This document shows, in pieces, positions 1 to 51,160 of a stretch of 51,160 nt of DNA. Position 1 is the first letter of the stretch. Every line of letters starts with the position of its first letter. Under the pieces are notes generated by a model that saw nothing but the letters and a program-made list of their open reading frames with translations, made no database searches and was not told the DNA's origin. The stretch is from an uncultured Clostridia bacterium (GTDB taxonomy: Bacteria > Bacillota > Clostridia > Christensenellales > CAG-917): the NCBI GenBank assembly GCA_947165815.1, contig CAMVBZ010000003.1:1-51160 (forward strand), read 5' to 3'. Position numbers and translations under genes: made by a program.

Positions 1-296
1 ACGTTTCAGAAGCACCTAAGTCTAATACTGTAGTTTGTGCTTTAGATAGTGCAAAAGAGGCTGTAGAGAATTCTAAGCACGAATCTGTACCACTTTATTT
101 AAGAGATCCAAATTACAAGACAGAAAAGATTTCTGGATATAAATATCCACATGATTACGGTGGTTGGGTAGAACAACAATATTTGCCAGATGATGTAAAG
201 GATGATGTATATTACAAACCAACAGATCATGGCTTTGAAAAAACTATCCAAGAAAGACAAAAAGCAAGAAGAAAAAAAGACGAGGATAGCAAATGA
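1..296 (+). CDS. rarA: RarA/MgsA-type recombination factor AAA ATPase, C-terminal end only (truncated by window edge)
   Basis: Frame from nt 3 reads VSEAPKSNTVVCALDSAKEAV...VPLYLRDPNYK...GYKYPHDYGGWVEQQYLPDDVKDDVYYKPTDHGFEKTIQERQ*, matching the RarA C-terminus; stop overlaps the ruvX ATG. Confidence 0.85.
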   Translation, partial: VSEAPKSNTVVCALDSAKEAVENSKHESVPLYLRDPNYKTEKISGYKYPHDYGGWVEQQYLPDDVKDDVYYKPTDHGFEKTIQERQKARRKKDEDSK

Positions 297-730
297 GAAA
301 AGTTGCATTAGATATTGGAGATGTAAGAATTGGTATTGCTGTTTCAGACTTTATGAATATAATTGCAAACCCAAGAGAAACTTATGTTAGAAAAGGTGAA
401 GAACAAGACTTGGATTATTTCATTAAAGTTGCAAAAGAAAATGAAGCAGATACATTTGTTATTGGCTTGCCAATAAATATGGACGGAACAGAAGGTCCAA
501 GAGTAGAAATTTGTAGAGCATTCGGAGAAAAATTAAGAGAAAAATCCGGGCTCAAAGTTGAATATCAAGATGAAAGATTAACAACTGTTTCAGCAGAAAG
601 AATGCTAATTGAGGCAGATGTGAGAAGAGATAAGAGAAAACAAGTTATAGATAAACTTGCAGCAACAATTATCCTTCAATCTTATCTAGATAGGATGGCA
701 TTTAAGAATAAACAATCAGGAGAACAATAA
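293..730 (+). CDS. ruvX: Holliday junction resolvase RuvX/YqgF family
   Basis: MRKVALDIGDVRIGIAVSD...VIGLPINMDGTEGPR...YQDERLTTVSAERML...KLAATIILQSYLD. Confidence 0.93.
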   Translation: MRKVALDIGDVRIGIAVSDFMNIIANPRETYVRKGEEQDLDYFIKVAKENEADTFVIGLPINMDGTEGPRVEICRAFGEKLREKSGLKVEYQDERLTTVSAERMLIEADVRRDKRKQVIDKLAATIILQSYLDRMAFKNKQSGEQ

Positions 731-731
731 A

Positions 732-1061
732 ATGGCAGATGAAAATAAGAAAGATTTTTTTGAAGAAACAAACGAAGTGGATGAAAATGATGTAGATATC
801 ATTACATTGCATAATATTGAAAGAGATGCAGATGAAGATTTCTATCATTTGGCTACATTCGACTGTGATGGAAAGTGGTATGTTGGTTTGTTACCAACAA
901 AACCAGAAAAAGGCGAAGAGGATGCAGTTTTTATCTTCAGAATCGAAGAAGGAAAGAAAGAAAATTTAATAGTTCCAATCGAAGATGAAGCAGAAATGGA
1001 AAAAGCATTTGCTGAATTCACAAAGTTTATGGAGGAGAATACTCCAGATGAAGATAAGTAA
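732..1061 (+). CDS. DUF1292 family protein
   Basis: Acidic ~110 aa protein with FYHLATFDCDGKWYVGLLP...EDAVFIFRIEE, directly downstream of ruvX. Confidence 0.75.
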   Translation: MADENKKDFFEETNEVDENDVDIITLHNIERDADEDFYHLATFDCDGKWYVGLLPTKPEKGEEDAVFIFRIEEGKKENLIVPIEDEAEMEKAFAEFTKFMEENTPDEDK

Positions 1062-1089
1062 AATTTCTTCAAAAACTGCTATAAAGTAT

Positions 1090-1118
1090 TTGCAATATTA
1101 TTTTAGATAATATATAAT
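1090..1118 (+). promoter_or_regulatory. Predicted sigma-A-type promoter for rpsB
   Basis: TTGCAA (1090-1095) - N17 - TATAAT (1113-1118). Confidence 0.7.
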
Positions 1119-1130
1119 CACTCGTAATCG

Positions 1131-1195
1131 CACACTCTAGTTGAGTATAAAGGGTTCCCAATCTGGGCCTTTCTATGATGAGACTGGAGGAGGTG
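1131..1195 (+). ncRNA. Candidate structured 5' leader of rpsB (possible ribosomal-protein leader)
   Basis: CAC-a-CTCTAGT can pair with ACTGGAG-gag-GTG, enclosing hairpin AAAGG-gtt-CCC-aatct-GGG-CCTTT; lies between promoter and rpsB RBS. Confidence 0.55.
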
Positions 1196-1225
1196 AAAAA
1201 AAACAAAATATAGGAGGACCAAGAA

Positions 1226-2068
1226 ATGGCCGTAACAACAATGAAAGCCTTATTAGAGGCAGGCGTACACTTCGGACATCAAAAGAGCAGATGGAATCCT
1301 AAGATGGCCAAGTACATTTATTCAACAAGAAACGATATTCACATTATCGACCTCGCAATTTCAGTTCAAAAAGTCGAAGAAGCATATGAATTCGTTAAAT
1401 CAGTAGTTTCCCAAGGTAAATCAGTATTATTCGTTGGAACTAAGAAACAAGCTCAAGATGCAGTTAAAGCAGAAGCAGAAAGATGTGATATGTTCTATAT
1501 CAATCAAAGATGGCTTGGTGGTACTTTAACTAACTTCAAGACAATCAGAACAAGAGTTCAACGTTTAACAAAGATTAACGAAATGGAAAAGATTGGAGAA
1601 TTCAACGTTCTCACAAAGAAAGAAGTTGCTTCCTTATTAAAGGAAAGAGAAGTTCTCGAAAAGAACCTCGGTGGAATTAAGAACATGACATCTTTACCAG
1701 GATGCTTATTCGTAATCGACCTTAAGAGAGAAGAAAACGCAATCAAAGAAGCACATAAACTTAATATACCAATCGTTGCAGTTGTAGATACAAACTGTGA
1801 TCCAGATTTAGTAGATTATGTTATCCCAGGAAACGATGACGCAATCCGTGCTGTACAACTCTTTGCATCAATTATTGCAGATGCAGTTATCGAAGCACGT
1901 CAAGGCGAAGCTGGCTTAGCAGCATCAAAGGCTACAGTAGAAGCTCCAGCAGAAGAAATCAAGATGGAAGATGTTGTTGCAGAAACAGCAGCTCCAGTTG
2001 AAGAAAAGAAAGAAGAAAAAGTTGATGCACTCGCAAAGGCATTAGCAGAAGCAGAAAGCAATAAATAA
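1226..2068 (+). CDS. rpsB: 30S ribosomal protein S2
   Basis: [43 protein letters not shown]. Confidence 0.98.
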
Positions 2069-2086
2069 TTAAAGGAGTATAGGAAT

Positions 2087-2956
2087 ATGGCATTCACAAG
2101 TAAAGATGTAATGGATCTCCGTCAAAAGACAGGCGTTGGAATGATGGATTGCAAAAAAGCATTAGTAGCAACAGATGGCGATATGGACAAAGCTATAGAA
2201 TATCTCCGTGAAAAAGGTTTAGCATCATCTGCAAAGAAAGAAAGCAGAATCGCAGCTGAAGGTATCGTATTAGATGCAACAAAGGGAAATAAATCTGTAT
2301 TAGTAGAAGTAAACTGCGAAACAGACTTCGTTGCAAAATCAGACGCATTCGTAGCATTCACAAAAGATGTAGCAAACTACGTATTAGACAACCCAGGAAT
2401 CTCTGTAGAAGACTTAATCGCAGCTAAAGAACAAGCTAAAGCAGAAGTAGTTCTTAAAGTTGGAGAAAAGATTTCAATTAGAAGATATACATTATTCGAA
2501 GCAGAGGGTGACGATGTTATAGATACATATATCCACCTCGGTGGAAAGATGGGTGTTATGGTAGAAATGTCTGCTGGAACACCAAAGCAAGTTGCACACG
2601 ATGTAGCATTACAAATCGCAGCAATGAACGCACAATATGTAGACAGAACACAAGTTCCACAAGAAGTTGTAGATAAAGAAATGGAAATCTTAAGAGTTCA
2701 AGCACAAAACGAAGATAGCTCTAAACCAGCAGCAATCATCGAAAAGATGTTAATGGGAAGAATCAATAAGTTCTACAAAGAAACATGCTTAGTAGACCAA
2801 GAATTCGTTAAAGATCCTTCAATGAACATCGGTGCATACCTCAAGCAAAACGGTGGAGCAAAGATTATCCGCTTCACACGTTACAACATGGGCGAAGGAA
2901 TTGAAAAGAGACAAGATAATCTAGCAGAAGAAATTGCTAAGATGACACAAAAGTAA
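2087..2956 (+). CDS. tsf: Elongation factor Ts
   Basis: TSKDVMDLRQKTGVGMMDCKKALVATDGDMDKAIEYLREKGL. Confidence 0.98.
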   Translation: MAFTSKDVMDLRQKTGVGMMDCKKALVATDGDMDKAIEYLREKGLASSAKKESRIAAEGIVLDATKGNKSVLVEVNCETDFVAKSDAFVAFTKDVANYVLDNPGISVEDLIAAKEQAKAEVVLKVGEKISIRRYTLFEAEGDDVIDTYIHLGGKMGVMVEMSAGTPKQVAHDVALQIAAMNAQYVDRTQVPQEVVDKEMEILRVQAQNEDSSKPAAIIEKMLMGRINKFYKETCLVDQEFVKDPSMNIGAYLKQNGGAKIIRFTRYNMGEGIEKRQDNLAEEIAKMTQK

Positions 2957-2964
2957 AACAAATA

Positions 2965-2992
2965 GGGAGCGTTGTTAAGCGTTCCCTTTTTT
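2965..2992 (+). terminator. Rho-independent terminator after tsf
   Basis: GGGAGCG-ttgttaag-CGTTCCC followed by TTTTTT. Confidence 0.75.
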
Positions 2993-3010
2993 ATAAAAAG
3001 GAGAAAAAGA

Positions 3011-3724
3011 ATGGGAAACCTTAAATACAAACGTGTAATACTTAAGATTTCTGGTGAAGCACTTGCAAAAGATACTGGATTTGGTATTGATGAAAAGAAA
3101 TTATCTAAAGTCTGTGACCAAATTATTGCTGCTTCTAAATTAGGAGCTGAAGTTGGTATCGTAGTTGGTGGTGGAAACTTCTGGAGAGGAAGACAAGCCA
3201 ACCCAGAAATGTTAAGAGCAACAGCAGACCATATTGGAATGCTCGCTACAATAATGAACGCTTTAGCACTTCAAGACGAACTTGAAAGAAAAGGTAGTGA
3301 AGTTAGAGTACAAACAGCATTAACAGTAACAAAAGTTGCAGAACCATATATTCTTAGAAAAGCATTGAGACACCTTGAAAAAGGAAGAATAGTTATCTTT
3401 GCAGGTGGAACAGGTAATCCATATTTCTCAACAGACTCAGGTGCATCTTTAAGAGCATGTGAAATCTGTGCAGATGCATTATTACTCGCAAAGAATGTAG
3501 ATGGAGTATATGATTCAGATCCAAAGACAAATCCAAATGCTAAAAAATATGATAAAATATCATATATGGATGTAATTAGCCAAGGATTAAAAGCTATGGA
3601 TACAACAGCAATCACAATGTGTATGGAAAACAATATCCCAATCATAGCATTCTCATTAGCAGAACAAGACGGTATTATTAAGGCATTAAATGGCGAAGCT
3701 ATTGGAACCTATATTGGAAAATAA
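3011..3724 (+). CDS. pyrH: UMP kinase
   Basis: MGNLKYKRVILKISGEALAKD...VVGGGNFWRGR...; start moved from 2972 to the ATG preceded by AGGAG. Confidence 0.95.
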   Translation: MGNLKYKRVILKISGEALAKDTGFGIDEKKLSKVCDQIIAASKLGAEVGIVVGGGNFWRGRQANPEMLRATADHIGMLATIMNALALQDELERKGSEVRVQTALTVTKVAEPYILRKALRHLEKGRIVIFAGGTGNPYFSTDSGASLRACEICADALLLAKNVDGVYDSDPKTNPNAKKYDKISYMDVISQGLKAMDTTAITMCMENNIPIIAFSLAEQDGIIKALNGEAIGTYIGK

Positions 3725-3738
3725 TAGGAGATATAAAA

Positions 3739-4287
3739 ATGGCAGAGAAAAAAGCACAAACAAAGACCGAAAAAGGATATGGTGGTATTATTAAAGCCGT
3801 TATCTGTATCATTATCGGTGTTTTATTCTGTTGCTCTCTCGCAATGGCTATTGAAGTCTTAAGCTATATCATCGGTGCAATATTAATAGTTATTGGTTTA
3901 GGAGCAATAATTACAACAGCAGCAACAAAACAAAGTCTGTTATCTATAACAGGTTTACTAGGAGCAATATTCCTTGGATTAGGTATTGCAGCAATAGTAT
4001 TAAATGCAGCCGGATTCCTTCTTGCATGCATTCCATTCTTACTTGTCGCATTAGGAGCAATTGCAATCGTTGATGCATTCTTAATGAAATTTGTAAGAAA
4101 AGAGAAGAACATTATTGCATTTGTAATCGAATTAGTAATAGGAGTTATCTTCTTCTTATTCGGTATCTTACTCTTAACAGTTGATGAATTTGCTGGATAC
4201 GCAGGTTTAATTTTAGGAATCGCACTTATCGTTTATGGTTTATTCACATTAATAATTGAGTGCATAAAATTAAGCAAAAAGAAATAA
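3739..4287 (+). CDS. DUF308/HdeD-like multi-pass membrane protein
   Basis: Charged N-terminus followed by about six hydrophobic segments with repeated LIVIGLGAI/GLGIAAIVL patterns. Confidence 0.65.
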   Translation: MAEKKAQTKTEKGYGGIIKAVICIIIGVLFCCSLAMAIEVLSYIIGAILIVIGLGAIITTAATKQSLLSITGLLGAIFLGLGIAAIVLNAAGFLLACIPFLLVALGAIAIVDAFLMKFVRKEKNIIAFVIELVIGVIFFLFGILLLTVDEFAGYAGLILGIALIVYGLFTLIIECIKLSKKK

Positions 4288-4315
4288 ATTAAAGCTTAAA
4301 ATTCACAAAATAATT

Positions 4316-4346
4316 ATAGGTTCAGAAATGAGCCTATTTTTATTTT
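4316..4346 (+). terminator. Rho-independent terminator
   Basis: ATAGGTTCA-GAAA-TGAGCCTAT followed by a T-rich tract (TTTTATTTTT). Confidence 0.8.
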
Positions 4347-4449
4347 TCACTCAGTTAGAATATCGAAAAGTAACAAATTTTGACTTTATCCAAAAACTAT
4401 TGAGTATATCCAAAATTTAATTTGCAAACAAATTAAGATTATTGAGATA

Positions 4450-4478
4450 TTGCAAATAACATAATATTTTGCTAAAAT
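4450..4478 (+). promoter_or_regulatory. Predicted promoter for the frr-uppS-cdsA-dxr-rseP-ispG run
   Basis: TTGCAA (4450-4455) - N17 - TAAAAT (4473-4478). Confidence 0.6.
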
Positions 4479-4518
4479 ATATGTTAACTTTATAACAACA
4501 AAAACGGAGGAATTTTAT

Positions 4519-5094
4519 ATGTCATACGGAATCGATACAGTTGATTTAATCTTCGATGATATGGAAGAAAAGTGTGATAAAGCCATTAACAATTTTGATG
4601 GAGAATTAAAGACCATTAGAGCAGGAAGAGCAAATGCTCATATTTTAGACAAAGTTCTTGTTAACTACTATGGTATGGCAACTCCTTTAAACCAAATGTC
4701 TAATATCACAATCCCAGAAGCAAGATTATTGGTTATCAAACCATACGACAAAAATGCTTTAAAGGACATTGAAAAAGCAATACTTGCTGCAAATATTGGT
4801 ATTACACCAAATAATGACGGCACATTAATTAGACTCGTTTTCCCACAATTAACAGAGGAAAGAAGAAGAGATCTTTGTAAAGACATTAAGAAACTTGCAG
4901 AAGAAACAAGAGTTGTTTTAAGAAATGCAAGAAGATCTGCAAATGATGACCTCAAGGCATTAGAAAAAGATAGTGAAATCACAGAAGATGACCTCAAAGA
5001 TTTCTTAGCAGATGTAGATAAGGTCTTAGATAAGAAGATGGAAAAAGTAGATGAACTTGAAAAAGCAAAGTCTACTGAAGTAATGGAAGTATAA
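4519..5094 (+). CDS. frr: Ribosome recycling factor
   Basis: [53 protein letters not shown]. Confidence 0.97.
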
Positions 5095-5095
5095 A

Positions 5096-5761
5096 TTGAC
5101 TTATCCAAAGCACGTAGCATTTATAATGGACGGAAACAGACGTTGGGGAAAACTCAATGGCTTTTCCAATTTACAGTCCTATGAAAAAGGAAGAGATGTC
5201 CTAGAATCCTTAATCTTTTCTCTAGAAAAGAAAGGTGTAGAATGTGTGAGTTGTTATACATTTAGCACAGAAAACTTTTCAAGAAGCAAGGAAGATATAG
5301 ACAGTGTAATGAATGTCGTTTCAGAATACTTTGTAAATCTTCTAAATAAAGGAACAAATTGGAAAATAATCTTTTCTGGAAATAAAACGTTGTTGCCAAA
5401 TAAACTTCAAGAACTATTTTCTAATATAGAAAATAAAACCAAAGATAATAAGGGCATAATAGTTAATATTTTAATAGGATATGGCTCTCAGGATGAAATT
5501 ATAAATGCTGCAAAAAAAGCACAAAAGGAAGGAGAGATTACTAAAGAATCTTTTGAAAAACACCTATATAGTTCCAATCTTCCTAAGATAGATATGGTTG
5601 TTAGAACTGGTGGAGATAAGAGACTAAGTAATTTCATGCTTTATCAAGTGGCATATTCAGAATTGTTCTTTGTAGATAAGCTTTGGTGTGATTTTAATGA
5701 TAAGGATTTAGATTCTTTGCTCGATGAATATTCATCTAGACAGAGAAACTACGGTAAATAG
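5096..5761 (+). CDS. uppS: Undecaprenyl diphosphate synthase (TTG start)
   Basis: PKHVAFIMDGNRRWGK...CYTFSTENFSRS...VVRTGGDKRLSNFMLYQVAYSELFF. Confidence 0.93.
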   Translation: MTYPKHVAFIMDGNRRWGKLNGFSNLQSYEKGRDVLESLIFSLEKKGVECVSCYTFSTENFSRSKEDIDSVMNVVSEYFVNLLNKGTNWKIIFSGNKTLLPNKLQELFSNIENKTKDNKGIIVNILIGYGSQDEIINAAKKAQKEGEITKESFEKHLYSSNLPKIDMVVRTGGDKRLSNFMLYQVAYSELFFVDKLWCDFNDKDLDSLLDEYSSRQRNYGK

Positions 5762-5762
5762 T

Positions 5763-6725
5763 ATGAAAAGATTTTTAACAGCAATTGCATTAATTTCAGT
5801 TCTATTTGGAATAATGATAATGGATTATTATTTCGTATATGGTTCTTTATCCATATATGCAGCAAACCAACCACATATTCCAATTTTTAGTGAGATTTTC
5901 CTTTGGTTATTATTAGCAATTTCAATATTTGAATTGTACTCATGCTATTCAAAGAGTGGATATAACTTATTCAAGGCTCCATTAATCTTATTGGCAGTTT
6001 CTATATATCCAGTTTTCTTTGTAATGGAATTCTTCACAGGACACGGAATATATGGAATATTATTAGCACTTGCAGCATCTGCAATATTAGAATTAATATT
6101 GTTCACCTTTGCAGACAAAGAAAAATATTCCTCTAAAGACTTGTTTGCAGAGTTTTCTATCATTATTTACCCAACACTTCTAGTATCCTTTGCATTAATA
6201 TTAGGTGCAAGATTTAGTGGCATTTATGTAATTATGTTTGCAACATTCCTTGCAGTTGCTGGAGATACTTTTGCATACTGGTTTGGAAAGTCATTACATA
6301 ACAAATTCCCAAAGAAGATGTGTCCTACAATCTCTCCTAAGAAAACAGTTGTTGGAGCAATTGGTGGTGTAGTAGGAAGTATTTTCGCTGCAATGGTATT
6401 TTGGGCATTCTTTGAAGTTGGTGGTATTTCTTCCACAGCAAATATGTCTCAAGTCGTAGCAGGATGCAACTACACATTATTCTTCCCAGCAACACAAATT
6501 AGTGATTTATGGAGAAGTGGACTTGTATATGCAGCAATGGGAATTATAGGTGCAGCATTATCCGAAGTAGGAGATTTGGCAGCATCTAGAATAAAGAGAT
6601 CAATAGGAATTAAAGACTTTGGAACTATTTTCCCAGGACATGGCGGTGTAATAGATAGATTAGATAGTATTATGTTTGCCTTAGTATTATTGGCAGTAGT
6701 TCTTCCAATAGTTTATTTAAGTTAA
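5763..6725 (+). CDS. cdsA: Phosphatidate cytidylyltransferase
   Basis: Multi-TM protein with GDTFAYWFGKSLHNKFPKKMCPTISPKKTVVGAIGG and FGTIFPGHGGVIDRLDS; start placed at 5763. Confidence 0.93.
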   Translation: MKRFLTAIALISVLFGIMIMDYYFVYGSLSIYAANQPHIPIFSEIFLWLLLAISIFELYSCYSKSGYNLFKAPLILLAVSIYPVFFVMEFFTGHGIYGILLALAASAILELILFTFADKEKYSSKDLFAEFSIIIYPTLLVSFALILGARFSGIYVIMFATFLAVAGDTFAYWFGKSLHNKFPKKMCPTISPKKTVVGAIGGVVGSIFAAMVFWAFFEVGGISSTANMSQVVAGCNYTLFFPATQISDLWRSGLVYAAMGIIGAALSEVGDLAASRIKRSIGIKDFGTIFPGHGGVIDRLDSIMFALVLLAVVLPIVYLS

Positions 6726-6726
6726 T

Positions 6727-7884
6727 ATGAAAAGCAAAAAAACCGTAACAATTCTAGGAAGTACTGGTTCAGTTGGTAAACAAGCCCTAGATGTAATAAG
6801 AAAATTCCCAGATAGATTCAAAGTTGTTGGATTATCTGCTTTTAACAATACGGATTTGTTAAGAGAGCAAATAGAGGAATTTAAACCAGACTATTATTTC
6901 TGCAAAGAAGGAACTATTGAAGTTCAAAGATCCATATTCGACTTCATGATAGATGAAGAACCACAAGATAAAAAGAGTATGGGATCGCTTGAAGAATTAG
7001 CATCTGTAGATAGTGATATCGTTCTTCTTTGTGTAAGTGGTATTGCAGGACTTTTGCCAGCAATGACAACTCTTAAAAGAGGTGCTACATTAGCTATAGC
7101 TAATAAAGAAGCAATTGTTGCAGGTGGTAGACATCTTAAAGCAGCCGAAGCTAAGTACGGTGGAAAGATTATTCCAGTAGACTCTGAACATAATGCAATC
7201 TTTAATTGTATTGGCAATGAAATAGCAGATGTTAAGAGCATTATTTTAACATGTTCTGGCGGAGCATTTAGAGATTATGACAAAGCAAAACTTGCAAAAA
7301 TCACTCCAGAAGAAGCACTTTCTCATCCAACTTGGAAGATGGGCAAAAAGATTACGGTAGATTGTGCAACATTATTTAATAAAGGATTAGAAATTATTGA
7401 GGCTATGCACTTATTCCAAGTAACAGCTGGAAAAGTGAAGGTAGTACAACATAAAGAAAGTATTGTTCATTCATTAGTTGAATTCAATGACAACTCTATG
7501 AAGGCTTTACTTGGTGTTCCAGATATGAGAATGGCAATAGAGAATGCTTTGTTCTATCCAGAAGTTGGTGGAGAAGTCATTGCACCTTTAGATCTAATTA
7601 AGGTTGGACAACTTAATTTCTCAGAACCAAATTATGAATTATTCCCATGTCTAGAAATAGGTAGAAAAGCTGGAATTATGGGAGATGGTGCTTCCATAGC
7701 TGTATCAGCTGCAGACGAAATAATAGTAGATTCTCTCCTAAAAGGAAAGATTAAGTTCACAGATATTCCAAACAACCTAGAAAAAGTTCTATATAAGTTT
7801 GAAAATATCCAAAAGATTTCATTCGATGACATTCTTGCTTTAGATGGTGAGGCAAGAAAGTTTACATATTCATTAGGAGTATAA
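6727..7884 (+). CDS. dxr: 1-deoxy-D-xylulose-5-phosphate reductoisomerase
   Basis: VTILGSTGSVGKQALDVI...IIPVDSEHNAIFNC...SHPTWKMGKKITVDCATLFNKGLE. Confidence 0.97.
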   Translation: MKSKKTVTILGSTGSVGKQALDVIRKFPDRFKVVGLSAFNNTDLLREQIEEFKPDYYFCKEGTIEVQRSIFDFMIDEEPQDKKSMGSLEELASVDSDIVLLCVSGIAGLLPAMTTLKRGATLAIANKEAIVAGGRHLKAAEAKYGGKIIPVDSEHNAIFNCIGNEIADVKSIILTCSGGAFRDYDKAKLAKITPEEALSHPTWKMGKKITVDCATLFNKGLEIIEAMHLFQVTAGKVKVVQHKESIVHSLVEFNDNSMKALLGVPDMRMAIENALFYPEVGGEVIAPLDLIKVGQLNFSEPNYELFPCLEIGRKAGIMGDGASIAVSAADEIIVDSLLKGKIKFTDIPNNLEKVLYKFENIQKISFDDILALDGEARKFTYSLGV

Positions 7885-7885
7885 A

Positions 7886-9205
7886 ATGCTAAGTTTACTT
7901 TCTGTAACTGCTAAAGATGTTTTCTCATACATTGGTTATATAATCATTGCACTTTTAGCATTGATGCTTATGATAGTAGTTCATGAAAGTGGACATTATC
8001 TAGCAGGTAAGCTTTTTAAGTTTAATATAGATGAATTTAGTATTGGTTTCGGACCAGCAATATTCAAAAAGAGAAACAAGAAAAATGGTGAACTCTTTGC
8101 TATAAGATGCATACCACTTGGTGGATATTGTGCATTCCATGGTGAAGATGAAGAAGATGAAGATAAAAAGGTCGAAACAGAAAACTTTTCACTATATAGT
8201 GAAGTAGACCAAATGAATAATCCAAAAAAGGTTGGATTTAATGAGCAAGCACCTTGGAAGAGATTAATTGTTCAATTTGCAGGTGCAGGATTTAACTTTT
8301 TATTCGCCATTATTGTAATTGCAATCTACTTTGCAACATATGGACAATTCCTTCCACAAGTATCTAATGCACATGACTTAGAAGGTGCTCCAGCTGTTTT
8401 CCAAGATGGAGACGTTATTTTAAGGATAAACAACAAACAAGTTAATATCCTTCTTCAAGACGATATAGACAACGCATTTAAGAAAGTTGGAGAAACAGGA
8501 AAGTTTAAAGTATTAAGAAATGGAAAGGATGTAACATTTACAGCAAGTAAGGGTTATTACAAACCATTTGCAGATGATGCAACTGTTATCCAATTAGATG
8601 ATAATGTTCTAGCAGAAACAGACCAGTTCACCTATGGTGAATTATCTGCTCATATCTCAGATGAGAACCAACATTTAGTTGTATGTATGGAAGGTCAGAA
8701 TAGTGTGGCTGCATATGTAACTAAGATAAAGGCAGATACTGGGAAAGTAAGCACTACCGGTTTCTATTCTTATGGATTTGGTATAACAAGAACAATAGTG
8801 GCCCAAAAATTGAATTTTGGAAAAGCACTTGGAAGAGCATTCGGATTCTCATTCTTTGTAGTATTCAAGATTTTAGCAACTCTTGGCGCATTAATTACAG
8901 GAAAACTTGGTGCAGGAGCAGTTGGCGGTACAATTACAACAATTAAGATTATGGCAGAAGGAACACAACTTGGTGGTTTCAGTTACTTGCTTTATATAAT
9001 CTCAATTATTTCTGCAAATTTAGCAGTATTTAATTTATTACCAATCCCAGCATTAGATGGATCTAGAATGGTATTTACAACAATAGAGTGGATATTTAGA
9101 AAACCAGTTCCAAGGAAAATAGAAGCAATTATACACACAGTTGGTATTGTTGTACTGTTTGCTCTAGCAATTTTCTTTGATATATTCCATCTGGTAACAG
9201 GATAG
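7886..9205 (+). CDS. rseP: RseP/RasP site-2 intramembrane metalloprotease
   Basis: VVHESGHYLAGKLF (HExxH), PDZ-like centre, NLLPIPALDGSRMVF. Confidence 0.93.
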   Translation: MLSLLSVTAKDVFSYIGYIIIALLALMLMIVVHESGHYLAGKLFKFNIDEFSIGFGPAIFKKRNKKNGELFAIRCIPLGGYCAFHGEDEEDEDKKVETENFSLYSEVDQMNNPKKVGFNEQAPWKRLIVQFAGAGFNFLFAIIVIAIYFATYGQFLPQVSNAHDLEGAPAVFQDGDVILRINNKQVNILLQDDIDNAFKKVGETGKFKVLRNGKDVTFTASKGYYKPFADDATVIQLDDNVLAETDQFTYGELSAHISDENQHLVVCMEGQNSVAAYVTKIKADTGKVSTTGFYSYGFGITRTIVAQKLNFGKALGRAFGFSFFVVFKILATLGALITGKLGAGAVGGTITTIKIMAEGTQLGGFSYLLYIISIISANLAVFNLLPIPALDGSRMVFTTIEWIFRKPVPRKIEAIIHTVGIVVLFALAIFFDIFHLVTG

Positions 9206-9213
9206 AGGTTAAT

Positions 9214-10266
9214 ATGGAAAGAAGAATTACACGTAATTTTAAGATTGGGAATATTGGTATAGGTTCAAATTATCCTATATCAATTCAATCTATGTTAAAA
9301 GTACAAAACACGGATGTGGAAGGTTGCTTAAATCAAATTAAGGAACTTGAAAATGTACATTGTGATTTAATAAGAGTTTCCGTTCCAGATGAAAATAGCT
9401 TAAAAACTTTTGAGATATTACAAAAGAACACATATATACCATTAATTGCAGATATTCATTATTCTTATGACCTTGCATATAAAGTACTAGAACTTGGTGC
9501 TAAAAAGATAAGAATGAATCCAGGTAATATGCCTAACTTTGCAAACATAGAAAAACTCGTTGCAGAACTTAAAAATAATCATGCTTGTATAAGGATTGGC
9601 GTTAATTCTGGATCTATAAATAAAGCTTATGAAAACCTTAACGAAGTAGATAAAATTGTTAACTCTACATTAGACTGTTTGAAAGTCTTTGAAAACCTTG
9701 GTTTTCATGATATCGTTTTAGGTCTCAAATCATCTAGCATAGAAACAACAATTGAGTGTAATGAAAAAATAGCAAAATTGACAGATTATCCAATGCATAT
9801 TGGCCTAACTGAATCTGGACCATTAAGAGAAGGTCTTGTTAAGTCTACAATAGCCATCGCTAAACTCCTTGAAGAAGGCATAGGAGACACAATACGTGTT
9901 TCTTTGTCTAGTTCTCCAGTTGAAGAAATAAATGCAGCCAAGACCATTTTAAAGAGTCTAGGACTTAAAAAGGATGTTCCTGGGTTAGTTTCATGCCCAA
10001 CTTGTGCTAGAACAAAGATAAATGTACAGCTTTTATCTGAAAAAATAGAGAAAGAATTGATGAAAATAGACAAAGATGTCAAGATTGCAGTGATGGGATG
10101 TCCGTTAAATGGGATAGATGAAGGAAAAGATGCAGATTTGGGTATCGCTGGTGGAGAAAAAGAGTCTATAATATTTGTTAAAGGCAAACAAGTAGCCAGA
10201 ATTAGTAATGAAAATATGGTAGAGGAGTTTATGGCATACGTTCATAAATACCTAGAGGATAAATAA
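9214..10266 (+). CDS. ispG: 4-hydroxy-3-methylbut-2-enyl diphosphate synthase
   Basis: YPISIQSMLKVQNTDVEGCLNQIKEL...RMNPGN...VSCPTCARTKIN...AVMGCPLNGIDEGKDADLGIAGG. Confidence 0.96.
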   Translation: MERRITRNFKIGNIGIGSNYPISIQSMLKVQNTDVEGCLNQIKELENVHCDLIRVSVPDENSLKTFEILQKNTYIPLIADIHYSYDLAYKVLELGAKKIRMNPGNMPNFANIEKLVAELKNNHACIRIGVNSGSINKAYENLNEVDKIVNSTLDCLKVFENLGFHDIVLGLKSSSIETTIECNEKIAKLTDYPMHIGLTESGPLREGLVKSTIAIAKLLEEGIGDTIRVSLSSSPVEEINAAKTILKSLGLKKDVPGLVSCPTCARTKINVQLLSEKIEKELMKIDKDVKIAVMGCPLNGIDEGKDADLGIAGGEKESIIFVKGKQVARISNENMVEEFMAYVHKYLEDK

Positions 10267-11870
10267 TGGCAATTAAATTTGTAGAAGAATTTGAAAGACT
10301 TACTGATGGTCAATTCCCAATGTTGAAACTTCATTCAGCAGATTATAAGTTTGATCAAAACAGTAATACTTCAACACTAGAAGTTAAATTCATCATTTCA
10401 GCATACGAGTTAAAACTATTCACAGAAGATCAAAAACAAAAAGTTGAAGCTGTAGTTGCAAAGATGTTCAATGGTGTAGATACTAAAGTTTCATTTATTA
10501 GAACTTTTGCAGATGAAATGGTAGTAAAAAACAAAGTGCTTGAATTTTTAAATTCAAGAAATGCATTCTTACTTAATAGTATTACAGAAGATAACCTTAA
10601 AATTGATGTAGATGATGAGACAATTAAAATAGAGTTTATTTTTGATACTCCAATTTATCTCATGCTTAGCAATAATCAATTCTTGGAACCATTTAAAGAT
10701 TTCTTAAATATGAATTTCAACCAAGAAATAGAAATCATTTTAACAGAGAAGAAAGATATGCAAGTGTCTGAATATACACCAAGACTTATTCAAACCACAG
10801 ATGATATTGGATTAATCAAGATTTCTGGTCTTTCTATGGTATATGGAAGAAGAGGAGTAAAGACTATTTCAGAGATGCCATCATACATAGCAAACCTTAA
10901 AGATGCAGGTCAAAACTGTTGTGTTTGTGGAAAAGTTTCTGAGTTCTATATTAAAGAGTATAAGAACAAAAAGTATGATTCTAACGACCCCAAATCAGGT
11001 CCGGAGATGAAAAAACTCATATCATTTAACATCTCAGATACCACAGGGAGAATCAATTGTGTAGCATTCCCAGAAGAAAAAGATGTTGTATGTTTTACAC
11101 TAATTAAAGATGGGGATGAAGTTATTGTTAAGGGAAAGACTCAAGCAGATTGGAAGAACGCAGATAAGATAACTGTTTCAGTAGATGCAGTTGCAAGATG
11201 CACTATAGATTATTCCTCAATTAAATTCAAAACATTCAAAGATTTACCTTTAGAATATTCTTGCGTATCTCCAGAACCATATGAAGATGGTCCATTCTCA
11301 GTTGCTACAACTTTACTAGAACCACAAAGTATGGATATCCCAACTTTGCTCAAGGATAAAACATACGTAGTATTTGACCTTGAAACAACAGGTATAGATC
11401 CAGCAAGTGATGATATAATTGAAATAGCTGCTTGCAAGATGATAAATGGACAAATTACAGAAACATTCCAAACACTTGTAAGACCAACAAAGAGAATTCC
11501 ACGTGAGGTAGAAGAGCTAACTCATATAACAAATGAAATGGTTCAATACTGCCAACCAATATCAAAGATATTGCCAGACTTCTTATTGTTCTGTGGAGAC
11601 AATGTTTTAGTAGGTCATAATATTGCAGGTTTTGATTATCTATTCATAGAAAGAATGGCAAAACAATATAAATACAAGTTCAACAACGAAACAATAGATA
11701 CACTAATTAAAGCAAAAGAACTTCTTCCAAATAGAAAAGTTTATAAGCTTACAGATATTTCTGCAGATTATGGTATTTCACATAAGGATGCACATAGAGC
11801 TTTATCAGATGTTTTAGCTACTGCTGAACTCTTAAAAATCCTTGCTGTAGAGATGGATAAAAGAAAATAA
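10266..11870 (+). CDS. PolC-like N-terminal/OB region fused to a DEDDh 3'-5' exonuclease; no PHP or polymerase domain
   Basis: OB-like KLISFNISDTTGRINCVAFPEEKD...GDEVIVKGKTQ, then VFDLETTGIDPASDDIIEIAACK...GHNIAGFDYLFIERM...HKDAHRALSDVLATAELL; sits in the usual polC position between ispG and rimP. Confidence 0.85.
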   Translation: MAIKFVEEFERLTDGQFPMLKLHSADYKFDQNSNTSTLEVKFIISAYELKLFTEDQKQKVEAVVAKMFNGVDTKVSFIRTFADEMVVKNKVLEFLNSRNAFLLNSITEDNLKIDVDDETIKIEFIFDTPIYLMLSNNQFLEPFKDFLNMNFNQEIEIILTEKKDMQVSEYTPRLIQTTDDIGLIKISGLSMVYGRRGVKTISEMPSYIANLKDAGQNCCVCGKVSEFYIKEYKNKKYDSNDPKSGPEMKKLISFNISDTTGRINCVAFPEEKDVVCFTLIKDGDEVIVKGKTQADWKNADKITVSVDAVARCTIDYSSIKFKTFKDLPLEYSCVSPEPYEDGPFSVATTLLEPQSMDIPTLLKDKTYVVFDLETTGIDPASDDIIEIAACKMINGQITETFQTLVRPTKRIPREVEELTHITNEMVQYCQPISKILPDFLLFCGDNVLVGHNIAGFDYLFIERMAKQYKYKFNNETIDTLIKAKELLPNRKVYKLTDISADYGISHKDAHRALSDVLATAELLKILAVEMDKRK

Positions 11871-11894
11871 TTATTAAATATTATATAATTTTAG

Positions 11895-11923
11895 TTGCTT
11901 ATTTATAAAATAAACATTAAAAT
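11895..11923 (+). promoter_or_regulatory. Predicted promoter for the rimP-nusA operon
   Basis: TTGCTT (11895-11900) - N17 - TAAAAT (11918-11923). Confidence 0.55.
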
Positions 11924-11949
11924 ACACACATCATGAATATGTTATTCTT

Positions 11950-11973
11950 GAGTGAGCCGGAAACGACTCACTC
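11950..11973 (+). promoter_or_regulatory. Leader hairpin upstream of rimP
   Basis: GAGTGAG-c-CG-GAAA-CG-a-CTCACTC in the 5' UTR; only a short T-rich run follows. Confidence 0.6.
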
Positions 11974-11999
11974 TTATTATGTAAAGGAACGTATAAAAA

Positions 12000-12494
12000 A
12001 TGAAAGAAACATACAACGCACAATTTCCAATAAGAGAAGATGTAAGAGTGGCCGTTAATGAGGTTATTTGCAGAATAGCACAAACCAACGGTTATGAAGT
12101 AGTTGAAATAAAATATTTCAAAGAATACAAGAAATGCTCTTTAACAGTCTATGTTTGGAAGAAAGGTGGAATTCAAATAGATGATTTAGAAGTTGTACAC
12201 CAAGCAATATCAGATGAATTAGATTTATATGAGAGTGATTTTCCAAGTGAATACCAACTCAATATCTCGTCTCCAGGTTTAGATAGAGAAATAGAAGATG
12301 AAGATGATTATAGAAGAAATCTTGGTGAAGTCATTGAAATAACTTATGACAACAATGGTAAAAAAGCAAAAACACACGGAGAATTGGCTGCATATACAGA
12401 TGAAGATGTAACAATTTTATGTGGAAAAGATAAAAAAGAAACAAAAATAAATAAAACAAAAATAAATAAAGTATTTCCGTACATTGAGTTTTAG
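12000..12494 (+). CDS. rimP: Ribosome maturation factor RimP
   Basis: YEVVEIKYFKEYKKCSLTVYVWKKGGIQIDDLEVVHQAISDELD...YQLNISSPGLDREIEDEDDYRRNLG. Confidence 0.93.
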   Translation: MKETYNAQFPIREDVRVAVNEVICRIAQTNGYEVVEIKYFKEYKKCSLTVYVWKKGGIQIDDLEVVHQAISDELDLYESDFPSEYQLNISSPGLDREIEDEDDYRRNLGEVIEITYDNNGKKAKTHGELAAYTDEDVTILCGKDKKETKINKTKINKVFPYIEF

Positions 12495-12506
12495 AGGAGG
12501 AAAACA

Positions 12507-13649
12507 ATGGCAAGAAAAAAGAAAGTAGAAGAAAAGAAAGAAGCAGTGCTTGACGTTCAAGCATTATTCCAAGCAGCAAAAGAAATCGAGACCGAATATA
12601 AAATCGATCAAGAAAAGTTAAAAGAAATCCTTGCATCAAGCTTCCAAGCAGCATACAAGAAGGACAATGGTGAATCCTTACGTATCGCTATCGTTATGAA
12701 TGAGGAAAAACAAACATTATCCGTTTATTCATATCGTGATGTAGTTGAAAACATCGAAGATGAAGAAAAACAAATTTGCTTAGATGAAGCAAATGAATAT
12801 GGTGCAAAATTAAACCCACCAAAGGTTTACAATGTTGGTGATGTATTACTTCAAGAAATTCACCCAGAGAAATTCTCAAGAAGTGCATCTGCAGTTGCAA
12901 TCCAACTCATTCGTTCTAAGATCCAAGAAACAAGAACAAACTATATCTTAAATGAAATGAGCACAAAGAAAGGAACAATCATGAACTCTGTTATCAGAAG
13001 AAAAGAAGGTCCAGTAGTTTATGTAGACTTCCCAGAACAACAACTTGAAGGTGTTTTATTACCAGCAGACCAAATCAAGAACGAAAGATATAACGTTGGT
13101 GATGTTCTCAAAGTTTATATTAAGAATATAAAAGAAGCTACAGGTAAGAACTCTGGTGCACAAATCATCGTTTCTAGATCAGCAGCCGGCTATGTTAGAG
13201 CATTAATGATGAACGACATTCCTGAAATTAGAGTAGGACTTGTTAAGATTCACAACATAGTTCGTGAAGGTGGCGGAAGAACAAAGATTGCTGTTTACTC
13301 AGAAGATCCTAATATTGATGCAGTTTCAGCATGTATCGGACCAAAGGGTGTTCGTATTAATGAAATCGTATCAGATATCGGTGGCGAAAAAGTTGATATC
13401 ATCGAATATACAGATGATCCAAATGAATTCATCTTCAGAGCATTATCTCCAGCACAACCATTAGTTGTTTCTGTAGATCAAGATGAAAAGACAGCAAAAG
13501 TTATCGTAGCAGATGAAAAACTTTCTCTTGCTATTGGTAGAAATGGTCAAAACGCTAGACTCGCTGCAAAATTAACAGGATATAAGATTGATGTTAAACC
13601 ATATTCATCAACTCTTGAAAACAATGCAGACGAATCTAAGGGAGAATAA
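12507..13649 (+). CDS. nusA: Transcription termination/antitermination factor NusA
   Basis: S1 and KH features: REGGGRTKIAVYSEDPNIDAVSACIGPKGVRINEIVSDIGGEKVDIIEYTDDPNEFI. Confidence 0.96.
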   Translation: MARKKKVEEKKEAVLDVQALFQAAKEIETEYKIDQEKLKEILASSFQAAYKKDNGESLRIAIVMNEEKQTLSVYSYRDVVENIEDEEKQICLDEANEYGAKLNPPKVYNVGDVLLQEIHPEKFSRSASAVAIQLIRSKIQETRTNYILNEMSTKKGTIMNSVIRRKEGPVVYVDFPEQQLEGVLLPADQIKNERYNVGDVLKVYIKNIKEATGKNSGAQIIVSRSAAGYVRALMMNDIPEIRVGLVKIHNIVREGGGRTKIAVYSEDPNIDAVSACIGPKGVRINEIVSDIGGEKVDIIEYTDDPNEFIFRALSPAQPLVVSVDQDEKTAKVIVADEKLSLAIGRNGQNARLAAKLTGYKIDVKPYSSTLENNADESKGE

Positions 13650-13659
13650 TTATTAATTA

Positions 13660-13920
13660 ATGAGAAACAAAGCCTTTACTAGACAATGTTGTGCATGTAG
13701 ATGCCACAAAGATAAATCTGAATTAATACGTCTTGTTGCAATAGATGGTGAAGTTGTAATAGATGTAAATTCAAATATTCAAGGTAGAGGTGTATATATT
13801 TGCAAAGATGCAAATTGTATCAAGATTGCAAAAAAGAAGAACATTATTAATAAATCTCTTAAAACAGTAAACAATATGGATATTTATGACAAAGTCATAA
13901 CATTAATAGAAAATGAATAG
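13660..13920 (+). CDS. ylxR: YlxR (RnpM-like) nucleic-acid-binding protein
   Basis: TRQCCACRCHKDKSELIRLVAIDGEVVIDVNSNIQGRGVYICKDANC. Confidence 0.9.
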   Translation: MRNKAFTRQCCACRCHKDKSELIRLVAIDGEVVIDVNSNIQGRGVYICKDANCIKIAKKKNIINKSLKTVNNMDIYDKVITLIENE

Positions 13921-14194
13921 ACAAAAGATTACAACATTAATAGGTTTTGCCATAAAATCAAGAAATATTGTTTTTGGTGAAGATCAAATAAAGTCCTTAA
14001 CTAAACAAGCATTAGTAATAATAGACTCTTCTTCATCAGAGAAATACATAGAAAGAGTAAAAAGATTCGCAAGAACAAACGAAGTAATAATTATGGATGA
14101 ATTATCATCATTAACAAATAGAGATAATGTTCATTCAATAGCAATTTTAGATATGAATCTAGCAAATGGAATTAAGGAAAGCTTAGATAATTAA
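13913..14194 (+). CDS. ylxQ: L7Ae/YlxQ-like RNA-binding protein
   Basis: ITTLIGFAIKSRNIVFGEDQIKSLTKQALVIIDSSSSEK, between ylxR and infB. Confidence 0.8.
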   Translation: MNRQKITTLIGFAIKSRNIVFGEDQIKSLTKQALVIIDSSSSEKYIERVKRFARTNEVIIMDELSSLTNRDNVHSIAILDMNLANGIKESLDN

Positions 14195-14206
14195 TAGGAG
14201 AATTAA

Positions 14207-16963
14207 ATGGCTGAAAACAATAACAACATAATTGAAGAAATTAAAAATTCAATTGAAAAATTGGAAAAAATAAAAGAAAAAATTGCTGAAGCTAAAACTA
14301 AACTTACAACTATCATCGGTAAGCATAATGATAAATTGGCCGAATTAAAGGAAAAAGAGGAACTTCAAAGAGCAGTAGCAGAAGCTATGGCTAAAGAACA
14401 AGAAGAAGCCGAAAGAAAGAAAGCCGAAGAAGAAAAACTTGCTGAAGAGGAAGCTGCTAAAAAGGCTCAAGAAGAAACTAAAGTTGAAGAAGAGCCAAAA
14501 GCAGAAGAAAAAGAAGAAGTAGTTGAAGATCAACCGAAGGTTGAAGAACCAGTTCAAGAAGAACAACCAAAAGTTGAAGAACCAGTCCAAGAAGAACCTA
14601 AGGCTGAAGAAAAGAAGGAAGAGGAAAAAGTAGAAGAAGCAACTAAAGAAGAAAAACCTCAAACTGAAGAGAAAAATAAAGACACTTCTAAGAAAGGAAA
14701 CGAAAACCAACAACAAAAAGGTCCAGCAAAACAAGAATACGAAATCATTTCTGTTAATGGAAATATCGCTACAGTTCGTATGGCAGATGGTACAGAAAAG
14801 AGAATCTTTATTGCTCAAAAACAAGAAAAGCAAGAAAAGACAACAAAAACTGAGAATAAGACCATCACTAGAACATTTGGACCAAATGATGGTAAACGTG
14901 GTCCTAAACCAGCACCTCAAGATGGTAATAAGACTAGACCAACTCAAAAACCAGGCCAAGGTTCAACAGTTCCTGTAAATTATCCTCCAAAGATCGAAGA
15001 TAATAAGAAAGGAAAGAAGAACAAATTTAGTGGTGAAGAAAAAACCATTAAGAATGAAAAGGAAAAACTTAGAAAAGGTTACGTTGTAGATACAAAACAC
15101 CGTGGAAACTATGACTATGATGATGAGGATGAAAACGGATATGTAAAACAAAGAAAGGTTAAACACCAATCCGAATCAGTAGAGAAAAAGGCAGACAATA
15201 CTCCTCAAAGCTGCGTTATTACTACTGAAATCGTCCCAATTAAGACATTAAGTTCCAAGACAGGTATCGCTGCAGCTGAAATCATTAAGAAGTTATTCAT
15301 GCTTGGTATGATGAAGACAATTAATGACAATATCGATATCGAAACTGCACAACTTATCGCAACAGAATTCAATATTAATATTGAATATAAACCAGAAATC
15401 ACAACTGAATCTATTCTTTCATCACAACAAGAAAACGATGATATCGAAGAATTAGACAAGCTTCAACCAAGACCACCAATCATTACCGTTATGGGACACG
15501 TAGACCATGGTAAGACTTCATTATTAGACTACATTAGAAAAGCTAATGTTGCTAGCAAGGAAGCAGGTGGTATTACACAAGCAATTGGTGCTTATACAGT
15601 TAAAGTAGATGACAACATCGTAACATTTATCGATACACCAGGACACGAAGCTTTCACAGCTATGAGAGCAAGAGGTAGCCAAGTAACAGATATAGCAATT
15701 CTTGTAGTTGCTGCAGATGACGGTATAATGCCTCAAACAATAGAATCTATTAACCATGCAAAGAACGCAGGCGTAAGAATGATCGTTGCTCTTAATAAGA
15801 TGGATAGACCAGGTGCAAATCCAGATAGAGTATTACAACAACTTTCTGCAAATGATGTACAACCAGCAGAATGGGGCGGCCAAGTTCCAGTTGTAAGAGT
15901 TTCTGCAAAGACTGGTTTAGGTATAGATGAATTACTTGAAACAATTACACTTGTTGCAGATGATATGAACCTCGAAGCTAACCCAGATAGACGTGCAACT
16001 GGTACAGTTATTGAATCCAGATTGGATAAAGGTAAAGGTCCTATCGCAACTATCTTAGTACAAAAAGGTACTCTAAAAGTTGGAGACTACGTAGTAGCAG
16101 GTACAGTTTATGGTAAAATTAGATCCATGACAGACGATAAGAACAAGGCTGTTAAGAGTGCAGGACCAAGTATTCCAGTATCCGTTGCAGGATTTATGGA
16201 AGTTCCAGCAGCTGGTGATCCAATTATCGTTGTTGAAAACGAAAGATTTGCTAAAGAACTTATCGAAGAAAGAAGAAATAAACTTAATAAACAAGCAGAA
16301 TCTTCTGGCGCAACATCTCTTGCAGACGTATTCGCAAAGATTAAAGCAGGTGAGTTAAAGAGCTTGAAACTTATTGTTAAGGCAGACGTACAAGGTTCTG
16401 TAGAAGCAGTTTGTTCATCATTACAAACTCTTGGAAACGATGAAGTTAAAGTTGAAATTATCCACAAAGCAGTTGGTGCTATTACAGATAATGATATCAA
16501 CCTCGCTATTACAGCAAAGGCTATTATTATTGGATTCAATCTTAACATTACAGATGCTCAAATTAATAATGCAGCAAAAATTGGTGCAGAAATTAAGAGA
16601 TATGATGTTATCTATGATGCAATTAATGATATCGAACTCGCAGTTAAGGGTATGCTTGCTCCTAAGTTTAAAGAAATTGTTAACGGACAAGCTGAAGTTA
16701 GACAAATCTTCAAGATTACTGGTGCAGGTAATATTGCTGGTTCACACGTTATTAATGGTCTCATTGCTAGAGGAAGCAGAGCTAGAGTCATTAGAAATAA
16801 TGAAACTATCGTTCATACAAAGGTTGCATCCTTAAAGCACAACAAAGATGATGTTAAGGAAATCAAGGAAGGTTGGGACTGTGGTATCCAATTATTAAAC
16901 TTCCAAGACATAGAAGTTGGAGATATTATTGAGTCATACACAGAAGAGGAAGTAAGAGACTAA
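14207..16963 (+). CDS. infB: Translation initiation factor IF-2
   Basis: RPPIITVMGHVDHGKTSLLDYIRKANVASKEAGGITQAIGAY...FIDTPGHEAFTAMRARG...ALNKMD. Confidence 0.98.
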   Translation: MAENNNNIIEEIKNSIEKLEKIKEKIAEAKTKLTTIIGKHNDKLAELKEKEELQRAVAEAMAKEQEEAERKKAEEEKLAEEEAAKKAQEETKVEEEPKAEEKEEVVEDQPKVEEPVQEEQPKVEEPVQEEPKAEEKKEEEKVEEATKEEKPQTEEKNKDTSKKGNENQQQKGPAKQEYEIISVNGNIATVRMADGTEKRIFIAQKQEKQEKTTKTENKTITRTFGPNDGKRGPKPAPQDGNKTRPTQKPGQGSTVPVNYPPKIEDNKKGKKNKFSGEEKTIKNEKEKLRKGYVVDTKHRGNYDYDDEDENGYVKQRKVKHQSESVEKKADNTPQSCVITTEIVPIKTLSSKTGIAAAEIIKKLFMLGMMKTINDNIDIETAQLIATEFNINIEYKPEITTESILSSQQENDDIEELDKLQPRPPIITVMGHVDHGKTSLLDYIRKANVASKEAGGITQAIGAYTVKVDDNIVTFIDTPGHEAFTAMRARGSQVTDIAILVVAADDGIMPQTIESINHAKNAGVRMIVALNKMDRPGANPDRVLQQLSANDVQPAEWGGQVPVVRVSAKTGLGIDELLETITLVADDMNLEANPDRRATGTVIESRLDKGKGPIATILVQKGTLKVGDYVVAGTVYGKIRSMTDDKNKAVKSAGPSIPVSVAGFMEVPAAGDPIIVVENERFAKELIEERRNKLNKQAESSGATSLADVFAKIKAGELKSLKLIVKADVQGSVEAVCSSLQTLGNDEVKVEIIHKAVGAITDNDINLAITAKAIIIGFNLNITDAQINNAAKIGAEIKRYDVIYDAINDIELAVKGMLAPKFKEIVNGQAEVRQIFKITGAGNIAGSHVINGLIARGSRARVIRNNETIVHTKVASLKHNKDDVKEIKEGWDCGIQLLNFQDIEVGDIIESYTEEEVRD

Positions 16964-16964
16964 T

Positions 16965-17348
16965 ATGAATGTTAAAGTAGATAGAATTAATTCTGAATTA
17001 CAAAGACAAATCTCTATAATAATATCAGAAGATATTAAAGATCCTAGAATTGGTACTGCAATCATTACAGTTACCAAAGTTAAGACCACTCCAGATTTAA
17101 AGTTTGCCAAGGTTTACGTTAGCGTTTATACAAAGGACAATAACAAAGAACAACAAAAGGAATCCTATGATACCGTAGTCCGTTCAGCATTGTTCATTCG
17201 TAACGAACTTAAAGGCAGAGTAAAGATGAGAAATATCCCAGAGTTACATTTTGTATTAGATACAGTTGAGGAAGAAGGATCCAAAATTGATGAAATTTTG
17301 AAAACTTTGGTTATTCCTCCTGCGCCACAAGAGGATGAGGATAAATAA
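16965..17348 (+). CDS. rbfA: 30S ribosome-binding factor A
   Basis: RINSELQRQISIIISEDIKDPRIGTAIITVTKVKTTPDLKFAKVYVSV. Confidence 0.95.
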   Translation: MNVKVDRINSELQRQISIIISEDIKDPRIGTAIITVTKVKTTPDLKFAKVYVSVYTKDNNKEQQKESYDTVVRSALFIRNELKGRVKMRNIPELHFVLDTVEEEGSKIDEILKTLVIPPAPQEDEDK

Positions 17349-18349
17349 TGGAAACAAAGAAGAATATTTTCAAAACAGCAGAAAATTATGAAAAAGAGAA
17401 GTTCTATATCATTAAAAAAGAGATAGAAAAAGCTCAAAAGATTTCTGTTTTTATCCACATTAATCCAGATGGAGACTGTATTGGAAGTGGACTTGCTCTT
17501 TGTAGACAACTAAATAAGATGGGAAAAACTGCTTTTGTCTACTGCGATGACGAGCTTCCAGAAAAATTTGGTTATCTTCCATTCAAAGAATACATCAAAA
17601 AAACAAGTGAACATACAGATAAAGCAGATTTGGCTATTTCTGTAGATATTGCTGCATTGGATAGAATTGGTATGGGAATCTCTCCATATATGGCTGCAAA
17701 AAAACAAATTATGATAGACCACCATATTTCTCGTGGAAAGTTTGCAGATATAGCATATATAGATTCTCATTCAGCAGCATGTGGAGAAATCATTTATAGA
17801 TTTATTCATTATCTTAAAGGAATGGATGACGATATCGCTGCTATGTTATTCACAGCTATTGTAACAGATACAGGATGTTTTCAATTCTCTAATACAACAA
17901 ACCAAACTCTAGCAATAATCCAAGAATTAAGAAAATTCAAGATTAACCCACAACAGATTATATATAGTGCATTCTCAAGCATAAGCTTGAAGGTATTTAA
18001 TCTCAAGCAAAGAATTCTAAGTAAAATCAAATTCTATGACGACAACACCATTGGAATTATTACATTTAGAAATGAAGATTTTGAAGCAACAGGAACCAAT
18101 ACAAATAACACAGAAGGTATCATTTCTGAAGTTAGAAACATAAGAGGAGTTAAGGTTGCTATCTCTATTTGCGAAATGGGCAATCTTTCTTGGAAGATTA
18201 GCTTTAGAGCAGTAGAAGACATAGATTGCTCTGGCATTGCTGCCGTATTCGGTGGTGGTGGACATAGAGGAGCATCTGGATGCAGAATCTCTGGATACTA
18301 TGAAGATGTAGTAGATAGACTTCTAAAAGCAACAAGAGATTATATGTAA
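17348..18349 (+). CDS. nrnA: DHH/DHHA1 bifunctional oligoribonuclease/PAP phosphatase NrnA
   Basis: HINPDGDCIGSGLAL...IMIDHHISRGKFAD...FGGGGHRGASGCRI. Confidence 0.92.
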   Translation: METKKNIFKTAENYEKEKFYIIKKEIEKAQKISVFIHINPDGDCIGSGLALCRQLNKMGKTAFVYCDDELPEKFGYLPFKEYIKKTSEHTDKADLAISVDIAALDRIGMGISPYMAAKKQIMIDHHISRGKFADIAYIDSHSAACGEIIYRFIHYLKGMDDDIAAMLFTAIVTDTGCFQFSNTTNQTLAIIQELRKFKINPQQIIYSAFSSISLKVFNLKQRILSKIKFYDDNTIGIITFRNEDFEATGTNTNNTEGIISEVRNIRGVKVAISICEMGNLSWKISFRAVEDIDCSGIAAVFGGGGHRGASGCRISGYYEDVVDRLLKATRDYM

Positions 18350-19233
18350 TGGAATTAAACGGGTTCGTAAATGTATATAAGCCAAAAGGGATGACCTCAA
18401 ATAATGCCGTTGTAAAGGTTAGAGGCATCTATAAAAGATATACTGGAAACAAGAATATCAAAGTTGGTCATGTAGGAACCCTAGATCCAAATGTAGATGG
18501 AGTATTGCTAATTGCCATAGGCAAAGCAGCAAGATTATTCCAAATACTTGGAGCAAAAACTAAAATATATATTGCAGCATTCACCTTTGGTGAAACAACT
18601 GAAACGTTAGATACAGAAGGTGAAATTATAGAAAGAGGTGGAAAGATTCCTACTAAGGAAGAAATATTAAATACTATTCCTCAGTTTGAAGGTGAAATAG
18701 ACCAAGTACCACCAGGACTTTCTGCAATAAATATAAATGGTGTAAAAGCTTATAAATTAGTTAGACACGGCCAAACACCAGAAATACCAAGTAGAAAAGT
18801 TTATATAGAATATATAAAACTACTTGAACAAATAAACGAAAACACATATTCATTTGAAATCAAGTGTGCAGGAGGAACATATATTCGTTCACTTGCAAGA
18901 GATTTCGCAAAGGCACTAGGCACGGTTGGATATATGTCTAATCTTAAGAGAACAAAGGTTGGAGAGTTTGATATAAGCGAAACTGTAACTTTTGATGAAC
19001 TCAATGCTGAGCCTGAAAAATATGTAATAAGTGTTGATGATGCAATGAAAAGATTTGATATTCCAGAAGTTGAATTGCCAGAAAATATTGCAACTCATTG
19101 CTTAAATGGAATACCAGAAAAGTGTGACAACTTACCAGATGGATTGTTTTTGGTTCGTTATCAAGGATACCTTATATCTTTAGGATATAAGAGTGAAGAT
19201 GGAAAATTAGTATTAAAGGAACGAGTAAGATGA
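18349..19233 (+). CDS. truB: tRNA pseudouridine(55) synthase
   Basis: GFVNVYKPKGMTSNNAVV...VGHVGTLDPNVDGVLLIAIGKAAR...GGTYIRSLARDFAKALGT. Confidence 0.96.
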   Translation: MELNGFVNVYKPKGMTSNNAVVKVRGIYKRYTGNKNIKVGHVGTLDPNVDGVLLIAIGKAARLFQILGAKTKIYIAAFTFGETTETLDTEGEIIERGGKIPTKEEILNTIPQFEGEIDQVPPGLSAININGVKAYKLVRHGQTPEIPSRKVYIEYIKLLEQINENTYSFEIKCAGGTYIRSLARDFAKALGTVGYMSNLKRTKVGEFDISETVTFDELNAEPEKYVISVDDAMKRFDIPEVELPENIATHCLNGIPEKCDNLPDGLFLVRYQGYLISLGYKSEDGKLVLKERVR

Positions 19234-20138
19234 ATGTTCTTAAATTTGAAACTAAATATGATAAGCCAATAGTCCTAGCACTAGGATTCTTCGATTGTCT
19301 TCACATTGGGCACAAATCTTTATTAGATGAAGCAAAATTAATAGCCAAGGAAAAAGGCTATGAGAGTGCTATTTTAACTTTTGATAATGATATAAACATC
19401 ACATTTGGAACAAAAGAAAGACAAATATACACAATCAAAGAGAGAATTGAGGCTGCTCAAAACTATGGTATGGACAATATGATAGTTGCAACTATGGATC
19501 CATTATTTGCATCACTTCCAGGGAATATTTTCTTAGACAGACTTGCAAGAACCTTTAATATTAAGACAATTATTGTTGGAAAAGACTATAGATGTGGAAG
19601 AAATGCAGAGTTTGGAGTAGATGAAATAAAAAAAGTTCTACAAGAAAAGCATATTTCATTTAAAGTTATGCCATTTGTAACAAAGAACGGAAGTAAAGTT
19701 GCATCTACAAAAATCAAAACCTTCATTAAAAAGGGAGAAATGGAACTTGTTAATAATTTATTAACAGAGAACTATTTTATAGTTGGAAAAGTAGACCATG
19801 ACGAAGGAAGAGGAAGATTCTTAGGATTCCCAACAGCAAATATTCCATTTGAAGAAGATAGACTCAAATTAAGTGAAGGTGTATATCTAACATCTGTAAT
19901 TATAAATAAAAACAGATATTATTCCATAACCAATGTTGGAAAGAAACCAACATTTGGAAACAATAATTACACAATTGAAACAAATTTATTGAATTTTAGT
20001 GGAGATTTATACGGAAAAGACATTAAATTAATCTTCTATAAGAAGATAAGGAACATAATTAAGTTCAAAAATGTCCCAGATCTCCAAAAACAAATAGAAA
20101 AAGATAGACAAGAAGCTATAACTTATTTCAATTTATAA
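19230..20138 (+). CDS. ribF: Bifunctional riboflavin kinase/FAD synthetase
   Basis: ALGFFDCLHIGHKSLLDEA...VGKDYRCGRNAEFG...GRFLGFPTANIPF...SITNVGKKPTFG. Confidence 0.95.
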   Translation: MNVLKFETKYDKPIVLALGFFDCLHIGHKSLLDEAKLIAKEKGYESAILTFDNDINITFGTKERQIYTIKERIEAAQNYGMDNMIVATMDPLFASLPGNIFLDRLARTFNIKTIIVGKDYRCGRNAEFGVDEIKKVLQEKHISFKVMPFVTKNGSKVASTKIKTFIKKGEMELVNNLLTENYFIVGKVDHDEGRGRFLGFPTANIPFEEDRLKLSEGVYLTSVIINKNRYYSITNVGKKPTFGNNNYTIETNLLNFSGDLYGKDIKLIFYKKIRNIIKFKNVPDLQKQIEKDRQEAITYFNL

Positions 20139-20147
20139 GAGGTGAAC

Positions 20148-20996
20148 ATGATAAAGTTTGGTCCATCTGGAAATTCAGAGTCGTTTTTTAATGAAGGATA
20201 CAAAAGCACACTAGAAATGCCTGAGTGGCTTTCTAAGCGTAATTTAGACATATTCGAGTATTCATTCGGGAGAGGAGTTTTAGTCACTTCTGAAACGGCT
20301 ACAAAGCTTGGAAACGTAGCAAAACAATATAATATTGAAATTACAGCTCACGCACCATACTTTATTAACTTTTCAGCACTTGAAGTTGAAAAAATAGAAA
20401 ATTCATATAAATATTTATCTAGTTCCTGCAAAATTGAAAGATGTTTTGGTGGAAACAGAGTAGTTTTCCATTCCGGAGCACAAATGAAACAATCTAGAGA
20501 TGTAGCTTTTAACAAAGTTAAAGAGGGAGTTGAGAAAGCAATCTACAGATTAATAGAAGAAGGATATGATGATATGTACATTTGCCCAGAAACAATGGGG
20601 AAACAAGGACAAATAGGAACAGTACAAGAAGTTATAGATTTATGTAAAATACATAAAAATATCATCCCATGCGTAGATTTTGGTCATGTAAATGCATTGT
20701 TACAAGGTGCTTTAAAGACAACTGACGACTATAAGAGAATAGTTTTAGATCCAATGCTAGACCAACTAGGATACGAAAAAGTCAAAAATATGCACGTACA
20801 TTTTTCCAAAATACAATACGGTGCAAAAGGTGAGATTAAACACTTAACATTTGAAGATACAGAATATGGTCCAGAATTCGAACCATTGGCTGTTGCATTA
20901 AAAGAGTATAAACTTGAGCCTTATATTTTGTCTGAATCTGCAGGAACTCAAGCAGAAGACTCATTTGAAATGAAGAGGATTTTCAATTCTTTATAA
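20148..20996 (+). CDS. Endonuclease IV-like/AP endonuclease family TIM-barrel protein
   Basis: IEITAHAPYFINFSALE...VVFHSGAQ...ICPETMGKQGQIGTVQEVIDLC...IPCVDFGHVNA...; ATG at 20148 preferred over GTG at 20142 because AGAGGTGA precedes it. Confidence 0.85.
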   Translation: MIKFGPSGNSESFFNEGYKSTLEMPEWLSKRNLDIFEYSFGRGVLVTSETATKLGNVAKQYNIEITAHAPYFINFSALEVEKIENSYKYLSSSCKIERCFGGNRVVFHSGAQMKQSRDVAFNKVKEGVEKAIYRLIEEGYDDMYICPETMGKQGQIGTVQEVIDLCKIHKNIIPCVDFGHVNALLQGALKTTDDYKRIVLDPMLDQLGYEKVKNMHVHFSKIQYGAKGEIKHLTFEDTEYGPEFEPLAVALKEYKLEPYILSESAGTQAEDSFEMKRIFNSL

Positions 20997-21060
20997 TTCC
21001 TAGAGAAAAATTTTAATAAAAAATGATAGGGAAATGTATTCAAATACACATTTAGAACTA

Positions 21061-21084
21061 TTCGCAAAATACTTCTTTTGCGAA
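21061..21084. repeat. Perfect 9-bp inverted repeat between convergent transcription units
   Basis: TTCGCAAAA-tacttc-TTTTGCGAA. Confidence 0.75.
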
Positions 21085-21203
21085 ATGAAATAAAAATATT
21101 TTCGCTTTTCTAGTGGATTTATTGATTTTTTCGAAATTTCGTTTTTTCTGACCGTTTATTCGGATTATTTGTTTTTTCTTTGATAATTTATCCGTCAAAA
21201 CGA

Positions 21204-22448
21204 TTATTTTAAAATCTTATTCAAACTGTATTCGACAGCCAATTTAACATGTTCATACGTTAATCCGCCTTGAACATATGCGATAAATGGTTCACGAATT
21301 GGCGAATCTGCACTTAATTCTATGGATGCGCCTCCGATAAATGTTCCAGCTGCCATAATAACTTGATCTTGATATCCAGGCATATCCCAAGGTTCTAGCG
21401 TTACATTGCTGTCAATTGGCGAAATTTCTTGGATACTGCGACAAAATGCGATTAATTTATCCTTATTATTGAATTTTATGCTTGTCACGATATCATTTGG
21501 CTCGTATCCTTGCTTTGGTAAAGTCTCAAGTCCTAGCTTAGAATAAGCTCTTGCGAACAAAAGCGAGCCTTTTAAGGCGTTTTTTACTGTAATCGGAGCT
21601 AGGAATAATCCTTGATAAAATGGCAAATATGTCGAAATATAAGATCCAATTTCGCTTCCAACACCTGGACAAGTCAATCTTTGAGCAGCTCTTTCGACTA
21701 AATCGGCTCTTCCTACAACATAACCACCAGTTGGAGCTATGCCACCACCAGGATTTTTGATTAAAGATCCAGCACAAAGCGTTGCACCGACTTCAATTGG
21801 TTCTTTTTCATTAACAAACTCACCATAACAGTTATCAACAATGATAATTATGTCTTTTTTTAGGCTTTTTACATAATCACAAATATCTTTGATATTTGAT
21901 ATTGTTAATGGTTGTTTCCAACAATATCCACGACTTCTTTGCATGAAAATTGCTGTAATATTCTCTTTTTCGATTTTTTTCTTAATTTCATCATATCTAA
22001 AATGTGGATCTCCGTTTTCGTCAATATCTAAGTCAATTGCTTCAAAAGAAACACCATAATCTTTTAAAGAACCACAATTTTCGCCTTGAATTACGTCCAT
22101 TAATGTGTCATAAGGCTCTCCAGTTACAGATAAAATCTTGTCTCCAGCCTTGCAAACAGCAAATAACATTAATGATAATGCGTGTGTTCCAGATGAAATT
22201 AAAGGAGAAACTAATGCAGATTCGGCCTTAAATATGTCTGCAAATACTTTTCCAAGCGTGTCTCTAGCATCATCTCCATATCCATAACCAGTAGATCCAT
22301 TGAAGTGTCTAGCTTGGATTTTGTTGTTTTTGAATGCATTTAAGACCTTTTCTTGGTTAAAAAGCGCTATTTCGTCAATTCTTTCAAACTGATTTGTTAA
22401 TTCTTGCTCACTTTCTTTAATTATCATTTTTGCAGTAATTTCGGCCAT
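21204..22448 (-). CDS. ynbB: PLP-dependent methionine gamma-lyase-like/aluminium resistance family protein (YnbB)
   Basis: FNGSTGYGYGDDARDTLGKVFADIFKAESALVSPLISSGTHALSLMLFA...GSLIKNPGGGIAPTGGYVVGR. Confidence 0.9.
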   Translation of the reverse strand: MAEITAKMIIKESEQELTNQFERIDEIALFNQEKVLNAFKNNKIQARHFNGSTGYGYGDDARDTLGKVFADIFKAESALVSPLISSGTHALSLMLFAVCKAGDKILSVTGEPYDTLMDVIQGENCGSLKDYGVSFEAIDLDIDENGDPHFRYDEIKKKIEKENITAIFMQRSRGYCWKQPLTISNIKDICDYVKSLKKDIIIIVDNCYGEFVNEKEPIEVGATLCAGSLIKNPGGGIAPTGGYVVGRADLVERAAQRLTCPGVGSEIGSYISTYLPFYQGLFLAPITVKNALKGSLLFARAYSKLGLETLPKQGYEPNDIVTSIKFNNKDKLIAFCRSIQEISPIDSNVTLEPWDMPGYQDQVIMAAGTFIGGASIELSADSPIREPFIAYVQGGLTYEHVKLAVEYSLNKILK

Positions 22449-22493
22449 TTTTCTTTGTTTTCTCCATTAAAGTATTTTAAAATTCTTTATTTT

Positions 22494-23417
22494 TTAGAAT
22501 TGTTCGGTTGTTTTGAGTCTTGTTTTTATATATGAAAGAGCATCATCATAATTTCCAATTTCAACCCAATGTACGAAAGGATATTTTCTAAACCAGGTTA
22601 GTTGGCGTTTAGCATAATTTCTTGTATCTTGCTTAATTTTATCTACGATTTGCTCTAAATTGTCTCCGTTATAGTCTACGAATTCACGATATCCGATTGC
22701 TTTCATGGAATTATATGTGAAATTATTTACCTTTTGAACCTCAGCTAAAAGTCCAAGAGACATCATTTTGTCTACTCTTTCGTTAATTCTTTCATATAAT
22801 TTGGCTCTATCTGTATTAAAAGCAACCATAATTGGATTAATTTGAGGCTTATTGTCTTTAACTTCGCTCCATTTCTTGTTTGTGAGTTCCATTATTTCAA
22901 GTGCACGGACAATTCTTTTATTATCTGCCATATGAATAACTGTAGAGGCTTCAGGATCCATTTCAAGGAGTTTGTTATACAAATACTCATTTCCTTTCTC
23001 TTTTAGCTCTTGCTCGTATTTAGCACGTACATTTGCGTCTTTTGGAGCTTCTCCAAAACTCATTGGATATAATAATGATTCGAAATAAAGTCCAGTTCCA
23101 CCAACAATTATTGGTAATTTGCCATTATTAATGGCATTTTCTATTTCTTTTTTGGCTCTTTCTGCATATTCTGCAACAGAAAAGTCATAATCTAGTGGAA
23201 CTATATCTACCATTTTTACATTGTATTTTTCTAAAACTTCTTTAGAATCTTTTGCAGTTCCAACATCTAAACCTTGATAAATTTGCATAGAATCACATGA
23301 AATAACCTGACTTTCGAAGGTATCTGCCAAAAAATAAGCAAAATCAGACTTGCCAGATGCAGTAGGTCCAGCAACGAAAATTGGTTCTAGGTTTTCTTTT
23401 GCAACTTTTATCTTCAT
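22494..23417 (-). CDS. miaA: tRNA dimethylallyltransferase
   Basis: FVAGPTASGKSDFAYFLADTFESQVISCDSMQIYQGLDVGTAK...LTWFRKYP. Confidence 0.96.
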   Translation of the reverse strand: MKIKVAKENLEPIFVAGPTASGKSDFAYFLADTFESQVISCDSMQIYQGLDVGTAKDSKEVLEKYNVKMVDIVPLDYDFSVAEYAERAKKEIENAINNGKLPIIVGGTGLYFESLLYPMSFGEAPKDANVRAKYEQELKEKGNEYLYNKLLEMDPEASTVIHMADNKRIVRALEIMELTNKKWSEVKDNKPQINPIMVAFNTDRAKLYERINERVDKMMSLGLLAEVQKVNNFTYNSMKAIGYREFVDYNGDNLEQIVDKIKQDTRNYAKRQLTWFRKYPFVHWVEIGNYDDALSYIKTRLKTTEQF

Positions 23418-25294
23418 ACGATTCTCTTAAATAGCTTTTCTATGTCTTTTTTAGATATTGCTACAACAGTTGGTCTTCCATGTGGACATTTGCTTGGTAA
23501 ATTGCCTTGTTCATCTAGAAGAGCTTGTACAACTTGCTTTAATTGTGCACCGCTAAACTCATTTCCACCTTTTATTGCAGCTTTACATGCTTGTTGGCTA
23601 ATCTTATCCTTAACAAGAACTTCCATATTTAGATCTTCATCTGAAATCATGTCTTCAAATAAGTTGCCCATAAACTTCTTAATGTCTATTCCAACTAAAA
23701 TCTCAGGAACAGCATAGAATGTAAATTTTGTTTCACCCTCTTTTATAACATCAAAACCCATAGAATTAAGTTTTGGAATGATTTGAATAAAGTAATCACT
23801 CTCTGTTCCACTTAAATAAAGCGTATATGGTACCAATAAAGGTTGAGATTCCATATTGTCAAGATTCTTTTTAATTTTTTCATAAAGAATTCTTTCATGT
23901 GCAGCATGTTGATCAATTAAATATGCCATTTCGCCTTGTTCAACAAGAATATAAGTGTCAAATAATTGTCCAATAATTTCGCCATCAAAAATTGGAGTTG
24001 ATTCTAAAGAATCATTAGAAATAGAATACTCAGATTTAGAATACTCTGGTGTTCCAATTTGTGTAGGATTTTGCGAAAAGTTATAATCAGATTTTTCAAG
24101 TGTTGAATCAAGTGAATTTAGATCGTTTTCTGGGTTTTGTAACTTGGCTAAATTTGGCAAATAATCTGGTTTTTGTCTAATTGGAGCCTTATATAAATTC
24201 GATGTGTCAAACTTGGTTTGTTCTGGTTTGGGACCTTCGATTTTCTTGCGATATTCTTCTTGTTCTAGGATTCCTTGTCTAGAATTTGCAAAGTTTACAA
24301 CTATATCATGTGCATATTTTGAAATATTGCTATTAATTGTATGATAAACTGCACTAAATACGGCTTGTTGGTTAGAAAATCTCACCTCTGCTTTTCTTGG
24401 ATGTACATTAACATCTAGTTGGTCAAAAGGCATAATTATGTTTAAAACATAAACTGGATAACATCTCTTCATTAGGAATCCAGAATATCCTTGTTCAACT
24501 GCAGTTTGTACAACTTGGCTTTCTACACATCTTCCATTAATAATAATTGTTTGGTATGTTCTATTAGATTTTGTGAATTCAATTTTTGAAATAAATCCAT
24601 CTATTCTAATTCCGTTAAACTCCTCTGCAACTGGCAATAATCCTTGCATTGTCTTACTATCATATACAGAGTATATGGAATCTTCTAATGTTCCACTTTG
24701 TTGCTCAAAAATCATCTTTCCATCTACATTTAATTTAATAGCAATTTCTGGATTAGCTAGCATTAATTTTCTAACTGTATCTACAACCAAATTAGCTTCA
24801 GATGAAGACTTTTTTAAGAACTTTAATCTTGCTGGAGTATTAAAGAAAAGATTTTCAACTTCAATTGTTGTTCCTTGTGAACGAGATGCAAATCCTTCAG
24901 AGACTATCTCTCCACCTTTTAAAGAAATAGTTGCACATTCTCCACCTTTTGGAGTTGTTGTTAATTTAACCTCAGATACGGATGCAATGGATGCAAGAGC
25001 TTCACCTCTGAAACCTAAAGTTGATAAAACGTCTATATCATTAAAATCTTTGATTTTACTAGTTGCATGTGGAAGGAATGCAAGACGCATATCCTCTGGC
25101 AAAATACCAGCACCATCATCTGATACGATAATCTTTTTAATTCCGCCATCTACAATACTGATCTCAATACTGCTTGCACCAGCATCTATGGAGTTCTCAA
25201 CTAGTTCTTTAACAACGGAAGCAGGTCTTTCTACAACCTCTCCAGCTGCTATCATATTAAAAACTTCAGGTTTTAATTGGTTAATTCTTCCCAT
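23414..25294 (-). CDS. mutL: DNA mismatch repair protein MutL
   Basis: INQLKPEVFNMIAAGEVVERPASVVKELVENSIDAGAS...; C-terminal DQHAAHERILYEK matches the MutL endonuclease motif. Confidence 0.97.
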   Translation of the reverse strand: MGRINQLKPEVFNMIAAGEVVERPASVVKELVENSIDAGASSIEISIVDGGIKKIIVSDDGAGILPEDMRLAFLPHATSKIKDFNDIDVLSTLGFRGEALASIASVSEVKLTTTPKGGECATISLKGGEIVSEGFASRSQGTTIEVENLFFNTPARLKFLKKSSSEANLVVDTVRKLMLANPEIAIKLNVDGKMIFEQQSGTLEDSIYSVYDSKTMQGLLPVAEEFNGIRIDGFISKIEFTKSNRTYQTIIINGRCVESQVVQTAVEQGYSGFLMKRCYPVYVLNIIMPFDQLDVNVHPRKAEVRFSNQQAVFSAVYHTINSNISKYAHDIVVNFANSRQGILEQEEYRKKIEGPKPEQTKFDTSNLYKAPIRQKPDYLPNLAKLQNPENDLNSLDSTLEKSDYNFSQNPTQIGTPEYSKSEYSISNDSLESTPIFDGEIIGQLFDTYILVEQGEMAYLIDQHAAHERILYEKIKKNLDNMESQPLLVPYTLYLSGTESDYFIQIIPKLNSMGFDVIKEGETKFTFYAVPEILVGIDIKKFMGNLFEDMISDEDLNMEVLVKDKISQQACKAAIKGGNEFSGAQLKQVVQALLDEQGNLPSKCPHGRPTVVAISKKDIEKLFKRIV

Positions 25295-25304
25295 CTTCTA
25301 TCCT

Positions 25305-27935
25305 TTATTTATCCTCAACTTCTCTCTTTAAATCTTGTAAGATTGTGAGAGCTTGTACAGGAGTTATGTTGTTTACATCTATATCTTTAATTATGTCTCT
25401 AATCTTGTCTTGTTCTGGAGTATCGAACAAATTAATTTGTTCAGTCTTAGAATTCTTTCCAGCAACTGAGATTAATAATGAGTTTGTATCTCTGTCTTTA
25501 GACTCGGCTTCAAGTTTCTTCATAATAGTCTTTGCATTGTCTACAACTTCTTTCTTAACACCTGCTAAAGATGCAACTTCAATACCGAAACTACGAGATG
25601 CACCACCACGAACAATCTTATGTAAGAAGATTATTGTGTCTGATGTTTCTCTAACTAATACTCTATAATTCTTTACGCCTTCTAATCCCTCTAATTCTGT
25701 AAGTTCATGGAAATGCGTAGCAAATAACGTTTTTGCTCTTAAATTCTTTGTAATGTACTCTAGAGCAGCCCAGGCAATAGAAAGTCCATCAAAGGTTGAC
25801 GTTCCTCTTCCAATTTCATCTAATATTAAAAGTGAATTTGGTGTTGCATAGTTTAAAATAGTAGCAACTTCTATCATTTCTACCATAAAGGTAGATTGTC
25901 CACCGGAAAGATCATCACTCGCTCCAATTCTTGTAAAGATTCTATCTGTTAAAGCAATCTCTGCACTCTCAGCTGGAACAAAACTTCCAATGTGTGCCAT
26001 TAAAACTATTAGAGCAACTTGTCTCATATATGTACTCTTACCGGCCATATTAGGTCCAGTAATAACCATCGTTCTATTCTCATCTGAATCTAAAGATGTG
26101 TCATTTGGTACATATTGTCCTTTTTCTAATAATTGCTCTACAACAGGATGTCTTCCACCAACAATATTAATTCCTTTAATCTTCTTGTTCATTATTGGAC
26201 GTGAGTACTTATTAGACGCTGCAACCTGAGATAGCGATAGGATTGAATCCAATATACCAATTGCCCTTGCCGTTGTTTGTAGCTCGTTTAGGACTTTGTA
26301 AAGCATACTTTTGAGTTCTTCAAAAATAGATAATTCTATTTTCATTGCATTTTCATCTGCAGAAAGTATCTTATCCTCTATTTCTTTAAGTTCTGGAGTT
26401 ATAAATCTTTCTCCTCCAACTAAGGTTTGTTTTCTAATGTACTCTAGTGGTACTTTATCCTTGAAGGAGTTGCTAACTTCGATATAATATCCAAAGACTT
26501 TGTTGTATCCAACTTTAAGTGTCTTAATACCAGTTTTCTCTTTTTCTGTGTTTTCTAAGTTTAGTAGCCAATCCTTTCCAACATTCTTAATGTCTCTTAA
26601 TTCGTCTAATTCTATAGAATATCCTCTCTTTATGAACCCACCAAGTTTGAAGTTTGCAGGCATATCTCTATCTAATGCTTTTGCAAGAGTTTTGCACTCA
26701 TCCTTTAAAACATGGATATTTGCATTGATTTTCTTAACTAGACTTGCATTAGATCCTGTAATACTTGCTTTAATATCTGGAAGAATTGCTAGTGTGTCTC
26801 CAATTGCTAACAAATCCTTTGGATTTGCATTTCCATATGCGATACGTCCAGCAAGTCTTTCTAGGTCTCTAAAGTCTGATAATGTTGCTCTTATACTCTC
26901 TCTAACTGGTTTGTTTTCTATAAACAACTCAACTGCATCTAATCTAGCGTTAATTTCATTTATGTCTTGCAATGGTTGCTCTATCCATCTTTTTATAGTT
27001 CTTGCACCAACTGCAGTTACAGTCTTGTCTATAACGTTTATTAAAGATCCTTGTCTCTTTCCATCTTTTGCTCTAGATGTAAGCTCTAAATTTCTTCTAG
27101 TTGCTTGGTCTAGAATCATGAAGGAATTGTCTTTAATATATGTAAGCTTGTTAATGTGTGCCATTGCTCTCTTTTGAGTTTGGAATAAATATTCCATTAA
27201 ACCACCAGAAGCAGAAATTGCACATTTCTTATCTTTACATTCAAATGCGTCTAAGGTTACTACATTTAAAAGTGATGTGAGTTTCTTAAGTGCGTATTCA
27301 TAATCATAAGCAAATTCATGATAACATCTACACTTCATTCCGTTATTCTTAAAGAAATCAAGTGTGTAATAGATTCTTGCAAAATGGTCATTAGAAATAA
27401 CTTCTTCAGGCCTTATTGTGCCAAGAATGTCTGAAAGTCTATCTAAATAATTTGCTCCTTCATATTCGTAAAGATTGAATTCACCTGTAGAAATATCCGT
27501 CCAGGCAATTCCAAAAGTTGTGTCATTTGTATATACAGATGCGAGGTAATTTGATGATTTTTCGTCTAATATGTCTTCTTCCATTACGGTTCCAGGAGTT
27601 ACAACACGGACTACATCTCTTTCTACTAATCCTTTAGCAGTTGCTGGATCTTCTATTTGTTCACAAATAGCAACTCTGTATCCGTTCTCTATTAGCTTTC
27701 TAATATAAGTGTCTACAGCATGGAATGGAACTCCTGCCATAGGTGCTCTTTGCTCTAGCCCACAGTCTTTTCCTGTTAATACTAAATCTAGAACCTTAGA
27801 TGCTTCTTCTGCATCTTCAAAGAACATCTCATAAAAGTCTCCAACTCTAAAGAACATAATACAATCTGGGTATTGTTCCTTCATTTCAAAATATTTTCTC
27901 ATCATTGGAGAGATTTTAGACATATCTATATTCAT
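25305..27935 (-). CDS. mutS: DNA mismatch repair protein MutS
   Basis: SPMMRKYFEMKEQYPDCIMFFRVGDFYEMFFEDA...VITGPNMAGKSTYMRQVALI...LLILDEIGRGTSTFDGLSIAWA; start at MNIDMSK preferred over the overlapping upstream ATG. Confidence 0.97.
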   Translation of the reverse strand: MNIDMSKISPMMRKYFEMKEQYPDCIMFFRVGDFYEMFFEDAEEASKVLDLVLTGKDCGLEQRAPMAGVPFHAVDTYIRKLIENGYRVAICEQIEDPATAKGLVERDVVRVVTPGTVMEEDILDEKSSNYLASVYTNDTTFGIAWTDISTGEFNLYEYEGANYLDRLSDILGTIRPEEVISNDHFARIYYTLDFFKNNGMKCRCYHEFAYDYEYALKKLTSLLNVVTLDAFECKDKKCAISASGGLMEYLFQTQKRAMAHINKLTYIKDNSFMILDQATRRNLELTSRAKDGKRQGSLINVIDKTVTAVGARTIKRWIEQPLQDINEINARLDAVELFIENKPVRESIRATLSDFRDLERLAGRIAYGNANPKDLLAIGDTLAILPDIKASITGSNASLVKKINANIHVLKDECKTLAKALDRDMPANFKLGGFIKRGYSIELDELRDIKNVGKDWLLNLENTEKEKTGIKTLKVGYNKVFGYYIEVSNSFKDKVPLEYIRKQTLVGGERFITPELKEIEDKILSADENAMKIELSIFEELKSMLYKVLNELQTTARAIGILDSILSLSQVAASNKYSRPIMNKKIKGINIVGGRHPVVEQLLEKGQYVPNDTSLDSDENRTMVITGPNMAGKSTYMRQVALIVLMAHIGSFVPAESAEIALTDRIFTRIGASDDLSGGQSTFMVEMIEVATILNYATPNSLLILDEIGRGTSTFDGLSIAWAALEYITKNLRAKTLFATHFHELTELEGLEGVKNYRVLVRETSDTIIFLHKIVRGGASRSFGIEVASLAGVKKEVVDNAKTIMKKLEAESKDRDTNSLLISVAGKNSKTEQINLFDTPEQDKIRDIIKDIDVNNITPVQALTILQDLKREVEDK

Positions 27936-27942
27936 CTTTACC

Positions 27943-29280
27943 TCACTCCTTCTTGCCAAATAATGATGCAGACTTGGATTGTTCTATTCTTACATTAAAG
28001 AATTGTCCTACATCTTCTTTGGTTCCACCAAAGTTTACAAGTCTTCCACTTTCCGTTCTTCCACAAACCATTCCATCTAGTTTTGGTGCTACGTCTTCAG
28101 CAAGAACTCTATATACATTACCAACATACTCGTTGGATAATTCTTTTGTTATCTTGTTTTGGAGTTTAATAAGCTCTCCAATTCTTCTCTTTTTAATCTC
28201 ATATGGAATCTGTTCCATACTTGCAGCTGGTGTTCCTTGTCTTGGAGAATAAATAAATGTGAAAGCATTTGAATATCTTACTTGCTCTACTAAATCCATT
28301 GTATCTTTAAAGTCTTCCTCTGTTTCCGTAGGAAAACCAACCATAATATCTGATGTAATTCCAATATCTGGCATCGCTTTTCTAAGCATTTCTATTAAAG
28401 AAAAATATTTTTCTCTTGTATAATGCCTATTCATGTCCTTTAAGACTTTGTTGGATCCAGATTGAACTGGAAGATGGATGTTATTACATATTCTCTTGGA
28501 TGAAGCCATTGCCTCTACAACATCCTCTGTTAAGTCTTTTGGATGATTGGTCATGAATCTTAAACGGAAATCATAATCTAGTGCACCTACTTCTTTTAGA
28601 AGATTTGCAAAATTAGTGTGTCCATCTTTTAAATCATTTCCATAAGAGTTGACGTTTTGGCCCAAAAGTGTGATTTCTTTATATCCTTCATCTAAACATC
28701 TTCTAACTTCATCTACAATTGCATCCATAGGACGAGATAATTCTCTTCCTCTTACATATGGAACAATACAGTATGTGCAGAAGTTGTTGCAGCCATAAAT
28801 AATGTTTACCCAAGCATTAGGATATGAGGTTCTTGTAACAGGTATTTTGTCATCTGTTTCAAGATAATCTTGAACCATTTCTTGAGACATATATTTATAC
28901 TTTTTTTCTTTTTTTCGTGATTCTAACACGTTAAAAATGGCTTCTTTGAGTTGATCTAGGTTCCTTGTTCCTAGCACAATATCCACATATGGATATTTCT
29001 GTTTTAGAAGTGCATCATAACCTTCTTGTTGAGTCATACAACCAACTACAGCAACTATCATATCCTTTTTGTTTTTCTTCTCTGTCTTAACAACACCGAG
29101 GTTTCCAAAGATATGTTTTTCTGCAGTATCTCTAATACAGCAAGTATTGAAAACATAAATATCTGGGATAGTATCTCCAGCTTCTTTATATCCTAGTTCT
29201 TCTAGAATACCTGCGATTTTTTCACTTTCATGGACGTTCATTTGACATCCATAAGTCATTACTTTGTACAACTTATCCAT
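27943..29280 (-). CDS. miaB: tRNA-2-methylthio-N6-dimethylallyladenosine synthase
   Basis: YKVMTYGCQMNVHESEKIAGILEELGY...IIYGCNNFCTYCIVPYVRGRELSR. Confidence 0.96.
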   Translation of the reverse strand: MDKLYKVMTYGCQMNVHESEKIAGILEELGYKEAGDTIPDIYVFNTCCIRDTAEKHIFGNLGVVKTEKKNKKDMIVAVVGCMTQQEGYDALLKQKYPYVDIVLGTRNLDQLKEAIFNVLESRKKEKKYKYMSQEMVQDYLETDDKIPVTRTSYPNAWVNIIYGCNNFCTYCIVPYVRGRELSRPMDAIVDEVRRCLDEGYKEITLLGQNVNSYGNDLKDGHTNFANLLKEVGALDYDFRLRFMTNHPKDLTEDVVEAMASSKRICNNIHLPVQSGSNKVLKDMNRHYTREKYFSLIEMLRKAMPDIGITSDIMVGFPTETEEDFKDTMDLVEQVRYSNAFTFIYSPRQGTPAASMEQIPYEIKKRRIGELIKLQNKITKELSNEYVGNVYRVLAEDVAPKLDGMVCGRTESGRLVNFGGTKEDVGQFFNVRIEQSKSASLFGKKE

Positions 29281-30464
29281 TATAATACTTCCATTTCATC
29301 TAATGCTTTTTGCATTAGTTCTTCTGCGTTTTCTATGTTCTTCTCTACTTTTTCTACGTAATCTAACTTTGGACGAATTGCTGGTTGCTTTGGAAGGAAT
29401 ATGGTACAACAATCTTCATATGGAAGAATGGATGTCTCAAATGTACCTATCTTTCTAGCAATTGCCATTATTTCTTCTTTGTCCATACCAATTAAAGGTC
29501 TAAATACAGGAGTTGTTGTAACTGCATTTGTACATGTAATACTTTGTACAGTTTGAGATGCAACTTGTCCTAAGGATTCTCCAGTTATAATTGCACCACA
29601 CTTTTCTCTCTTTGCAACTTCCGTAGCTATTCTCATCATGAATCTTCTCATAATGGTAATCATTAATTCAGCTGGACATTTTTCGTGTATTGCAACTTGA
29701 ATGTCTGTAAAGTTAACAACATACATCTTAATTGGTGTTGCATATTTAGAAACAATGTTTCTAAGTTCAACTACTTTTTCCTTTGCTTTCTCAGATGTGT
29801 ATGGAGGTGATGCAAAGTGTATTGCTATGAGTTTCATTCCTCTCTTTGCCATCATATATGTAGCAACTGGTGAGTCTATTCCACCAGAAATAAGAACTAA
29901 TCCTTTATCTGAACATCCAACAGGAAGTCCACCAGGTCCAGGAATAACACCACAATATACAAATGCTTTTCCGTTTTCTCTAATGTCTACAAAGAACTCA
30001 AAGTCATGATTATCTAAATCTACCTTGAAATTTGGTATTGCTCTTAAAATATCTCCAGCAACAAATGCAGCAATTTCAGCAGAGTTCATTTTTAACTTCT
30101 TGTCTGCTCTTTTAACAGTTACTCTAAAGCTTGGATCTTTTTTGTATGTGCTCTCTACTGTTTCTACTGCAAGTTGAACTAGTGCTTTTCTAATATCTGC
30201 ATAGTTTTCTTCTTCGTTTGTTGGAACCTTTTGTCCAATAGAAATAGAATAAACACCAAAGACTTTAATAATCTTGTCTACAAGTTCATCCTCTATTGCC
30301 AAATCATAGTTTTCTATGAAATATCTTCCTTGAGATTTTGTGAAGGTATAATTTAATCCTTCAAGAGAATCTTTTATATTGTGTATAAGTAAACTCTCAA
30401 AATAATCTCTGTTTTTTCCTTTTAGGAAAATTTCACCATATCTAATAATAATTACTCTTTCCAT
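29280..30464 (-). CDS. thiI: tRNA 4-thiouridine synthase ThiI
   Basis: THUMP N-terminus; GLVLISGGIDSPVATYMMAKRGMKLIAIHFASPPYTSEKA PP-loop. Confidence 0.95.
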   Translation of the reverse strand: MERVIIIRYGEIFLKGKNRDYFESLLIHNIKDSLEGLNYTFTKSQGRYFIENYDLAIEDELVDKIIKVFGVYSISIGQKVPTNEEENYADIRKALVQLAVETVESTYKKDPSFRVTVKRADKKLKMNSAEIAAFVAGDILRAIPNFKVDLDNHDFEFFVDIRENGKAFVYCGVIPGPGGLPVGCSDKGLVLISGGIDSPVATYMMAKRGMKLIAIHFASPPYTSEKAKEKVVELRNIVSKYATPIKMYVVNFTDIQVAIHEKCPAELMITIMRRFMMRIATEVAKREKCGAIITGESLGQVASQTVQSITCTNAVTTTPVFRPLIGMDKEEIMAIARKIGTFETSILPYEDCCTIFLPKQPAIRPKLDYVEKVEKNIENAEELMQKALDEMEVL

Positions 30465-30471
30465 CTATCTC

Positions 30472-31611
30472 CTATATTCTGCCAATTCTACATAGAGTTT
30501 CCCACTCTTTTTTGGCAGCTTCTACAACTTTTTCTATTTCATCTGGCATATTGAATTCAGATACGCTGAACCTTATAATGCCGTCTCTGTGGTCGTCATC
30601 AAGTTTTAATAATTTCTTGAACCTACTCTCATGATGAGAAGAACAAGCAGATCCAATTCCACATAAAATCCCATACTTTTCAAGTGTGTGTAAAAGTACT
30701 TCACCTCTAACCTTTGGGAATGCCACAGTTAATATATTTCCACATCCATTTTCAGGTGTAATAATCTTTAGATTATCTATGTTTTCAAGCAATTCTTTCT
30801 TCAATCTTTCTATATAAAAAGAAGTTTTGGATATGTTTGCTTCAAATCTATCATTATTTATCTCAACAGCCTTCTTAAATGCCATTACTAATGCAGTTGG
30901 CTCTGTTCCTGAACGATATCCCTTTTCTTGGCCACCACCAAATATGAGAGGTTTTACGCTTACACCTTTCTTTATGAATAATGCACCAATTCCTTTTGGA
31001 CCATGAATCTTGTGTCCAGATATGGAATAAAGGTCTACTCCTAAACTTCTTAAGTTTACAGGAATCTTTTCAAAGGCTTGTACACCATCTGAATGGAATA
31101 TGGCTTTAGGATTAACTCTTTTAACAATACGAACAAGTTTTGCGATATCGTTTACTGCACCAGTTTCATTGGATACATGCATTATGGATACTAATTCTGT
31201 TTGTGGTGTTACCAATTTTTCAAACTCTTCTATGTTAATAGAACCATCTGGATTAATTGGTGCAAATACAACATCATATCCAAGCTCTTGTAATTGCTTT
31301 GCTGAATTATTTATGGCATCATGTTCTCCACCACCAACAATAACTCTGCATCCTTTTTTCTTCTTTGTGCAGAATAACGCCGTATTGTCTGCCTCAGAAC
31401 CACCAGATAAGAAAATCAAATCTCCCTCTGGAGCATTAAGACTCTTCTTTATATATTCTCTTGCAGCATTAAGTTCTACAAAAACATCAACAGATGGCTT
31501 GTATAATGCAGATGGGTTAAAGTAGTTCTCTTCGTTGAACTTTCTTATCTCATCTAAACACTCCGAATATGCCTTCGTTGTGGCTGCATTGTCTAAATAA
31601 ATGTAATCCAT
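30472..31611 (-). CDS. Cysteine desulfurase (NifS/IscS-like, thiI-linked)
   Basis: MDYIYLDNAATTKAY...SGGSEADNTAL...FHSDGVQAFEKIPV...SISGHKIHGPKGIGALFI...GIGSACSS. Confidence 0.92.
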   Translation of the reverse strand: MDYIYLDNAATTKAYSECLDEIRKFNEENYFNPSALYKPSVDVFVELNAAREYIKKSLNAPEGDLIFLSGGSEADNTALFCTKKKKGCRVIVGGGEHDAINNSAKQLQELGYDVVFAPINPDGSINIEEFEKLVTPQTELVSIMHVSNETGAVNDIAKLVRIVKRVNPKAIFHSDGVQAFEKIPVNLRSLGVDLYSISGHKIHGPKGIGALFIKKGVSVKPLIFGGGQEKGYRSGTEPTALVMAFKKAVEINNDRFEANISKTSFYIERLKKELLENIDNLKIITPENGCGNILTVAFPKVRGEVLLHTLEKYGILCGIGSACSSHHESRFKKLLKLDDDHRDGIIRFSVSEFNMPDEIEKVVEAAKKEWETLCRIGRI

Positions 31612-31612
31612 T

Positions 31613-32113
31613 CTATATTCCTTTTCTTCCATTTATGTACATTTTTATTAGCGAGTCTAAATATGTGTCTGGTGAGAATAATAATCTCTTATTCTCATTC
31701 ATTTCTTTGAAAACTATTTGTTTTACGTTTGTTGCTTGTATATTAGGACAGGCAATTATGTCTCCCTTTTGAACAACATCCATAAATATTGAATAGTCCT
31801 CTATATCCTTTAACTCTAACATCAACATTCTACTTTGCTTTCTAACCATGTCTTCCTTGCTTATTACTAAACAAACATCGTCTATTGCATATGTAAATGC
31901 GAATGATCTTCTGTTATTTAAAACTATGAGTACAAATCCAGATGCAGCCAAAACTCCGAATCCTATGAACATTAATTTTGAAACATAGAATGCAGAAATT
32001 AAGAAACCTAGGGATAAAATCCCTAAAATAGTTCCAATTATACGCAATGAATTAGAATTGCGAGATGGATCTACTCTTTCTGTTTGGATGTAGTTTGGAT
32101 TTACCATACTCAT
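31613..32113 (-). CDS. Hypothetical membrane protein, two TM segments plus a soluble C-terminal domain
   Basis: Two hydrophobic stretches (IIGTILGILSLGFLISAFYV, MFIGFGVLAASGFVLIVL) then a 100-aa polar domain; ATGA overlap with mutS2. Confidence 0.65.
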   Translation of the reverse strand: MSMVNPNYIQTERVDPSRNSNSLRIIGTILGILSLGFLISAFYVSKLMFIGFGVLAASGFVLIVLNNRRSFAFTYAIDDVCLVISKEDMVRKQSRMLMLELKDIEDYSIFMDVVQKGDIIACPNIQATNVKQIVFKEMNENKRLLFSPDTYLDSLIKMYINGRKGI

Positions 32114-34176
32114 TTCTTTCCTTTTACTTTATAGAAGTCTCCTGCTTTCACTTTTGTATGAATCTTTCCAAGAGTTACTTCTGCATCTCCCTTTGGTGTG
32201 AGCTTTGTTAATACACCAACTTTGTCTAAAGATTTAACGTACACGTTATCTCCAACCTTTAAAGGTGTATTATCTATTTCTGTCTTAACTTCATTAACTG
32301 GTTCCTTTTCATATTCAGCAGCCATATTCTTGAGCTTAGACTTTAATGCCCATGCATCAAAGAGGTCCTTTTCTTTTATTTGAGGTTTTGAAAGTATTTC
32401 TTTTAATTGCTCTATGATTTCATCTGCTTCGTCAACAGACTTCTCTATAAGCTTCTTTGTCTCTTTTCTAATACTTTCATTTAGTTTTTCTTGTTTTGCT
32501 TTGAAAATCTGTTTTTCTTTTTCTGCATTTTCTCTCTCTATTGCAGCTTGCTCTCTATCTCCAATTGTATCTTGAAGAAGTTGTTCTGCTTTCTTTCTAG
32601 TTGCTTCAGCTGCAATTAAAACAGAGTCAAATTGCTTCTTTTCTTTAGAAAGTCTATTTCTAGCATCCTCTATAATCTCAGGATTCAATCCTAATTTGGA
32701 TGCAATATCTAATGCATTTGAAGAACCAATTGTGTTCATAACAAGCTTAAATGTTGGAGAAAGTGTCTTAATATCAAACTCCATAGATGCAGTAACTACT
32801 CCAGGAGTAATGAGTGCAAATTCTTTCAAATCATTAAAGTGTGATGTTACTAAAGAAACACAGTTTATCTTTAAGAGATAATTTACAATAGAAACAGCAA
32901 GTGCAGCACCTTCAGATGGATCTGTACCTGAACCCAATTCATCAAACAACACTAAGGATTTATCTGTAACCTTTGTGAATATATCACAAGTATTTACCAT
33001 ATGTGCTGAGAATGTGGATAAGGACTGCTCTATACTTTGCTCGTCTCCAATATCAGAGAAAACTCCATCAAACATAGAAATAGAAGATGTCTTAGCAGGA
33101 ACAAATAATCCAGATGCTGCCATCAATACAAATAAACCAACCATCTTAAGTGTTACAGTTTTTCCACCTGTGTTTGGTCCTGTTATTAAAAGCATTCTAT
33201 TACTATTCTTTCCAACTTCTAGAGATACTGGAACAACTTTCTTGGCTTTAATTAGTGGGTGTCTTCCTTCTCTAATGGATATTAATCCATTATCATTTAA
33301 GGATGGCTTATTTGCTTTCTGAGCGTGAGCAAGTTGTGCCTTAGCAAAGATAAGGTCTAAGTCCACAATATTTAAATACGTCCATTTGAGTTGCTCTACA
33401 AACGTTCTAACTCTATCTGTTAATCCTCTAAGAATTCTATCTATCTCTTTTTGTTCATCAAATTGTGCTTGTCTAAGGTCATTATTGAGTTCCACTACAA
33501 CTGTTGGTTCAATGTAAATTGTAGAACCAGATGCAGATTGGTCATGAACTAAACCATTGATTTGTCCCCTGTACTCATTCTTGACTGGAATTACATATCT
33601 ATCTTGTCTAACAGTTACGATACTATCTGAAAGCATCTTGGAATAAGTGTTGGAGTTGATATAACTTTGAAGTTTAACCTTAATGCTCTCGTTAATCTTT
33701 CTAATTCTTACACGAATTGATCTAAGTTCACTAGATGCATTATCTGATACCTCTGTCTCAGATAGGAAACTATTAGAAATAATATCTTCCACTTCTTTAT
33801 TGGCATAAAGATATGAAACTTTAGACATTAAAAGAGGTATATTTGGAACCTTTGTAATCTTTTCTATAATGTTTCTTGAAATTCTTAAACATCTTCCAAC
33901 TTCAATAAGTTCTGGAATAGATAAAGTTGCACCTTTTACAACTCTGCCTATTGCTTCGTTGATATCTACAACTTCAAAAGAAGGAGAAACTGAAATATCA
34001 AAAAGAACATGGTCTGCCTCAGCTGTATAATCTAACATACTTGTTGCTTCTGCTAAATCGTTTACAGGTCTGAGAGCAAGAGCTAGTTCCTTGCCACCTT
34101 TGGATTGTGCAAAAGTGGCTAGTTCTCCTAAAATTACATCATACTCTAATGTCTTTAATGACTTTTCATCAAACAT
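32110..34176 (-). CDS. mutS2: MutS2 family ATPase lacking a C-terminal Smr domain
   Basis: LEYDVILGELATFAQSKGGKELALALRP...LITGPNTGGKTVTLKMVGLFVLMAASGLFVPA...VLFDELGSGTDPSEGAALA; ends after VGDNVYVKSLDKVGVLTKLTPKGDAEVTLGKIHTKVKAGDFYKVKGKK*. Confidence 0.92.
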   Translation of the reverse strand: MFDEKSLKTLEYDVILGELATFAQSKGGKELALALRPVNDLAEATSMLDYTAEADHVLFDISVSPSFEVVDINEAIGRVVKGATLSIPELIEVGRCLRISRNIIEKITKVPNIPLLMSKVSYLYANKEVEDIISNSFLSETEVSDNASSELRSIRVRIRKINESIKVKLQSYINSNTYSKMLSDSIVTVRQDRYVIPVKNEYRGQINGLVHDQSASGSTIYIEPTVVVELNNDLRQAQFDEQKEIDRILRGLTDRVRTFVEQLKWTYLNIVDLDLIFAKAQLAHAQKANKPSLNDNGLISIREGRHPLIKAKKVVPVSLEVGKNSNRMLLITGPNTGGKTVTLKMVGLFVLMAASGLFVPAKTSSISMFDGVFSDIGDEQSIEQSLSTFSAHMVNTCDIFTKVTDKSLVLFDELGSGTDPSEGAALAVSIVNYLLKINCVSLVTSHFNDLKEFALITPGVVTASMEFDIKTLSPTFKLVMNTIGSSNALDIASKLGLNPEIIEDARNRLSKEKKQFDSVLIAAEATRKKAEQLLQDTIGDREQAAIERENAEKEKQIFKAKQEKLNESIRKETKKLIEKSVDEADEIIEQLKEILSKPQIKEKDLFDAWALKSKLKNMAAEYEKEPVNEVKTEIDNTPLKVGDNVYVKSLDKVGVLTKLTPKGDAEVTLGKIHTKVKAGDFYKVKGKK

Positions 34177-34178
34177 AA

Positions 34179-36566
34179 TTATCCACGTATCTTAGCTTTG
34201 AATTTTCTACTTAATAATGAAAGTATCTTATCCATTGCTTCTTGTATTTCTTCGTCTTTGAGAGTTCTTTCATAAGAAATGAATACGAATGAAAGTGCTA
34301 TACTCTTCTTATCTTTACCAATCTTATCTCCTTCATAAACATCAAAGATGTTTGCTGAAGATAAATGTGGTATCTTACCATTCTTTATTGCATCTATCAT
34401 ATCTCCTGCAACAACTTTCTTATCTACAACAACAGCAAGGTCTCTTTCAATTGGAGGATACTTACTAATTGCTTCAAATTTTGTTACAGGATTAATGCAC
34501 TTGAATAATTCTTCGAGAGAAATTTCTGCAATATATAATCTTTGGTCATCTACACCATACTTTGCAGCTACATCTGGATGTACTTCACCTAATACACCAA
34601 TTTCTTTTCCACAAACTGAAATAGATGCACTTCTACCAATATGTAAGTAAGATACTTGTTTCTTTGCATAGGATGGAACTACACCAAATGCTCTACATAG
34701 ACCATCTAGATAACCCTTAAGTGTATAGAAATCTCCATCTCCATATGTTCCTATAACAAGTTTCTCTTCTTCCTTTGGAAGTTCTTTCATAGGAAGTTCT
34801 TTTGGAATATATACTTTTGCTATTTCAAAAAGCTTTGCTTTTTTGTTGAATCTAGAAATGTTAAATGCGAGTGTTTCAAGCATATTGTGTGCAAGAACAG
34901 TTCTCATTACAGATAAGTCTTCTCCAAGTGGGTTTATAATCTTTACAAGTTTTGTATCTGGATCTAAACCGAGCTTATCTACATACTTTGGAGATGTGAA
35001 TGAATATGTAATACTTTCACTTAATCCCATTTCAGCAAGTATATCTTTTGCATAGTCTACATTAGCAATCTTTGGAAGCTTTCCACCTTTTGTTAAAGGT
35101 GCATATGCAAACAATGTTGGTTTAACATGTTTGTATCCATAAACTCTAATGAATTCTTCTGCTATATCATTAACGCCATAAATATCTTCTCTGTCTTCTT
35201 TGATGTGTGCAGTAATTACGTTTCCATTCTCACTTGTTTCAATACCAAGCTTAGAAAGAATATTCAAAAGTGCACTCTTTGGAACATTGCAACCTAAAAT
35301 ATTCTTGATATCTTTTGTTGTGAATGAAATATCCTTAACTTTTTGATAATCAACTTTAACATCTATAATTCCAGAGGTAATATCTCCACTCTTACTCTCA
35401 TAAATGAGAGTTAATGCTCTCTTTAATCCTAATTCTTGAGAAGCAAAGTCTATGCCTTTTTCAAATCTTGCAGAACTATCTGATCTTAAATTTAATGCTC
35501 TAGATGTTCTTCTTACACTATCTCTAGCAAATTTAGCAGATTCAAATACAACAGCAGATGTGTCATCTTTAATTCCACTTTCTTCGCCACCCATAATTCC
35601 AGCAACTGCAACAGGCTTGTTTGCATCACAAATAACAAGCATATTTTCTGTTAAAACATTATCTTTTCCATCTAATGAAATAATATGCTCACCTTGTTTT
35701 GCTTTTCTTACAACAATCTTCTTTCCACCAAGTTCTCTTTCATCAAATGAGTGCATTGGTTGTCCAATTTCTGTTAAAACATAGTTTGTAATATCTACGA
35801 TATTATTAATTGGTCTAATACCAACTGCTCTTAAACGATGCTTAATAACTGGGTCGGATTCAAATATCTTAACGTTCTTTACACCAGCTGCCATGTATCT
35901 TGGGCAAAGGTCTGGATCTTTTACTTCAACAGATACTAAAGAAGAAATGTCTCCAACATTGTTACTAATCTCATAATTGATATGTGGATTCTTGCATTCT
36001 TTGTTTAAACAAACTGCAACTTCTCTAGCAAGTTTATAAATACTATTACAATCTGGTCTATTAGCTGTAATTGCTACGTCTAAGATGACATCATCTTGTC
36101 CTAATGCTCTAAGAGCATTCATTCCAAGTTCAGTACCTTCTGCAAATCTAAGAATGTCTCCTTTCTTTTGGCCATCTACTTCGTATTCAGAAAGACCAAC
36201 TTCCTCAAGTCCACAAAGCATACCTTCTGAAAGAACTCCTCTTAATTCACCAGATTTGATTACTTGTCCGTTTGCAAGTACTGCACCATCTAAAGATACA
36301 GCAACAACTTCTCCACCAACTACAGGAACGTTTGTAATTACTTGGATTGTCTTTGTTCCAATGTCTATTTGTGTAACTCTTAATCTATCTGCATTTGGAT
36401 GTTGCTCAACTTTGACGATTTTACCAACAACTACATTGTTTACTTTTTTATCTTGGTAGATAACTTCCTCAACTTCAAAACCAATTCCTACTAGTTTCTT
36501 AACAAGTTGATCTACGGAGCAATCTATATCTACATATTCTTTTAACCATGAAATAGGTGCTAACAT
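34179..36566 (-). CDS. pheT: Phenylalanyl-tRNA synthetase beta subunit
   Basis: MLAPISWLKEYVDIDCSVDQLVKKL...PNADRLRVTQIDIG...ANRPDCNS...YPPIERDLAVVVD. Confidence 0.97.
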   Translation of the reverse strand: MLAPISWLKEYVDIDCSVDQLVKKLVGIGFEVEEVIYQDKKVNNVVVGKIVKVEQHPNADRLRVTQIDIGTKTIQVITNVPVVGGEVVAVSLDGAVLANGQVIKSGELRGVLSEGMLCGLEEVGLSEYEVDGQKKGDILRFAEGTELGMNALRALGQDDVILDVAITANRPDCNSIYKLAREVAVCLNKECKNPHINYEISNNVGDISSLVSVEVKDPDLCPRYMAAGVKNVKIFESDPVIKHRLRAVGIRPINNIVDITNYVLTEIGQPMHSFDERELGGKKIVVRKAKQGEHIISLDGKDNVLTENMLVICDANKPVAVAGIMGGEESGIKDDTSAVVFESAKFARDSVRRTSRALNLRSDSSARFEKGIDFASQELGLKRALTLIYESKSGDITSGIIDVKVDYQKVKDISFTTKDIKNILGCNVPKSALLNILSKLGIETSENGNVITAHIKEDREDIYGVNDIAEEFIRVYGYKHVKPTLFAYAPLTKGGKLPKIANVDYAKDILAEMGLSESITYSFTSPKYVDKLGLDPDTKLVKIINPLGEDLSVMRTVLAHNMLETLAFNISRFNKKAKLFEIAKVYIPKELPMKELPKEEEKLVIGTYGDGDFYTLKGYLDGLCRAFGVVPSYAKKQVSYLHIGRSASISVCGKEIGVLGEVHPDVAAKYGVDDQRLYIAEISLEELFKCINPVTKFEAISKYPPIERDLAVVVDKKVVAGDMIDAIKNGKIPHLSSANIFDVYEGDKIGKDKKSIALSFVFISYERTLKDEEIQEAMDKILSLLSRKFKAKIRG

Positions 36567-36579
36567 CTTCGTCTACCTC

Positions 36580-37602
36580 CTATTTATCGAATTGTTTAAG
36601 GAAACGTACATCATTCTCATAGAAAAGTTTGATGTTTGGAATTCCATATTTAATCATTGCAATACGCTCTACACCAAGACCGAATGCAAATCCACTATAT
36701 TCTTTGCTATCTATACCACACATATCGAGAACGACTGGGTTAACTACACCAGCTCCAAGTATTTCTACCCAACCAGTATGTTTACATACTGAACAACCTT
36801 TACCATGACATACAGAACAGGTTACATCTACTTCTACAGATGGCTCTGTAAATGGGAAATATGATGGACGTAAACGAACTTTTGTGTCTTTAGAGAAAAC
36901 TTTCTCTGCAAATGCTTCTAAACATCCTTGTAAGTCTCCCATTGTAATGTGCTTATCTACAGCAAGTCCTTCAATTTGATGGAATATTGGGCTGTGAGAT
37001 ACGTCATCATCACTTCTATATACCTTACCAGGTATAATAACACGGATAGGTGGCTTTTGAGTTGTCATGATTCTTGCTTGCATTGAAGATGTTTGTGTAC
37101 GTAATACCATTTCATCTCCAACATAGAATGTGTCTTGCATTTCTCTTGCTGGATGATCCTTTGGAACATTTAATAATTGGAAATTGAATAAGTCTGTTTC
37201 AATCTCTGGTCCTTCATCTACAGTAAATCCCATCTCTAAGAATGTGTCTACTATCTCTTTCTTTGTCTTTGACAAAGGATGTAAGGTTCCAAATCCATTA
37301 AATGTGGATGGAAGTGTTACGTCTATGTCTTCAGCTAATAATCTTGCTTGCTTTTCTTGTTCAACAATAATAGTTGTCTTACTTTCGAGAGCAGATTCGA
37401 TTTCTCCTCTTACATCATTGAACATCTTACCTAAAATAGGTCTTTCTTCTTTTGATACATTTCCAAGTCCTCTCATTAAAAGAGTCATTTCTCCAGATTT
37501 TCCGAGATAACGTACTCTGATGTCATTGAGAGAGCTAGAATCATTTGCTTTAGAAATTGCTTCTAATGCTTCATTTTTCATTGCTTCTAATTTTTCTTTC
37601 AT
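36580..37602 (-). CDS. pheS: Phenylalanyl-tRNA synthetase alpha subunit
   Basis: RVRYLGKSGEMTLLMRGLGNVSKEERP...HPLSKTKKEIVDTFLEMGF...GFAFGLGVERIAMIKYGI; start moved to ATG preceded by GGAG. Confidence 0.97.
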   Translation of the reverse strand: MKEKLEAMKNEALEAISKANDSSSLNDIRVRYLGKSGEMTLLMRGLGNVSKEERPILGKMFNDVRGEIESALESKTTIIVEQEKQARLLAEDIDVTLPSTFNGFGTLHPLSKTKKEIVDTFLEMGFTVDEGPEIETDLFNFQLLNVPKDHPAREMQDTFYVGDEMVLRTQTSSMQARIMTTQKPPIRVIIPGKVYRSDDDVSHSPIFHQIEGLAVDKHITMGDLQGCLEAFAEKVFSKDTKVRLRPSYFPFTEPSVEVDVTCSVCHGKGCSVCKHTGWVEILGAGVVNPVVLDMCGIDSKEYSGFAFGLGVERIAMIKYGIPNIKLFYENDVRFLKQFDK

Positions 37603-37817
37603 TTTTTTCTCCATACGTGTATATGCGTAAATTTTTATTTTATATAAAAATAGTTGCTCCACTTTATCACTTCAAGGCTAAATAGTCAACAAAACAAATA
37701 ATGTTTTGTATCTTGCAGTAATCAAACAAAAACAAACAAAATGTATGTTAAAACGGCTATTTTTCAAGATTTTATTCTAAATTTTTGCATTTTTTAGAAT
37801 AGTTTTAATGGTTTAAA

Positions 37818-37854
37818 ATAAAAAATATGGCCAATTTATATAAAAACTGACCAT
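37818..37854 (-). terminator. Terminator downstream of iscU
   Basis: Minus strand ATGGTCAGTTT-ttatat-AAATTGGCCAT then ATTTTTTATTTT. Confidence 0.75.
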
Positions 37855-37891
37855 AAATTTTTAAATGATTCTAATTAAGATTTTTACTCTT

Positions 37892-38326
37892 TTATACCAT
37901 ATGACAGCCTTCACAACCTATATCATCTGGGAATAAAGACTTATCATATTCTATTCCATTTTTATCATAATAGTCCTTAATTGCAGACTTCACTGCTTCT
38001 TCTGCTAGCACAGAACAATGTAGTTTATGTACAGGAAGGCCTCCTAAAGCGTCTACAACTTGTTTATTGGTTACTGCGAGTGCTTCTTCAATTGTCTTTC
38101 CTTTAATCATTTCTGTGGCCATTGAGGACGATGCAATAGCACTTCCACATCCAAATGTCTCAAATTTTATATCTTTTATGATATTATCCTCTATTTTTAG
38201 GTAAATTTTCATGATATCGCCACATTTTGCATTACCAACTTCACCTATTCCATCTGCATTTTCTATAGAACCTACATTTCTTGGGTTCATAAAATGATCC
38301 ATAACTGTTTCTGTATATAATGCCAT
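37892..38326 (-). CDS. iscU: Fe-S scaffold IscU/NifU N-terminal type
   Basis: YTETVMDHFMNPRNVGSIENADGIGEVGNAKCGDIMKIYLKI...FGCGSAIASSSMATEMIKGKT...LHCSVLAEEA. Confidence 0.95.
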   Translation of the reverse strand: MALYTETVMDHFMNPRNVGSIENADGIGEVGNAKCGDIMKIYLKIEDNIIKDIKFETFGCGSAIASSSMATEMIKGKTIEEALAVTNKQVVDALGGLPVHKLHCSVLAEEAVKSAIKDYYDKNGIEYDKSLFPDDIGCEGCHMV

Positions 38327-38336
38327 AATTCACCTC

Positions 38337-39527
38337 TTATAACATAAATTGTCTTTCTCCAGACAATAATTCCTTCCAGACTGGAGACATTCTTCTTAAA
38401 TAACACACCACTTGTTCTACTTGTTCAATAATATAGTCTATTTCTTCTTCTGTATTAGATTCACTTAAACTAAGTCTTAAAGAACCATGCGCAACTTCAT
38501 GTGGTCTACCAATTGCTAATAAAACATGGCTTGGATCTAGAGATCCAGATGTACAAGCACTTCCAGAACTTGCACAAATACCTTTTGCATCTAAAAGCAA
38601 TAAAAGACTTTCTCCTTCAATTCCTTCAAAACAGAAATTAACATTGTTTGCAGAACGATTTGTACGTGGTCCATTTAATGCTGAATGGTCTATTTTAGAG
38701 AGTCCGTCTATTAATTTGTCCCTTAATATTATCATTTTATGATTATTTTCTTCTAAATGTTCATATGCATCTTCAATAGCAATACTTAATCCAACAATAC
38801 CAGGTATATTCTCAGTTCCGGCTCTTCTATTCTTTTCTTGAGCACCACCTTCTATTAAAGAAGATAAGAAAATGCCCTTTCTCACATATAATGCTCCAAC
38901 TCCTTTAGGACCATGGAATTTATGTGCGGATAAGGACAACATATCTATATTTTCGTCTTGTACATCTATTTTTAGGTGCCCAACAGCTTGTACAGCATCT
39001 GTATGGAATGTAACTCCTTTCTCTCTACAGACATTGCCAATCTCTTTAATTGGCATTATTGTACCGATTTCATTGTTGGCATACATTATTGTGACTAGAC
39101 AGGTATCATCTCTTATAGCGTCTTTTACTTGCTCTGGAGTAACAAATCCTTCATTGTCTACATCTAATAATTGTATATCAAAACCTTGTTTTTTAAGTTT
39201 ATTAAGTGTATGTAAAACTGCATGGTGTTCTACTTTAGTAGAAATTATGTGTTTTTTGCCTTTTTTTAATCCTATTTCAGCTGCACTTAATATTGCTTGG
39301 TTATCAGATTCTGAACCACCAGATGTAAAATATATCTCGCTTGGATTTGCGTTTAAACATCGTGCCACTTTTGCTCGTGCTTCTTCTAGCACTTCTTTTG
39401 CTCTTTGTCCTACAGAATGTAAACTAGATGGGTTACCATACTGTTCATACATATATGGTAGCATCCCATCTATTACTTTCTTGCTTGTCTGCGTTGTCGC
39501 AGCATTGTCTACATAAATTGTTCTCAT
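38337..39527 (-). CDS. iscS: Cysteine desulfurase IscS/NifS
   Basis: IYVDNAATTQTSKKVIDGMLPYMYEQYGNPSSLHSVGQ...SLSAHKFHGPKGVGALYV...ASSGSACTSGSLDPSHVLLA. Confidence 0.95.
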   Translation of the reverse strand: MRTIYVDNAATTQTSKKVIDGMLPYMYEQYGNPSSLHSVGQRAKEVLEEARAKVARCLNANPSEIYFTSGGSESDNQAILSAAEIGLKKGKKHIISTKVEHHAVLHTLNKLKKQGFDIQLLDVDNEGFVTPEQVKDAIRDDTCLVTIMYANNEIGTIMPIKEIGNVCREKGVTFHTDAVQAVGHLKIDVQDENIDMLSLSAHKFHGPKGVGALYVRKGIFLSSLIEGGAQEKNRRAGTENIPGIVGLSIAIEDAYEHLEENNHKMIILRDKLIDGLSKIDHSALNGPRTNRSANNVNFCFEGIEGESLLLLLDAKGICASSGSACTSGSLDPSHVLLAIGRPHEVAHGSLRLSLSESNTEEEIDYIIEQVEQVVCYLRRMSPVWKELLSGERQFML

Positions 39528-39529
39528 AA

Positions 39530-40462
39530 TTAATCTGCAAATAAAGGTGTAGATAAATATCTGTCTCCTGTATCTGGCAATAAAACTACTATGTTCTTTC
39601 CTTCATTTTCCTTTCTTTGTGCTAATTTAATTGCTGCATTTAGTGCTGCACCTGAAGATATTCCAACTAAAACACCTTCGCTCTTTCCAAGTTCTTTTCC
39701 TGTTGCAAATGCTTCTTCGTTTTCAATAGTTATGATTTCATCATAAATCTTTGTATCTAAGACATCTGGAACAAATCCTGCACCAATTCCTTGAATCTTA
39801 TGTGCTCCTGCAACGCCTGTAGAAAGAACAGCTGATGTTGCTGGTTCAACTGCAACTACTTTTACATCCTTTTTCTTGGATTTTAAGTATTGTCCTACAC
39901 CAGTAATTGTTCCACCAGTACCAACACCTGCTACAAAAATGTCTACTTTTCCATCTGTATCTTCATAAATTTCTGGCCCAGTTGTCGCAAAATGGATTGC
40001 AGGATTGGCTGGATTAACAAATTGTCCTGGTATAAAACTGTTTTCTATCTCTTCTTTGAGCTCATTTGCTTTAGCAATTGCTCCTTTCATACCTTTTGAT
40101 CCTTCTGTTAATACTAATTCTGCTCCATATGCTTTCATGAGTTGTCTTCTTTCAACAGACATGGTTTCTGGCATTACTATTATGATTTTATAGCCTTTTG
40201 CAGCTGCAACAGATGCAAGTCCTATACCAGTATTTCCAGAAGTTGGTTCAATAATTACTGAATCTTTATTTAATAATCCTTTCTTTTCTGCATCATCTAT
40301 CATTGCTTTAGCAATTCTATCTTTTACAGATCCAGCTGGATTAAAATATTCTAATTTCGCTAAGATTTTTGCCCTTAAATCATATTTTGCTTCTATATGT
40401 GTTAATTCTAATAATGGTGTCTTTCCAATTAGTTGGTCTGCACTTGTATAAATTTTGCTCAT
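39530..40462 (-). CDS. cysK: Cysteine synthase
   Basis: [14 protein letters not shown]...[19 protein letters not shown]...[13 protein letters not shown]...[15 protein letters not shown]. Confidence 0.96.
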
Positions 40463-40478
40463 TTTATATATCCTCCTA

Positions 40479-41762
40479 TTATTTTACTGCTTCAAATGCT
40501 TGCTCTAGGTCTGCAATGATATCGTCTATATGTTCTGTGCCTATAGATAATCTAATTGTTGTAGGTCTAATTCCAGCTTCTAATAACTCTTCTTCTGTAG
40601 ATTGGCTATGTGTTGTACTAGCTGGATGAATAACTAAAGACTTAACATCTCCTACGTTTGCAAGAAGTGAGAATAATTTTAAACTCTCTGTAAACTTCTT
40701 TGCCTTTTCTTTGTCTCCCTTAATATCGAAAGTAAAAATAGATGCTGCACCGTTTGGGAAATATTTGTCATAAATTTCTTTCTTGTGTCCTGTTGCTTGA
40801 GATGGATGATTTACTCTTTCAACTTGTGGATGATTCTTCAAATATTCAACAACTTTTAATGCATTATATACATGTCTTTCTAATCTTAGAGACAAAGTCT
40901 CTAATCCTTGTAAAAGTAAAAATGAATTAAATGGAGATATTGCAGCACCTTGGTCTCTTAATAATGTAGTACGAATCTTAATAATGTATGCAAGATTTCC
41001 AACTGCTTGTGTGAATATTACCCCATGATATGATGGATTTGGTTTTGTTAATCCTGGGAATTTATCATTTTGTGTCCAGTCAAATTTGCCTGAATCTACA
41101 ATGACACCGCCCATTACAGTTCCATGTCCACCAATAAACTTTGTTGCTGAATGAACAACTATATCTGCACCATATTCAATAGGTCTTAAATAATATGGAG
41201 TTGCAAATGTGTTATCTACTATTAAAGGAATTCCGTGCTTGTGTGCAACTTTTGCAATTGCTTCTATATCAATAGCATCTGAATTAGGATTTCCTAGAGT
41301 TTCAGCAAAAATAAGCTTTGTATTGTCTTTAATTGCTTTTTCGAAATTGTTTGGATCATCTGGATTAACAAATGTGCATTCAATTCCTTGTTCTTTTAAA
41401 GTATTTGCAAATAAATTGTGTGTTCCGCCATAAATGTTTGTAGATGAAACAATATGGTCGCCACTAACTGCTATATTTTGAACTGCATATGTAATTGCAG
41501 AAGAACCGGAAGCTGTAGATAATGCAGCTGCACCTCCTTCAAGTGCTGCTATTCTTTGTTCAAATATGTCTGAAGTAGGATTCATTAATCTTGTATAAAT
41601 GTTTCCACCTTCTGTTAAAGCAAATCTTCCAGCTGCTTGTGCTGAATCTTTAAATACATATGATGTTGTTGCATAAATTGGTACTGCTCTTGAATCAGTA
41701 GCAGAATCAGGTCTCTCCTGACCAACATGTACTTGTAGTGTCTCAAATTTTAGCTGTGACAT
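40479..41762 (-). CDS. metY: O-acetylhomoserine sulfhydrylase
   Basis: [44 protein letters not shown]...[24 protein letters not shown]...[14 protein letters not shown]. Confidence 0.95.
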
Positions 41763-41807
41763 AATTTTATTCTCCTCTTTTGAGTTTGTTTTTTTGAATT
41801 TTTCTAC

Positions 41808-41845
41808 ATTATATTTTTGTAATACCTAGTTTGTCAATAGGTTTT
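41808..41845 (-). promoter_or_regulatory. Promoter of metY-cysK-iscS-iscU with overlapping putative Rrf2 operator
   Basis: Minus strand TTGACA-N18-TATAAT; plus-strand TAGT-TTGTCAA-TAGGTTTT (41827-41845), also readable as inverted ACCTA/TAGGT arms, overlaps the -35. Confidence 0.65.
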
Positions 41846-41858
41846 ATAGGTTTTTTAA

Positions 41859-41895
41859 TAAAAAATTTTGGATGATACTTTTTCATACCATCCAA
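41859..41895 (-). terminator. Terminator downstream of the Rrf2 gene
   Basis: Minus strand TTGGATGGTAT-gaaaaa-GTATCATCCAA then AATTTTTTATT. Confidence 0.75.
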
Positions 41896-41913
41896 TTTGT
41901 AAATCTATATATT

Positions 41914-42345
41914 TTATATATAGTAATCTCCGTTTGACGTTTTACCTTTATCTATTAAATCTTGAAGAGTTACGCTATCTAAGTAATTATTAATTGTATC
42001 TTGGAGTCCTTTCCAAAGCGGAAGTGTCAAACATTCAGCAGCTCTTGGACACTGAATTGTCTCATTATTTAAGCAAGCAACAGGAGCAAGTCCACCTTCT
42101 GTTTCTCTTAATATATCTCCAACTGTATATTTATCTGGATTCTTAGCTAGCTTATATCCACCTTGAAATCCTCTATTTGTTTGCAAAAATCCAGCTCTAG
42201 ATAATGTAGGAATAATCTGCTCTAAATACTTTTTAGATATTTCCTGTCTTTCTGCAATGTCCTTAAGTGGGACAAAATCATCTGACGAATGTTGTGCTAA
42301 ATCTAACATCAATCTTAATGCGTATCTTCCTCTTGTTGATATCAT
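41914..42345 (-). CDS. Rrf2-family transcriptional regulator (IscR/CymR-like)
   Basis: MISTRGRYALRLMLDLAQHSSDDFVPLKDIAERQEISKKYLEQIIPTLSRAGFLQTNRGFQGGYKLAK; cysteine triad CLNNETIQCPRAAEC. Confidence 0.93.
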   Translation of the reverse strand: MISTRGRYALRLMLDLAQHSSDDFVPLKDIAERQEISKKYLEQIIPTLSRAGFLQTNRGFQGGYKLAKNPDKYTVGDILRETEGGLAPVACLNNETIQCPRAAECLTLPLWKGLQDTINNYLDSVTLQDLIDKGKTSNGDYYI

Positions 42346-42372
42346 AACTCTCTCCAAAATTTTAATACCCTT

Positions 42373-42402
42373 ATTATATAGTGATTTACTAGGTTTTTAC
42401 AA
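42373..42402 (-). promoter_or_regulatory. Promoter of the Rrf2 gene with putative autoregulatory operator
   Basis: Minus strand TTGTAA-N18-TATAAT; spacer is filled by plus-strand TAGT-GATTTAC-TAGGTTTT (42379-42397). Confidence 0.6.
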
Positions 42403-42411
42403 CAAATAATT

Positions 42412-42444
42412 AAAAAAATGAATCTCTAATTACTAGAGACTCAT
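42412..42444 (-). terminator. Terminator downstream of the small lipoprotein gene
   Basis: Minus strand AATGAGTCTCTA-gtaa-TTAGAGATTCATT then TTTTTT. Confidence 0.75.
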
Positions 42445-42472
42445 TCTTAATTTATTTATAAATTAAATTATA

Positions 42473-42910
42473 TTAGCCGTTCAATCCAGCTGCACTTCTT
42501 GCTGCAGATGATCCTGCCCAAACAACATTGTTATGTGTTCCATATATGGATGTATCTGTTTCTGGTGCATGATTTCTACCCCAGTCTAATAAGATACCTT
42601 GAACTTCGTCTGAAACTGTTGCGTTCTTAATGCTTTCAAATACGAATACTAAGATTGAATCTTTGTTATCTGTTCCCTTATATGCATAAAAAACTGTTTG
42701 TAATCCATCCATTTCACTTGTTTTAATTGTTACTGTGGATTGGGCTGTTTCAAATGTATTCTTATCATATTGATCTACTTTATATCCTGCCTTTTCAAGT
42801 CCAGACTTAATTGAGTCTGCAGATGTCTTTGCATGACATGATACTAATACAACTGAAAGTACTGAGAATATCATAACTACTGCTAGTACTGCGATAATTG
42901 TTTTTTTCAT
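42473..42910 (-). CDS. Small predicted lipoprotein of unknown function
   Basis: MKKTIIAVLAVVMIFSVLSVVLVSC signal/lipobox; start moved to ATG after AAAGGAGA. Confidence 0.7.
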   Translation of the reverse strand: MKKTIIAVLAVVMIFSVLSVVLVSCHAKTSADSIKSGLEKAGYKVDQYDKNTFETAQSTVTIKTSEMDGLQTVFYAYKGTDNKDSILVFVFESIKNATVSDEVQGILLDWGRNHAPETDTSIYGTHNNVVWAGSSAARSAAGLNG

Positions 42911-42994
42911 TATTATTTCTCCTTTATTTAAAAAATTGTACATATATATTATATGATTTTATCTAGTTAGGTCAATCAAGCTTATTTTTTATAT

Positions 42995-43025
42995 AAAAAA
43001 AGAATCCCCTAATGGAGACTCTTTA
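42995..43025 (-). terminator. Terminator downstream of the HTH-citrate synthase gene
   Basis: Minus strand AAGAGTCTCC-atta-GGGGATTCTT then TTTTTT. Confidence 0.75.
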
Positions 43026-43046
43026 AAATATTCTATATTTTATTTT

Positions 43047-44666
43047 TTATTTCTTTCTCTTATTCATTGGTACATAAACATTTCTTGTTCCAACGTGAAT
43101 ATATTGTGGACGTATAATCTTTCCTGCAACTAAGAGTTCTTCCATTCTGTGTGCACTCCATCCAACTACTCTAGATACTGCAAATAAAGGAGTAAATAAT
43201 TCATCTGGTATTCCAAGCATTCTGTATCCAAATCCACTATAGAAGTCTACATTTGGACATACACCTTTATAAATCTTTCTCTTCTTTGCAATGAGTTCTG
43301 TTGCAAATGTTGCTACATCTGTATAGAGTTTATATTCATCTTCTAAGCCTTTTTCGATAGCCAAATTCTTTATATATTCCTTGAGGACTACTGCTCTTGG
43401 ATCAGATAATGTATAAACAGCATGTCCCATACCATAAATAAGACCCTTTCCATCAAATGCTTTCCCATCTAAGATATCATTAAGATAATTATAAACTTCG
43501 TTCTCATCTCTCCAATCAGATACACTCTTCTTTAAATCGTCCATCATTTGTACAACCTTTAAGTTTGCACCACCATGCTTTGGTCCTTTTAATGAACAAA
43601 GTGCAGCTGCAATTGCAGAATATGTGTCTGTTCCTGTAGATGTTACAACATGAGTTGTAAAGGAAGAGTTATTACCACCACCGTGCTCAGCATGTAATAC
43701 TAAGTAAGCATCTAATAATTGTGCTTCTGTATCTGTGAATTTTCCATCTGGTCTTAATAAGTAAAGAATGTTTTCAGCAGCTGAATACTCTGGATTTGGA
43801 TTATGAATAATTAAACTTTGATTCTCATTATAATGTATATAAGCTTGATAACTATATATAGCAAGCATCGGAAATACAGCAATGAGTTTCAAACTTTGTC
43901 TCATAACGTTTTCTAATGTAATATCATTAGATTTAGTATCATAAGCAGCCAAAGTTAATACGGATTTTGCCATAGAATTCATAATATCACTTGTTGGAGA
44001 TTTTAAAATAACGTCTTTAACAAAGTTACTTGGAAGAGTTCTATAGTTTGTTAATGTCTTTGTAAATTGATCTAACTCTTGTGCTGTTGGCAACTTTCCA
44101 TTTAATAATACATAACATGCTTCTTCATATGCTCTATGACGAACTTTGTCTGCATGATCTACTAAGTCTTTAACATCATAACCACGGAAGAACAATTCAC
44201 CTTCCATTGGATAGATATTCCCATTCTCTATATACTTACCATTAACTTCAGAGATTTTTGTAAGTCCAGCTTTAACACCAATTCCACGAATGTCTCTTAA
44301 TCCTTTTTGAACATCATATTTATCAAATAAATATGAATCAATGCTAGAAGCCTCTACAAAGTTCTTCTCCATATGAACAACATTGTCTGTAATCTTGTTT
44401 TGTGCACGATTAGACTTTTGATATGATTCCAATAAGGATTCATACATAGCATAGTTGTCCGCATTGGTTGTAACTAAGAAGTCTACAGTTACATTAAAAA
44501 TATCTGCTAGAATTGGTAAAAAACAAATATCAGGTAATCCAGATCCTGTTTCCCATTTAGAGACCGTCTTGTCACTAATATTCAATTTTTGTGCTAGTTC
44601 TTTTTGTGTCCAATTGTTTTGTTTTCTTAAGAATGTAATAATTCTCCCTAAACTTTTAGCAGTCAT
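43047..44666 (-). CDS. XRE/Cro-type HTH domain fused to citrate synthase
   Basis: N-term SLGRIITFLRKQNNWTQKELAQKLNISDKTVSKWETGSGLPDICFLPILADIFNVTVDFLV (HTH_3); then YDVQKGLRDIRGIGVKAGLTKISEV...AEHGGGNNSSFTTHVVTSTGTDTYSAIAAALCSLKGPKHGGAN...YGMGHAVYTLSDPRA (citrate synthase); one uninterrupted ORF. Confidence 0.93.
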   Translation of the reverse strand: MTAKSLGRIITFLRKQNNWTQKELAQKLNISDKTVSKWETGSGLPDICFLPILADIFNVTVDFLVTTNADNYAMYESLLESYQKSNRAQNKITDNVVHMEKNFVEASSIDSYLFDKYDVQKGLRDIRGIGVKAGLTKISEVNGKYIENGNIYPMEGELFFRGYDVKDLVDHADKVRHRAYEEACYVLLNGKLPTAQELDQFTKTLTNYRTLPSNFVKDVILKSPTSDIMNSMAKSVLTLAAYDTKSNDITLENVMRQSLKLIAVFPMLAIYSYQAYIHYNENQSLIIHNPNPEYSAAENILYLLRPDGKFTDTEAQLLDAYLVLHAEHGGGNNSSFTTHVVTSTGTDTYSAIAAALCSLKGPKHGGANLKVVQMMDDLKKSVSDWRDENEVYNYLNDILDGKAFDGKGLIYGMGHAVYTLSDPRAVVLKEYIKNLAIEKGLEDEYKLYTDVATFATELIAKKRKIYKGVCPNVDFYSGFGYRMLGIPDELFTPLFAVSRVVGWSAHRMEELLVAGKIIRPQYIHVGTRNVYVPMNKRKK

Positions 44667-44688
44667 GGAATTACCCTCCTTTTTCAAC

Positions 44689-44711
44689 ATTGTTACTACA
44701 ACCTTAACAAT
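44689..44711. promoter_or_regulatory. Perfect inverted repeat, candidate operator for the HTH-citrate synthase
   Basis: ATTGTTA-ctacaacct-TAACAAT, about 22 bp upstream of the start codon at 44666. Confidence 0.6.
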
Positions 44712-44793
44712 AAAAAAGGAAAAAGTAAAGTATTTTATTCTACTAAACCGAATTATCTTGTGTTATTTTCTCTACTATGCGTAGATAATTAAT

Positions 44794-46182
44794 TTAACCC
44801 TTAAAATTCTTTTCAATAATATCAGCCATACAACCAGCATCTTTCCAAAGTTCATCGGCCTTTAAGCACCATTTTTCAAATTTCTTTGTTTTCTTTGGGA
44901 AAGATTTATAGTGTTTTTTAAGCTTACTTGCTTTACGCAAGGATTTTACAATGTTACTAATCGTAGATTTTCTTATGCCACCATTTGCTCTTGCATCTAT
45001 GATTTTATTTCCCAAATTAAGGATTTGTCCTGTTGTCATTTTATTAGCAAAAGCATAATTCATTTGTGTCATAACAGCCTCATCAAAGACAATGTTATGT
45101 TTGAATTCGTATTCATTCTCATCTTTTGTGGTGTCTATTGCCCCTACAAGCGTTGCCATAAGTTCGGCAAAGTTTGCACCTTGAGTACGTGAATACTTAA
45201 CATTTATAGGCCATAGAGCTTCTTTAGTAGGATAATTCCCATCTTTCATGGCATTTTCTACAACATCAGCAGCGATCATACAAAGATTCCAAGATGCTGT
45301 TACACCTTCACCGCTATATGGTTTAGTAATTGCAGCGCTATCTCCTATACATAGGAATCCATCTGAAACCAAAGAATAAAGAGCATGTCTATATGGAGTT
45401 GTTCCCTTTTCAATTTTTGGTTCTCCAACCATTTCAGGTAAATGTATTGTATTTTCAAAATCTTTATACACAGACTCTGCATATTCATATGAAAGGTTTG
45501 CGCCAATACCAATAACAGCGCCCTCTGGATCATCGGATGGTGCAATCCAAGTCTTATAATATGGATATGCTGTAGAAGTATTTGGTTTTTCTTTAATAGG
45601 ATCTGCCAATTTTACGTATCTTAGTATCACGTAGAACATATCCCTAGGAGATAAAGGTGTATTTTCAATACCATAGTCATCTGGCAATGCACAACGAACT
45701 GGAGCGTTAATACCAGAGCAATCTACAACCAATCTACAATAAAGGTCTTCTTCACCTTCTGCATTTCTAATTTTTACACCACAGATTTTCTTGTTTTCAT
45801 CAAAAATGAATTCTCTGAATTCAGTACTAAATTCATACTGCACTCCAAAACGCTTAGACCAAGAATGTAAATGATGGTTAAATCTCTCGAGATTAAATAC
45901 AGTAAATGGATACAATGTCTTCTTTGGATAATGGCCATATGCAGATTCGCACATGGTATAGTCAAAAGATGTAATATATTCAGGATCTCCTTCACCTAGA
46001 CGTGGAATGCCTGTCTTATCAAAATACACGCTATCTACGTGGAAAACAGTCAATCTCTTTCCAATTTCTTTTTCTGGAAGAGCATCTATTACTAAAGTAC
46101 TAAATCCTTTCTCTGCCATTAGTTTAGCAAAGTATGAACCTGCTGTTGCAGCACCAACAATTACTATATCAAATTCTCTCAT
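44794..46182 (-). CDS. FAD-dependent oxidoreductase, geranylgeranyl reductase-like family
   Basis: FDIVIVGAATAGSYFAKLMAEKGFSTLVIDA...RLVVDCSGINAPVR...FLCIGDSAAITKPYSGEGVTASWNLCMIAADVV. Confidence 0.8.
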   Translation of the reverse strand: MREFDIVIVGAATAGSYFAKLMAEKGFSTLVIDALPEKEIGKRLTVFHVDSVYFDKTGIPRLGEGDPEYITSFDYTMCESAYGHYPKKTLYPFTVFNLERFNHHLHSWSKRFGVQYEFSTEFREFIFDENKKICGVKIRNAEGEEDLYCRLVVDCSGINAPVRCALPDDYGIENTPLSPRDMFYVILRYVKLADPIKEKPNTSTAYPYYKTWIAPSDDPEGAVIGIGANLSYEYAESVYKDFENTIHLPEMVGEPKIEKGTTPYRHALYSLVSDGFLCIGDSAAITKPYSGEGVTASWNLCMIAADVVENAMKDGNYPTKEALWPINVKYSRTQGANFAELMATLVGAIDTTKDENEYEFKHNIVFDEAVMTQMNYAFANKMTTGQILNLGNKIIDARANGGIRKSTISNIVKSLRKASKLKKHYKSFPKKTKKFEKWCLKADELWKDAGCMADIIEKNFKG

Positions 46183-46237
46183 AATAACCTCATATAATCA
46201 CTAAAATTATATTTTAATCAAGAGAATTTTTCAATTA

Positions 46238-46684
46238 CTATACTTCAAATTGGTTAACATCTTGTGGATTTTGTTTTAAATATTCAAAAAAATCATTAGG
46301 AGACATTGCAACCACTTCGGAAAATTTAAAATCATCAAGATTTCTAGTTATGATTAGATCTAAATCATATTTTTTTGCAGCAACTGATATTACTGCATCC
46401 TCAAAATCTTGCATTTTTGAACATAAAGCATCCCTTAAATCTTTATTTGTTATATCTATAATTTCAAATATTTTTAGCAATTTATCTATTGCATCATGAG
46501 TTTCCTTTTCGTTATGAATATATTTACGCATTATATAGTAAATATCTGTAACAGAAGAGGCTGTAATATATCCTCTTATTTTTCGTTTTGCGACATATCT
46601 AACTATTTCCTTTGCGATATCAGCAAATGGATAACGATTTTGTAAAGCATCAATTATTACACAATCATCTATTAAAACTCTCAT
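46238..46684 (-). CDS. PIN-domain ribonuclease, probable toxin
   Basis: MRVLIDDCVIIDALQNRYPFADIAKEIV...MQDFEDAVISVAAKKYDLDLIITRNLDDFKFSEVVAMSPNDFFEYL; overlaps the upstream antitoxin ORF. Confidence 0.88.
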   Translation of the reverse strand: MRVLIDDCVIIDALQNRYPFADIAKEIVRYVAKRKIRGYITASSVTDIYYIMRKYIHNEKETHDAIDKLLKIFEIIDITNKDLRDALCSKMQDFEDAVISVAAKKYDLDLIITRNLDDFKFSEVVAMSPNDFFEYLKQNPQDVNQFEV

Positions 46685-46896
46685 TTATTACTCAACCTCT
46701 CATCTCTTGCTTCTTCTAAAGTAATATCACTTGGAATAATTCCAAATAAAGATTCTGCCATTGCTAAACGATCTTCATATGGATTAGATAATTTAGCAAC
46801 AATCTTCCCATTTTTTGATATAAAAACATCTTCATCAACTGCTATGGTTAAATATTTTGACAAATTGTTTTTTAATTCTGTTGCTGAAATAGTCAT
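46681..46896 (-). CDS. Phd/YefM-type antitoxin
   Basis: MTISATELKNNLSKYLTIAVDEDVFISKNGKIVAKLSNPYEDRLAMAESLFGIIPSDITLEEAR. Confidence 0.88.
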   Translation of the reverse strand: MTISATELKNNLSKYLTIAVDEDVFISKNGKIVAKLSNPYEDRLAMAESLFGIIPSDITLEEARDERLSNK

Positions 46897-46912
46897 ATTA
46901 TTTCACCTCCAT

Positions 46913-46954
46913 ATTTCGTACTATTATTATAATAATTTCGTACGATTTAATCAA
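46913..46954 (-). promoter_or_regulatory. Promoter and repeat operator of the toxin-antitoxin operon
   Basis: Minus strand TTGATT-N17-TATAAT; ATTTCGTAC direct repeats (46913-46921, 46935-46943) flank palindrome ATTATTATAATAAT. Confidence 0.7.
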
Positions 46955-46984
46955 GATAAATGTACATTATTTTTTTAAGGCAAT

Positions 46985-47021
46985 AAAAAAAGGATGCTCA
47001 AGTTAAATTCTCAAGCATCCT
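46985..47021 (-). terminator. Terminator downstream of the modular lipoprotein gene
   Basis: Minus strand AGGATGCT...AGCATCCT then TTTTTT. Confidence 0.8.
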
Positions 47022-47044
47022 AATTTATTTTAATAAATTACGTA

Positions 47045-49306
47045 TTATGCAACATCTCCTGTTCTTACAACACGTACCTCATGTGTGGTATCGTTTATAT
47101 ATAAGTTATAAACACCAGTTTGAGAGAATGTTACAAGGTTAGAAGTTAATACTGATAAGTAAGATGTACTATCTGTTGCAATAGATAAATCATCAACAGT
47201 ATTATTCTTATTATCATAGAATGCATAATAATATGTTGCATCAGTAACAGTTAGATTTGAAATCATTGCTTCAGCAGTATTTCCTGGATTTGCTACAAAT
47301 GTCTTTGTTGCATGTGATGAAGATGAATCCATTACCATACCACCAACCATACTTACAGGTGTCTTATCTGTAACTATTACCTTCTTTGTGTTTGTATTAA
47401 GAACGATATCATATGTTCCTGCATTCAAGATCATTATTGTACCACTGCTTGCAATAGCAACTGATGAAGAAACAGAAGAATCTAATGTTACATCTGTCAT
47501 TACACTAGTTCCTTGTAGGAATGTGAAGCTTGTATAAGCAGATAATTCCAAATCACTTAATGTTACAAGTCCATTTGAATCAACTACTGCAGGATAAGTG
47601 TTTCCACCCGTCATATAAGAAATATCATCTGGTGTACTGCTTCCACCACCACTGCCAATTTCAATAATATACATATCAATACATGGATGATACATTATTG
47701 TATAAGTTGCTGCTTGTAATGTCTTAATATATCCATCATCTGTAATTTGAATATACTCTGCAAAGTTAGAAACACCATATACATCAGCAAGATGAAGTCC
47801 TTCAACATATGATGTTCCATCATAAATTCTTAATTCCATGTTTGCTGGAAGAGAACTTGTGAATGTATAAATATCATATCCGTTAGCAATTGCTGCAACA
47901 TTTGCCTCGGCATTAATTGTTGTTTCATGTGTTAGAACAAAAGCAATGTCTGTATATTCAGCAGAATCTTTAGCATATGTTGTTTTGTTCATAGGGGCTT
48001 TTTCAGACTCACCTTTTGCTTCTAATTCAAATGTTGTTGAGCTATTTGGAGCATAAATTGGATCTATTAAAATTTTGCTTGTAGCAGTATCAAATTCAAC
48101 ACCTAATCTAATAGATTCTGAAACAACCTTAATAGCTCCTTTTGTTCCTTCCATAAAGATAAATGACTTCCATAAATCTCCTGCATCTACAGCACTATAA
48201 CCATATACAATTTGGTTATCATGGTCTACGACTTCAAAATAATCATTTAATGAATATGTCAAATATCCATAGATATAATTTGTTTTTGGTGTGCCAAAAT
48301 CATATGTGATTTCATTCATTGGATACTCTACTACTGAACTATCAGATGCATATGTAACTCTTACTGTAAATCCATCATATTCAAATCCAGAAATAGATAC
48401 TGTTAATCCGTTTGGGGTACATACTACAGAAACAGTTGCACTCGTTACATCATTATGTACTTTGTTTTCTTCAGTAATATTAGTATTTGTATTTGGATAG
48501 AATGAATATGTTGTTGTATTGTCTGCTTTAGCAGCAATTGTGATAACATCATCTTTCTTTAATGAAATGCTATCTAATGACCATAAAATATGAGTATCAT
48601 CTTCTTCATCCTTTGTGAACTCTGCTCTTTCTGTTCCATTTACCATTAAAACGATCTCAGAGGATAACTTTGGAATTACTATTGTTGAAACTTCTTCTCT
48701 ATTAGAATCAAAGTATTTGTGACATCCACTACATTGATAATATGCAATGTTACCATCTGCAAGGAATGATGCAGGGACTGCATAATATAATGAACCAAAC
48801 GTATGTTCATGTGCTTTTTCTGCTAAAACAAATTCAGAGAAAGAAGATGTTTCAAAAGATAAAACTCCGTTAGCAATTGTTACATTAATTGTATCTACAG
48901 TTTCTCCATTAATATGGAATAATACATAGTCTTTAGTTGTATCTATGTTTAAGCTTGAAACTGGAACTTTAACAGTAACTCTTCCGCTTGGTTGAATTTT
49001 GCTTCCATCTTTTAAAATGGAAATATCTAATACATAAGTATTAGCTTCCTTGTTATAGTTTTGGTTTGTGAGTTTGTTTAATGCTGCACTCTTTTGTTGT
49101 GCATCTGTAATTAATGTACAAGTAAGAACTGCATCTGATGGGAACTCTACACCTTCTACTGTTGCGCCAGAATCTGCAATTAGTTTGTTTACATTTCCAC
49201 TAACTGGTGTATTGTCTCCACTGTTGTTTGTATCCTTATTGCTGTTACATGCAACTAATGCGAATAACATAAGAATAGAAATAACAACTATTAAAAACTT
49301 CTTCAT
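47045..49306 (-). CDS. Large modular surface lipoprotein with CxxC module and repeated beta-rich C-terminal units
   Basis: MKKFLIVVISILMLFALVACNSN lipobox; HEHTFGSLYY...YYQCSGCHKYFDSNREEV; repeated ends AATYTIMYHPCIDMYIIEI / AGTYDIVLNTNTKKVIVT / TGVYNLYINDTTHEVRVV. Confidence 0.75.
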   Translation of the reverse strand: MKKFLIVVISILMLFALVACNSNKDTNNSGDNTPVSGNVNKLIADSGATVEGVEFPSDAVLTCTLITDAQQKSAALNKLTNQNYNKEANTYVLDISILKDGSKIQPSGRVTVKVPVSSLNIDTTKDYVLFHINGETVDTINVTIANGVLSFETSSFSEFVLAEKAHEHTFGSLYYAVPASFLADGNIAYYQCSGCHKYFDSNREEVSTIVIPKLSSEIVLMVNGTERAEFTKDEEDDTHILWSLDSISLKKDDVITIAAKADNTTTYSFYPNTNTNITEENKVHNDVTSATVSVVCTPNGLTVSISGFEYDGFTVRVTYASDSSVVEYPMNEITYDFGTPKTNYIYGYLTYSLNDYFEVVDHDNQIVYGYSAVDAGDLWKSFIFMEGTKGAIKVVSESIRLGVEFDTATSKILIDPIYAPNSSTTFELEAKGESEKAPMNKTTYAKDSAEYTDIAFVLTHETTINAEANVAAIANGYDIYTFTSSLPANMELRIYDGTSYVEGLHLADVYGVSNFAEYIQITDDGYIKTLQAATYTIMYHPCIDMYIIEIGSGGGSSTPDDISYMTGGNTYPAVVDSNGLVTLSDLELSAYTSFTFLQGTSVMTDVTLDSSVSSSVAIASSGTIMILNAGTYDIVLNTNTKKVIVTDKTPVSMVGGMVMDSSSSHATKTFVANPGNTAEAMISNLTVTDATYYYAFYDNKNNTVDDLSIATDSTSYLSVLTSNLVTFSQTGVYNLYINDTTHEVRVVRTGDVA

Positions 49307-49383
49307 TTAAGAAACCTCCTAAACATTTCATTTTATTTAAATACCATTTTACTACTTATATAACGAATTACCAAACAAAAAAT

Positions 49384-49408
49384 AAAAAATGCACTATAAA
49401 AGTGCATT
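49384..49408 (-). terminator. Terminator downstream of the tandem GNAT gene
   Basis: Minus strand AATGCACT-tttat-AGTGCATT then TTTTATTTTTT. Confidence 0.75.
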
Positions 49409-49421
49409 AATTATATTGTTT

Positions 49422-50306
49422 TTATAGGTCTTTCCTTACAACATAGAATGTATGACCTTTAGGGAAATTGTCTAACTTTTGAACAATTTCATAACCATTC
49501 TTCAAGAAGAAATTCAAATTCCAATCAAAAACTTCTTCTGCTACTACACTAGTTGCACCTTTTGCCTTGGCTTGCTTCTCAAAGTGTGCCAGTAGTTCAC
49601 TACCTAATCCTTTGTTTCTATATTCCTCTTCAGTCCATATTACCCAAATCCATGCAGTATCCCACTCTCCTACACCAGCCATTATTCCAGCTACCAATTT
49701 TCCATCTTTGTCTACAAACTTTCTATTGAGTTTTATGTAATCATGCTTTTTAGGAATCTTTGTTAAGCAGTATTCTTCTAATTTATCATCTACATATTCA
49801 CCTTGTTCTTCGGTTCCATCTTTAATCTCATAATCTATTGGTTTACATTCTCTAGATGGTACTTCTACATCTAATGGTTTATATAAACCATAATCTTCGT
49901 GTCCTTCTGGCCAATTTTTAATTGTTCCAAATAGTTTGTACCCATTTTTTTCATAGAATGGTCTTGCTTGGACATCTAGTGTTCCCAAAAAACACAAATA
50001 ACATCCTTTTTCTCTTCCAACATCCTCAACTGCTTTAATAAGATTGGAACCAATATCCTTACCACGATACTTTTCGTCAACCCAAAGGGTATCTACATAT
50101 AAAATTCCCCAGGCATAAATCTCACCTATGCATCCACCTCTCACATTGCCTTCTTTATCTACGGCTATTTTGGTAAAATCCTCATCATATTCTATATTTT
50201 CAAAATAACGAGGAACTATTTGAAAGTTGTATTCATGTGCAAGTTTTTCTATTTGCATAGAATCTTTTCTTGCACTTCTTCTTAATCTAAGTTCTTTTTT
50301 ATCCAT
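49422..50306 (-). CDS. Tandem-domain GNAT N-acetyltransferase
   Basis: Two acetyl-CoA-binding-like segments: LWVDEKYRGKDIGSNLIKAVEDVG and IWTEEEYRNKGLGSELLAHFEKQAK. Confidence 0.85.
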   Translation of the reverse strand: MDKKELRLRRSARKDSMQIEKLAHEYNFQIVPRYFENIEYDEDFTKIAVDKEGNVRGGCIGEIYAWGILYVDTLWVDEKYRGKDIGSNLIKAVEDVGREKGCYLCFLGTLDVQARPFYEKNGYKLFGTIKNWPEGHEDYGLYKPLDVEVPSRECKPIDYEIKDGTEEQGEYVDDKLEEYCLTKIPKKHDYIKLNRKFVDKDGKLVAGIMAGVGEWDTAWIWVIWTEEEYRNKGLGSELLAHFEKQAKAKGATSVVAEEVFDWNLNFFLKNGYEIVQKLDNFPKGHTFYVVRKDL

Positions 50307-50323
50307 TATTATTTTTATCCTCT

Positions 50324-50797
50324 TTATATTATTTCTTCAAACCACTTTTTTAATTCTTCTTCTGTAATATTTGCTTTAAATCTCTTAGCAAATAATACTT
50401 TTGCCTTTGGTACTATACTTTGCATGTTCTTTGCTGCATCTGCAACTCCAGATCCACCGGACGTAGCAAAAGGTATAATTGTTTTACCATCAAAATCGTA
50501 TTGATCTAAGAATGTGTCTATAATTGAAGGCTCTCTGTACCACCAAATTGGGAATCCAATAAAAATATAATCATATTTCTTTATATCAGTCTTCTCTTTA
50601 ATTGCTGGTCTGCAAGATTTATCTTGCATTTCTATTGTGCTTCTAGAATTTTTGTCCATCCAATTCAAGTCTGCTTCTGTGTATAATTCCTTTGGAACTA
50701 TCTCAAATAAATCTCCTGAGGTGGCTTTAGCTAATCTTTCTGCAACACTTTTTGTAACTCCACTAGCACTAAAATATGCAACTAATATATCGCTCAT
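50324..50797 (-). CDS. Flavodoxin family protein
   Basis: ILVAYFSASGVTKSVAERLAKATSGDLFEIVPKELYTEADLNW...YDYIFIGFPIWWYREPSIIDTFL...ATSGGSGVADA. Confidence 0.9.
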   Translation of the reverse strand: MSDILVAYFSASGVTKSVAERLAKATSGDLFEIVPKELYTEADLNWMDKNSRSTIEMQDKSCRPAIKEKTDIKKYDYIFIGFPIWWYREPSIIDTFLDQYDFDGKTIIPFATSGGSGVADAAKNMQSIVPKAKVLFAKRFKANITEEELKKWFEEII

Positions 50798-50810
50798 AAT
50801 TGTCTCCTTA

Positions 50811-51160
50811 TTATTTAGTAATTTTGTAGTATGTTAAATCTCTGTCCACTCCTAAATATTGTAACTCTTTTTCGTTAAAATGACTATATGTCATCCCACA
50901 TTTTTCCATAACATGTTTGGAAGCATAGTTTCCAGTAAAGAATGAAGCATAAACTGTTTCAAATCCTCTTTCTTCAAATAAATATTTGATAAACCTTTTT
51001 ACAGCTTCTGTAGCATAACCGTTTCCCCAATACCTAGAACCGATACAATATCCTATCTCACAAGAAGTTTCTTTCTCTTCACATGTTACTATTATTCCTA
51101 CTAGATTCCCGTTCTCTTTTAATCTAATAGCGAAAAGATCCTCTCTTCCTAAGTATTTAG
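50811..51160 (-). CDS. RimJ/RimL-type GNAT acetyltransferase, truncated by window edge
   Basis: Minus-strand frame reads KYLGREDLFAIRLKENGNLVGIIVTCEEKETSCEIGYCIGSRYWGNGYATEAVKRFIKYLFEERGFETVYASFFTGNYASKHVMEKCGMTYSHFNEKELQYLGVDRDLTYYKITK*; not in the supplied ORF list because it has no start inside the window. Confidence 0.82.
   Translation of the reverse strand, partial: KYLGREDLFAIRLKENGNLVGIIVTCEEKETSCEIGYCIGSRYWGNGYATEAVKRFIKYLFEERGFETVYASFFTGNYASKHVMEKCGMTYSHFNEKELQYLGVDRDLTYYKITK

Follow-up and report, generated by a model that had tools for sequence, protein, structure and literature searches.

A sole citrate synthase fused to an XRE-type helix-turn-helix domain in a narrow lineage of Clostridia, and its probable role as a regulator of its own gene

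Through citrate synthase, acetyl-CoA and oxaloacetate are committed to citrate and glutamate. Within the window, by which we mean the whole 51,160-nucleotide stretch of an uncultured Clostridia bacterium that was analyzed (contig CAMVBZ010000003.1), one gene joins this enzyme to a DNA-binding domain of the XRE type, raising the question of whether a single protein both makes citrate and regulates transcription. The best reading of the sequence is that it encodes a natural bifunctional, probably autoregulating trigger enzyme, so that the only citrate synthase of this genome would probably also be a gene regulator acting on its own promoter. The idea was put forward as plausible in an initial annotation of the locus, and it gains support from a true fusion, an intact active site, and a helix-turn-helix (HTH) domain that has been maintained. 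The gene and its parts are located as follows.

43047-44666, minus strand: XRE HTH-citrate synthase fusion gene, 539 amino acids (open reading frame, Pfam and NCBIfam profiles, orthologues of the same architecture)
44475-44648, minus strand: XRE/Cro-CI HTH domain, residues about 7-64 (Pfam HTH_3, dN/dS, predicted helices)
44391-44474, minus strand: linker at residues about 65-92, in which a helix is predicted at 72-89 (structural model and the point from which unfused relatives align)
43050-44390, minus strand: complete PRK14032-type citrate synthase (Citrate_synt, NF010635, invariant catalytic residues)

The minus-strand reading frame is open throughout 43047-44690, with no interruption, and HTH_3 and Citrate_synt profiles match in the one frame, as the initial annotation of a single XRE HTH-citrate synthase reading frame had it. 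Its start was placed too far upstream, at ATG 44690: this codon sits upstream of AAGGAGGG, the ribosome-binding site that precedes ATG 44666, and the latter is the start common to all four fusion orthologues. Translation most likely begins at ATG 44666, which gives the protein of 539 amino acids. The other three orthologues are found in two congeners, G040 (JAFZVB010000014, from rumen; 95% identity) and G041 (CAMZEU010000073; 93%), and in a second genus of the family, G042 (JAQUST010000002; 60% identity overall and 58% in the HTH). The four fusion loci therefore represent only two independent genera. All genomes are draft assemblies, at least G040-G042 being metagenome-assembled; an assembly error at the junction between HTH and synthase, which had been named as a possible refutation, is excluded by the identical junction in four independent assemblies. 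In the comparison of the window genome (G000) with G040, HTH and linker have a dS of 0.78-0.89 and the synthase part one of 0.31, a contrast that hints at recombination inside 43047-44666. Beside the gene, at 39530-42357, a cysK-type synthase, a Cys/Met PLP enzyme, and an Rrf2 regulator lie in a row, which looks like a CymR/IscR-type cysteine regulon.

The N-terminal domain is a canonical Cro/CI HTH, as first annotated, with an HTH_3 match above the curated cut-off at residues 13-64 (E=3.5e-12); the HTH of the G042 fusion is matched at 2.5e-13. Its recognition helix lies at ISDKTVSKWETG, and the segment ISDKTVSKWE within the recognition helix is unchanged between the two genera, where the identity of the HTH is only 58%. 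Between congeners, dN/dS is 0.02-0.08 in the HTH (dS 0.74-1.56) and 0.06-0.09 in the synthase domain; judged by these ratios, the HTH is under purifying selection and constrained as much as the enzyme part. An AlphaFold model of the fusion, built from 17 sequences and with a mean pLDDT of 80, contains five HTH helices with block-mean pLDDT mostly of 82-93 (71-75 for the last helix) and a C-terminal part with the citrate synthase fold. The linker had been estimated at about 50 amino acids, and is closer to 25, because unfused relatives align only from about residue 85-95 of the fusion protein. The part added by fusion is thus the HTH and a linker of about 25 amino acids, the length of which is nearly constant across both fusion genera.

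The remainder of the protein is a full citrate synthase. The Pfam Citrate_synt profile matches residues 130-521 (E=7.1e-115), and NF010635 (PRK14032, NCBIfam) scores 664.5 bits against a cut-off of 426, with residues 95-537 of the protein covering positions 6-448 of the 448 in the model. All three sequence blocks expected from the first reading are there: HAEHGGGN from residue 325, GPKHGGAN from 361, and SDPRA from 421. The active site is also intact, in that H328, H364, and D422 and the arginines R499 and R519 are invariant in 17 of 17 aligned sequences; we take the first three to be the catalytic residues from general knowledge of citrate synthases and alignment to 1iom. No second citrate synthase was found in the window genome, which makes the fusion the sole copy, and the genome also encodes aconitase and isocitrate dehydrogenase. 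On these grounds, the parsimonious reading is of an active enzyme that would supply 2-oxoglutarate and glutamate synthesis.

The distribution of the fusion was assessed in samples of the order (396 genomes), class (391), and phylum (399), which overlap slightly and amount to about 1,190 Bacillota genomes in all. Citrate synthases of the PRK14032 type are present in several hundred of them. Outside the two fusion genera, none of the best-scoring matches listed reached into the HTH, in a survey that could miss a fusion to an unrelated type of HTH. Possible hidden fusions were looked for by reading, one by one, the longest open frames that hold an unfused citrate synthase; these contained no HTH, and a search of the fetched loci with an HMM of the fused HTH identified no other citrate synthase reading frame that carries one. 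An XRE gene adjoining unfused citrate synthases was considered as donor of the domain; the flanks of these genes contain few HTH matches, none of them adjacent. In a tree of 106 citrate synthase domains, the four fused domains group together (support 94), separately from the unfused enzymes of their own family. As judged from this tree, the architecture arose once, by fusion in a narrow lineage with a citrate synthase of separate ancestry. The enzyme half was matched in only 16 of 43 genomes of the family, scattered over unrelated parts of the synthase tree. The stem of the window genus is very long (1.28 changes per column), with the active site intact, and a shift in constraint on the synthase after fusion is possible.

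Two inverted repeats and a predicted promoter lie upstream of the gene.

44701-44729, minus strand: predicted promoter, -35 TTTACT (44729-44724), 17-bp spacer, -10 TAAGGT (44706-44701), from sequence comparison
44689-44711, no strand assigned: ATTGTTA-N9-TAACAAT dyad, overlapping the predicted -10 and +1 (exact in the sequence; comparison of the four loci)
44771-44785, minus strand: TCTACGCATAGTAGA (TCTAC-N5-GTAGA), 15 bp, candidate operator at -119 from the start codon

The dyad singled out at first was ATTGTTA-N9-TAACAAT, which is indeed perfect at 44689-44711. It is not beyond chance. Perfect arms of at least 7 bp with a spacer of 3-16 were obtained in 27% of 1000 dinucleotide shuffles of the 127-bp AT-rich intergenic region (P=0.27), and 23% of 127-bp pieces of the window contain such a repeat. 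It was suggested to check whether the dyad accompanies the fusion in orthologues: it is perfect in G040, with 9-bp arms (P=0.03), degenerate in the right arm in G041 (CTTGTTA-N9-TAACGCT), and absent from the upstream region of G042. Conservation of the arms (11 of 14 columns, P=0.13) is not significantly above that of the whole region, and could be explained by promoter constraint since the dyad overlaps the -10 and start of transcription predicted from TTTACT-17-TAAGGT. Genome-wide, 27 sites match with at most one mismatch versus 33 in the reversed control, so that no regulon is visible, and the only other exact copy in the window genome is inside a coding sequence. Furthermore, its half-sites are 16 bp apart from centre to centre, unlike those of a simple XRE operator. 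As a conserved operator it is not supported; the repeat may be a product of chance or a second element.

The other dyad, TCTAC-N5-GTAGA, is found at all four fusion loci, at -119 in the window, -118 in both congeners, and -112 in G042, where it reads TCTAC-N5-GCAGA with one mismatch. From centre to centre its half-sites are spaced by 10 bp, a single helical turn, which fits what is expected of the site of an XRE dimer. Within the genus, none of the 10 arm columns varies (P=0.006). For G042, a sequence with no more than one mismatch is expected by chance somewhere in 300 nt with P=0.003, and such a match within 10 nt of -118 appeared in none of 3000 shuffles. Upstream of unfused citrate synthase genes, in 33.6 kb of DNA, the dyad occurs at 0 of 102 loci. 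In G042 a different gene lies upstream, and a terminator-like hairpin followed by a T run separates that gene from the dyad, which argues that the dyad belongs with the fusion gene. The alternative that it is the terminator of the upstream gene was discarded, as no terminator was found and the dyad is kept in G042 despite the different neighbour. These comparisons make TCTAC-N5-GTAGA a better operator candidate than the ATTGTTA dyad, and the best candidate at the locus. A two-mismatch copy of the dyad, TCTACGATTAGTAAC at 44953-44967, lies in the coding end of the upstream FAD oxidoreductase gene and is identical in the three congeners; it may reflect coding constraint or be an auxiliary site.

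The position of the candidate operator bears on how it might work. The predicted TTTACT-17-TAAGGT promoter lines up with a strong TTTACT-17-TATAAT in G042; it is weak in the window and was missed by a consensus scan, which gives ATAACA-18-TAGAAT at 44766-44737. Some 84 bp separate the TCTAC dyad from the predicted start of transcription downstream of it. So long a distance is unusual for a simple XRE repressor, and would call for activation or looping. From this geometry, activation or looping is as possible as repression.

Further sites were sought across genomes. Each of the three congeners has exactly two copies of an extended motif, TCTACGNNT[A/C]GTAGA, and the other 40 genomes of the family have none; these counts are not independent of the definition of the motif, which was refined on the same sites. 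In all three congeners, the second site lies between a galU-like nucleotidyltransferase gene and a divergent Na/Pi cotransporter-PhoU gene.

L191:2961-2975 (G000:C20:6460-6474), L195:3027-3041, and L198:3014-3028: second-site copies in the orthologous intergenic region

The two sites of any one genome agree with each other, position 10 being A in G000 and G040 and C in G041, which is expected if one protein reads both sites. The extended motif is absent from the galU regions of G042 and G022. Genome-wide, there are fewer matches to the TCTAC dyad with up to two mismatches than in the control. This rules out a broad regulon, and any regulon would be very small, with at most a couple of targets. 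There is no matching site upstream of icd, nor in the 74 bp that are readable upstream of acn.

A mechanism can be proposed from these features. One ancestral fusion placed an XRE-type DNA-binding domain before the sole citrate synthase, and the two have not been parted since. Production of citrate for glutamate synthesis is most likely still a function of the protein. As a citrate synthase dimer it most likely carries a pair of HTHs that bind a dyad located upstream of its own promoter, for which TCTAC-N5-GTAGA at 44771-44785 is the best candidate. Binding of oxaloacetate and acetyl-CoA closes the citrate synthase fold; most likely the linker passes this on to alter DNA binding, and the enzyme would then be synthesized in step with its own occupancy by oxaloacetate or acetyl-CoA. 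Catalysis, DNA binding, the identity of the bound dyad, the direction of regulation, and control by ligand are all inferred from sequence here. We consider it slightly more probable than its opposite that an ancestral fusion has been kept in which a citrate-making dimer binds its own upstream dyad and its synthesis follows ligand occupancy. The more specific proposal, that an active XRE-citrate synthase senses oxaloacetate or acetyl-CoA at its active site and controls both its own gene and the galU-Na/Pi locus through TCTAC-N5-GTAGA, is tentative and, taken whole, unlikely.

The nearest precedent is BzdR, an XRE HTH fused to a shikimate-kinase-like domain, which has no enzyme activity in its natural form (PMC3602430). 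Q1 is a synthetic chimera of the BzdR HTH and active E. coli shikimate kinase; it dimerized, was catalytically active, and bound operators, and the ligand of the enzyme released it from DNA in vitro in a manner that required the linker (PMC3602430). In vivo, the retained catalysis of Q1 blocked induction by the ligand (PMC3602430), suggesting that an active fusion might be a plain autoregulator without sensing. BzdR and Q1 share with the fusion the order of XRE HTH, linker, and C-terminal enzyme fold, and a ligand of that fold as the proposed effector. The fusion differs from BzdR in its citrate synthase domain, which keeps the catalytic residues and is the sole copy in the genome, and with this domain in place of a shikimate-kinase-like one it falls outside the BzdR subfamily. 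By analogy, it would be in nature what Q1 is as a laboratory intermediate.

Several other explanations of the protein need to be weighed. It could be an active synthase whose HTH binds DNA in plain feedback on its own promoter, with no sensing of metabolites, the fusion merely tying protein level to gene expression. Selection on the HTH, a dyad that tracks the fusion, and the small number of candidate sites in the genome all fit this, as does the behaviour of Q1, which bound DNA and repressed while catalytically active and showed no induction in vivo (PMC3602430). The conserved, probably helical linker speaks instead for coupling. Citrate synthases also undergo a strong conformational change on binding oxaloacetate, from which a coupled HTH would be hard to insulate, and we regard regulation without sensing as unlikely. 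It is more doubtful again that the HTH is a non-regulatory appendage, serving folding, oligomerization, or localization in what is simply a citrate synthase. Such a role would accord with an ATTGTTA dyad at chance level and with finding no acn or icd target, but would leave unexplained the strong purifying selection on the HTH, its unchanged recognition helix, and the dyad that tracks the fusion. The reverse case, a synthase domain that has lost enzyme activity and acts only as a ligand sensor, as in BzdR, draws on the altered constraint suggested by the long genus stem (1.28 changes per column). Set against the invariant His/His/Asp and substrate arginines, a synthase dN/dS of 0.06-0.09, and a genome that has no other citrate synthase although aconitase and isocitrate dehydrogenase are present, it seems very improbable.

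A separate doubt, compatible with any of these explanations, concerns the operator. The TCTAC dyad may serve another regulator, with the fusion binding elsewhere, for example at the ATTGTTA dyad over the -10, and this has an appreciable chance of being correct, though one short of even. The second conserved copy lies between galU and the Na/Pi cotransporter gene rather than beside TCA genes, the TCTAC site is far from the promoter, and the ATTGTTA dyad, with its 9-bp arms in G040, is well placed for repression. Nevertheless, the absence of the dyad at all 102 unfused loci and of the extended motif in the 40 other genomes of the family is as expected if these sites follow the fusion.

Trigger enzymes with built-in DNA-binding domains, often autoregulating, are well established in PutA, BirA, and NadR. 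Like the fusion, these combine enzyme and regulator in one chain; they are proven cases with other enzymes and other DNA-binding folds, whereas the fusion is a prediction. Enzyme-HTH fusions are already known, and what is new is an XRE domain on an intact, sole citrate synthase. The stand-alone PRK14032-type citrate synthases of Clostridia (NF010635) are mostly 55-60% identical to the enzyme half over its full length, and none of the relatives examined outside the two fusion genera has an HTH. No paper on a fusion of an XRE or any other HTH to citrate synthase was found in the literature searched, which covered few subscription papers. To our knowledge, an active intermediate between enzyme and regulator has previously only been built in the laboratory. 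If the proposed role is correct, central metabolism could hardly have a shorter feedback loop than this direct link between active site and DNA, and the protein would be a natural enzyme caught partway to a regulator while still the sole copy. This would make the enzyme-first hypothesis for the origin of regulators directly testable, and might provide a ready-made biosensor for oxaloacetate or acetyl-CoA.

Caulobacter CitA is a citrate synthase with a role in the cell cycle that is independent of catalysis (PMC7083601); it is a regulatory citrate synthase like the fusion, but a text search of that paper returned no mention of an HTH, and the mechanism is unrelated. In Alphaproteobacteria, HTH_17/MerR-type proteins such as WP_236762366.1, from an Agrobacterium fabrum plasmid, likewise carry an HTH N-terminal to a citrate-synthase-family domain. 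Its HTH is of the MerR/excisionase type (PF12728 at E=8e-6, just under the curated cut-off; PF13411 above the cut-off) and its synthase domain is shorter and divergent, in contrast to the XRE HTH and intact synthase described here. The gene for WP_236762366.1 (L216:1384-2661), annotated only as ‘citrate synthase family protein’, is head-to-head with a stand-alone citrate synthase gene, and its product looks like an unstudied regulator or hetero-oligomer partner. Of the neighbouring genes citB and citC in Caulobacter, citB is active and citC did not complement gltA (PMC7083601), and the two may be the same kind of pair as that in Agrobacterium.
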